A stretch of 40,091 bases of DNA from Verrucomicrobiota bacterium. Its GTDB lineage: Bacteria > Verrucomicrobiota > Verrucomicrobiia > Limisphaerales > Fontisphaeraceae. The position numbers and the translations under genes are program-made. Positions 1 to 40,091 of this stretch are shown here, piece after piece. The notes beneath the pieces were generated by a model. The model saw only the letters and a list, made by a program, of their open reading frames with translations, was not told the DNA's origin and made no database searches. Every line of letters starts with the position of its first letter. Within the stretch, counting starts at the first letter, position 1. Location: contig JBAXGN010000055.1 in assembly GCA_037139415.1 (NCBI GenBank), positions 1 to 40,091 of the forward strand, given 5' to 3'.

Positions 1-125
1 ATTTTTTGTGTTTTTATGAAAACCCTGCCGTTCCCGCCGTCACTGACGCATTACCCGAATCCTGCACTTCTGCTTGGCTAATGACGCGGCAGGGGGTAAA
101 ATCATCTCCAGAAAGCGTTTGGATT

Positions 126-3068
126 ATGAAAACATCATTTACACAGTATGTGATTATATGTGCCAGTTTGTTTGCCACTACGCCGCTTGTCCAAAGGGCG
201 GTGGCGGATGGCACTTCGGCAACAACGGAAAAACTTTCCGCCAAGTGGATCTGGCATGCCCAGTCGGATTATCACGGTTATAATCAGACGGTGCTGGCCC
301 GTAAAACCGTCAAGGTGAGCCGGCCAACGCAGGGCACGCTGCGCGTGACGGCCGATAGCTGGTACCGGCTCTTCATCAATGGCCGCTGGGTGAATGACGG
401 TCCCTGCCGCAGTTGGCCCGAGCATTACCAGTACGACGTGCTGGATGTCGGCGCTTATTTACAAGAGGGGGCGAATGACATTCTGATCATCGCGCGCTAT
501 TTCGGGGTCGGGGATTTTCACAAGGTTCCACAACAGGCCGGGTTGCTGGCGCAATTGGATGTGACGCAGGCGGACGGTCAGGCCAAACGATTTATCACCG
601 ATGGTTCTTGGGAAATCGCCGATGCCAAAGCCTGGGTGGTCAACACCCCCAAGATCAGCATCCAAATGGAGCCAGTGGAAATCTATGACGCCCGGCTGGC
701 CAATGATTTGAAGTACAGCAAGGCCCGGGAATTGTTCCCGGCGGAGGGTGGCCCATGGAAAGGGTTAAACCCGCGCGATGTGGCGCTGATGACCCGCCAG
801 CCGTTCGCATTCAAAACGTTTGGCGGCGCCAAGGTGGTCAAAGCCGATGGTTGGAACTACACGTTGTCCCCCGTGCGGCTGATGCAGCCAGGGTTGATCG
901 AGGCCAACCACAACGCCAGCGGCCCGTGCGGCATGGCGGCCATCCTGGAAACGGAACAAGGCTGCACGCTCAACGTGCAGTTGGAAGGCATGAAACTGGC
1001 GGTCAACGGCCAGGCAGCGGGGAACAAAGAGATCAAACTCGCGCCGGGCAAACATCTGGTGCTGGCCTTTATCCGCAGCGTCGTGGGACACGACAAGGAT
1101 AAGGCGGTGCGGTTCATGAATCCGCGCGGATTCAAGCTGGTGAATCCGCTGGATGCAAAACACGAAAACCCGTGGTGTTTCATTCCGCTGCCGGAATATG
1201 TGTTTGCGACGAACGACCTGATGCATGGCCGATTCATCCAGGAGGACGTCCGCGTTTCCGGTTTGATCACGAAGTATCAGGAGACCACTGATAAACTGTT
1301 GCGCGAAATCAAAAATCCAACGGAGTTTGCCGCCAATCTAGCCGCCAAAGCGCAAGTCATGGCGTCCGAAGCCATGTTTCCGCAGGATTTCTACTGGCAA
1401 TTTGTGAACCGGCAGGTGGTACGGGACGCGGCAACACTGGTCAAAGACCCTGCCGCCCTGATGCATCAAACTCCAGAAATCACCACGGTACAACCTGCGC
1501 CCGATGGCGATGTGGAACTGATGTATGACTTGGGTGAACAGAACTGCGGGTATTACACGTTTGACCTGACAGCCCCAGCAGGCACCGTGGTGGATATCTG
1601 TGGGATGGAATACATCACGCCTGAGGGTCGCCTGCAATTCGCCATGGGCAACCGCAATGGCATGCGCTACATCACCCGCGAAGGCGTGAATCAATTCACC
1701 TCCCTCAAGCGCCGCTCGGGACGTTATGTGTTCATGACGCTGCGCAATCAGCGCGGGCCGGTACAGATTCGCCATTTCGGCCTGATCGAATCCACTTACC
1801 CGGTGAACGCCGTCGGTAACTTCTCGTGCAGCGATGCGCGGCTCGACAACATTTGGGCGATCTCGACGCGCACGTTGAAGTTGTGCATGGAAGATACGTT
1901 CACGGACTGCCCGCTCTACGAACAAACGCATTGGGTGGGGGATGCCCGCAACGAATCGTTGCTGGCGTACCCGGTGTTTGGAGCCACAGACATTGGCCGC
2001 CGCTGCATTCAGATCACGGGACAATCGCTGGAACATTATCCGTTTGCCGGATGCCAGACGCCGTCCTGCTGGGATGTGCTGATCCCGGCTTGGAGTTTCC
2101 TCTGGGGTATTTCCACCTGGGACTATTACTGGTACACCGGCGACAAAGTGTTCCTGCGCCAGGCATATCCGGATGTCATCCGCAACCTGAAGGGCGCGGA
2201 GAAATACGTCAACGCCCAGGACCTGTTTAGCGGGCCGTTCTGGAATTTCTTCGATTGGACCAAAATGGATGCCGGCCACAAGACGGTGACGTACAACACG
2301 ATGCTCATGATTGGCGCGATTGACGCCGCACGCAAAGACGCCGAGACGCTGGGAGACACAACGCACGATGCCTGGCTCAAGCAGCTTCGCGCCCGCTTGG
2401 TTCGCGGCGTGAACAAATTATGGGACACGCCGAAGAAAGCCTACGTGGACAGCGTTCATGACGATGGCACGGTGAGCACCATGACCAGCCAACATACCAG
2501 TTTCCTCGCGATTTTATATGATATTATCGAACCCGCGAATCTCGATGCCGCACGCAATAATTTGATTGCACCGCCGGAAAAGATGGTGCGGGTGGGTTCG
2601 CCCTTTGCAGCGCTGTATGAACTGGAGACACTGGAGAAACTGGGGTTGGAAGACCGGATCGTAGAGGAAATTTATCGCAACTACCTGCCGATGCTGGAAA
2701 GCGGCGCCACGACGGTATGGGAGAGCTTTCCAAGCGGCACCACCGGTTCAGGCGGTTTCCCGACGCGCAGCCACTGCCACGCGTGGTCCTCGGCCCCCAG
2801 CTTTTTCCTGAACCGCATCGTGCTGGGCATCAAACCCACTGCACCCGCCGCGCAAACGGTGGCGCTAAGTCCGCGCATCGGCAATCTGACCTGGGCGCGC
2901 GGCACAGTGGCAACCATCAAAGGCCCCCTGACTGTCTCCTGGAAACTGCAAAGTGATAAGGCCCTCGACATCACCTGCACCGCGCCGGAGGGCGTGAAAG
3001 TGGAGTTTGCCACCAACCCAAGCCTGACCGGAAAAACCGTGAAACTAAACGGGCAAAAAGTGCAATAG
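126..3068 (+). CDS. Secreted alpha-L-rhamnosidase-like glycoside hydrolase (GH78 type)
   Basis: Predicted 980-residue exported glycosidase acting on terminal alpha-L-rhamnose or a similar sugar of plant or microbial polysaccharides. The start at 126 is chosen because it opens directly into a signal peptide (MKTSFTQYVIICASLF); about 40 codons are open upstream but look non-coding. An N-terminal beta-sandwich of the rhamnosidase type (about residues 35-150, beginning AKWIWH) is followed by further beta domains and an (alpha/alpha)6 barrel from about 560. The catalytic signature D594-C-P-L-Y-E599-(6)-D606 has the same spacing as Asp567/Glu572/Asp579 of Bacillus RhaB. E866 in a W-E-S-F motif is the likely second catalytic acid. 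It faces the MFS/oxidoreductase operon convergently, which suggests one sugar-use locus. Exact substrate is unknown. The family call is firm; the rhamnose specificity is inferred. Confidence 0.85.
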   Translation: MKTSFTQYVIICASLFATTPLVQRAVADGTSATTEKLSAKWIWHAQSDYHGYNQTVLARKTVKVSRPTQGTLRVTADSWYRLFINGRWVNDGPCRSWPEHYQYDVLDVGAYLQEGANDILIIARYFGVGDFHKVPQQAGLLAQLDVTQADGQAKRFITDGSWEIADAKAWVVNTPKISIQMEPVEIYDARLANDLKYSKARELFPAEGGPWKGLNPRDVALMTRQPFAFKTFGGAKVVKADGWNYTLSPVRLMQPGLIEANHNASGPCGMAAILETEQGCTLNVQLEGMKLAVNGQAAGNKEIKLAPGKHLVLAFIRSVVGHDKDKAVRFMNPRGFKLVNPLDAKHENPWCFIPLPEYVFATNDLMHGRFIQEDVRVSGLITKYQETTDKLLREIKNPTEFAANLAAKAQVMASEAMFPQDFYWQFVNRQVVRDAATLVKDPAALMHQTPEITTVQPAPDGDVELMYDLGEQNCGYYTFDLTAPAGTVVDICGMEYITPEGRLQFAMGNRNGMRYITREGVNQFTSLKRRSGRYVFMTLRNQRGPVQIRHFGLIESTYPVNAVGNFSCSDARLDNIWAISTRTLKLCMEDTFTDCPLYEQTHWVGDARNESLLAYPVFGATDIGRRCIQITGQSLEHYPFAGCQTPSCWDVLIPAWSFLWGISTWDYYWYTGDKVFLRQAYPDVIRNLKGAEKYVNAQDLFSGPFWNFFDWTKMDAGHKTVTYNTMLMIGAIDAARKDAETLGDTTHDAWLKQLRARLVRGVNKLWDTPKKAYVDSVHDDGTVSTMTSQHTSFLAILYDIIEPANLDAARNNLIAPPEKMVRVGSPFAALYELETLEKLGLEDRIVEEIYRNYLPMLESGATTVWESFPSGTTGSGGFPTRSHCHAWSSAPSFFLNRIVLGIKPTAPAAQTVALSPRIGNLTWARGTVATIKGPLTVSWKLQSDKALDITCTAPEGVKVEFATNPSLTGKTVKLNGQKVQ

Positions 3069-3154
3069 ATTTGCTTTTTCCCGTAATGGCGGGCAGGCCA
3101 ATGCGGAAGCGTTTATGGCTGACGGTTCCAATGCGCCAATCAAGGTGCAGGGTA

Positions 3155-4234
3155 TTACCCGCTGACTTTTACCGCGCTGGCTTGCGCTTGCAGGGCGAGT
3201 TCAATCGTCAGGAAGGTATGCGCTTGCGGCATGGCGTTTTCCGTGCGGTTCAGGCAGTCGAGGATGAGTTGCCCGAAGAATGGGAAACCGACCTGCCCAT
3301 GCACGGGGAAATGATGTTCGCCTTTGTGATCCACCAAATAAACATGGTCGCCCTCGGCATCACGCGCGACATCCAGGTATTTGCGCAACTCAATGTAGCC
3401 ATCGGTACCGAGGATGACAGTGCGGCCATCGCCCCAGGCTCGCAGGCCATTGGGGTTGAGCCAATCCACCCGCATGTAATGGGTGGCGCCGTTGTCCGCC
3501 ACCAAGGTGGCATCACCGAAATCCTCGAAATCGGGATATTGCGGGCAGTTGTAGTTGCCCACTTTGCTGTGCAGTACCCGTGCGCTTTTAGCTCCGGTCC
3601 AGTACAGGAATTGCTCGATCTGGTGGCAGCCGATGTCGCACAGGATGCCGCCGAATTTCTTTTTGTCCCAGAACCACGGGGGACGCGTGGCCGGGTTGAG
3701 GCGGTGCGGTCCCAAACCCAGGACCTGAACCACGCGCCCAATCGCGCCGGCCTGGAGGAGTTGACCGGCATAGACGGCGGCTTCCACATGCAGCCGCTCC
3801 GAGTAATAGACAGCGAAGATGTGCCCGGTTTCCGCCACCTTCTGGCGGGCCGCCGCCAGTTGTTCCAGCGAGGTGAACGGCGGTTTGTCGGTGAAGTAAT
3901 CCTTGCCGTGATCCATGACGCGCAGACCCAGTGGGCCGCGTTCACACGGCACACACGCGCTGGCGATTAGGTTGAGCGAAGGATCGTGCAGCACTTCGGC
4001 TTCGCTGGCGGCCACCTTGACGCCGGGATAGGTCTTGCAGAAATTCGCCACCTTTGCCGGATCGGGGTCATAGACCGACGCCAGTTCGCCGCCGGCCTCA
4101 ATCAATCCATTGCATTGGCCGAAAATATGGCCATGGTCGAGCCCAATGGCGGCGAAGCGGAACTCGCCTGGTTTGCACACGGCGCTGGCCTTGCCCTTGG
4201 GGGCGTAATTCATGCCATCGGCTTTCGGTTGCAT
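3155..4234 (-). CDS. Gfo/Idh/MocA-family NAD(P)-dependent oxidoreductase
   Basis: Cytoplasmic sugar or cyclitol dehydrogenase-like protein of about 359 residues, normal length for the family. The N-terminal Rossmann strand-turn (residues 25-39, RFAAIGLDHGHIFG) replaces the usual GxGxxG with a Gly-Leu-Asp-His-Gly form. A D-K-P motif (116-118) stands where E-K-P with the catalytic Lys is usual. The C-terminal alpha/beta domain carries GGILCDIGCHQIEQ (about 191-204), matching the family's G-G-x-x-x-D-x-G-x-H motif. It lies 19 nt downstream of the MFS gene on the same strand, so the two are probably co-transcribed and the substrate is likely what that transporter imports. ATG at 4234 and ATG at 4213 are both possible starts; neither has a strong ribosome site. 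The substrate cannot be read from sequence. Confidence 0.88.
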   Translation of the reverse strand: MQPKADGMNYAPKGKASAVCKPGEFRFAAIGLDHGHIFGQCNGLIEAGGELASVYDPDPAKVANFCKTYPGVKVAASEAEVLHDPSLNLIASACVPCERGPLGLRVMDHGKDYFTDKPPFTSLEQLAAARQKVAETGHIFAVYYSERLHVEAAVYAGQLLQAGAIGRVVQVLGLGPHRLNPATRPPWFWDKKKFGGILCDIGCHQIEQFLYWTGAKSARVLHSKVGNYNCPQYPDFEDFGDATLVADNGATHYMRVDWLNPNGLRAWGDGRTVILGTDGYIELRKYLDVARDAEGDHVYLVDHKGEHHFPVHGQVGFPFFGQLILDCLNRTENAMPQAHTFLTIELALQAQASAVKVSG

Positions 4235-4253
4235 AAACGATAGAGGTTGGCGG

Positions 4254-5921
4254 TTAATCTTCCGGCAGCGGCTGGTCCTTGGTTTCGGGCGCCCAGATGA
4301 GGGCGACGATGCCGATCAGGTAAATGCCGCACATCGCCACAGCGACCGTGCGGAAGGGGAACATGGTGCTGAGATGGCCGAGCAGGTACGGGAACGGCGC
4401 GGCCAGGTAACGCACGGTGTTGTAGCAAAAGCCCACGCCAGTGCCGCGCAGGCGGGTGGGGTAAATTTCCGGGAAATAAATGGAATACCCCGCGAACACC
4501 GAGAGCGTGCAGAAGCCCATCAAGGGGAGCATCCAGTAAATATCCGACTCGGTCTTCAACGTGGCGAACACAAACGACACCACGCACAAGCACATCACAA
4601 ACGCGATCAGGAACGCTTTGCGGCGGTTGAAATAGGAGGCGATGAAGGTGAACGCGAACATGCCCAGCAGGGCGCCGACATCTTGCAGCATGGTCCCGCG
4701 TCCGCGCATTTTATCAATCACCTTCTGCAGGCTGTCAATCGCGCCGGGGAAAGTTTGCTCCAGCAGTTGCCGGTTGAGGAAATTGATATTTTCCGGGGCC
4801 GAATGCTTTTGCACCTGGATCACCAGGTTGGCCGTGTTTTTCTTCAAGGCAATGCCTTTGAAGGCCTCGGCATTGTAAAGATTGCCATCGTGGATCAAAC
4901 GGTTGAAATCCTGCAACAGGGCGGCAGACGCGGTATCCGGGGAGGTCTCCACCTGCTTCACCACGTCCGGGGTCATGAGGCTCTTGATGTGCGCCACGGC
5001 GGGGTTGGCCGGGGTTTTGAGGGCCTGGCAGATTTGCGCCGGCTTTAATAAATCCGCGCCATGCAACGGGCGGTTCTTCAGGGCGGTGGTGACCAATTCC
5101 GGCGAGAAGAAACCGATGCCCCACAGGCCCACCATGCCGGAGACGCCCAGGCAGATGCCCACCAACGTGCTGCGCCGCCAGCGGGGATCACGGAACAGGT
5201 CCGTGATGGATCCAACTCGTTTGGCTTTGCCGGACTGGGCGTCCGCTTTGGCTTTTTTCCAGGCCTCGGGTTCTTTGAGAACCAATAAGATCGGGATCGC
5301 CAGCAAGACCGGGGTGACGCTTACAAAAAAGATGACCTGCCAACCACTGTAATGGCCCCAATAATTCTCCAAGCCGGGAGTGATGCCCAGGCTTAACGCC
5401 GATCCGCCAATATTGCCCATGGCAGAGAGCGCCTGCATGGAGCCCAGCGCGGCAGTGCGGAATTTTGCCGGCACACTTTCCGCCACCAGCGTGGTGGCCG
5501 CCCCGAACATGCCGCCCACGCCCATGCCGCACAGGAAACGATAGATCAGGAATTCCATGCCGTTGCGCGACAGGCCGGAAAGGCCGGAGAAAATCGTGTA
5601 CGCTAGCAGGGTCGCCACCATGGCTTTGACGCGCCCGTAGCGATCGCTCATCATGCCGAAGAGCAACCCGCCGGTGCCCCAGCCGATCATCAGGATGCAG
5701 GTGGCGAGGCCGCCCCATTTCTTGACATCGCCATCGGAGGCCGTTGCGCCCAGCAATTCCTTCAAGGCGGGTTCCCGGGCCAGGATGAAAATCCGCTGGC
5801 CCATGCAGTCAAACAACCAGCCCGAGGCGGCCAGGATGAAGACCAGCCAGTGATACACCGTCACGCCTTCCAAAATGCCACCCGATTTCGGGCTGCCCGA
5901 GTTTTGTGCTGTTGTACTCAC
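4254..5921 (-). CDS. MFS transporter (sugar/metabolite-porter type) with a ~85-residue periplasmic insertion
   Basis: Inner-membrane transporter of 555 residues, about 100 longer than common 12-TM MFS proteins. Motif A (G-x-x-x-D93-R-Y-G-R97) lies after TM2, an R-x-x-x-G-M-G-V-G-G motif (128-137) marks TM4, and PEIYPTRLRGTG (484-495) is typical of the sugar-porter and AAHS/SHS-like branches. The extra length lies between TM7 (about 250-277) and TM8 (about 413-430), a loop that faces the periplasm in MFS proteins. Residues 312-398 of this insertion align with residues 843-927 of the DUF2723 protein in this window. GTG start at 5921. It heads an operon with the downstream Gfo/Idh/MocA gene. Cargo is unknown; a sugar, sugar acid or cyclitol is inferred from the neighbours. 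Confidence 0.88.
   Translation of the reverse strand: MSTTAQNSGSPKSGGILEGVTVYHWLVFILAASGWLFDCMGQRIFILAREPALKELLGATASDGDVKKWGGLATCILMIGWGTGGLLFGMMSDRYGRVKAMVATLLAYTIFSGLSGLSRNGMEFLIYRFLCGMGVGGMFGAATTLVAESVPAKFRTAALGSMQALSAMGNIGGSALSLGITPGLENYWGHYSGWQVIFFVSVTPVLLAIPILLVLKEPEAWKKAKADAQSGKAKRVGSITDLFRDPRWRRSTLVGICLGVSGMVGLWGIGFFSPELVTTALKNRPLHGADLLKPAQICQALKTPANPAVAHIKSLMTPDVVKQVETSPDTASAALLQDFNRLIHDGNLYNAEAFKGIALKKNTANLVIQVQKHSAPENINFLNRQLLEQTFPGAIDSLQKVIDKMRGRGTMLQDVGALLGMFAFTFIASYFNRRKAFLIAFVMCLCVVSFVFATLKTESDIYWMLPLMGFCTLSVFAGYSIYFPEIYPTRLRGTGVGFCYNTVRYLAAPFPYLLGHLSTMFPFRTVAVAMCGIYLIGIVALIWAPETKDQPLPED
4728..4988 (-). other. Insert module in the MFS protein (copy 1 of a shared domain)
   Basis: Segment coding residues 312-398 of the MFS transporter. 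It begins I-K-S-L-M-T-P and runs to FLNRQLLEQTFPGAIDSL. By hand alignment about a third of positions are identical to residues 843-927 of the DUF2723 protein, including G-x-L-Y, F-x-G-I-x-L, LNRxLLE and FPxxI. Predicted mostly helical. Function unknown. Confidence 0.75.
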
Positions 5922-6133
5922 AAATTTCTTTTGTTCAAGTTTCTGTACTGGGAAACGTGTGGTGATACTAAGGTTCAGTGGGAGAGGTTGTCAAGGCACG
6001 GGAATCGTTTTTCAGTTATCAACCCAATTTCGGATGGGCAGCCAGCGTCCGCAAAATTGATATCCGCAAATTGATTGCACCCGCTGCGGGTTTCCCTTAC
6101 GCTGCCCTCGGTCATTTCGGGGACAATCGTGTT
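5922..6133. promoter_or_regulatory. Divergent intergenic region, MFS operon / HprK-like gene
   Basis: Contains the promoters of two divergent transcription units. A weak plus-strand sigma70-like pair is seen near 5938-5966 (TTTCTG, 17 nt, GATACT-like). An open frame from GTG 5978 continues into the HprK-like gene, but its translation lacks any recognisable feature. No clear operator was found. Confidence 0.3.
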
Positions 6134-6895
6134 ATGGACCAATTCAATATTAATGCCGGCGGCCAGAATATCAGTCTCCAGCTTGATTCCAGATTATATG
6201 ACCCGAAGAACCGGAACATCTTGGGGCCGTACGACTATTTTGAAACCGGCAACGGCAGCGACATTAACCTGACGCTCCTCTACGGCAGGCGGCGCCGCGC
6301 TTTTGCCGACGAGGATTTCCTCAATATCCGGCATTACCGTGGCAAGGCTGGCAGCCATATCATCCGTCAATTGGCCTGTTATCTCGCGGCGTTTCACACC
6401 CGGAAGTTTGATCTGGTTCACGGCACCGGTCTGCTGGTAAATCCCGAGAGCCGCAAAGGCGTGTTGCTGATTGGGCCCGGCCACTGCGGCAAGAGCACGC
6501 TCAGTCGTGAGTTGGGCGAGATCATCATGGATGACGACATCATGCTGATCAATGAGGACACCATGCAGGTCGCCGGCAAGATGGGGTTTGTCACCTATAA
6601 ACACCCGGTCCATGGCCGCAAATTCCTGACCCCGCTGCCCAGCGGGGAAAAAGAGGCGCGGCTGACCATGGTCTTCATTCTCGATAAAAAGGAACAAGGC
6701 GGGAAATACGCCGATGTGGATAATCGCATCCCTCGGCGATTCGCCGTGCCGGAGGATTTGCCGCCGCTGCTAAAAAAGGCTTACTTGAAATTAAATCCCA
6801 TCAAAGTGGATGCGCCCATCTTCCGCTTGGGGACCCGGGGCCGCCTGCCGCAGACCGTCGAGGTCTTGCGGCACCTGATTGATCAGCACATTTAG
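6134..6895 (+). CDS. HPr-kinase-like P-loop protein
   Basis: About 253 residues with one Walker A loop, GPGHCGKST at residues 114-122, in the arrangement seen in the HprK/phosphorylase C-terminal superfamily and in PqqD/serine-kinase-like stand-alone relatives. A stretch of acidic residues follows (MDDDIMLINED, about 137-147), where the family has its Asp-rich Walker B region. The N-terminal 110 residues do not resemble the DRTGG domain of true HprK, and no HPr gene is nearby, so a direct role in carbon catabolite control is not supported. The start at 6134 is preferred: a GGGGA lies about 11 nt upstream, and the longer frame from GTG 5978 looks non-coding. It converges on lemA with only a 7-nt gap. 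Substrate unknown. Confidence 0.65.
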   Translation: MDQFNINAGGQNISLQLDSRLYDPKNRNILGPYDYFETGNGSDINLTLLYGRRRRAFADEDFLNIRHYRGKAGSHIIRQLACYLAAFHTRKFDLVHGTGLLVNPESRKGVLLIGPGHCGKSTLSRELGEIIMDDDIMLINEDTMQVAGKMGFVTYKHPVHGRKFLTPLPSGEKEARLTMVFILDKKEQGGKYADVDNRIPRRFAVPEDLPPLLKKAYLKLNPIKVDAPIFRLGTRGRLPQTVEVLRHLIDQHI

Positions 6896-6913
6896 AACTG
6901 CATTAGAACTGCA
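6892..6913. repeat. 11-bp tandem duplication at two convergent stop codons
   Basis: TTAGAACTGCA occurs twice head to tail. The first copy contains the HprK-like stop; the second contains the lemA stop. It reads as a small duplication of the lemA 3' end. Confidence 0.8.
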
Positions 6914-7481
6914 CCGTCGGCGTTTCTTTCTGGGCGGCGGGCGTTTCAAAGAACGGTTCTTCCTTGAAGCCTAGCATTCCCACGATCAACACCGCCGGGA
7001 AAGTTTGGATGGCGGTATTCAGTTGGGTGGCGGAGTCATTGTAGGCCTGCCGGGCAAACGCGATCCGGTTTTCCGTGGAAGTGAGTTCCTCCTGCAAGGC
7101 GATGAAGTTCTGATTTGCCTTGAGGTCGGGGTACGCCTCGGAAACCGCCAGCAACCGGCCCAGCGCCGAGCTGAGTTCTCCTTCCGCTTTGATCTTGTCG
7201 GCGGGCAGCGTGACGCTGGTGGCCTTGGCGCGGGCGTTGATCACCGCTTCGAGAGTTCCTTTCTCGTGGCTGGCGTAGCCCTTGACGGTATTCACGAGAT
7301 TGGGGATCAGGTCGTGGCGGCGCATGAGCTGCACGTCAATTTGCGCCCATGCATTCTTCACCGCCTGCCGCACGCGGACCAGGCCGTTATAAATGCCCAT
7401 GACCCACAGGCCAACAATGAGCGCTAGGAACAGCAGCACGCCCAACATTACGCCAACGACTAATATCGCAGATGCAATCAT
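6903..7481 (-). CDS. lemA: LemA family protein
   Basis: A 192-residue membrane-anchored protein with the LemA layout. One N-terminal TM helix (about residues 4-29) precedes a four-helix bundle carrying the family signatures YNGLVRVRQAVKNAWAQIDVQL, RRHDLIPNLVNTVKGY and LKANQNFIALQEELTSTENRIAFARQAYNDS. The C-terminal part contains a short hydrophobic LIVGMLGF stretch and an F-P-x-x-x-x-x-x-G-F-K motif typical of the family. Length is normal. LemA proteins often lie beside TPM-domain or M48 peptidase genes; neither is present here, so this is an orphan copy. Its molecular role is not established; topology with the bundle outside the cytoplasm is known for relatives. Confidence 0.95.
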   Translation of the reverse strand: MIASAILVVGVMLGVLLFLALIVGLWVMGIYNGLVRVRQAVKNAWAQIDVQLMRRHDLIPNLVNTVKGYASHEKGTLEAVINARAKATSVTLPADKIKAEGELSSALGRLLAVSEAYPDLKANQNFIALQEELTSTENRIAFARQAYNDSATQLNTAIQTFPAVLIVGMLGFKEEPFFETPAAQKETPTVQF

Positions 7482-7612
7482 GGTGGTAGCATACCCATTT
7501 CCACCCGCATTGCAATGCTTCAGCGATTACAATTTATCGGGATGTTTATAACGCGGCGGCGACATTGCTACACGAAAAACAACGAGACGTTCGCCAGTCG
7601 CCGTTCCGCACG

Positions 7613-7993
7613 TCAGGACTCGTCGGCTTCGGACGCGCGGTGCAGCACGTGGCTGTGGAATACGGATTTAGCCAAACGAAGGATTTTCCGTCCGGAAGCG
7701 CGGATTTTTAGCCGTCCGCGAAAAAATCCCGCCGGTTTGTACTTGGCGCGGAAGATGGCCAGTTGCTCTTTACAGTCTGAAAACCGCCGCGTTTGACCCA
7801 ACAGGCCGATCAATTCCAAATCCTGCTCAAAATACGACGGGAAAAAGTTCAAGAGGAAGCGGCAGGGCCACTGTGCGTACCGATGAAAGCACTGGCGCAG
7901 GACGCGCCGCTCAAAGTAGTGCGGCGCACAGTGGAATTGTGCACAAAACCGATCTCGAAATGTCCGCCGTTCCTGTTCTGATGGGGCAGCCAT
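7613..7993 (-). CDS. Conserved-looking small hypothetical protein
   Basis: About 126 residues from ATG 7993 (a longer frame to 8119 overlaps the divergent gene and is less likely). The protein is rich in Arg, Phe and aromatic residues. The central block YFERRVLRQCFHRYAQWP followed by FLLNFFPSYFEQDLELIGLLGQ and a C-terminal IRASGRKILRLAKSVF look like a folded helical protein rather than antisense noise. No known domain is recognised and no signal peptide or TM helix is evident. It is transcribed divergently from the methyltransferase operon, with about 95 bp between starts. Function unknown. Confidence 0.55.
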   Translation of the reverse strand: MAAPSEQERRTFRDRFCAQFHCAPHYFERRVLRQCFHRYAQWPCRFLLNFFPSYFEQDLELIGLLGQTRRFSDCKEQLAIFRAKYKPAGFFRGRLKIRASGRKILRLAKSVFHSHVLHRASEADES

Positions 7994-8088
7994 CCGACGA
8001 GTATATAAAAATAATAGCAGATGGCAATAACCGTGTTTTTCACCTTTTTTATTGCCGCCCGGGCGGGAGATGGCACAATGCGCCGCGT

Positions 8089-8664
8089 ATGTCTTTCGTA
8101 ACGATCTGGTTGCCGCCATTGGCGGGATTCGCCATTTTCCTTTTGCGCGTCAAGGAACTTGGCACCAAACGAAAACGCGTGGATGGGCCGGTCCAGGAAA
8201 AGTTGACGTTTTTCCTGTTTCTTTCGGCGGGCACGTTGCTGCTGGCCGGGTCCATGTTTGAATATTGGTATCGCGGCGAGCATTTGCGCTGGGGTACCTT
8301 CCTTCCCGGCGTCCTGTGCGCAACCGCGTCGTTCGTTTTGCGGCGCAAAGCAATTGCAGCGCTGGGTGAATTCTGGAGTTTGCACATCGAAATCCGCGAG
8401 GCGCACGCCTTCGTTAAGTCCGGGCCGTTTCGCTGGATGCGCCATCCCACGTATTTCTCCATGATCCTGGAAATGCTCGCGGGCGCGCTAGTGATGAACG
8501 CACCTCTGGCCTTGCTGGCCAGCCTGCTGATTTTCTTTCCCACCCTCTATTACCGGGTGAAAATGGAAGAGGCGGCCTTGATCGCAAAATTTGGCGCGGG
8601 GTATCAGACTTATCGCGAACGGACCCCGGCCATCATTCCCTATAAAATTCCCCAAGCCCAATGA
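8089..8664 (+). CDS. Isoprenylcysteine carboxyl methyltransferase (ICMT/PEMT)-like membrane protein
   Basis: A 191-residue integral membrane protein with about four to five TM helices and the C-terminal signature of the ICMT/phospholipid-methyltransferase superfamily: GPFRWMRHPTYFSMILEMLA (about residues 109-128) and a late EEAALIAKFGAGYQTYRERT motif (about 162-181), which form the SAM and substrate site. Bacterial members have diverse or unknown acceptors, so prenyl-protein methylation is not implied. The start at 8089 begins directly at TM1; the upstream extension to 7873 is antisense to the neighbouring gene. Its stop overlaps the next start (ATGA at 8661), so it is translationally coupled with the ketoacyl synthase, suggesting a lipid or polyketide-like product. 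Confidence 0.82.
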   Translation: MSFVTIWLPPLAGFAIFLLRVKELGTKRKRVDGPVQEKLTFFLFLSAGTLLLAGSMFEYWYRGEHLRWGTFLPGVLCATASFVLRRKAIAALGEFWSLHIEIREAHAFVKSGPFRWMRHPTYFSMILEMLAGALVMNAPLALLASLLIFFPTLYYRVKMEEAALIAKFGAGYQTYRERTPAIIPYKIPQAQ

Positions 8665-9923
8665 ATTCAACTTATCCAACGCGCCGCGTGGTGGTCACCG
8701 GCATGGGTGTGGTCAGCGCCAACGGGTGCGACCTCGCGACCTTTTGGCAGAATGTGCGCAACGGCATCAGTGGCGCCAAGCCCATCACTCGTTTTGATAC
8801 CACCGGCTTTGCGAGCTTAATCGGTGTGGAAATCCAGAATTTTGACGCCAGCGCACTCATCGGCGTTAAGAAGGCGCGCCGCTACGACCTTTCAACCCGC
8901 TACGGCGTTTGCGCCGCCATGCTTGCCGCCCGGGATGCGCGGCTGGATATGTCCAAGCTGGATGCCGACCGCGTGGGCGTGGTCGAGGCCTGTTCCTTGG
9001 GCGGCATTGAAAGCGTAGTCAACGCGTACCGGGATTGGCTGCAAAAGGGCACCCGCAAAGTCAGCCCGTTTCACCTGATCAACTCGTATTGCGGCGCGGG
9101 CAGCGGCGAGATCGCGCTGGAGCTGGGCTGCCAGGGTCATGCGCTGACGTACAGCTCCGGCAGTGCCTCGGGCAACGATGTGGTTGGCTATGCCCTGAAC
9201 ATGATCCAAACGGATGAGGCGGATGTGATGGTCGCGGGCGGTACCGAGGCCCCTTTGCTGCTTCCCCTCTGGTGCGGGTTTAGCACGGCGGGATTGCTCA
9301 CCAAGCGCAATGATGATCCCCAACATTCCATGCGGCCCTTTGACAAAAACCGGGATGGTTTTTTGCTTGCGGAGGGCGCCGGCTTTCTCGTGCTGGAAGA
9401 GCTGTCGCACGCCTTGGGGCGTGGCGCACGGATTTACGCCGAAGTGGCGGCGCACGGGCGCAGTTGCGAGGCGTTCAGCTCGGTCGCCGAGCATCCCGAA
9501 GGTGTGGGCGTCTATCGCGCCATGGAAAAAGCCTTGCGGCGCGCGCAACTGTTACCGGCGGAAATTGATTACATCAACGCGCACGGCACCGCCACCGAGG
9601 CCAATGATAAAATTGAGACGCTCGCCATCAAACGCCTGTTCGGCAACCATGCCAAACGGGTGGCGGTCAGCAGCACCAAACCCGTCACCGGTCATCTCCT
9701 CGCGGCGGCGGGCGCCGTGGAGACCATCATCTGCACCCTGGGTTTGCATCACCAGGAAATCCCGCCCACCATCAATTTGACGGAACCCATTGAAGGCTGC
9801 GACTTGGATTACGTGCCGCACACCGCCCGTCCCTTCCCATTGCGCGCGGTCATGAATTTGAACGTCGGTTTCGGCGGCAAAAACGCTGCCCTGATTCTCA
9901 AGCAGTATTCCCAAGCCCGGTGA
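8661..9923 (+). CDS. Beta-ketoacyl-ACP synthase-like protein with Cys-to-Ser nucleophile
   Basis: A 420-residue protein of FabF/KAS-II size with the full thiolase fold: N-terminal RRVVVTGMGVVSANG, NAHGTAT with H308, SSTKPVTGHLLAAAGAVE with K340 and H345, and a C-terminal NVGFGGKNAALI loop. The nucleophile elbow reads SSGSASG in place of the usual TAC(A/T)SG, so residue 168 is Ser (codon AGT, 9162-9164) where Cys forms the acyl-enzyme. The rest of the site is intact, unlike chain-length factors, which also lose other residues. It may condense poorly, act as a decarboxylase or chain-length subunit, or use Ser. It overlaps its neighbours by 4 nt on each side. No ACP or ketoreductase gene is nearby. 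Confidence 0.88.
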   Translation: MNSTYPTRRVVVTGMGVVSANGCDLATFWQNVRNGISGAKPITRFDTTGFASLIGVEIQNFDASALIGVKKARRYDLSTRYGVCAAMLAARDARLDMSKLDADRVGVVEACSLGGIESVVNAYRDWLQKGTRKVSPFHLINSYCGAGSGEIALELGCQGHALTYSSGSASGNDVVGYALNMIQTDEADVMVAGGTEAPLLLPLWCGFSTAGLLTKRNDDPQHSMRPFDKNRDGFLLAEGAGFLVLEELSHALGRGARIYAEVAAHGRSCEAFSSVAEHPEGVGVYRAMEKALRRAQLLPAEIDYINAHGTATEANDKIETLAIKRLFGNHAKRVAVSSTKPVTGHLLAAAGAVETIICTLGLHHQEIPPTINLTEPIEGCDLDYVPHTARPFPLRAVMNLNVGFGGKNAALILKQYSQAR

Positions 9924-12073
9924 ATTCCTTTCAGTATATCCCCTTGACGGCGGCCGGGTTCAACCTGGCGCTGGCCCTGTTTGTCTTTGCGCGCAATCCC
10001 CGGCAGACGCTGAATCAGGTGTTTTTGCTCTGGGGCTCCTCGGTGGCCGTGTGGAATCTGGGGGTGTTCATGATGTTCCGCGTGCAGACGCATGCGGATG
10101 CGATGTTCTGGGCGAAGTTTCTCCAGATGGGCGTCATTGTGCTGCCCTTCAGCCTGTATCACATCTGCCTCCAGGTTGCGCAGGTTCCCGCCCGCCGGCT
10201 GGTGATCTTATTGTACAGCATGATGGGGGTGTTTCTGGTGCTCAACGCGGCCGGCTACTTTGTGAAGGATGTCCGTAATGTGCCGGAGATGGGCGCTTAT
10301 TATACCTTGGGCGGCGGCGGTTTCTTCGTTTTTTTCGTCGTCTATATCATTTTCACGGTGTCCATCCTCGGGTTGTTGTACCGCAAGCAAGCGGCCGCGC
10401 CGTTGCTGTATCGCCAGCGGCTGCGCTCGCTGCTGCTCGCGATTGGCATCATCATCGCCTTCGGCGTCAATGACATTCTGCCCATTCTGGGGATGTTCAC
10501 CTATCCGTTCACCGATCGCGGCGTCGTGCCGTTGGGCAGCGCGGCCGCGTTGTTTTTCGCGTTGATCGTGGCATACAGTGTGTTGCAGTTCCAACTGCTG
10601 AATATCCAGTTGACCCTCAGCCGTGTGGCCGCGCAATTGCTGCGCACCGGGTTTCTTTTCTTCACTGGCCTGGTCCTCCTGGTGTTGCTGTACTTTGTGT
10701 CGCCCGCCCAGTTCACTCCCTTCGCTTTCATGAGCGCCCTGGCTGTGCTCTTGGCGTCATCCCTCTTGGCCGCGTGGCTGTTCCCGCGTTTGTTTGGCAA
10801 GGGCGAGGAAAAACTGGAGCGCTATTTTTTGGGCGATTGGTTTGAATATCAGGAAAAGGTGCGCGGCCTGATTCAAAATCTCCCCTATTACACCGAGCAA
10901 CAAACCCTGATGACGGATCTGCACCACTTCTTTGTGGATACCATCAAGGTCAAGTCGTACACCATTGTTTTATTGGATGAAGTCAAGCGGGCGTTCACTA
11001 GCTTCCAGGCGCATCCCGAGCAACCATCCGTGCCGCTGCCGGAACTCACGGTGGATTCGCCGGTGCTCCATTTCTTCCGCGATACCCAAGCGGATTACCT
11101 GGTCTGCAAGCAATACTATGTCATGCCCGGTGAAACCCGCCAACAGGCTGCGGCCCGCAGTCAACTCGAACCGCTGGATGCCGAATTCTGTTTCCCGTTT
11201 TTTTCCGGCCAAGAGCCGTTTGGCTTGCTCTTGCTCGGTGAAAAACAATCGGACGACCCTTATACGAAAAATGACGTGCAACTGCTCTCTGATCTGGTGA
11301 AACATCTGGGCCTGAGCCTCAACCAAATCCGCCTGAAAAACCAGGTGTTGCGCGCCGAGGAACTTGAACTGCTGGGCATTATGTCCCGTGGCATCGCCCA
11401 CGACCTCAATAATCTCACCACCCCGGTATGGACCTATTTGCAACTCGCTGGCACGGATACCAACCAGCAGGAACTGAACGAAAATCTGCTGCCCGTGGCC
11501 CGGCGCAGCATGGAATCCATTCGTTCCTATATTGAAAAAGCCCGCTTTTTTGCCCGCACCCCCCAACTGCAGCTCACCCGCGTCACTTGGTCGGACTTGA
11601 TCCATGAAACCATCCAAACCGTGCATGATCGCATCATGGATAAACACCTGACGGTCTCGGTGCAAAACCACGCCGACGGACAGGTGGACGTGGATGAAGT
11701 CATGATGCACCGCCTGCTGGGCAATCTGTTGCTGAATGCCATCGAAGCCTCGTTCCTCGGTGGCACCATTGAAATTCGGGTCACCCCTTTGCCCCGGGTG
11801 CAGTCCGACCGAAGCTGGTTCCGCCTGACCCTCACGGATCACGGCGAGGGCATTCAGTCCGAAAACCTGAAATTGGTTGGGCGTCCCTATTTCAGCACCA
11901 AAAATACCGGCAACAACCAGCGCGGCGCCGGTTTGGGCCTGGCGATCAGCCAAAAAATTGTCGCGCTGCATGGCGGTCATTTCTCCTTGTCGAGCCGCCT
12001 CAATCACGGCACCACCATTCAAGTGGATTTGCCGGACCACCCGCCGGTCGAATCCCCAATCCGGCAGCCATGA
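9920..12073 (+). CDS. Membrane-bound sensor histidine kinase (multi-TM, GAF, HisKA, HATPase)
   Basis: A 717-residue kinase from GTG 9920, overlapping the ketoacyl synthase stop by 4 nt. About nine hydrophobic segments in residues 1-290 form a membrane sensor like the HisK N-terminal multi-TM type. A GAF-like region spans about 310-475. The phospho-acceptor box is MSRGIAHDLNNLTTPV with H494. The ATPase domain has the N box NLLLNAIEAS, the G1 box DHGEGI and the G2 box GAGLGLAISQKIV. The architecture resembles PrsK-type kinases of exosortase (PEP-CTERM) systems, but no PrsR or exosortase gene is in the window, so that is only a possibility. No response regulator lies nearby. Coupling to the methyltransferase and ketoacyl synthase suggests it senses a membrane or lipid state. 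Confidence 0.9.
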   Translation: MNSFQYIPLTAAGFNLALALFVFARNPRQTLNQVFLLWGSSVAVWNLGVFMMFRVQTHADAMFWAKFLQMGVIVLPFSLYHICLQVAQVPARRLVILLYSMMGVFLVLNAAGYFVKDVRNVPEMGAYYTLGGGGFFVFFVVYIIFTVSILGLLYRKQAAAPLLYRQRLRSLLLAIGIIIAFGVNDILPILGMFTYPFTDRGVVPLGSAAALFFALIVAYSVLQFQLLNIQLTLSRVAAQLLRTGFLFFTGLVLLVLLYFVSPAQFTPFAFMSALAVLLASSLLAAWLFPRLFGKGEEKLERYFLGDWFEYQEKVRGLIQNLPYYTEQQTLMTDLHHFFVDTIKVKSYTIVLLDEVKRAFTSFQAHPEQPSVPLPELTVDSPVLHFFRDTQADYLVCKQYYVMPGETRQQAAARSQLEPLDAEFCFPFFSGQEPFGLLLLGEKQSDDPYTKNDVQLLSDLVKHLGLSLNQIRLKNQVLRAEELELLGIMSRGIAHDLNNLTTPVWTYLQLAGTDTNQQELNENLLPVARRSMESIRSYIEKARFFARTPQLQLTRVTWSDLIHETIQTVHDRIMDKHLTVSVQNHADGQVDVDEVMMHRLLGNLLLNAIEASFLGGTIEIRVTPLPRVQSDRSWFRLTLTDHGEGIQSENLKLVGRPYFSTKNTGNNQRGAGLGLAISQKIVALHGGHFSLSSRLNHGTTIQVDLPDHPPVESPIRQP

Positions 12074-12153
12074 ATGCGTTGCCCATCATCACGCAAGAGA
12101 ACGGCAGGTTGGAATGGTGAACCGGACCAGTTTACAGAACGTGCGCTGTGCCC

Positions 12154-14004
12154 TCAATTCCCAGGGCGACGGGGAGGCACAATGGCCCACTGGGCGCGGA
12201 TGAGCGTACTGACGGACGGAGTGCTCGGCGGTAATTTGTTAAGGTCTGTGAAATTCTGGTCAAACGCCCAGTTGCGCGCAGGTGGATCATAGATATTCGC
12301 CTGTCCCCAAGGATGATAGGCGTAACGACTGGCAAACATGACGACCATCGAACCGTTATAGGTGAATGTTTTTTTGCCGGAACTCGGATTCCAACCCTCA
12401 AGAAAGCGCGGGAAGTTTTCGGCACCACCGCTATACGTATTATAGTTGGTCGTGGGCACGGTACCGGAAAGAAACGCGGCATTCACCGTGCAATTAGTGG
12501 CGATCCGACTCGTCAACGCAGCGGTGCTTAATGAGTCCTTCCACGTGGGAGACAAAATGGTGATGGCATCGGCGATCACTGCCGCCGGCAGCGTGCCCGA
12601 AGTATTGGTGGTGCCGCGATCCGCCACCACGGGGGCATTGTAATGCCCTTGGATATACAAGGGAAACGGCGTCACCACCGTCAAGCCGCCTGATGGCAGG
12701 CTGGTGCCATTTGTCAAGCGCACGGCTGCCAGATCGGTGTTGGTGTTCAAGCTGACCGACCGGTCATCATCCACATAAAGGGTTCTGACACTGCGTCCCA
12801 AATAGGTTGTTAACGCGGAATTGGTCGCCAATCTGCCAATATCCAGATTAACCGGCCTGACCGTTTTACCCTCACGCGCGTCGTAAAACTGGCTTTGCAG
12901 GGAAACAAAGGAGGTTAGGTAGTTGGTGGGAATATCTAAGCCGAAGTTATTATACAAGCCGCTGGTGCCGCTGATCAGCACATTGGTTATGCTGGTACTG
13001 TTCGTTACGATGGTCGTGTTGGTGGATGTGCATTTCCATACCGAGCCCACCTTATTACTGGTGTAGGTGTAGTTGGTTGCATACGAATAATTGATTTGAA
13101 TATTGTCGGTAACCCGCAAAATTAAATCGGATTTATTATAATAGCGCTGTTGCCCCATCAGGGACGTCGAGTCCTCCCCAGTGGGGGGCGGATCCAACAA
13201 AGCCCGCACGGCCTCCGAGGTATTGTTGGTGCCAATGGGCAAGTTCAGGCTGGTGACCATCCCGTCCCGGTCCGCTTGGTAGCTCACCGAACCAACCGGG
13301 GCAGTGCGGCTGTCCCCCGGGGCGCGTTGGAAAAGAATATCACCGACAGCAGTGACATCGCTAAAGAAGGTCAGGGTGCTGTCCGGCTCGACGTACAGCT
13401 TTCCGTTGGAATGAACCCGCCCGGTCACATTAAACTGCTGACCGCAACTGATCTCCATATCCATCCCGTAGAAGATGGCAAATTGAAAGAGGGGTATGGT
13501 GGCGATCTGTATATCCTGTTGCACCGAGGCCGTCATGTCGAACGGGGCGTTCGTTTCGCGCGCATGGGAGGTAACCCGGTACTTGGCAGCCAGCCCGTAC
13601 AGGCCGATATACTGCGATTCAAGAGCGGCATATTTCCACGTGGCGGTATTGCTGACGGAATTACACCCGCGCGTGCCAACATCATCGCCAAACGTGTAGT
13701 TGCTCCAGAGCTGTTTTTCAGCGCTCGCAGGAATCAGTAAGCGATACTCCGCCAGATGATTATACACATTCACCGGATCCGCTCCCTTAAAATCATAAGT
13801 GATGCGGCCCACCACCTTTTCCGTGGCGGCCTCGGCAGCATAGAGGGTGCGGGTATATTGCACGTTCCGCGCGGTCAACTGCACGCTGGTGGAGCTAACC
13901 CGTAAAGCGCCGGTAAGCAGGATGATCGTAACGCTTAAAAAAACGAGCACGATGACCAGCGCATAACCGGTTTTGGCGGGCGTGGTGGTTGAAATGAGCC
14001 TCAT
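12154..14004 (-). CDS. PilX-like pilus assembly protein
   Basis: A 616-residue exported protein. Its start (KTGYALVIVLVFLSVTIILLTGALRVSSTS) is a PilX_N-type prepilin-like helix lacking the Glu5 of major pilins, followed by a conserved region with LYAAEAATEKVV. The remainder is a long Thr/Ser/Asn-rich secreted domain, including a region (about 185-240, QFNVTGRVHSNGKLYVEPDSTLTF) that resembles a beta-helical, bactofilin-like repeat. It is last in an operon with two other prepilin-like genes, 3 nt after the PilW-like stop, so it probably forms part of the minor-pilin tip complex of a type IV pilus or type II secretion pseudopilus. It is much longer than proteobacterial PilX. It converges on the histidine kinase with an 80-bp gap. 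Confidence 0.75.
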   Translation of the reverse strand: MRLISTTTPAKTGYALVIVLVFLSVTIILLTGALRVSSTSVQLTARNVQYTRTLYAAEAATEKVVGRITYDFKGADPVNVYNHLAEYRLLIPASAEKQLWSNYTFGDDVGTRGCNSVSNTATWKYAALESQYIGLYGLAAKYRVTSHARETNAPFDMTASVQQDIQIATIPLFQFAIFYGMDMEISCGQQFNVTGRVHSNGKLYVEPDSTLTFFSDVTAVGDILFQRAPGDSRTAPVGSVSYQADRDGMVTSLNLPIGTNNTSEAVRALLDPPPTGEDSTSLMGQQRYYNKSDLILRVTDNIQINYSYATNYTYTSNKVGSVWKCTSTNTTIVTNSTSITNVLISGTSGLYNNFGLDIPTNYLTSFVSLQSQFYDAREGKTVRPVNLDIGRLATNSALTTYLGRSVRTLYVDDDRSVSLNTNTDLAAVRLTNGTSLPSGGLTVVTPFPLYIQGHYNAPVVADRGTTNTSGTLPAAVIADAITILSPTWKDSLSTAALTSRIATNCTVNAAFLSGTVPTTNYNTYSGGAENFPRFLEGWNPSSGKKTFTYNGSMVVMFASRYAYHPWGQANIYDPPARNWAFDQNFTDLNKLPPSTPSVSTLIRAQWAIVPPRRPGN

Positions 14005-14007
14005 GAT

Positions 14008-14622
14008 TTATTCATGCATGCGGCGCGTGATCTTGGTGCGGAGTTGGAAAAAATCGTAATAAGCGCCTGGCCGGATTACGGTGATCGGGTACTGGATTTG
14101 ATAAAACTGCAGGGTCAGACTGACCACACAGTTGTTGCGGCTATTCGTGATGACGTTGCCCTGGCTATCCTCCACTGCGAAGATAACCCGATTGGTGATA
14201 CATTCCGCAATGAGTTCTGGTTGCGTGCTGCTTGAGGGCAACTTGAACAACCGTGAAGTGTTGGTATTCAGGTAGTACCGGGTATAATTCGATTTGAGCA
14301 CATCGAAATAGACTTGGATGGCTCCTCCCTCCTGACGGCCATCCGGGGGCTTTTCCGTGAACGTGGTCGAATCCCCATCTCCAACCTGGATGCTTTTCGC
14401 GACCCGCACGTCCGCAACCAGATCATTTAATGTCCGCCGTGACATTTCCGCCGCCGTAATTTTGGCCTTTACCAGCTCATAAAGTTTCAGCCCCATGATA
14501 TGCCCGTAGGTGATGCCAATCATGATCATGGAGAGCAACCCTAAGGTGACCAGCAGCTCAACCAAGGTGAAAGCCCTGAGCGCGGGGTGCCGGTGTGCCG
14601 ATTTGTTCAAGGCGGCGTTCAT
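14008..14622 (-). CDS. Prepilin-type protein, PilW-like minor pilin
   Basis: A 204-residue secreted minor pilin. The class III signal is LRAFTLVELLVTLGLLSMIM, cleaved before Phe, with Ala at -1 rather than the usual Gly and Glu at +5. The hydrophobic helix is followed by a beta-rich domain with FAVEDSQGNVITNSRNN and an FFQLRTKITRRM end typical of PilW-like proteins. The start at 14622 forms an ATGA overlap with the stop of the upstream PilV-like gene; an open frame continues further upstream to 14712 but lies inside that gene. Its partners are the PilV-like and PilX-like genes, together a tip-complex set. No major pilin, PilB/PilC or secretin gene lies in the window. Confidence 0.8.
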   Translation of the reverse strand: MNAALNKSAHRHPALRAFTLVELLVTLGLLSMIMIGITYGHIMGLKLYELVKAKITAAEMSRRTLNDLVADVRVAKSIQVGDGDSTTFTEKPPDGRQEGGAIQVYFDVLKSNYTRYYLNTNTSRLFKLPSSSTQPELIAECITNRVIFAVEDSQGNVITNSRNNCVVSLTLQFYQIQYPITVIRPGAYYDFFQLRTKITRRMHE

Positions 14623-15149
14623 TGGTTGTCCGGGCTGCGATAAGTGACGACGGTGTTGGTGAACAGGCGTTGCGTGCTGGTGAAACGCCAGACGCAATCC
14701 ACTTGAATGCAACGTAATGGCGGGTTACTGGCGATGGTTGAAATGGTCGTAAAGTTGGTGGCATAAACGATATTGGTGCCGCTTTGGGGTATGTCGAGAA
14801 TGTCCACTTTCATCGGGTATTTTGCCGCCGTCAGTTCATCACCCGGCGGGCTGGAAGCGGGGTCCCACTTGGCCGCCCTGGTCTGCTCCATGCGCTGTTG
14901 CGCCAAGGATTGCGCCGCGATGCAGTAACAGCTCCATTCGGCACGCTTGGTGACAATGGCATACCCGTTCACAATGGCCAAGACCAACATGACTGAGATG
15001 GATAAGGCCACCATGAGTTCGACCAACGTGAAACCACGTATGGAGCAACTGGTTGAAGTCGCACCATCAATTACATATTTGGAAAAACGGAGACGAATGC
15101 CTCGATTAAATCCACAGTCGTTGTCTGGTTTTGTGCGTGTTAGTTTCAT
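14619..15149 (-). CDS. Prepilin-type protein, PilV-like minor pilin
   Basis: A 176-residue protein with a perfect prepilin-peptidase site, SIRG/FTLVELMVALSISVML: Gly at -1, Phe at +1, Glu at +5. The leader before cleavage is unusually long (about 39 residues from ATG 15149; 54 from 15194), which suggests either a long cytoplasmic leader or a later start such as a non-ATG codon. After the TM helix there is an AQSLAQQRMEQTRAAKW segment resembling the PilV/GspI family's A-x-x-L-A-x-x-x-x-E pattern. It heads the three-gene minor-pilin operon and is divergent from the DUF2723 gene, with about 345 bp between. Confidence 0.75.
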   Translation of the reverse strand: MKLTRTKPDNDCGFNRGIRLRFSKYVIDGATSTSCSIRGFTLVELMVALSISVMLVLAIVNGYAIVTKRAEWSCYCIAAQSLAQQRMEQTRAAKWDPASSPPGDELTAAKYPMKVDILDIPQSGTNIVYATNFTTISTIASNPPLRCIQVDCVWRFTSTQRLFTNTVVTYRSPDNQ

Positions 15150-15494
15150 GCACTTGTTATTATTAGACGGTCCACACTGCCAATCGTCAAGCATGTATAG
15201 TGCCAGACAGCTCCATAATCTTGAATTTTTCCAGGGACATTGAATATGGTCACCCTGTAACGTTACAGAGAAATCTAACCGCCACCGCGAGCTTACACCA
15301 CATGGCCCCCCTTGGTCCTATTTTAGCCGTGTCGCTGTCTCAAATCGGGACAAGGATCGAATTAGATGTCCTGTTTAGTTTATGCAACGTTCTGGGTTCG
15401 CATTTTACTAGTTTTCGGTGGACAATTGGCGAAATTAGCTTAGAACTAGGCCCTCATTTTGCCGGAAGGTGAAAGACGATTGCTAATTGACACA
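15150..15494. promoter_or_regulatory. Divergent intergenic region between minor-pilin operon and DUF2723 gene
   Basis: About 345 bp, more AT-rich than the flanking genes, with no convincing gene. Promoters for both directions must lie here, but no strong -35/-10 pair stands out. A perfect 14-bp palindrome is at 15255-15268. A GGAAGGTGAAAGA purine tract at 15463-15475 precedes the DUF2723 starts. Confidence 0.4.
15255..15268. promoter_or_regulatory. Perfect 14-bp palindrome, candidate operator
   Basis: CTGTAACGTTACAG is fully self-complementary and lies about 106 bp upstream of the pilin start and 227 bp upstream of the DUF2723 start. Its size and position suit a dimeric repressor or activator site; the regulator is unknown. 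Confidence 0.4.
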
Positions 15495-18400
15495 ATGAAC
15501 GGCGACCAACAACCAATTGACCCGATGGGCAAGCCAGCGGCTCCTGCCCCAGAAACCATCATGGCCACACCTCCTCAAAGCGCGCCGGACACATTCAAAC
15601 CCAAACTGGCCAAACCAACACCTCCAGCAGCAGCAGCGGTTGCCTCAAACAGCCCGGTGCCGCCCATGTTCCGCTGGATTGATTGGATGACTTTTGCCGT
15701 CACGGCGATCATCGTATTTACCGGGTACATGTTAAGCCGCGCCCCGAATGTGACACTGGAAGACTCCGGCGAACTGGCAGTGGGTTCCTTCTATGCCGGG
15801 GTGCCGCACCCGCCCGGATACCCATTCTGGAGCATTCTCACCTGGCTGTTCACGGAACTCATCCCTTTCAAAAACGTCGCCTGGCGGGTCTCGATGGAAT
15901 CCACCCTCGCGGGGGTGTTCCTGTGCGCCCTGATCGCGATGATGATTTCGCGGGGGAGCAGCATGTTGATTGAGAGTATTGAAGAATTCAAAGACATCCC
16001 TAAAAAATGGGAGAACCCGATCTGCCTGTGTGCGGGCTATGTCGGAGGTCTGTTGATGGCTTTTAACGGATTCATGTGGAGCCAGTGCGTCATTGTGGAG
16101 GTGTATTCCCTGGCGGTGTTTTCATTTATACTCATGTCGGTTTTCCTGATGCGCTGGATGTACGCGCCGCATCAGAACCGTTACCTGTACCTGGCGCTGT
16201 TCATGTTTGGCCTGTGCTTTACCAATCACCAAAGCCTGCTCATGGCCGCCGTGGGTGTGCAAGTGGCGATTATCGCCTCGAATCCAAGGGTGGGACGCGA
16301 CATGCTTTTCTTCAACAGCATCATCTTCATCATTGCGCAGATCATGCGGGCAACCGGGCATCTGAAGCAGTTGGAAAACGCGCCGGGCTCGATCAATATG
16401 ATTTACGTTCTGTTTAACATCATCGGCGTCGGTTCGATGGTGGGACTTGGTTTCCTGAGCTATAAGACGAAAAAGTTGCTGACCGAGTTTAAAACGGTTT
16501 TTTATGGCGGCCTGGCCTATGTGGGCGGCGTTTCCTTTTACCTGTTCATGCCGCTGTCCTCCATGTCCAACCCGCCCATGAACTGGGGCTACGCCCGTAC
16601 CGTCGAGGGGTTCATTCACGCATTCACCCGCGGCCAGTATGAAAAGTTCAATCCTAGCAATCTGCTCAACGATCCCGCACGGTTTGTGCGGCAGATGTGG
16701 GAATACTTTGGCGGCATGGTAAGCGAGTTTAGCTTGGTGTATCTAACGCTGGCGGTCATACCCTTTGTCTTCCTCATTCTCCACGTGTTGCGCGAAGGGG
16801 GCATGAAACATCTGTTACGGATCGCATACACCACCGTTGGCATGTTGGCGGCCTTCTGCCTGGTACTCATCACGGCCGGGAAACTGGTGAATTTGAGTTA
16901 CCTGTTCTGGATCGTTTTCTTCATTTTGGCGTGCGTGAACCTCGTGTTCCTCATGATGATGGTGTATGACCACATGCAGAAGATTGAACGTGCCTGGCTG
17001 GTCGGGCTATCCGGGGTGTATTTCTGCCTTTCAGTATTGCTGCTCATCATGCTCAATCCCGCGCCGGATCGTCAAAGCCAGGAGTTGAACCGCGTTTTCC
17101 TGACTTCGTCACACGCGCAGGTGGCCATGTTCATCGGCTACGGTCTGGCGCTCGCGGCCACCGCGTTACTGATGCAGCCGGCACGGTTCCGAAAACTGGC
17201 CCTGACGGTGACGGTCGTAGCCGCCGGCGTGGCGCTGTATTCCATGGCGTGCGTCTTTGCCAACGTGGACGAACCCGGCGATGTGGATAGCTGGATTTCC
17301 TCCATCATGCCCGAGGCCAGCAAAAGTCCGATCAAACGGTTCACCGCCTTGTACGGCGTGGGCGTCGCCGTGCTGGCCATGCTCGCCGTATTCATCACCC
17401 GTGCCCGAGTCACGGTGGGGTTGCTGCTGGGCGTTTACCTGCTGATGCCGTTGCGATCTGTAGTGGCCCACTGGGCAGACAATGAACAGTTTGGCCACAT
17501 GTTTGGCTATTGGTTCGGACACGATATGTTCACCCCGCCATTCAAAGGCAAAGACAACCAGCCCTTGTACCCCGAAATGACGCGGGATGCAGTGCTCTTT
17601 GGCGGCACGGACCCGGGCCGTTTTTGCCCCACCTACATGATCTTCTGCGAAAGCTTCATCAAAGCGTCGCAACGGCAATCCTGCGACCCGAATTTTGACC
17701 GGCGCGACGTGTATCTGATCACCCAGAATGCGCTGGCGGATGGCACCTATTTGAATTACATCCGCGCCCACTATAACCGCAGCGCTCAGATTGATCCGCC
17801 CTTCTTCCAAGAAGTGGTTCGCGTTGGTGACCAGCCGCTTCAGAGCAATCTTTTGTCCCGCATGGTCGCACCACTGGACACCTTATTCCTCGGCTTGGGG
17901 GACCGCATCGAAAAGCGGCGGCGGGCCGGCAGCTCGTTCTTCCAGGATGGCGATTTCACCGACTTGGCTGGCTTTGCCCGCAAATTGAATGACCGGGAGG
18001 CTTCGCCGTTCGCCAACTTCATCAAACAGAAACTGAGTCCGGCAACCGTTCAAAAGCTTGGCACGCCAGATAAGGCATTGGCACACACCCTGGCCGAGGA
18101 TCTCAATGGGCTGCTTGAAAGCGGTTTGCTCTATGAATCCAATCGTTTTGCGGGAATCAACCTCACTCCTCGCACGCAAAAGTTCCTGGCCCAGAATCCG
18201 CAGAGCCACACCCGCATACGCCTGAACCGGCTGTTGCTTGAAGAGGCGTTCCCGAAAGAGATTGCCAAGAGCCTTGGCGGTGTTTATCCCGACCGCGAAA
18301 TCATCACCCCCAGCCCGATGGATTCACAACGGTGCTTTCAGGAGTATCTTGACGACGTGCAGAAACGCTTGCAGAAGAACCAACTGCATCCGGGGGAAGA

Positions 18401-19583
18401 CGTGCGCGTGGATGGCGGGCGCGTGCAGGTCTCAGGCCAAGTGGCGGTCATGGCCATCAATGGCCTGCTCACCAAGGTTATCTTTGACCAGAATCCGAAT
18501 CATGAATTCTTCGTCGAGGAAAGTTTCCCGCTGGAGTGGATGTATCCCTACCTCACGCCGTTCGGGATCATTATGAAGATTAACCGACGCCCGCTGTCGG
18601 AATTGCCGCAGGAGGTTATTGATCGTGATCATGAATTCTGGAGCCAGTATTCCGAGCGCACGGTGGGTAACTGGATTACGTATGATACGCCGGTGTCGAA
18701 TATCTGCCATTTTGCCGAGAAGGTGTATTTGCACCGCGACTATTCGGGATTCACGGGCGATCCCAAGTTCATCCGTGATGATGACGCCCAGAAGGCGTTT
18801 TCAAAACTGCGCAGTTCGATTGCTGGAATTTATAACTGGCGCGTCATGAATGCGCATTCCCAATCGGAACGGGATCGCATGCTCAAGGAGGCGGAGTTCG
18901 CCTTCAAACAAGCGCTGGCCTATTGCCCCTACAGCCCGGAAGCCGTCTTCCGCTATGTCAATCTGCTCCTGGGGCTCAACCAGGCCAACCGCATTGATGA
19001 TGCCATACTGATAGCCAAGACCTTCAAGCGCCTGGATCCTGGTAACGGACAGGTCACCGATCTGATTGGTAAACTGACTGATATTCGGAAAAACATCGCG
19101 CAAACTTCGGAAATGCAGGGGAAGCTTGGGCTGTTAGAAGCCAACTTCCGCGCGGACGGCAATGTGTCCAACGCCTTTGCGCTCGCCAATGTCTATATGG
19201 CGACCCAAAAAACGAATCAGGCCGTGGCCGTGCTGGGCCAGGCACTCGTCCATCCCAGCCTGGATTACAACGGGTGTGTGTCCCTCGCGAATGCCTTCGT
19301 CACGCTGAATAACGTCGGGATGCTGGAACAGGCCCTACTGCGCCTGGTCAAGCTGTCCTCCACAAACCCGGAGTCATGGTACGACCTTGCGGGCGTGCAA
19401 GCCATCATCATGAAAAACAAGGAAGCCCTCGAGTCGCTCGAAAAAGCGCTGGATTTGAGCAATGCCCGTTTGAAAGAGGACAACAAAAGCCGTAACCTCT
19501 ACAACGAAATGCTTAAAGACCCGCGCTTTAACAATCTGCGCGGACTGCCTGAATTCGCCAAGTTGCTGGATCGCAAACCATAG
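15495..19583 (+). CDS. DUF2723 (GT-C-type, family 117-like) membrane glycosyltransferase with TPR C-terminus
   Basis: A 1362-residue protein. A Pro/Ala-rich N-terminal tail precedes about 14 TM helices (residues 57-660). The first outer loop has LEDSGELAVGSFYAGVPHPPGYP, the DUF2723 signature holding the acidic catalytic residues of GT-C enzymes that use lipid-linked sugars. The soluble part (about 665-1362, expected periplasmic) has FGGTDPGRFCPTY, a module at 843-927 shared with the MFS protein of this window, and TPR-like repeats from about 1120 to the end. Relatives are linked to protein O-glycosylation in Bacteroidetes; that role is inferred. ATG 15495 is the conservative start; TTG 15480 or 15459 with GGTGAAAG upstream are alternatives. 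Transcription probably ends at the terminator at 19808-19846. Confidence 0.85.
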   Translation: MNGDQQPIDPMGKPAAPAPETIMATPPQSAPDTFKPKLAKPTPPAAAAVASNSPVPPMFRWIDWMTFAVTAIIVFTGYMLSRAPNVTLEDSGELAVGSFYAGVPHPPGYPFWSILTWLFTELIPFKNVAWRVSMESTLAGVFLCALIAMMISRGSSMLIESIEEFKDIPKKWENPICLCAGYVGGLLMAFNGFMWSQCVIVEVYSLAVFSFILMSVFLMRWMYAPHQNRYLYLALFMFGLCFTNHQSLLMAAVGVQVAIIASNPRVGRDMLFFNSIIFIIAQIMRATGHLKQLENAPGSINMIYVLFNIIGVGSMVGLGFLSYKTKKLLTEFKTVFYGGLAYVGGVSFYLFMPLSSMSNPPMNWGYARTVEGFIHAFTRGQYEKFNPSNLLNDPARFVRQMWEYFGGMVSEFSLVYLTLAVIPFVFLILHVLREGGMKHLLRIAYTTVGMLAAFCLVLITAGKLVNLSYLFWIVFFILACVNLVFLMMMVYDHMQKIERAWLVGLSGVYFCLSVLLLIMLNPAPDRQSQELNRVFLTSSHAQVAMFIGYGLALAATALLMQPARFRKLALTVTVVAAGVALYSMACVFANVDEPGDVDSWISSIMPEASKSPIKRFTALYGVGVAVLAMLAVFITRARVTVGLLLGVYLLMPLRSVVAHWADNEQFGHMFGYWFGHDMFTPPFKGKDNQPLYPEMTRDAVLFGGTDPGRFCPTYMIFCESFIKASQRQSCDPNFDRRDVYLITQNALADGTYLNYIRAHYNRSAQIDPPFFQEVVRVGDQPLQSNLLSRMVAPLDTLFLGLGDRIEKRRRAGSSFFQDGDFTDLAGFARKLNDREASPFANFIKQKLSPATVQKLGTPDKALAHTLAEDLNGLLESGLLYESNRFAGINLTPRTQKFLAQNPQSHTRIRLNRLLLEEAFPKEIAKSLGGVYPDREIITPSPMDSQRCFQEYLDDVQKRLQKNQLHPGEDVRVDGGRVQVSGQVAVMAINGLLTKVIFDQNPNHEFFVEESFPLEWMYPYLTPFGIIMKINRRPLSELPQEVIDRDHEFWSQYSERTVGNWITYDTPVSNICHFAEKVYLHRDYSGFTGDPKFIRDDDAQKAFSKLRSSIAGIYNWRVMNAHSQSERDRMLKEAEFAFKQALAYCPYSPEAVFRYVNLLLGLNQANRIDDAILIAKTFKRLDPGNGQVTDLIGKLTDIRKNIAQTSEMQGKLGLLEANFRADGNVSNAFALANVYMATQKTNQAVAVLGQALVHPSLDYNGCVSLANAFVTLNNVGMLEQALLRLVKLSSTNPESWYDLAGVQAIIMKNKEALESLEKALDLSNARLKEDNKSRNLYNEMLKDPRFNNLRGLPEFAKLLDRKP
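18021..18275 (+). other. Shared module in the DUF2723 protein (copy 2)
   Basis: Codes residues 843-927, beginning I-K-Q-K-L-S-P and ending with LNRLLLEEAFPKEIAKSL. It lies between the membrane domain and the TPR repeats, and aligns almost without gaps with residues 312-398 of the MFS transporter. Confidence 0.75.
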
Positions 19584-19737
19584 CGTATGTGCCCCTCTCG
19601 AAAGGGGTGGTACATAATGCCTCTTGAATTATTGAAGTAGTCAGGCTTTTTCTCCCTCCCCACGGGCGAATTACGGCACGATCCGCGCATCAGTAAAAGA
19701 TTTTGCATTTTTATTGCTTTTTATAATACCTTTTCCA

Positions 19738-19766
19738 TTGACTTGGCAGCCTCCTGCGACTAGATT
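19738..19766 (+). promoter_or_regulatory. Sigma70-like promoter of a predicted small RNA
   Basis: TTGACT (19738-19743), a 17-nt spacer, then TAGATT (19761-19766). The -35 matches 5 of 6 and the -10 matches 4 of 6 consensus positions. A perfect TATAAT at 19722-19727 without a good -35 is a second possible promoter for the same unit. Confidence 0.5.
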
Positions 19767-19772
19767 ACCTTT

Positions 19773-19850
19773 GCAGAGCATTCGAGGCTTTACCTCGGTT
19801 CCTCCCGACCCAGTGATGACCGTGCATTGTTGTCACTGGGTTTTTTGTTT
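19773..19850 (+). ncRNA. Predicted small regulatory RNA with anti-Shine-Dalgarno-like CCUCC
   Basis: Between two convergent genes, a promoter is followed about 75 nt later by a strong intrinsic terminator, leaving a compact unit with no reading frame. Predicted structure: hairpin 1 CGAGG-CTTTA-CCTCG (19783-19797), an unpaired linker GTTCCTCCCGA (19798-19808) holding CCTCC at 19801-19805, then the terminator hairpin. An exposed C/U-rich motif complementary to GGAGG is a common seed in sRNAs that block ribosome binding, so a trans-acting role is inferred. The alternative is that it is only the 3' UTR and terminator of the DUF2723 mRNA. No known RNA family is recognised. Confidence 0.45.
19808..19850 (+). 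terminator. Strong Rho-independent terminator
   Basis: CCCAGTGATGAC (19809-19820) pairs with GTTGTCACTGGG (19829-19840): a 12-bp stem with two G-U pairs, an 8-nt loop, one more outer A-T pair, and a TTTTTT run at 19841-19846. It works on the plus strand only. Confidence 0.85.
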
Positions 19851-19873
19851 GCAACAGGGTCTGCCCAAATGAG

Positions 19874-22633
19874 CTATGTCTTTTTTGGTTGACCGGATAC
19901 TGATTCGGATTCAACCGTCTCTGCTGCCTTCCCAGTCATGCCCAGGGTCCAGCCATGGCGGCACATCAGGTTGAGCAGGGCTGGCAGGAAGGTAACCCCG
20001 GCAATCATGCAGGTGGCCACCCCAATGGACATGACAAAGCCCAGGCTGGAGATGCCTTGGTGTTTGCCCAAAACCAGGCTTCCAAAGCCTGCGATGGTGG
20101 TCAACCCGGAAACCAATACCGCCTTGCCGGTGCTCCGGGCAAAGATGCTGGGTTGCCGCTCTTCCGCGAACCGGTTCAACACATGAATGCCATTGGTAAC
20201 CCCAATCCCGATCACCAGCGGCAGGGTCATGATGTTGGCCGGGTTGAACATGATGCCGCGCAAGCCCATGGTGCCCCCCATCCAGACCGCGCCGATGAGC
20301 ACGGGTAATAACACCAACACCACACTGGCAAGGTTGCGAAAGTGAATGAAGGCCAGGAGGATGATGGCCACCAGCGAGTATTTGGCGGCTTCGATATAAC
20401 TATCCTTCAACAGCGTGGTGTATTCGAGCAATTGGACCGGCGTGCCGGTGACCGTTGGGTCCACAGTGCGCAATTCGGTGACGAACCGTTTCTGCGGTTC
20501 GCGCTCCCAGACATCGTCTTTGGGATACACTTGCAGCAGGAACTTGCCGGAGCGACCCACGAACCGGTTGCGCAACGCGGGTGGCAGGTCGGCCACTTGC
20601 AACTTTTCACGGTTGTCCTGATGTTGCAAGGCCGCGAACATATCGCGCACATCCACAAAAAACGCGTGCTGGTAGGCGGCCAGCTTCTCTGCGGATACGC
20701 GCTCGTCTTTCAGCATGGCTTTGCGGAACTCCTGGATGGCATCGCGCAAGGAAGAGCACTGCTGGGCAAGCTTCGGCTCCGTGGTTTTAATATCATCCAC
20801 CGTCAGCCCCAGATACCCTCGCAACGACCACAATACCCCGCTTAACTCCGCCACATTGACGGGCTCGGTATCCGCCGGCGCAAAATGAATGGTGCTGACA
20901 ACCTGTTTGATCTCGCCAATCAGTTCCAGTTTATGGGTCTGATCGCCGCGCAGGAACGGTGTCAGGGACTCCACACTGCCGACCGTGGGCAGTTTTTTGT
21001 ATTGTTCCTCCCAGCGCGCGGCTTGGTCCAAGTCGCTCACGACGCTGGCGCAAAACAGTACGGATTTGCCGGCGGAACTGATCAGTTTCTTCTCGTATTC
21101 CACGGCTGGCAGGCCGTCACTCTGCATGTGCAGGAGGTTGTAATCAAAGCCCACCTTTTTGAATTGCAGCACGGCAAAGGCACTGATGGCCACCGTGAGG
21201 CCCAGCACGGTCCATGGACGGGAGAGCCAAATCTGCTCAATCCGCGCCCGGCGTTCATCCTCATGCGCCTGGTGATCCATCACGTTTTGCCGGCCGCGCA
21301 ACAGCAGGGCGGGCAGCATGGTCATCATGGGTATCAGGCTGACCAGCAGACCGCCGCCGCAGATGACCCCCATTTCCTGGATGCCCCTGAAATCAGTGAG
21401 CCCCATCGCCAGAAACGCGAATGCCGTGGTGAAACATCCGGTAAAAATTCCCTGTCCCGTATAGGTCATCGCCAGGCGCAAGGCGATTTGCTCCGGGCGG
21501 CCTTTGCGCAACTCCTCTTCGTACCGGCTGATGAGATGCACGCCAAAATCAATCGCCAGACCGATCAGGATGGGCACAAACGTGATGGTTAAAATATTCA
21601 AATGCCCAACCGTCGTCGTCGTGAACGCCATCGTATATCCAATACCCACCACCAGGCAGGCCGTCGCCTTCAAAGGGCGTCCGGTCTGGTTATAGCCAAA
21701 GATGAAAATCAACACGCAGATGATCAGCGAGACAATGGTCGCCACCGTGGTATCCGTTTGGGACTGCGCCATTTCATCTACTTCCAGCACCTTTTCCCCC
21801 GTCATGCCGACATTTAGTCCGGGGACCTCGTATTGCACCTGCCGCACCAATTCGCGCAGCCGGTACACGGCGTCTTCGCTGACTCCCTGCGAACGCGGGC
21901 GGGCGGTGACCAGGTAGAAGCGGCCCTCGGCAAAGGTGATATACATCTGCTGCTCGGCCTCCTGGCCGCCAAACATCGCGTTGATGCCGGGCGACACTGG
22001 GCGGCCCGGACGCTCCAAGGCATCGGTGGCCTGCGAGATAATGCGTTCGAGCGCTGGCAGCGCCTTCACCATGCTCTCGTTCTCCGCGTTGGCTTCCCGC
22101 TTGGCGGTGCGGAACTGCGTGTTCACCATGCTGAACAGCGACGTGAAATTCGTGGCACGCGTGAATTGCTGGAGGAAAGGCCGGTAATTGCCAAGCATGG
22201 TTTTCAGCCCTTGCAAATCGTCGTCCGGCACGAACAGCAGCGCCTTGTTGCCCATCATCTTCAGGTCGCCTTTGTAGAAGACATCCGTAAAGAGATTCGT
22301 TTCCCGTTCCAATTTGCTCCCTAACCGCTCGACAAACTGCCGGTTCTTATCCGGGCTTTCACTCTCGATGACCACCACCAGATCGTCTTCCGCCGGGAAC
22401 TCCTTCTTGAAGTTCAGGAAATTCTGGTGATACGTCTTGTTCGCGCCCACTAGGCTATCGCGGTCCGTCTGAAACTCCAGGCGCTTGACCGTATAGACGA
22501 CGCATACCACGAACAGCGCAAGCTGCGGGTAAATAAACCAGTTCGGACGCCGGAACACCGCATCCGAAAGCCGCGTCAACACCCTGATGGCCCAGGTTTC
22601 TTGTGATTGGCTCATGCGGGTAAAGCGCGACAT
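19874..22633 (-). CDS. RND superfamily exporter (MMPL/HpnN-like)
   Basis: About 919 residues with the twofold RND layout: TM1, a large periplasmic domain, five TM helices, then TM7, a second periplasmic domain and five more. TM4 carries ITFVPILIGLAIDFGVHLISRYEEEL, with the GLAIDFG(V/I)H signature of the MMPL/HpnN group; the second half has a parallel LPLVIGIGVTNGIHVLNRFAEER. It resembles HpnN, which moves hopanoids to the outer membrane, but no squalene-hopene genes are nearby, so the cargo (a lipid or other hydrophobic molecule) is uncertain. No adaptor or outer-membrane partner is present, as expected for this group. ATG 22633 is chosen for a GGTG upstream; 22615 and 22696 are also possible. 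It is a single-gene unit converging on the DUF2723 gene. Confidence 0.85.
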   Translation of the reverse strand: MSRFTRMSQSQETWAIRVLTRLSDAVFRRPNWFIYPQLALFVVCVVYTVKRLEFQTDRDSLVGANKTYHQNFLNFKKEFPAEDDLVVVIESESPDKNRQFVERLGSKLERETNLFTDVFYKGDLKMMGNKALLFVPDDDLQGLKTMLGNYRPFLQQFTRATNFTSLFSMVNTQFRTAKREANAENESMVKALPALERIISQATDALERPGRPVSPGINAMFGGQEAEQQMYITFAEGRFYLVTARPRSQGVSEDAVYRLRELVRQVQYEVPGLNVGMTGEKVLEVDEMAQSQTDTTVATIVSLIICVLIFIFGYNQTGRPLKATACLVVGIGYTMAFTTTTVGHLNILTITFVPILIGLAIDFGVHLISRYEEELRKGRPEQIALRLAMTYTGQGIFTGCFTTAFAFLAMGLTDFRGIQEMGVICGGGLLVSLIPMMTMLPALLLRGRQNVMDHQAHEDERRARIEQIWLSRPWTVLGLTVAISAFAVLQFKKVGFDYNLLHMQSDGLPAVEYEKKLISSAGKSVLFCASVVSDLDQAARWEEQYKKLPTVGSVESLTPFLRGDQTHKLELIGEIKQVVSTIHFAPADTEPVNVAELSGVLWSLRGYLGLTVDDIKTTEPKLAQQCSSLRDAIQEFRKAMLKDERVSAEKLAAYQHAFFVDVRDMFAALQHQDNREKLQVADLPPALRNRFVGRSGKFLLQVYPKDDVWEREPQKRFVTELRTVDPTVTGTPVQLLEYTTLLKDSYIEAAKYSLVAIILLAFIHFRNLASVVLVLLPVLIGAVWMGGTMGLRGIMFNPANIMTLPLVIGIGVTNGIHVLNRFAEERQPSIFARSTGKAVLVSGLTTIAGFGSLVLGKHQGISSLGFVMSIGVATCMIAGVTFLPALLNLMCRHGWTLGMTGKAAETVESESVSGQPKKT

Positions 22634-23192
22634 TTGAGCAGCACCATGCGCCAGCGGGGATTCATTGAAGCGTCCCCGCCGCCAATCTTCGCCCATTTAC
22701 CATGACCAGCCATAGGGGCGATACAATGCAACGAACCCACCCCGCAAAGCAACCCTCAAAAATGTGTGGCGAAACCGGATGTCAATACCGACCCGCTGCT
22801 TAGGTTGGTGCGAAAGCCCCCTAGCGGGAGAAGGTGCCCGCCGGGCGGTTGAGGGGGAGGTTTTTGGCCAAAAAGGGTGGTTTGGCCGGCTGAAGCCCAT
22901 GGGCGTCAACTTAAGGAGCGTGGACCTCCGGCCCGCGTGGCTTGGACTGCTTTAGCCGCACGTACTGCGGAGTGGATCACCGAAGCTGCTCCCGCGCCCC
23001 CAGCGAGGCGGAGACCCGCGCTCCATACGGTGCTCAGGCTCGGTGGTTCGCGCCGCCATGCTTACCGTTACCGCGCCAAATGAAACGCCGAGGTTGACGC
23101 GAAAGGGGTGAAGGGGGACGGAACGGCATGACCCTCCCGGTCGTAACGATTGCGTGGCGGAACGTCGTAGGGGCAGGGGAGCCGGGCGTGCT
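22634..23192. other. Intergenic DNA rich in palindromic repeats
   Basis: About 560 bp without a convincing gene; short open frames lack coding character. Near 22818-22860 a nested GC-rich inverted repeat pairs a CCCCCT arm with a GGGGG arm and an inner GCGGG with CCCGC. A larger imperfect inverted repeat spans 22915-23024. The remainder is unremarkable GC-rich DNA. Confidence 0.5.
22915..23024. repeat. Imperfect inverted repeat with 18-bp arms
   Basis: Left arm GGAGCGTGGACCTCCGGC (22915-22932). The reverse complement of the right arm (23007-23024) is GGAGCGCGGGTCTCCGCC; 14 of 18 positions match. This is the form of dispersed intergenic repeats common in verrucomicrobial genomes; copy number elsewhere cannot be seen here. 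Confidence 0.5.
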
Positions 23193-24086
23193 TTACGGGC
23201 GTGCGGCTTTCCCGGTATCCGTGATTCGCTGGATGGCTAGCCCGAGGAGCTTTTTGCGGAAGGTTTCCTGGTTCGGGCGCGTCAGCAGTTGCTGCAAGGC
23301 CGGTAGCGCGGCGGCGGCATTGGTCCCGAATTGGCTGAGGGCGGTTGCCGCCAGGTCATTCACATACGGGTCCGGGTCCGCCAAGGCCTTGATCAGCGCG
23401 GGGATGGTCTGGTCCGGCAGGCTTTTGATCTGGCCCAGCGCATAGGCGGCCTGGACGCGCACGTTGGTGCTTTGGTTGCTGAGCAGCGCGATCAAGGTGG
23501 GCACGGCAAACGCCGCTTTCTCCTGGTAAAAGCCAATGCGCAGGGCCACGCTGACTTGCAGCTCGCCATTGGTATGGTTCAACGCCTGGAGCAGCGCCGG
23601 GTGCGCCGCCGGCCCGATGCCCGCCAGCGCAATGGTGGCCACCGAGGTGTAATTGGACTCCTGCAACAGCGCCACCAATTGCGGGACTGCTGGCGCGGCG
23701 ATGGGCCCGAGCATCGCGAAGGCCGCCAACGCCTGATCGCAGCGTTCCAACAGGTCTGCATCGGTGGGGTTTTTAACGGGGTCAGGCCTGGCAAACGCGT
23801 TTCCGGGAGCGGAGTTGGCTTCCGGGCGTTTCATCCGCAGCCGCTCCAGCAAGAGCGGCAGGGAATTGGTGCCCATGGCCCGCAAGGCCGCCGCCGCCGC
23901 GTGGTTGGTGGCGGTTAATTCCCCGTGGGCGTCGAATACCGTCGTGCTATCCAATTTCCCCAGCCACTCATTTAACGAAGTTCCCTGATACGTGGGTTCG
24001 GTGGGTCGAAGGAACACGTAAAGGAGCGCTGCAATAACTGCGAGCAGCGCCGCCAGCGCCAGCCACCATTTCATCGTAAATTTCAT
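23193..24086 (-). CDS. Membrane-anchored HEAT-repeat protein
   Basis: A 297-residue protein with one N-terminal TM anchor (residues 7-26, WLALAALLAVIAALLYVFL) and a HEAT/PBS-lyase-like solenoid of five to six helical pairs, such as AVPQLVALLQESNYTSVATIALAGIG, AVPTLIALLSNQSTNVRVQAAYALGQI and TIPALIKALADPDPYVNDLAATALSQFG. There is no catalytic motif. It probably scaffolds another protein at the membrane surface, most likely on the periplasmic side. It lies 37 nt downstream of the M42 peptidase gene on the same strand and is probably co-transcribed, though a functional link is not evident. Such proteins are abundant in Verrucomicrobia and Planctomycetes. Confidence 0.85.
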   Translation of the reverse strand: MKFTMKWWLALAALLAVIAALLYVFLRPTEPTYQGTSLNEWLGKLDSTTVFDAHGELTATNHAAAAALRAMGTNSLPLLLERLRMKRPEANSAPGNAFARPDPVKNPTDADLLERCDQALAAFAMLGPIAAPAVPQLVALLQESNYTSVATIALAGIGPAAHPALLQALNHTNGELQVSVALRIGFYQEKAAFAVPTLIALLSNQSTNVRVQAAYALGQIKSLPDQTIPALIKALADPDPYVNDLAATALSQFGTNAAAALPALQQLLTRPNQETFRKKLLGLAIQRITDTGKAARP

Positions 24087-24123
24087 GGATGCCTCAGTCG
24101 GACGCGCCGCAATTCAATCAGGG

Positions 24124-25218
24124 TTAGGTTGGATTGGCGGCGGCGGGAATCTTCACGGTGAACTGCTCGCCGCGTTTCAGGGATAGGGCAAACGAGGCCA
24201 TGAGTTCCGGGATTTTCTCGAGGTCCTTCAGGCTGACAATTTCCACGGGGGAATGCATGTACCGGTTCGGCAGGCTGATGAGGGCGCTGGGGATGCCGCC
24301 CCGGGTCCAGAAGATGACGTCGGTATCCGTGCCGCTGGTGGCGGACATGGCCTCGTGTTGGAGGGGGATGGCTTTGTCTTTCGCCACTTTTTCCAGGCGG
24401 TCCACGACGGCGGAATGGTTGCAGCCGCCATGCGTCAGCGCCGGGCCGGCGCCGACCTTGATATCGCCATGTTGGATTTTGCTCACGGTGGGATAGTCGG
24501 TGGCATGGGTGACATCCACCACCAGCGCGACATCCGGCTTGAGGGAATAGGCAATCTGCCGCGCGCCCAATAAGCCGACTTCCTCCATGATGTTGGAGAC
24601 GACGTTGACTTCGCACTTAAGTTCCTTGCGGTGGGCGTGCAGGAGGCGCAAGGTTTCCGCCACGGCAAAGGTGCCGATCCGGTTATCAAAGGCGCGCGCC
24701 ACCGCCAGGTCGCCGCGCAGGATGTCAAATTCATCCACGAGGGTGATGGGATCGCCAATGCGCACGAGTTCCTGGGCCGCCTTGCGGGTGCTGACGCCGA
24801 TGTCAATGAAGAGATCCTCGATCTTCGGCACCTTGCGCTCGCCCTCTTGCTTGGTTAAATGCGGGGCGACATTGCCCACCACGCCTTTGACGGGCCCCTG
24901 GCGGGTGTGAATGGTGATCCGCTGCGCTTTGGTGATGGCCGGGTCCACCCCGCCCAACCGCCGCACGTAGAGGAACCCCTGCTCATCAATGTAGTTGACG
25001 ACCAGGGCGATTTCATCGGCGTGCGCCGCCAGCATGAGGCGCGGTGATCCGCCTTTGTTCAGCACGGCCACACAGTTGCCATAGGCGTCATGATAGGTCT
25101 CCTCGGCATAGCGGGAGACGTAATCCAACCAGACCCGCTGGCCGCGGGTTTCATGGCCGGAGGGGCTGGGGGTGTTGACCAGCGTTTTTAGGAATTCCAA
25201 TGATTCAGTGCGCATCAT
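24124..25218 (-). CDS. M42-family metallo-aminopeptidase (glutamyl aminopeptidase/TET type)
   Basis: A 364-residue cytoplasmic peptidase that trims N-terminal residues from peptides, usually as a dodecameric tetrahedron. All dinuclear-metal ligands are visible: H66 and D68 in LAAHADE, D178 in ARAFDNRIG, the catalytic base E212 with E213 in NIMEEVGLLGA, D235 in VVDVTHATDYP, and H322 in YMHSPVEIV. The start is at ATG 25218 (ATG 25215 also possible); the open frame upstream to 25338 has no coding character and runs into the divergent promoter region. It heads an operon with the HEAT-repeat gene. Endoglucanase annotations of this family are historical errors. Confidence 0.93.
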   Translation of the reverse strand: MMRTESLEFLKTLVNTPSPSGHETRGQRVWLDYVSRYAEETYHDAYGNCVAVLNKGGSPRLMLAAHADEIALVVNYIDEQGFLYVRRLGGVDPAITKAQRITIHTRQGPVKGVVGNVAPHLTKQEGERKVPKIEDLFIDIGVSTRKAAQELVRIGDPITLVDEFDILRGDLAVARAFDNRIGTFAVAETLRLLHAHRKELKCEVNVVSNIMEEVGLLGARQIAYSLKPDVALVVDVTHATDYPTVSKIQHGDIKVGAGPALTHGGCNHSAVVDRLEKVAKDKAIPLQHEAMSATSGTDTDVIFWTRGGIPSALISLPNRYMHSPVEIVSLKDLEKIPELMASFALSLKRGEQFTVKIPAAANPT

Positions 25219-25362
25219 TGCCAAGCTAGTGCAACAAATGGCGGAAAAGTACAAGGTTTTTTGACAAGAACCGGCGGCGCGCCCCCGTAAAATTTTGAGC
25301 AAACCAGTTGAATCCGGCTTCCCAAACGTGTATATCACAGGAAGTTAATTTGATTTTGACAC

Positions 25363-25884
25363 ATGAACTTAAGCGACGCGCAAAAGCAGCAGGTAAAAGC
25401 CTGGTTGGCCGACGGCCTGAAACTTTCCGAAATTCAAGGCCGGATTGACACTGATTTCGGCATCCGCATGACATATATGGACGTGCGTTTCCTGGTGGAT
25501 GATCTGAAGGCGATGCCGAAGGATCCCGAGCCGCCCGCCCCCAAGGCGCCTTCGTTGCTCGATCCTGCCAAGCCCGCCCCCACTCCCCCGGAAGCCCCGC
25601 TGGTGGAAGACCCCCTGGATGCTGCGGAAGAGCCGGAAATGATCCCGCCCGCCGCGCCCGGCGCCACCAGCGTTTCCGTCAGCGTGGATGCGATCCCCAC
25701 CCCCGGCACCGGCCTCAGCGGCAAAGTCACTTTCAGCGACGGTCAATCTGGACAATGGTTTGTGAATGACATGGGCCAGCTCGGGCTCAGCATGAAACAG
25801 CGCGGCTACCGTCCGTCACCAGCCGATGCGCAAGCCTTCCAGACCGCCTTGCAGAGGGAACTCCGCAAGATGGGGATGATGTAA
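25363..25884 (+). CDS. Hypothetical two-part protein: helical N-terminus, Pro-rich linker, small C-terminal domain
   Basis: A 173-residue protein without a recognised family name. Residues 1-47 (SDAQKQQVKAWLADGLKLSE onward) form predicted helices in an HTH-like arrangement. Residues about 52-100 are a Pro/Ala/Glu-rich flexible linker. Residues about 115-173 begin with strand-like GKVTFSDGQSGQWFVNDMGQ and end in a helix. There is no signal peptide or TM segment, so it is probably cytoplasmic. The domain form suggests a conserved lineage-specific protein, possibly nucleic-acid binding; this is inference. It is divergent from the M42 peptidase gene (about 144 bp apart) and followed by a covarying hairpin repeat. 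Confidence 0.65.
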   Translation: MNLSDAQKQQVKAWLADGLKLSEIQGRIDTDFGIRMTYMDVRFLVDDLKAMPKDPEPPAPKAPSLLDPAKPAPTPPEAPLVEDPLDAAEEPEMIPPAAPGATSVSVSVDAIPTPGTGLSGKVTFSDGQSGQWFVNDMGQLGLSMKQRGYRPSPADAQAFQTALQRELRKMGMM

Positions 25885-25919
25885 CGCGAGTCTCGTCCTG
25901 CGAAAGCCTCTCGGGGATT

Positions 25920-25956
25920 ATTTCCCCCCGCGTAGCCGTCGAGGTAAGGAGACGGA
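25920..25956 (+). repeat. Hairpin repeat, copy 1 (conserved loop, variable stem)
   Basis: CCCCCCG-CG-TAG, then stem CCGTC (25936-25940), loop GAGGTAAGGA (25941-25950), stem GACGG (25951-25955). It lies 47 nt after a plus-strand stop codon. Copy 2 at 37630-37654 has the same leader and loop but a different, fully compensated stem. Confidence 0.6.
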
Positions 25957-25961
25957 CAATT

Positions 25962-25982
25962 CCGCAATCCGCAATCCGCAAT
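25962..25982. repeat. Heptanucleotide tandem repeat CCGCAAT x3
   Basis: Three exact head-to-tail copies in the 103-bp gap between two convergent genes. It resembles the short tandemly repeated (STRR-type) heptamers described in cyanobacteria. Confidence 0.85.
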
Positions 25983-25987
25983 CGGGC

Positions 25988-27553
25988 TTAATGCCGGTAA
26001 AGAAATTCGGCGCTGTTAATCAAGGCCCAGGACACATCCACCAGCACGGCGTGGCCCTTTTCGCTGCTGGACTGCGAGTAGCGGTTGATGATGCCCAACT
26101 CTTGCTCGGTCGGGAAGCGCGACAGGATCACCAGGTACAGCCCGGTGATGGTTTCGCGCGGACTCTTGGAAGAGCGGATCAGGTATTGCAGGGTCTTGCC
26201 CTCTTCAATCTTGTTCAGAATATGGCTTGAATTAAGCAGGTGGAGACGCTGCGCGGCGGTGCTGCGGTTGTTGCGCTCCAATTCCATCCCGGTGTCGCGC
26301 GAGGGGCGCCCGTACATTTCCAGGAAGGAACTGGTGATGCTCCCGTCTGGCAGCGCAATTGAACGCAGGTTTTCCGGGATGAAAGTGAACGGCTCGGGAA
26401 TCGAGCTGGAATATTTCTCCGTCGTGCCGGTGATCAGGCACAGAGCGTCAATCAACACCTCGGCATCCAGCCGGCGCAGGATGTAATGCGAAAAATTGGC
26501 ATCGGCCAGGGTATTGGTGGTCGTGGCGGCGGAGGAGAGCTGATACGTCTTGGAGTTCAGAATCACGCGAAAGAGCTGTTTGAGATCGTACTTGCTCGCA
26601 ATCAGATCCCGTTCCAGATACGCGAGCAATTCCGGATTGCTGGGCGGATTATCCGTCCGCATGTCATCCGGCTCATGCACGATGCCCCGGCCCAGAAGCC
26701 AGGACCATGCCCGATTGGCGATGGCACTGGTGAACCACGGATTCTTGGGATTCACCAGCCAGTCAGCGAAGAGTTCGCGCGGATCACGATCCGGCGCGAA
26801 CCGCACCGGCTTGCCATCCGGAAGTGTTCCCGCCATCAGCCCATTCGTACTGCCCGGATTGTAATAAATAATCTCCTCCTTCCATTCCGCGGTGGATTTG
26901 TAACCAAGCTGGCTGAAAAAGGCCGCCAGGCCCGCCAACCGTTCTTTGGGCCACTGATCGGCGCGCGTACCCATGAACGTCAGCGCCACTGTTTCCGCAA
27001 TGCCCGTGGGTTCCTTGTTTTGCATTGCGCGATAAAAGTTGACCTGTCCCACCCGGAAATTACTGCCACTGGCGGTGAGCATCTCGCGGGCAAACCGGTC
27101 GTAAGGCATGTTGTCCTTGATGCTGGTGCGGATCCAACGGTGATAGGACTGGGCGGCGTTGGGCCACAGATTGATCGGAAACTCCGCCTTCACCCGCAGC
27201 AGGTCGCTCCATTTCATCGCCCAATAATCGGCATATTCATCGCGTTCCAACAGGCGATCAATCAAGGCCTGCCGCTTGTTCGGATCCTTGCTTAAGATAA
27301 ACTCTTTGGCTTCCAGTGCGGTCGGCAGCGTGCCGATCACATCCAGGAATACCCGGCGCACAAATACACTATCCGAGCAAACGCTGGCAGGCTTGATGCC
27401 CAACTTGTCCAGCTTGGCGAACACCAGTTTATCCACCTGATTCTGCGCTCCCGCTGCGGACGGACTCTCAGCCGGAGTCGCCGCCGCCCCCGGCGCAGCC
27501 AATCCACTCAAAGCCAGCATCAACCCAACCGTCAATAATAACCAAATCTTCAT
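25988..27553 (-). CDS. DUF1549/DUF1553-domain secreted protein
   Basis: About 521 residues with a signal peptide (MKIWLLLTVGLMLALSGLAAPG) and a DUF1549 region (about 40-240, with FVRRVFLDVIGTLPTALEAKEF and YADYWAMKWSDLLRVKAEF). A DUF1553 region follows (about 270-520, with DPRELFADWLVNPKNPWFTSAIANRAWSWLLGRGIVHEPDDMR, RVILNSKTYQLSS and LLNSSHILNKIEEGK). This domain pair is highly expanded in Planctomycetes and Verrucomicrobia and is usually beside a DUF1501 gene, often near sulfatases or polysaccharide degradation genes. No DUF1501 partner is visible on either side, and the cytochrome-c-like N-terminal domain of longer relatives is absent. Biochemical role unknown. Start 27553 chosen at the signal peptide. 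Confidence 0.9.
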   Translation of the reverse strand: MKIWLLLTVGLMLALSGLAAPGAAATPAESPSAAGAQNQVDKLVFAKLDKLGIKPASVCSDSVFVRRVFLDVIGTLPTALEAKEFILSKDPNKRQALIDRLLERDEYADYWAMKWSDLLRVKAEFPINLWPNAAQSYHRWIRTSIKDNMPYDRFAREMLTASGSNFRVGQVNFYRAMQNKEPTGIAETVALTFMGTRADQWPKERLAGLAAFFSQLGYKSTAEWKEEIIYYNPGSTNGLMAGTLPDGKPVRFAPDRDPRELFADWLVNPKNPWFTSAIANRAWSWLLGRGIVHEPDDMRTDNPPSNPELLAYLERDLIASKYDLKQLFRVILNSKTYQLSSAATTTNTLADANFSHYILRRLDAEVLIDALCLITGTTEKYSSSIPEPFTFIPENLRSIALPDGSITSSFLEMYGRPSRDTGMELERNNRSTAAQRLHLLNSSHILNKIEEGKTLQYLIRSSKSPRETITGLYLVILSRFPTEQELGIINRYSQSSSEKGHAVLVDVSWALINSAEFLYRH

Positions 27554-27966
27554 GATGTAATCCACTTCAGCCCAGCACGCCAGCAACGACTGGCCTGCGA
27601 GCTATTCTCTAGCAGAGTGGACGCTCAGCAGAACTTAAAGGTTACATGGACACTCGATACCGTCGTAAACAAACAGATTATCCACAGCCCCAGGGCAAGG
27701 CCGATGTGGAGGCGTTCGTCGCCTGCACCGGGGCGGAGTGTGCCCCGTTGGCCGAAGCGATTCGTACTGCCTTTGTGCCGGTAAAGCACGAAATTAAAAT
27801 TAATCCGGTGCCGTGAAATGAATCGGCATGGCCTGCTGGCTACGGGGATTTTGCTACCCAAGTGGCTGGAGGATTTCCGCAAGGTCTTTGAGTACAAAAA
27901 TGGCGAAGGATCACTTTCTTGCTGTTGCAATTTTGAAAAAGGCGTACAGTGGGGGCGCTGATTGAC
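27554..27966. other. Intergenic region upstream of ribBA
   Basis: About 410 bp between a minus-strand gene and ribBA. There is no FMN riboswitch: the conserved AGGGUC / GGCGAAAUUC-type blocks are absent. A single perfect DnaA-box-like TTATCCACA lies at 27678-27686. One or two very short open frames are present; the better one is listed separately. A GTGGGGG tract at 27949-27955 is the likely ribosome site of ribBA. Confidence 0.4.
27646..27816 (+). CDS. Possible 56-residue small ORF (doubtful)
   Basis: ATG at 27646 with TAAAGG 5 nt upstream opens a 56-codon frame (MDTRYRRKQTDYPQ... ending IKINPVP). It lies just upstream of ribBA in the same direction. The composition is not clearly non-coding, but no family is recognised and it could be chance; a leader-peptide role is speculative. 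Confidence 0.22.
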   Translation: MDTRYRRKQTDYPQPQGKADVEAFVACTGAECAPLAEAIRTAFVPVKHEIKINPVP

Positions 27967-29172
27967 ATGAAGAATACGTTTAAATTTGATTCGGTGGAAG
28001 CTGCTGCGGCGGATTTGCACCTGGGCCGGATGGTGATTGTGGTGGATGATGAGGATCGCGAGAATGAAGGCGATCTGGTCATGGCCGGCGAAAAGGTCAC
28101 GCCCGCCGCCATTAATTTCATGGCGAAATTCGGGCGGGGCCTGATCTGTGTGCCGACCACCTCGGAGCGCTTGAAGCAGTTGGGCATCGAGCAGATGGTG
28201 ATCCAGAACCGGGATACCTTTAAGACGGATTTCCAGGTGAGTGTGGATGCCGCGCATGGCGTCACTACTGGCATTAGCGCGGGGGACCGCGCCAAAACCA
28301 TCCAGGTGATGGCTGATCCCACGGCGATGCCGCACGATTTGGTGCAGCCCGGTCACGTGTTTCCCTTGCGGGCAAAGCCGGGCGGGGTGTTGCAGCGCGC
28401 CGGGCACACGGAGGCGGCAGTGGACCTTGCCACGCTGGCCGGGTGTCGGCCCATTGGCGTCATTTGCGAAATCATGAGCGACGATGGCACCATGGCGCGC
28501 CTGCCGGAGTTGCGCAAGTTTGCCAAGCGGCACAAGCTCAAGCTGTGCTCCATCCAGAATTTGATTGAACATCGGCGCCGCCGTGAAAAGCTCGTGGAAC
28601 GGGAGCAGGTGGTGAAGATGCCCACCGAGTTTGGCGACTTTGATTTGTACCTGTACCGGGCCTTTACGGATGGCCAGCATCACGTGGCCTTGGTCAAAGG
28701 GGACGTGGCCGGCAAGCAGAACGTGCTCGTGCGGGTGCATAGTGAATGCCTCACGGGTGATGTGTTTGGCTCGCGCCGGTGCGATTGCGGGCCGCAGTTG
28801 CATCAGGCCATGCGCCAGGTCAGCGAGGCCGGCCTGGGCATCATCGTGTATATGCGGCAGGAGGGCAGGGGAATCGGCCTGGGACCCAAAATCGAGGCGT
28901 ACAAATTGCAGGAGCAAGGCTATGATACGGTGGAGGCCAACTTGAAGCTGGGCTTTGCCATGGACCTGCGCGAGTACGGCATTGGCGCTCAGATTCTCTG
29001 CGACCTTGGGATCAAGACCATCCGGCTCTTGACGAATAACCCGAAGAAGGTCGTTGGGTTGGAAGGGTATGGCCTGGAAATCGTGGACACGGTGCCTATC
29101 CGGGTAAAATCAAATCCGCATAATGAACGGTATTTGAAAGCGAAAAAGGACAAGATGGGCCATTGGCTCTAA
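27967..29172 (+). CDS. ribBA: Bifunctional 3,4-dihydroxy-2-butanone 4-phosphate synthase / GTP cyclohydrolase II
   Basis: A 401-residue fusion catalysing both entry reactions of riboflavin synthesis, from ribulose 5-phosphate and from GTP. The RibB half (1-205) has the acidic loop DDEDRENEGDLVMAGE and QRAGHTEAAVDLA. The RibA half has the zinc Cys set in SECLTGDVFGSRRCDCGPQL, then MRQEGRGIGL and DTVEANLKLGFAMDLREYGIGAQIL, so both halves look active. The C-terminal NERYLKAKKDKMGH is typical. ATG 27967 is preferred over GTG 27949, with a G-rich ribosome site about 11 nt upstream. It is first in a ribBA-ribH-proB-mazG run; the gap to ribH is 5 nt. No FMN riboswitch is seen, so regulation is probably constitutive or by another means. 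Confidence 0.97.
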   Translation: MKNTFKFDSVEAAAADLHLGRMVIVVDDEDRENEGDLVMAGEKVTPAAINFMAKFGRGLICVPTTSERLKQLGIEQMVIQNRDTFKTDFQVSVDAAHGVTTGISAGDRAKTIQVMADPTAMPHDLVQPGHVFPLRAKPGGVLQRAGHTEAAVDLATLAGCRPIGVICEIMSDDGTMARLPELRKFAKRHKLKLCSIQNLIEHRRRREKLVEREQVVKMPTEFGDFDLYLYRAFTDGQHHVALVKGDVAGKQNVLVRVHSECLTGDVFGSRRCDCGPQLHQAMRQVSEAGLGIIVYMRQEGRGIGLGPKIEAYKLQEQGYDTVEANLKLGFAMDLREYGIGAQILCDLGIKTIRLLTNNPKKVVGLEGYGLEIVDTVPIRVKSNPHNERYLKAKKDKMGHWL

Positions 29173-29177
29173 AATTT

Positions 29178-29648
29178 ATGTTGCGCAAAGTCATCACCAG
29201 GAAAGTTAAATCCGCCGGCGGGCGGTTTGCCATTGTGGCTTCCGAGTACAACGCGAAATATGTGGACTCCATGTTAAATGGGGCGCAAACCTTTCTCACC
29301 CAGGCGGGGGCGGCGGAGGTGCGGGTGTTGCGGGTGCCCGGCGCATTTGAAGTGCCGGCCGTGGCGGCCAAACTGGCCCGCCAGCAACGCCCCGGCTGGG
29401 ATGGCATCGTATGCTTGGGAGTGATCTTGCGCGGCGAGACCACCCATGCGCAGCACATCGGGGATACCGTCAGTCGCTTGCTGGGGCAGATCGCCGTGGA
29501 TACCGGGGTGCCGGTGATTCATGAAGTGCTGTTGCTCGAAAATACCGCGCAGGCGGATAAACGTTGCCTGGACCCCGAGCATAATCGCGGCGCGGAAGCC
29601 GCCCAGACGGCCCTGGCCATGGCCAAGGTGATGAGGGAAATCAAGTGA
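29178..29648 (+). CDS. ribH: 6,7-dimethyl-8-ribityllumazine synthase
   Basis: A 156-residue enzyme condensing the RibB product with the RibA/D-derived pyrimidine, the step before riboflavin synthase. Family marks: FAIVASEYNAKYVDSMLNGA (substrate loop), RVPGAFEVPAVAAKL, and GVILRGETTHAQHI with the catalytic His, followed by VDTGVPVIHEVLLLENTAQAD. Length is typical. ATG 29178 lies 5 nt after the ribBA stop; a TTG at 29163 overlapping ribBA is an alternative. Its stop overlaps a GTG (GTGA at 29645) of the proB frame. NusB, which often follows ribH, is replaced here by proB. Confidence 0.95.
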   Translation: MLRKVITRKVKSAGGRFAIVASEYNAKYVDSMLNGAQTFLTQAGAAEVRVLRVPGAFEVPAVAAKLARQQRPGWDGIVCLGVILRGETTHAQHIGDTVSRLLGQIAVDTGVPVIHEVLLLENTAQADKRCLDPEHNRGAEAAQTALAMAKVMREIK

Positions 29649-29704
29649 AGCGCGCGGCGGAAACCCGTCTCGCCAACAATCCTGGCGAGGAATGTCCAAA
29701 CGTT

Positions 29705-30790
29705 ATGAGTGCGCGGGCAGAATTGCTGAAAAATGTTTCGCGGGTGGTGATCAAGCTAGGAACCGGGGTTCTGACGGATAGCTCCAAACAGCCCGATTTG
29801 GCGCAGATGGAGCAATTGGTGAAGCAAATGGCCACCCTGCGGTTGGCGGGCAAAGAAGTCGTCGTGGTCACCTCCGGCGCGGTGGGCGCGGGCATGGGGG
29901 CGCTGGGTTTTGACAAGCGTCCGTCCGAGTTGCCCGAGTTGCAGGCGTGCGCCGCCGTGGGGCAATCCCGGCTCATGGCCATCTACGAAAAACTGTTTGC
30001 CAAACACGGGCTGGCGGTGGCCCAGGTGTTGCTGACCCATGATGACCTGGAGGATCGCGATCGCCATCTCAACGCCCGCAACGCGCTCGTCGCCCTGTTG
30101 GAGACGGGCAAGGTGGTGCCGATCATCAACGAAAACGATGTGGTGTCCGTCACCGAACTCAAGTTTGGCGACAACGACAAGCTCTCCGCGCTGGTCGCGT
30201 CCTTGTTGCCGGCGGATTTACTGATCATTCTTACCACGGTGGATGGCGTGATCGAGAACTTCGGCAAGTCCAACCAACGCGTGCTCTCCACCATCGAGAG
30301 CATTGACACCACCGTTGAGAAAATGGCGGGCGGCACCGATAGCACCACTGCCGTGGGCGGCATGAAGACCAAAGTGGCGGCGGCCCGCATTGCCATTCGT
30401 TCCGGCATTCCGCTGGTGATCGCGTCCGGCCGCAAGCGCACCATCCTGCACGCCATTTTAAACGGCCAGGACGAAGGCACCATCTTTGTTCCCAAACCGG
30501 CGCGCCTGGCCGGGCGCAAACGGTGGATTGCCTTCTTCCATCATCCCAAGGGCGCCCTGTTCGTGGACGATGGCGCGCGCAACAGCTTGCGCGATAGCGG
30601 GCGCAGCCTGCTGCCCGCCGGCATCACCCGGTGCGAGGGGGAATTCAGCGCCGGCGACGTGGTGCGGATTTGCGATGAGGACGGCACCGAGTTCGCGCGC
30701 GGGCGGTGCCGCTTTGCCGCCGGGGAAGTCCGCAGCCACACCCTCTCCCGCGTGGAAGTCGTTCACCGGGATGACATGGTGGTGCTGTGA
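29705..30790 (+). CDS. proB: Glutamate 5-kinase
   Basis: A 361-residue enzyme phosphorylating glutamate to gamma-glutamyl phosphate, the first step of proline synthesis. The amino-acid-kinase domain (about 1-255) has RVVIKLGTGVLTD, VVVTSGAVGAGM, PIINENDVVSVTE, FGDNDKLSALVA and GTDSTTAVGGMKTKVAAARIA. A C-terminal PUA domain (about 275-361, GRKRWIAFFHHPKGALFVDDGA onward) gives the normal E. coli-like length. ATG 29705 fits the family N-terminus; a GTG at 29645 overlapping the ribH stop, with GAGGGA 6 nt upstream, would add 20 residues and may be the real, translationally coupled start. No proA is present in the window. Confidence 0.95.
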   Translation: MSARAELLKNVSRVVIKLGTGVLTDSSKQPDLAQMEQLVKQMATLRLAGKEVVVVTSGAVGAGMGALGFDKRPSELPELQACAAVGQSRLMAIYEKLFAKHGLAVAQVLLTHDDLEDRDRHLNARNALVALLETGKVVPIINENDVVSVTELKFGDNDKLSALVASLLPADLLIILTTVDGVIENFGKSNQRVLSTIESIDTTVEKMAGGTDSTTAVGGMKTKVAAARIAIRSGIPLVIASGRKRTILHAILNGQDEGTIFVPKPARLAGRKRWIAFFHHPKGALFVDDGARNSLRDSGRSLLPAGITRCEGEFSAGDVVRICDEDGTEFARGRCRFAAGEVRSHTLSRVEVVHRDDMVVL

Positions 30791-30804
30791 TTGGGAAGGA
30801 TGCC

Positions 30805-31461
30805 ATGAAAAAGAAACTGTCCATTCAGGAATTGCTCGAAGTCATGGCGCGGCTGCGCGCCCCCAACGGCTGCCCGTGGGATCGCGAGCAGGACCACCAC
30901 ACCCTGCGCTACCACGCCGTCGAAGAAGTGTACGAACTGATGGATGCCATCGAGGCGGAGGATGACCACGAAATGGCGGAGGAACTGGGCGACCTGCTGC
31001 TGCAAGTGGTCTTTCACTGCCAGCTTGCCAAGGAACGCGGCGCGTTTGATTTCGACGCCGTCTGCCGCCGGATTGTGGATAAATTGATCCGGCGCCATCC
31101 CCATGTCTTCGGCGACGTCAAGGTGAAGGACGTCGCGGCGGTGTGGGCCAACTGGGAAAAAATCAAGCGCGCCGAAAAGCAGGGCACGCGCCACGAGCGC
31201 AGCTCCGCGCTGGACGGCATCCCGCGGCATTTGCCGGCGCTGATGCACGCCGAGAAACTCGTCAAAAAAGCCCGCAAAGCCAAACTGTTGGAAGCGGAAC
31301 CAGGCGGCCAGCCATCCAAGGCGAAGCTGGGGCAAACCCTCTTTGAACTGGCGCACTACGCCCAGGGTAAAGGCTGGTCCGCCGAGGCGTTATTGCGCGG
31401 CGAAATCCAAAAACAGGAACGCGCCTATCGTCGTCGCGAACGCAAAGCCGCGCAGACCTGA
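30805..31461 (+). CDS. mazG: Nucleoside triphosphate pyrophosphohydrolase MazG
   Basis: A 218-residue protein hydrolysing (d)NTPs to NMP and pyrophosphate. The N-terminal MazG domain has LRAPNGCPWDREQDHHTLRY and the Mg-binding acidic cluster around E40-E41-x-x-E44 and E59-E60-x-x-D63 in AEELGDLLLQVVFH. The second MazG-like half begins near LMHAEKLVKKARKAKL but is shorter than in E. coli MazG (263 residues). ATG 30805 has a strong ribosome site (GGGAAGGA, about 4 nt away); a GTG at 30787 would overlap the proB stop. It is last in the ribBA-ribH-proB-mazG operon, 14 nt after proB. Confidence 0.94.
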   Translation: MKKKLSIQELLEVMARLRAPNGCPWDREQDHHTLRYHAVEEVYELMDAIEAEDDHEMAEELGDLLLQVVFHCQLAKERGAFDFDAVCRRIVDKLIRRHPHVFGDVKVKDVAAVWANWEKIKRAEKQGTRHERSSALDGIPRHLPALMHAEKLVKKARKAKLLEAEPGGQPSKAKLGQTLFELAHYAQGKGWSAEALLRGEIQKQERAYRRRERKAAQT

Positions 31462-31668
31462 GGCGGGAAAACGGGGGGGCAATCTTGCTGAGGGTAGTCA
31501 AGACGGCTGTTGAAAATCAGTAAGTTGGGCGCAGCGGCAACCAAAGCGGCGTCGCGGCCCCTTCACCCCACCTTGCCGCACGCACTCCAAAATTGGGTGC
31601 CCGCAAAATTTGGACTGCGGTGGTAAAATCCGGGGGTGACCGGGCGGATGCCGGCACCGCTTTGGATT
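31462..31668. other. Intergenic region with GC-rich inverted repeats
   Basis: No gene is supported. TTTGGACTGCGGTGG (31609-31623) and CACCGCTTTGGATTT (31655-31669) contain a complementary GCGGTG / CACCGC pair about 35 nt apart, and TCCAAA at 31586-31591 pairs with TTTGGA at 31609-31614. This looks like another dispersed intergenic repeat. No clear terminator for mazG. Confidence 0.4.
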
Positions 31669-31849
31669 TCACCCGCCGAACGTGAGGCTCACAATATCAT
31701 TTTCCATGCCGACCTCATCATCATTGACCAGCCCGCGCGCCATGTATTCGGGCAAGCCCAGCGGATTGACGCCACCCAGCGGGGAACTGGATTCGCTTAA
31801 TCCGAAGGAATGACAGCGTGTAGTATTGCTGCAGATGGATCGGCGACAT
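31669..31849 (-). pseudogene. Frameshifted small gene (about 59 residues if repaired)
   Basis: From ATG 31849 the minus strand reads MSPIHLQQYYTLSF and then runs into a poor-looking frame. The next frame, joined by removing one C from the TTCCTTC at about 31806-31812, continues FGLSESSSPLGGVNPLGLPE and then YMARGLVNDDEVGMENDIVS, ending LTFGG at TGA 31669. The total length (181 nt) is one more than a multiple of three, as expected for a single insertion. The repaired product has no recognised family. It could be a decayed gene, a programmed frameshift or a sequencing error; or it may be chance. Confidence 0.4.
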
Positions 31850-31941
31850 GGGTTTGTTATTCACCGGTGAACAACTTTTTCCGAGGTGTACTTGACTTTG
31901 TTTTGGGCAGGGTGACTCTCTCGTTGTTTCGATTTGATATT

Positions 31942-34900
31942 ATGAAAATTTCACGAGCGGGAATGGTAAAAATATGGTTCGTCCTTTGTCTGGCGGGCCT
32001 CTCGGCGTCAGCCGGATGGTTCGGCGGCGGGCGGGAGAGCGCGCCCAAGGTGCGATTGTGGTTGAGCACGGAAACGTGGGAGCCCACGTCCACGTTGGAG
32101 CTGCGATTTGAAGACCCCGTGGTGGCTGAAGACGCGGTTGGGTCCGTGCCGCGGGTTTCGCCGTTGGTGGTGCAGCCGCCGCTCGCCGGCAAGTTCACGT
32201 GGGTGAGTCGTTCCAGCGGTTTGTTCACGCCCACGGAATGTCCGCAGTTGGGGCAGGCGTATCGCTTCCGTTTGCAACCGGGTTTGCGCAACGTGGACGG
32301 AACCGCTCTGGACGTGCGGCTCGATGTCACGTTGCGCACGCCGGATTTCGCGCTGCTCGGGCACGCGCCGGAATCGCCGAGTGGCAACATTGCTGTGCTG
32401 CCGACGGTCACGCTGCAATTCAATGAAGACGTGAACACGAATCTGGCGCCGCGCTATCTGAGTTTTCATAATCCCAAGGGTGGGCGCGTGCCGGCGGAGG
32501 TGCGTTGCGCCGCCTCGCGTTGGGAGGGCTGGTTTGGCGGCGAAACGCGGACGTGGCGCGAAGGCTGGCCCGCCACCAATGTGGTGGCGATGACCGCGAT
32601 TCGCCGTGGTTATCCAACCGCGCCGCCGCTGCCGATCGGCAATCGGCTGGTGGTATATCCGGCGCGCCCGTTAAGCGTCGGCGAGGCGTGGACGTTGGAA
32701 GTGGAGAAGGGATTGCCCACCGTGGATGGCAAACTGCGGCTGGCCAAGTCGGTAAGCGTGATCCTCGGCGACGTGCAGCCGTTTGCGGCCACGGGCGTGA
32801 GCGCCCGCAATTTTCTGAACAAGCGCCGGGAGTTGCATCTGGACTTCTCCAAGCCGGTGGCCGGCCATGCCGTCATCAGCAACACGTGCGCCTGGATCGT
32901 TATTACGCCGGCGCGCACGAACCTGGAGTATGAGTTGGCGGGCCACCGCATGGTGATCCGCGGTGACTTCGAGTTGGGGACGAATTATGCGGTCACGGTC
33001 AAGGCCGGTTTACCTGCGGGCGAGGCGCAGACGTTGGTGAAAGATGTCACGGAGACGGTCGCCTTTGAACCGTTGACGCCGCGCGTGTACCTGCCGGCAT
33101 TCTCCGGCCATCAACTCAGCGGCGGGCGGCGCGACGTGGAGTTTCTGGCCTTGAACCTGGACCGGGTGACGGTGCGCGCCAAACGCCTGGATCGCCAGAC
33201 GCTCATTCACGCCCTGCGCGGGTATCAGAGTTATTTCAAGCGGCATGGTTCTGTGTTGAATGATGAGTACGCGGACACGCCTTATCGCGAAGTGGATTTT
33301 AACGTCGTGGCGGGCAAGACCATTTATAGCCGTGACATCACGACGGGGGGCGCGTTGGATCACGCGTTGCCGCACAGGTTGTCGTGGGATGAGATTCTGG
33401 GAAAACAGAAATTCGGCGCGGTCTTCCTGGACGCCGAAGGCCAGCGGCAGCAGGGGAATTTCCGCGCCGTCGCGGGCGCGCAATGCCTGGTGCAGGTGAC
33501 GGATCTGGGGTTGCTGTGGAAACACAACGGCCAGGAATTCGCGGTCTGGGCTTTTTCCTATGCCACGGGCCGCCCCGTTTCGGGTGCGACGGTGGAATTA
33601 ATGACGGAGGAGAATGAATCGCTGGCGCAGGCGGTGACGGACGCGACCGGTTTTGCGCGGCTCCCGGCCAAGGAGGGGCAATGGTTGCTCGCCCAAAACG
33701 GTGACGATTTGCACGCCGAACATCTCACGGACAACCAGTTAAATCTACCGCTCTATCGCCTGAACCTTCCGTATGGCTACGGCCCCGAGCCCACCCGCAA
33801 GGCGTTTCTATTTAGCGATCGGCCATTGTATCAGCCGGGCGAAACGGTTTATTTCAAAGCCATCGTGCGCGATCTGCCGGATGGCCAGCCGGTGCTGCCA
33901 ATAAACCTCAAAGGCGTTGTGAACGGGTATGATTCGCGCGGTCGCCGGTTCGTGACAACGAATGTGACGGTGTCGGCGCTCGGCGCGTTGGACCTGGCGC
34001 TGGTGCTGCCGCCCGCGCCGCTGGGCACGTATCGGCTCGACCTCGTGTTCACAAACGAGGCCACGTTCTCGCATCATTTCGAGGTGGCGGAATATCAACC
34101 GAATGCGTTCGAGGTCAAAATCCAGCACCCGCCCGTTTTCAAACCGACGGATAAAGTCGAGTTGCCCGTGACCGCCCGCTATTATCACGGCACCCCGCTG
34201 GCCAAAGCCAAACTGCGCTGGCTGTTGGAGGCGAACGACGCGGGGTTTTCGCCGGAGGGATTTGAGGAGTTTCAGTTCATTGATTCCGGGTATCGCTGGT
34301 GGCGCCACAATGATCGCGGCGAGGATCAAGGTTCCCTGAGTTTGCAAGGCGAGCACGATCTCACCAGCCAGGGCGTGACGCTGCAACCGGCGTTCACGCT
34401 CAACCCCAAGCAGCCGCAGCCGCGCCAGGCGCGGGTGACCGTCGAAATCACTGATCTCAATCAGCAAACCGTCAGTCGCGAGGCCGGTTTCACGGTGCAC
34501 AGCTCCGATTTTTATCTGGGCGTTCACGAAACCGAGCAGGTGTGGCGCAGCGGGGAGGAACACCCGTTGGAATTGATTGCAGTGCGGGGGAATGGTCAGC
34601 CGCTGGAGCAGCCGGTCGCCGTCAGCGTCAAGGTGATCAAACTGGAATGGGAGACGGTGCGCGTGCAAGGCGCGGGGAAGGCGACGCTGTTCCGCAATGA
34701 GCGGCGCTTGCGCACGATCGCGGAAAAGTCCATCGCCACCCGCGTGCTGCGCCGCGCGGGCGCGCAATGGGAATTGCCGGACGCCAAAGCCGCGCCCGCG
34801 CCGACGCTGCTGATCCAGGAGGCGGGCGAGTATGTGCTCGAATATCGCGCGCGGGACGCCGCCGGGCAGGATGTGCTCACGCGGCAGGACGTGCAAGTGA

Positions 34901-37614
34901 CGGGCAACGACGCGGTTAATTGGGAGCAGCACAATCCGTACCTGATGAAGCTCATTCCCGATCAGGTGTCGTACAAGGTCGGCGACACCGCGACGATCCT
35001 GGTGAAGACCCCGTATGACGGCCCGGCGCTGGTGACGGTCGAGCGCGAAAAAGTCCTGCGGCATTTCACGGTGGACTTGAAAGGCACCGCGCCCGCCGTG
35101 CAAATCCCGCTCACGGAGGCCGACCTGCCCAATGTCTTCGTGTCCGTCACGTTGCTGCGCGGTTACGAGCGGACGCGCAAGCAGGTGAAGCTGCCGGAGT
35201 ATCGCCTCGGCTATTGCCAGTTGACGCTCGAACCGCTGACCCGGCTCCAGGTGAAAGTGGCTTCGGCCACCAGCGAATACCAGCCGCGGCAGACCGTGGC
35301 GGTTCACGCGGATGTGAAGGACGCGCAAGGCCAGCCGGTGGCGGACGCCGAAGTCACCTTGTACGCCGTGGACGAGGGCGTCTTGAGCCTGGCCGGCTTC
35401 GTGCTGCCGAATCCGCACGATTGTTTCTACTCGCAGCGGCCGCTGTCGGTGCAAACCAGCATCTCCTTGCCGAACCTGCTCCCGGAGAATCCGGACGCCG
35501 CGCGTTTCAGCAACAAGGGCTACTTGATCGGCGGGGGCGGCGAGGAAGCGGAACTCCGCAAGAAATTCCTCGCGTGCGCCTTTTGGAATGCGACGCTGCG
35601 CACGGATGCCGGTGGAAAAGTGACCGCCAGCTTTCCCGCGCCCGACGGCTTGACGCGCTACCGCATCGTGGCGGTGGTGCAGACGGCGAAGCATCAATTC
35701 GGCGCGGGCGAGGGCGCGTTTGCCATTCACAAGCCGTTAATGCTGCAACCGTCCCTCCCGCTGTTCGGCAGCCAGGGGGATTCCCTGACCGCGCGCGCCG
35801 TGGTGCAGAATGAATCCGATCGCGCGGGCGACGTGGAGGTGAGCCTGCAACTGGACGATAAAGCCGCCGCCGGCACGCGGCCCCTCGTGAAAAGCGTGCA
35901 CCTGGCCGCCCGCCAATCCGCCAAGGTGGAGTTCGACGTCACGCTGACCGGCGTGGGCGCCAGCCAATGGATTTGGCGCGCGCATTTCCAGGACCCGGCT
36001 TTGGCGTTCACGGACTCCGTGCAATCCACAATCCAAATCAGCGACCCGCGCCCGGTATTGCGCGAGGTGTTCTATGCGCGCATCACCGGCGCGGAAACGA
36101 ACCTGCTGGCGAAGGCCGATCCGCGCCTGCTGGACAGCCGGGGAACCGTGACCGTGCGCGTGAGCAACACCCGGCTGCTGGGTTTGGATGGCGCCGTCGA
36201 ACACCTGCTGCACTATCCGTACGGGTGCGTGGAGCAAACCACCTCCAGCCTGTTGCCCTGGCTCGCGCTGCGCGATCTGCCTGGCATGAGCCAGCGCCTG
36301 AAGCGCGGCAATTTGAACGCGGAGACCGCCATCATCCGCAGCATCAACCGCCTGCTATCCATGCAAACGGCCTCCGGCGGCCTTTCCTATTGGCCGGGCG
36401 GCGGCGAGGCGGACGCGTGGGGCAGCGCCTATGGCGCGATGGGCTTGCTGCTGGCCAAACAGGCGGGCTACGACGTGCCCAATGAACCATTGGAGCGGTT
36501 GCTCAAATTCCTGAGCGAACAATTGCGCGAGGCGGGCACGGCGTGGGAAGATCACGCGCTATCCGCCCGTTGCCTTGCGCTTTACGCGTTGGCGCTGGCC
36601 GATAAACCGGAACCCGCCTACGGCGCGCGGCTCTTTGAAAAGCGCAACACCCTTTCTGCGGAAAATCGGGCGCTGCTGGCGCTGGCCCTGGCCCGTGCCC
36701 ACGGTGGCGCGGACATGATCGAGGAACTGCTGAAAGTCCCGTCGGCCCCGCGCCGCGAGACGTTTTCCTGGTTCGGTTGCCTGGCGCGGGAACAAGCCAT
36801 CCAACTGATGGCCTGGTGCCAGCACGATCCCCGCGCCGCGCAGATCGAGACGCTGCTGGCGGAACTGTTGGCCGAAATGCAGGACGGCCATTGGGCCACC
36901 ACGCAAGGGAACGCGTGGTCCGTGCTCGCGCTGGCTGAATATGCGCGCCAGGTGGAGAAGACGCTCGCCCCGGTGTCCGGGGAACTCGTGTGCGGTGATG
37001 CGACGCGGCGCTTCACGACCACGGCGGCGGAAACCATCGTGCAGGAACAATTCGCCTGGACGCCGGCGGGCAGCCACGCGTTGACCCTGCGCAAAGCCGG
37101 CGCGCAAACGCTCTACGCCCTGACGACCATTGAAGTGCGCCTCAAAACCCTGGAACAACCGCGCCAGAACCACGGATTCAGCCTGGTCCGCACCTATTCG
37201 CTGCTGGATGACCTCGGCACGCCGCGTCCCTTTGCGAACGCCAAAGTCGGCGACCGCGTCCTCGTCACGCTCAATCTGGAAGTGCCGCAAGCCTCCCATT
37301 ACCTGGCGATTGAGGACCCGCTCCCGGCGATCCTGGAACCGGTCAACCCGAACTTCGTCACGCGCCAGACCGCCGTGCGCGGCACGCTGCAGAATGATTT
37401 TCAATGGTACGGCGACTTCCAGGAAATGAAGGCCGATCGCGTGCGGTACTTCCGCAACAACCTTTGGCCGGGCCAATTCAAAATTCAATACCTCGCCCGC
37501 GTGCGCGCGGCAGGCACCGTGATCGCCCCCTGCGCCAAAGTGGAAGAAATGTACCGCCCCAACCGCATGGGCCTCACCGAAGCCATCCAACTGAAAAGCA
37601 CCGGCTGGGAATAA
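31942..37614 (+). CDS. Bacterial alpha-2-macroglobulin with intact thioester motif
   Basis: A 1890-residue exported protease-trapping protein. The N-terminal signal peptide (MVKIWFVLCLAGLSASAGW) has no lipobox Cys, so it is probably soluble in the periplasm or secreted rather than a lipoprotein like E. coli YfhM. Family marks in order: macroglobulin repeats, FLFSDRPLYQPGETVYFKA (MG3, near residue 620), VTLYAVDEGVLSL, an A2M domain with FWNATLRTDAGGKVTASF, and the thioester GCVEQ with C1429 and Q1432, followed by the alpha/alpha barrel and a C-terminal receptor-binding-like domain. The start at 31942 is chosen at the signal peptide. The usual partner penicillin-binding protein 1C is absent. 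A hairpin repeat follows 15 nt after the stop. A role in defence against host or competitor proteases is inferred from the family. Confidence 0.95.
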   Translation: MKISRAGMVKIWFVLCLAGLSASAGWFGGGRESAPKVRLWLSTETWEPTSTLELRFEDPVVAEDAVGSVPRVSPLVVQPPLAGKFTWVSRSSGLFTPTECPQLGQAYRFRLQPGLRNVDGTALDVRLDVTLRTPDFALLGHAPESPSGNIAVLPTVTLQFNEDVNTNLAPRYLSFHNPKGGRVPAEVRCAASRWEGWFGGETRTWREGWPATNVVAMTAIRRGYPTAPPLPIGNRLVVYPARPLSVGEAWTLEVEKGLPTVDGKLRLAKSVSVILGDVQPFAATGVSARNFLNKRRELHLDFSKPVAGHAVISNTCAWIVITPARTNLEYELAGHRMVIRGDFELGTNYAVTVKAGLPAGEAQTLVKDVTETVAFEPLTPRVYLPAFSGHQLSGGRRDVEFLALNLDRVTVRAKRLDRQTLIHALRGYQSYFKRHGSVLNDEYADTPYREVDFNVVAGKTIYSRDITTGGALDHALPHRLSWDEILGKQKFGAVFLDAEGQRQQGNFRAVAGAQCLVQVTDLGLLWKHNGQEFAVWAFSYATGRPVSGATVELMTEENESLAQAVTDATGFARLPAKEGQWLLAQNGDDLHAEHLTDNQLNLPLYRLNLPYGYGPEPTRKAFLFSDRPLYQPGETVYFKAIVRDLPDGQPVLPINLKGVVNGYDSRGRRFVTTNVTVSALGALDLALVLPPAPLGTYRLDLVFTNEATFSHHFEVAEYQPNAFEVKIQHPPVFKPTDKVELPVTARYYHGTPLAKAKLRWLLEANDAGFSPEGFEEFQFIDSGYRWWRHNDRGEDQGSLSLQGEHDLTSQGVTLQPAFTLNPKQPQPRQARVTVEITDLNQQTVSREAGFTVHSSDFYLGVHETEQVWRSGEEHPLELIAVRGNGQPLEQPVAVSVKVIKLEWETVRVQGAGKATLFRNERRLRTIAEKSIATRVLRRAGAQWELPDAKAAPAPTLLIQEAGEYVLEYRARDAAGQDVLTRQDVQVTGNDAVNWEQHNPYLMKLIPDQVSYKVGDTATILVKTPYDGPALVTVEREKVLRHFTVDLKGTAPAVQIPLTEADLPNVFVSVTLLRGYERTRKQVKLPEYRLGYCQLTLEPLTRLQVKVASATSEYQPRQTVAVHADVKDAQGQPVADAEVTLYAVDEGVLSLAGFVLPNPHDCFYSQRPLSVQTSISLPNLLPENPDAARFSNKGYLIGGGGEEAELRKKFLACAFWNATLRTDAGGKVTASFPAPDGLTRYRIVAVVQTAKHQFGAGEGAFAIHKPLMLQPSLPLFGSQGDSLTARAVVQNESDRAGDVEVSLQLDDKAAAGTRPLVKSVHLAARQSAKVEFDVTLTGVGASQWIWRAHFQDPALAFTDSVQSTIQISDPRPVLREVFYARITGAETNLLAKADPRLLDSRGTVTVRVSNTRLLGLDGAVEHLLHYPYGCVEQTTSSLLPWLALRDLPGMSQRLKRGNLNAETAIIRSINRLLSMQTASGGLSYWPGGGEADAWGSAYGAMGLLLAKQAGYDVPNEPLERLLKFLSEQLREAGTAWEDHALSARCLALYALALADKPEPAYGARLFEKRNTLSAENRALLALALARAHGGADMIEELLKVPSAPRRETFSWFGCLAREQAIQLMAWCQHDPRAAQIETLLAELLAEMQDGHWATTQGNAWSVLALAEYARQVEKTLAPVSGELVCGDATRRFTTTAAETIVQEQFAWTPAGSHALTLRKAGAQTLYALTTIEVRLKTLEQPRQNHGFSLVRTYSLLDDLGTPRPFANAKVGDRVLVTLNLEVPQASHYLAIEDPLPAILEPVNPNFVTRQTAVRGTLQNDFQWYGDFQEMKADRVRYFRNNLWPGQFKIQYLARVRAAGTVIAPCAKVEEMYRPNRMGLTEAIQLKSTGWE

Positions 37615-37946
37615 GGGGCGTTTGCCCCCCGTAGGAGACGACGTAAGGAGTCTCTAATTTAATTAATGGAAACCCGCAACCATCCGGAATGTTTGAGTCT
37701 CGTTACCTCGACTACTACCAAGACATTGGCAAAGGGTCAGCCGCCGAAATCAAATGCGGCTTGTGTTTGTTCCGGGGGGGTTGGCCGCGGCGTGTGCTGC
37801 CAGCCAGGCGGGCAAATCTTCCGCAGCGGATATTTTCCATTGACCCAAGGGGCCTTTTAAAAGATGGTCAGCACCATGACGAAAAACTGGCACCCGAAAA
37901 CAATGAACGAATCGTTCGTTCAAGAACATTGTTCGGTAGCGGCAGT
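37615..37946. other. Intergenic region after the alpha-2-macroglobulin gene
   Basis: Begins with hairpin repeat copy 2. An open frame from 37689 continues into the next gene but has atypical composition. A minus-strand stretch near 37752-37860 reads LGQWKISAAEDLPAWLAAHAA, which looks protein-like and could be a gene remnant; it has no start or context. Confidence 0.3.
37621..37654 (+). repeat. Hairpin repeat, copy 2 (conserved loop, variable stem)
   Basis: CCCCCC-GTAG, then stem GAGAC (37635-37639), loop GACGTAAGGA (37640-37649), stem GTCTC (37650-37654). It lies just after the alpha-2-macroglobulin stop. Compared with copy 1 at 25920-25956, the loop matches at 9 of 10 positions and the stems differ at most positions but pair perfectly in each copy. 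Confidence 0.6.
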
Positions 37947-38462
37947 GTGAAGCTAGGATTGAAAACTCGATGGCTAGTTCTTCCCGTCGCACTGGGAATG
38001 ATCGTCCTTGTAATCGGGGCGGGGGTGAGACTGTGTGGAAGGCCGTCGCGCTCGCCATTGGTGATTCAATTTCTATGGCACACGAATTTCAATGACCCGA
38101 GGCTGCTTCCATGCGCCGTCTTCGCGGTGACGAATTCGAGCCACCACAAGATCACATGTAAACGCGCTTACCCTCAGGTTCGCCACGGCGGAATATGGTC
38201 AACGGTTGACTTGTATGGGCCACGGCCGATTATGTCTGACCTCGTCCAAGGTGAGGGGGAGTGCCTCATCGAACCTATTCCCCCTGGTAGAAGTGAGTCC
38301 TGGCGATTGCCGATTGTCTGGTCCCGCATTCCGGCCACAGCATTTGAACACTGTCTAGATCACTTTGGCGTCGTGACCTGGTTTACAAATTACTCCGCTG
38401 AACTGGTATTAACCAGAACCGAACCAGAGGTTTCACCGAACGCGGCTCTGCCGCATCGGTGA
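37947..38462 (+). CDS. Membrane-anchored hypothetical protein
   Basis: About 171 residues from GTG 37947, chosen because VKLGLKTRWLVLPVALGMIV is a plausible N-terminus with a single TM anchor; the frame extends upstream to 37689 but that part looks non-coding. After the anchor, a beta-rich domain opens SPLVIQFLWHTNFNDPRLLP and continues CAVFAVTNSSHHKITC, with IPPGRSESWRLPIVW later. This pattern (F-x-V-T-N ... PPG-x-S) is like small verrucomicrobial exported proteins with an immunoglobulin-like fold. No domain name can be given. It lies between two repeat-rich regions, which suggests a recently acquired or fast-evolving locus. Confidence 0.55.
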   Translation: MKLGLKTRWLVLPVALGMIVLVIGAGVRLCGRPSRSPLVIQFLWHTNFNDPRLLPCAVFAVTNSSHHKITCKRAYPQVRHGGIWSTVDLYGPRPIMSDLVQGEGECLIEPIPPGRSESWRLPIVWSRIPATAFEHCLDHFGVVTWFTNYSAELVLTRTEPEVSPNAALPHR

Positions 38463-38521
38463 ACTTACCGTTAGCCTCATAACAACGCCTTAAGGATTGC
38501 TCGGAAAGGCATTGCCTCAGC

Positions 38522-38880
38522 ACCTCTGGCACCCGCTGCGGGGTGCATCTCCTTTTCTGCGGTGGACCGCATGGGATGGCAGTGGCAGGGCCGAAGGCCC
38601 GCCATGTGATAGCCCGGGCTGAAGGCCCGGGAATACGTTCCCCGCAAATCGCCCCGCCCTGTAAGGGCGGCACCACCGTTGCGGGCGGCAATCATGGAAT
38701 TGAACATCCCTCCCTTTCAGGGCGGCGGCAACAGGGTGGTTCATCGTTTCCTTGGGGCTTCACCCCAAGCTATCACATCACGGGCTTTCAGCCCGGCGCT
38801 GTCTGTGCGGGGAACGGGGCATGACCTCCGGAAAGCCGCCCAATAAACCCAACTGCACCCCGGCAAGGGGTGCCAGAGGT
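38522..38880. repeat. 359-bp hairpin-array element with inverted terminal repeats
   Basis: Left end ACCTCTGGCACCC-GCTGC-GGGGTGC (38522-38546); the right end (38855-38880) read in reverse is ACCTCTGGCACCC-CTTGCC-GGGGTGC. Between them is a series of short GC-rich hairpins: GGGCCGAAGGCCC (38588), CCCGGGCTGAAGGCCCGGG (38613), GCCCTGTAAGGGC (38657), CTTGGGGCTTCACCCCAAG (38751) and CGGGCTTTCAGCCCG (38781). A GTGATAGC motif occurs inverted in the two halves. No transposase is inside. It fits a REP/MITE-like non-autonomous element; a clear target duplication is not seen. Confidence 0.7.
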
Positions 38881-39063
38881 TACTTTAATGCCTGCCGTTA
38901 AAGTTGAAAAAGGAGCTTGTTTGGCGATTTTTGAGGTCGGAGGCCGAATTTTTAGATAACTTGCTATGGGTAAGTGTGTTGCGGATGGTTAAGTCAGTGT
39001 TATTGGGGCCAAGGCATGTGTTTTTTTCAAAAAGCACATACTTTCTGCCGCTTGTGCCCAATT

Positions 39064-39091
39064 CCAGCTCCTGGCTCCCAGCTCCTATCTC
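39064..39091. repeat. Degenerate heptad repeat (CCAGCTC family) x4
   Basis: CCAGCTC-CTGGCTC-CCAGCTC-CTATCTC: four units in phase sharing C at position 1 and CTC at positions 5-7. The same family appears in opposite orientation at 39795-39815. Confidence 0.7.
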
Positions 39092-39197
39092 CTTCGCATG
39101 ATTTTTCTTCAAAAGTAATTTGTTCTCAATTTTTTCCACGTTCCATCCCCATTTTACCGGCCTTTTGCCTCTGAAAATATTTTTCAAACTTTTTTGA

Positions 39198-39222
39198 GGG
39201 TAGGACCGTATTTGTCCTACCC
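39198..39222. promoter_or_regulatory. Perfect hairpin upstream of the HTH gene, candidate operator
   Basis: GGGTAGGAC (39198-39206), loop CGTATTT, GTCCTACCC (39214-39222). Neither strand has a T-run after it, so it is not an intrinsic terminator. It lies 84 bp before the HTH start and may be an operator or a repeat unit. Confidence 0.45.
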
Positions 39223-39305
39223 CCCATGATACGCTGCTCCCCGAAATGATTGAATACACGAACATATTATACAAATAAAACGGGTGAATAACGAAAGACA
39301 CAACT

Positions 39306-39716
39306 ATGGAAAACAACGAAAAACAACAGCGTTTCATCGAACTTCGCACCAAAGGCTGGACCTATGCCCGCATTGCCGAGGAACTCGGCGTGCATCGCAA
39401 CACCATCCTTAACTGGAGCCGCCAATTCCAGTTCCAAATCCAAAACGCCCGGGTCATCGAGGATGAAGCCCTGGCTAATCAATACTTTGCCACCCGCGAG
39501 GCCCGCTGGAAAACCCTGGCCGACACCCTCCAGCGCGTGGTGACCGAAACCGAAAAGCGCGATCTCAGCACCGTTCCCACCGCCCAGCTCTTTGCGGTTG
39601 CTGCCGCCATCCGGCGCGAAATCCAGCGCGAGACCGTTCTCCCCACGTTCACGATGCCGGTGGCCCATATCCCCGCCTCGGAACTTCCAAGCGACGTGCA
39701 TGTCTGGCAGGTCTAA
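39306..39716 (+). CDS. Small helix-turn-helix protein (homeodomain-like)
   Basis: A 136-residue protein. Residues 8-36 (RFIELRTKGWTYARIAEELGV then HRNTILNWSR) form a resolvase/homeodomain-like HTH as in transposase and terminase small-subunit N-termini. The rest is mainly helical, with many Arg and Glu residues (VIEDEALANQYFATREARWK onward) and a Pro-rich tail ending VHVWQV. A DNA-binding role is well supported; whether it is a regulator, a phage terminase small subunit relative or a transposase fragment is not. It is isolated between repeat-rich regions and no phage genes are adjacent. Upstream spacing contains AACGAAAGACACAACT, a weak ribosome site. A tandem 11-bp repeat starts 13 nt after its stop. 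Confidence 0.72.
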   Translation: MENNEKQQRFIELRTKGWTYARIAEELGVHRNTILNWSRQFQFQIQNARVIEDEALANQYFATREARWKTLADTLQRVVTETEKRDLSTVPTAQLFAVAAAIRREIQRETVLPTFTMPVAHIPASELPSDVHVWQV

Positions 39717-39728
39717 AGGCCATTGTGC

Positions 39729-39757
39729 GCACAATTTTAGCACAATTTTAGCACAAT
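39729..39757. repeat. 11-bp tandem repeat after the HTH gene
   Basis: GCACAATTTTA occurs twice, followed by a partial third copy GCACAAT. The gene's 3' flank is the only visible context; it could be an iteron-like or slippage repeat. Confidence 0.8.
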
Positions 39758-39794
39758 CCATTTTCAGCTAACCTGTTTGCCATGTCCAGGTCCC

Positions 39795-39815
39795 GGAGCT
39801 GGGAGGCAGGAGCCA
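39795..39815. repeat. Heptad repeat (GGAGNNN) x3
   Basis: GGAGCTG-GGAGGCA-GGAGCCA. This is the opposite-strand version of the CCAGCTC family at 39064-39091. Confidence 0.65.
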
Positions 39816-39900
39816 CACGAATGCGGAGGGCGGAACCCGCGATTTCGGAATGCGGAATGAATCCAAAATACCCAACATGGCAAAAATTAGCGGGCAAAAT

Positions 39901-39928
39901 GACTGATGACTGGTTACTGATCACTGAT
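39901..39928. repeat. Heptad repeat (NACTGAT) x4
   Basis: GACTGAT-GACTGGT-TACTGAT-CACTGAT: four in-phase 7-nt units, variable at position 1 with one further change in the second unit. Confidence 0.8.
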
Positions 39929-40091
39929 CTTATTGCCGTGCGTTTTCCTCTGTGTTCCTCGTGCCTCTGTGGTTCATCTTCGGTTACATTTTTCCTCTGC
40001 AAAAGGAATTCCCAATTCTGGGTATGCACTTTATTCCCCTAACCCCCATCTGTTGTGGATGGGAACTTCGTGAGTGATCGGCCACCGACCA

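Follow-up and report, generated by a model that had tools for sequence, protein, structure and literature searches.

Two membrane proteins encoded in the window, as we call the whole stretch of 40,091 nucleotides analysed here (contig JBAXGN010000055.1 of a Verrucomicrobiota bacterium, order Limisphaerales), share a segment which is, with good probability, a plug-in domain of 113-122 residues that spreads in the form of a small non-autonomous transposable element, translated in frame with its host. Four copies found elsewhere have the structure of a transposable element. The remaining copies, the window pair included, would have the same transposon origin, judging from shared sequence, shared ends and empty sites.

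The shared segment, its limits and its predicted fold

The two host genes and the two copies of the module are the following.

4254..5921, minus strand: MFS transporter host gene (555 aa; MFS_1 PF07690, E=1.2e-31, in two stretches)
15459..19583, plus strand: DUF2723/TMEM260-like host gene with C-terminal TPR matches (1374 aa; PF11028, E=3.5e-26, residues 102-272)
4728..5066, minus strand: module in the MFS transporter, TM7-TM8 loop (residues 286-398; limits set by 14 module-less orthologues)
17931..18272, plus strand: module in the DUF2723/TMEM260-like protein (residues ~825-938; limits set by profile, not by an empty site)

The first-pass annotation of this DNA had described the MFS protein as about 100 residues too long and part of it as about one third identical to a segment of the DUF2723 protein. 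The resemblance is real, since BLASTP of one ORF against the other gave 31 identities over 92 residues (34%, E=2e-9). No Pfam family covered the shared segment in a search of both ORFs. In the aligned set of thirty MFS orthologues, window protein included, the module is present in sixteen and absent from fourteen. The module-less orthologues are 58-67% identical and belong to the same order as the window, and in these proteins the host sequence is continuous, with for example ...STALKGEP joined directly to QKVVDTVR.... As the empty sites are exact, the insert can be defined as residues 286-398, and the excess length measures 113 aa with zero host residues lost. On the tree of the MFS host, presence and absence of the module amount to two changes, which may be gains or losses, and the best-supported branches are compatible with one origin.

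The limits given at first (312-398 in the MFS protein, 843-927 in the DUF2723 protein) mark the same segment but are too short, the true ones being 286-398 and about 825-938. Alignment of 141 extended copies puts the module start about 25 residues ahead of the first-noted N-terminal limit, the extra part reading F-x3-D-F-x-D-L-x2-L-A-x-K-L, and shows a sharp C-terminal boundary right after Y-P-x-E-I.

A profile built from the two copies detected three further copies in the same genome (E 6e-15 to 3e-13), located in a second MFS protein, a second DUF2723 protein and an MlaD protein. The search of relatives gave module matches in 42 of 58 sampled genomes, own genome included. Given the low E values of the three own-genome copies and the 42 genomes matched, the matches are far above chance. 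Iterated profiles yielded 100 module matches, some of them from overlapping loci. The profile search of both copies, which had been proposed as a check, recovered many different hosts and not two chance-level matches only. Two stretches of the own genome may be decayed copies: a weak match with an internal TGA (G000:C211:2616-2849, E=0.098) and a half copy adjoining the module of the second DUF2723 protein (G000:C104:14433-14558).

Both window copies are predicted to adopt a confident fold with paired ends. AlphaFold2 gave pLDDT 92.2 and pTM 0.85 for the DUF2723 copy (70-row alignment) and pLDDT 93.4 and pTM 0.86 for the MFS copy (44-row alignment). The two models, compared by helix order and confidence and built from input alignments which share rows, have six helices in identical order. 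Each contains only two bridge residues, near both ends of the module (14 and 116 in one, 16 and 120 in the other), which places the predicted ends side by side.

For 61 module members, in an alignment drawn from 74 selected modules, NCBIfam gave 0 matches and Pfam no family beyond one weak match (DUF6538, E=0.007). Sequence searches showed no relative of solved structure, the best E among PDB sequences being 0.58. Foldseek returned nothing at E<=0.001 (best E 4.2 in PDB and 1.6 in BFVD), and VIA-align returned no hit at Z>=2 among 93 chains. Judged by titles and abstract openings, no publication naming the module was found.

Host proteins, membrane side and distribution

After removal of 46 out of 231 host ORFs which were contained in longer ORFs, the remaining 185 form 95 groups, unrelated to one another in sequence outside the module; one of these groups (L231) is a fragment of another. 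The earlier idea of a mobile module grafted onto unrelated membrane proteins is supported; what it lacked is the transposable-element structure of four copies found elsewhere. Pfam was run on 62 full-length proteins out of the 185 hosts, both window proteins included, and for 12 of the 60 non-window proteins it gave no family at E<=0.01. Families named among the hosts include MFS, DUF2723, histidine kinase, MMPL, YfhO, multihaem cytochrome, MlaD, BrkB, phosphodiester glycosidase, ABC permeases, an ABC exporter, FtsW/RodA, a CAAX-type protease, PHO4, LptD_N, LptE, TatC, MscS, MurJ, a trypsin-PDZ protein, AI-2E, PTS EIIC and GntP. Hosts of the cytoplasmic side, also by Pfam, are SecA, GyrA, a uridine-kinase-type protein, RT-Cas1, a serine recombinase and Mob_Pre relaxases.

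Some of the hosts form particular sets. Tandem modules, repeated every 122-125 residues (mostly 122), occur in LptE and LptD_N-type proteins (L126, L136, L171, L114 and L108). Near-identical Mob_Pre relaxases carrying the module were found at four loci (L146, L152, L234 and L236), the last two in different genomes of the same genus. Five loci of genus g43 (L229, L230, L231, L233 and L238) encode a second kind of MFS protein with the module directly after the first transmembrane segment. Six very long ORFs (L163, L167, L169, L173, L183 and L191) match only positions 25-91 of the profile, approximately its last two thirds, and are perhaps a truncated or separate subfamily of the module.

Membrane side was assigned per host group by a local positive-inside score, with transmembrane segments predicted by crude hydropathy. 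A module flanked by transmembrane segments on both sides is outside in 21 of 25 groups and inside in none, with four ties; with a single flanking segment, equally by crude hydropathy, there were 6 groups outside, 4 inside and 2 ties. By the same crude measure 23 host groups have no predicted transmembrane segment. There is an outward bias in membrane hosts, yet the module is not confined to the periplasm. The description as a periplasmic domain, made from the window copies, agrees with the loop-inserted groups but not with GyrA, SecA and the relaxases, and a periplasm-specific function was rejected once these and other cytoplasmic hosts turned up. Random insertion alone does not predict the outward bias in membrane hosts, and we count this against a plug-in transposon.

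The module is under constraint, and the constraint is looser than that of the host: in the closest 40 of 115 computed pairs, dN/dS was 0.07-0.49 for modules and 0.03-0.23 for hosts. We attribute this to a requirement that the module remain folded within a functional host, with a function possibly gained in some hosts. Synonymous codons at conserved positions mostly track host usage, the exceptions being AAC at an invariant Asn (z 5.3) and a few Leu codons (z 2-3). Constraint on the conserved motif at the DNA level was rejected, codon choice being mostly as in the host. Copies in different hosts share at most about 54% protein identity when the same-MFS fragment L231 is set aside, from which it follows that most insertions are old. 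No recent copies in different hosts were detected by DNA or protein identity.

Within the order of the window, 208 of 293 genomes have a module match at E<=1e-5, the richest with at least 11 copies, and in the phylum sample the module was found in 8 of 288 genomes, own genome included; these counts per genome are lower bounds, as 17-18 candidates were scored in each. In viral contigs the module is present in 3 of 64 pattern stretches. Records for 80 of 117 confirmed loci name Pedosphaera, Limisphaerales and other Verrucomicrobia, together with Nitrospirae, Planctomycetota, Armatimonadetes, Omnitrophota, Latescibacterota, Acidobacteriaceae, Gordonia and others. For some MAGs the label is apparently wrong, e.g. 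Klebsiella pneumoniae for L121. The module, at first assigned to this lineage, is thus concentrated there but not confined to it.

Outward bias of the loop-inserted hosts, purifying selection on the module, its concentration in one order and the many hosts of envelope biogenesis (e.g. TatC, MurJ, LptE, LptD_N and MlaD) would all suit an adaptor domain that recombination has shuffled between envelope proteins and that is retained for a positive role of its own, such as protein contact or envelope localisation. We consider this unlikely, in view of the cytoplasmic hosts GyrA, SecA and relaxases, the four copies with transposon ends and target duplications, the same-order orthologues which lack the module, and the mixed side of modules with a single flanking transmembrane segment. 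A role of this kind had been suggested in the first-pass annotation and is not supported, the module interrupting cytoplasmic proteins as well.

Inverted repeats, target duplications and a candidate mobiliser

Four of 208 copies, from three other genomes, have inverted-repeat ends (near GGCTCTTCGCTATTT) and 8-bp target duplications (8/8 or 7/8). These fresh elements measure 346-361 bp, and all lengths are 3n+1, so that element and 8-bp duplication together lengthen the host gene by a multiple of three. The module frame is free of stops starting with the first base of the repeat, and accordingly the end motifs GSSLF and EIAKS are translated repeat; the other five frames contain 3-17 stops each. 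There is no transposase gene within the element. Reading-frame selection may have shaped both the length and the frame of the element; the protein profile detects in-frame copies only.

The first of the four, in a Latescibacterota MAG (L182), interrupts a protein that looks zinc-finger-like by eye and reads ...CHLIFLKRKN-[module]-RKNNIRYC..., with RKN flanking both sides. In its DNA the module starts with GGCTCCTCGCTGTTT, ends with the inverse of GGCTCTTCGCTATTT and has GGAAAAAC on both flanks. A Brocadiia MAG carries a 346-bp element with AAAGTTTA on either side (L159/L310) and a 361-bp element flanked by GCAAAAGC and TCAAAAGC within a 927-aa ORF, kinase-like by eye (L309). The fourth, from a Planctomycetota MAG (L161), where the host is the uridine-kinase-type protein, is a 352-bp element with a duplication of 7/8.

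When inverted repeat (15) and 8-bp duplication were scored jointly over 208 copies, the four elements reached 19-22, compared to a maximum of 18 among about 1250 shuffled pairings given the same freedom as the real copies. With the register fixed by the repeat, 7 or 8 of the 8 duplication bases agreed in 5 of 167 copies against 0.1 expected. With the register not fixed, direct repeats near the ends showed no overall excess in 167 copies. Copies cut short at either end were omitted from all three sets. In the 18 copies whose ends are most repeat-like, the length is 3n+1 in 13, 3n in four and 3n+2 in one, the register being uncertain in eroded copies. The Brocadiia genome G582, with 14 module matches, contains 35 sites within two mismatches of the repeat, compared to 9 for a reversed control. 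On its contig C447 a lone perfect repeat (L310, 2804-2818) lies in the same ORF as an intact element and 285 bp from it; it translates as DAYPREIAKS and is apparently the C-terminal remnant of an older copy.

The marks are restricted in their occurrence. Neither window copy has an intact inverted repeat or a duplication, intact ends were not found among copies from the order of the window, and all four repeat-bearing copies are from MAGs outside it. Exact repeat pairs occur in G582 alone (two elements) among 294 genomes of its phylum, and the exact pair pattern was found 0 times in viral contigs. This restriction would agree with an ancient protein family that owes its spread mostly to ordinary recombination, the four repeat-bearing copies being a side branch captured by a miniature element of ISL3 type. 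Such a history seems to us quite improbable, as the residues encoded by the repeat, S-S-x-F at the start and E-I-A-K at the end, are frequent among copies from many hosts and phyla, and exact in-frame insertion in 95 host groups has no ready reason under recombination.

Inteins favour core proteins such as GyrA and SecA, both of which are interrupted here, and an intein-like element removing itself from the protein was rejected as very improbable on its end residues, which vary and show neither a conserved Cys/Ser start nor a His-Asn end, the more so as 0 of 61 module members match a Pfam intein family at E<=0.01 and the inserts seem to lie mostly in loops.

Duplications of 8 bp and ends starting with GG point, as we take it, to the ISL3 family. 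The transposase domain PF01610 was found in three of seven genomes searched, with eight matches in G514 (a genome from the order of the window), one in G580 and one in G582, the last on the contig that carries the L159 element. It was found neither in the genome of the window (G000) nor in G581, which bears a fresh copy. One of the ISL3 insertion sequences (IS) in G514 is bounded by a perfect 26-bp inverted repeat, GGTTCTCCGCTGTTTTCGGTGGAACC, the first 24 bases of which agree with the eight element ends at 13-18 positions. Of the 47,360 positions in the four loci, the seven with the best agreement (16-18/24) comprise six element ends plus a lone repeat. The ends of two further ISL3 IS of G514 match the elements less (10-14/24). 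The IS with the element-like ends has no target duplication (3/8), and another G514 ISL3 IS has one of 8 bp (8/8). On these sequence comparisons an ISL3-type transposase is a likely candidate for the mobiliser of the module element.

Proposed explanation and comparison with known systems

In the explanation we favour, the plug-in transposon, an ISL3-type transposase would move the element in trans. The inverted repeats, as in the four fresh copies, double as coding sequence for the two termini of the domain (roughly GSSLF and EIAKS). An insertion in the right orientation and phase would give the host an added domain, and since the ends of the inserted domain are predicted to pair, the host protein could still fold. 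The domain would be retained chiefly because a misfolded insert would spoil the host. The two copies of the window would be old insertions, inherited with their hosts, whose repeats have eroded. It seems somewhat more probable than its opposite that the element represents a class of transposon travelling as protein, with no gene of its own and no stop, whose repeats double as domain ends, whose 3n+1 length lets the 8-bp duplication restore the frame, and whose harmless globular fold with adjoining ends leaves proteins as central as GyrA, SecA, TatC and MurJ functional and allows long persistence in several phyla.

If this is correct, a DNA transposon has adapted to life within coding sequence by evolving a protein fold, and a single element has supplied about ninety protein groups, core machinery included, with a domain. 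It would represent a natural route for domain insertion, with a predicted fold unmatched among solved structures. The many natural insertion sites would be a map of plug-in tolerance, which protein engineers seek through screening, and the entry of new domains into the middle of old proteins would become directly testable.

The element resembles MITEs in its inverted-repeat ends, target duplication and absence of a transposase gene, features seen in four of 208 copies and not in the window copies. It differs from MITEs and from ISL3 IS in having one frame open end to end and ends which double as protein sequence, whereas the ISL3 IS compared is 1327 bp long and has its own transposase ORF of 433 aa. 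Enterobacterial RU elements of 103-168 bp (PMC2759123) and PARCELs, which are 25-residue tandem repeats (PMC2996958), are similar in that they are coding elements, mobile or repeated, from which host ORFs gain extra peptide; the abstracts of these two reports do not describe core proteins with a globular domain of about 115 residues. The closest description is that of the Rickettsia palindromic elements (RPEs), small repeated DNA of about 150 bp and about ten families, reported in Rickettsia in frame within unrelated genes and translated with the host protein (PMC10969869). As far as that description goes, the likeness lies in one element being in frame inside unrelated genes and part of the host protein. 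The module element differs from the RPEs described there (PMC10969869) in being one family of 346-361 bp with inverted-repeat ends and 8-bp duplications, and in encoding a domain conserved in sequence and predicted fold in several phyla. By analogy, it would act like a Rickettsia palindromic element, but one with transposon ends, an 8-bp duplication and a single domain found in several phyla.
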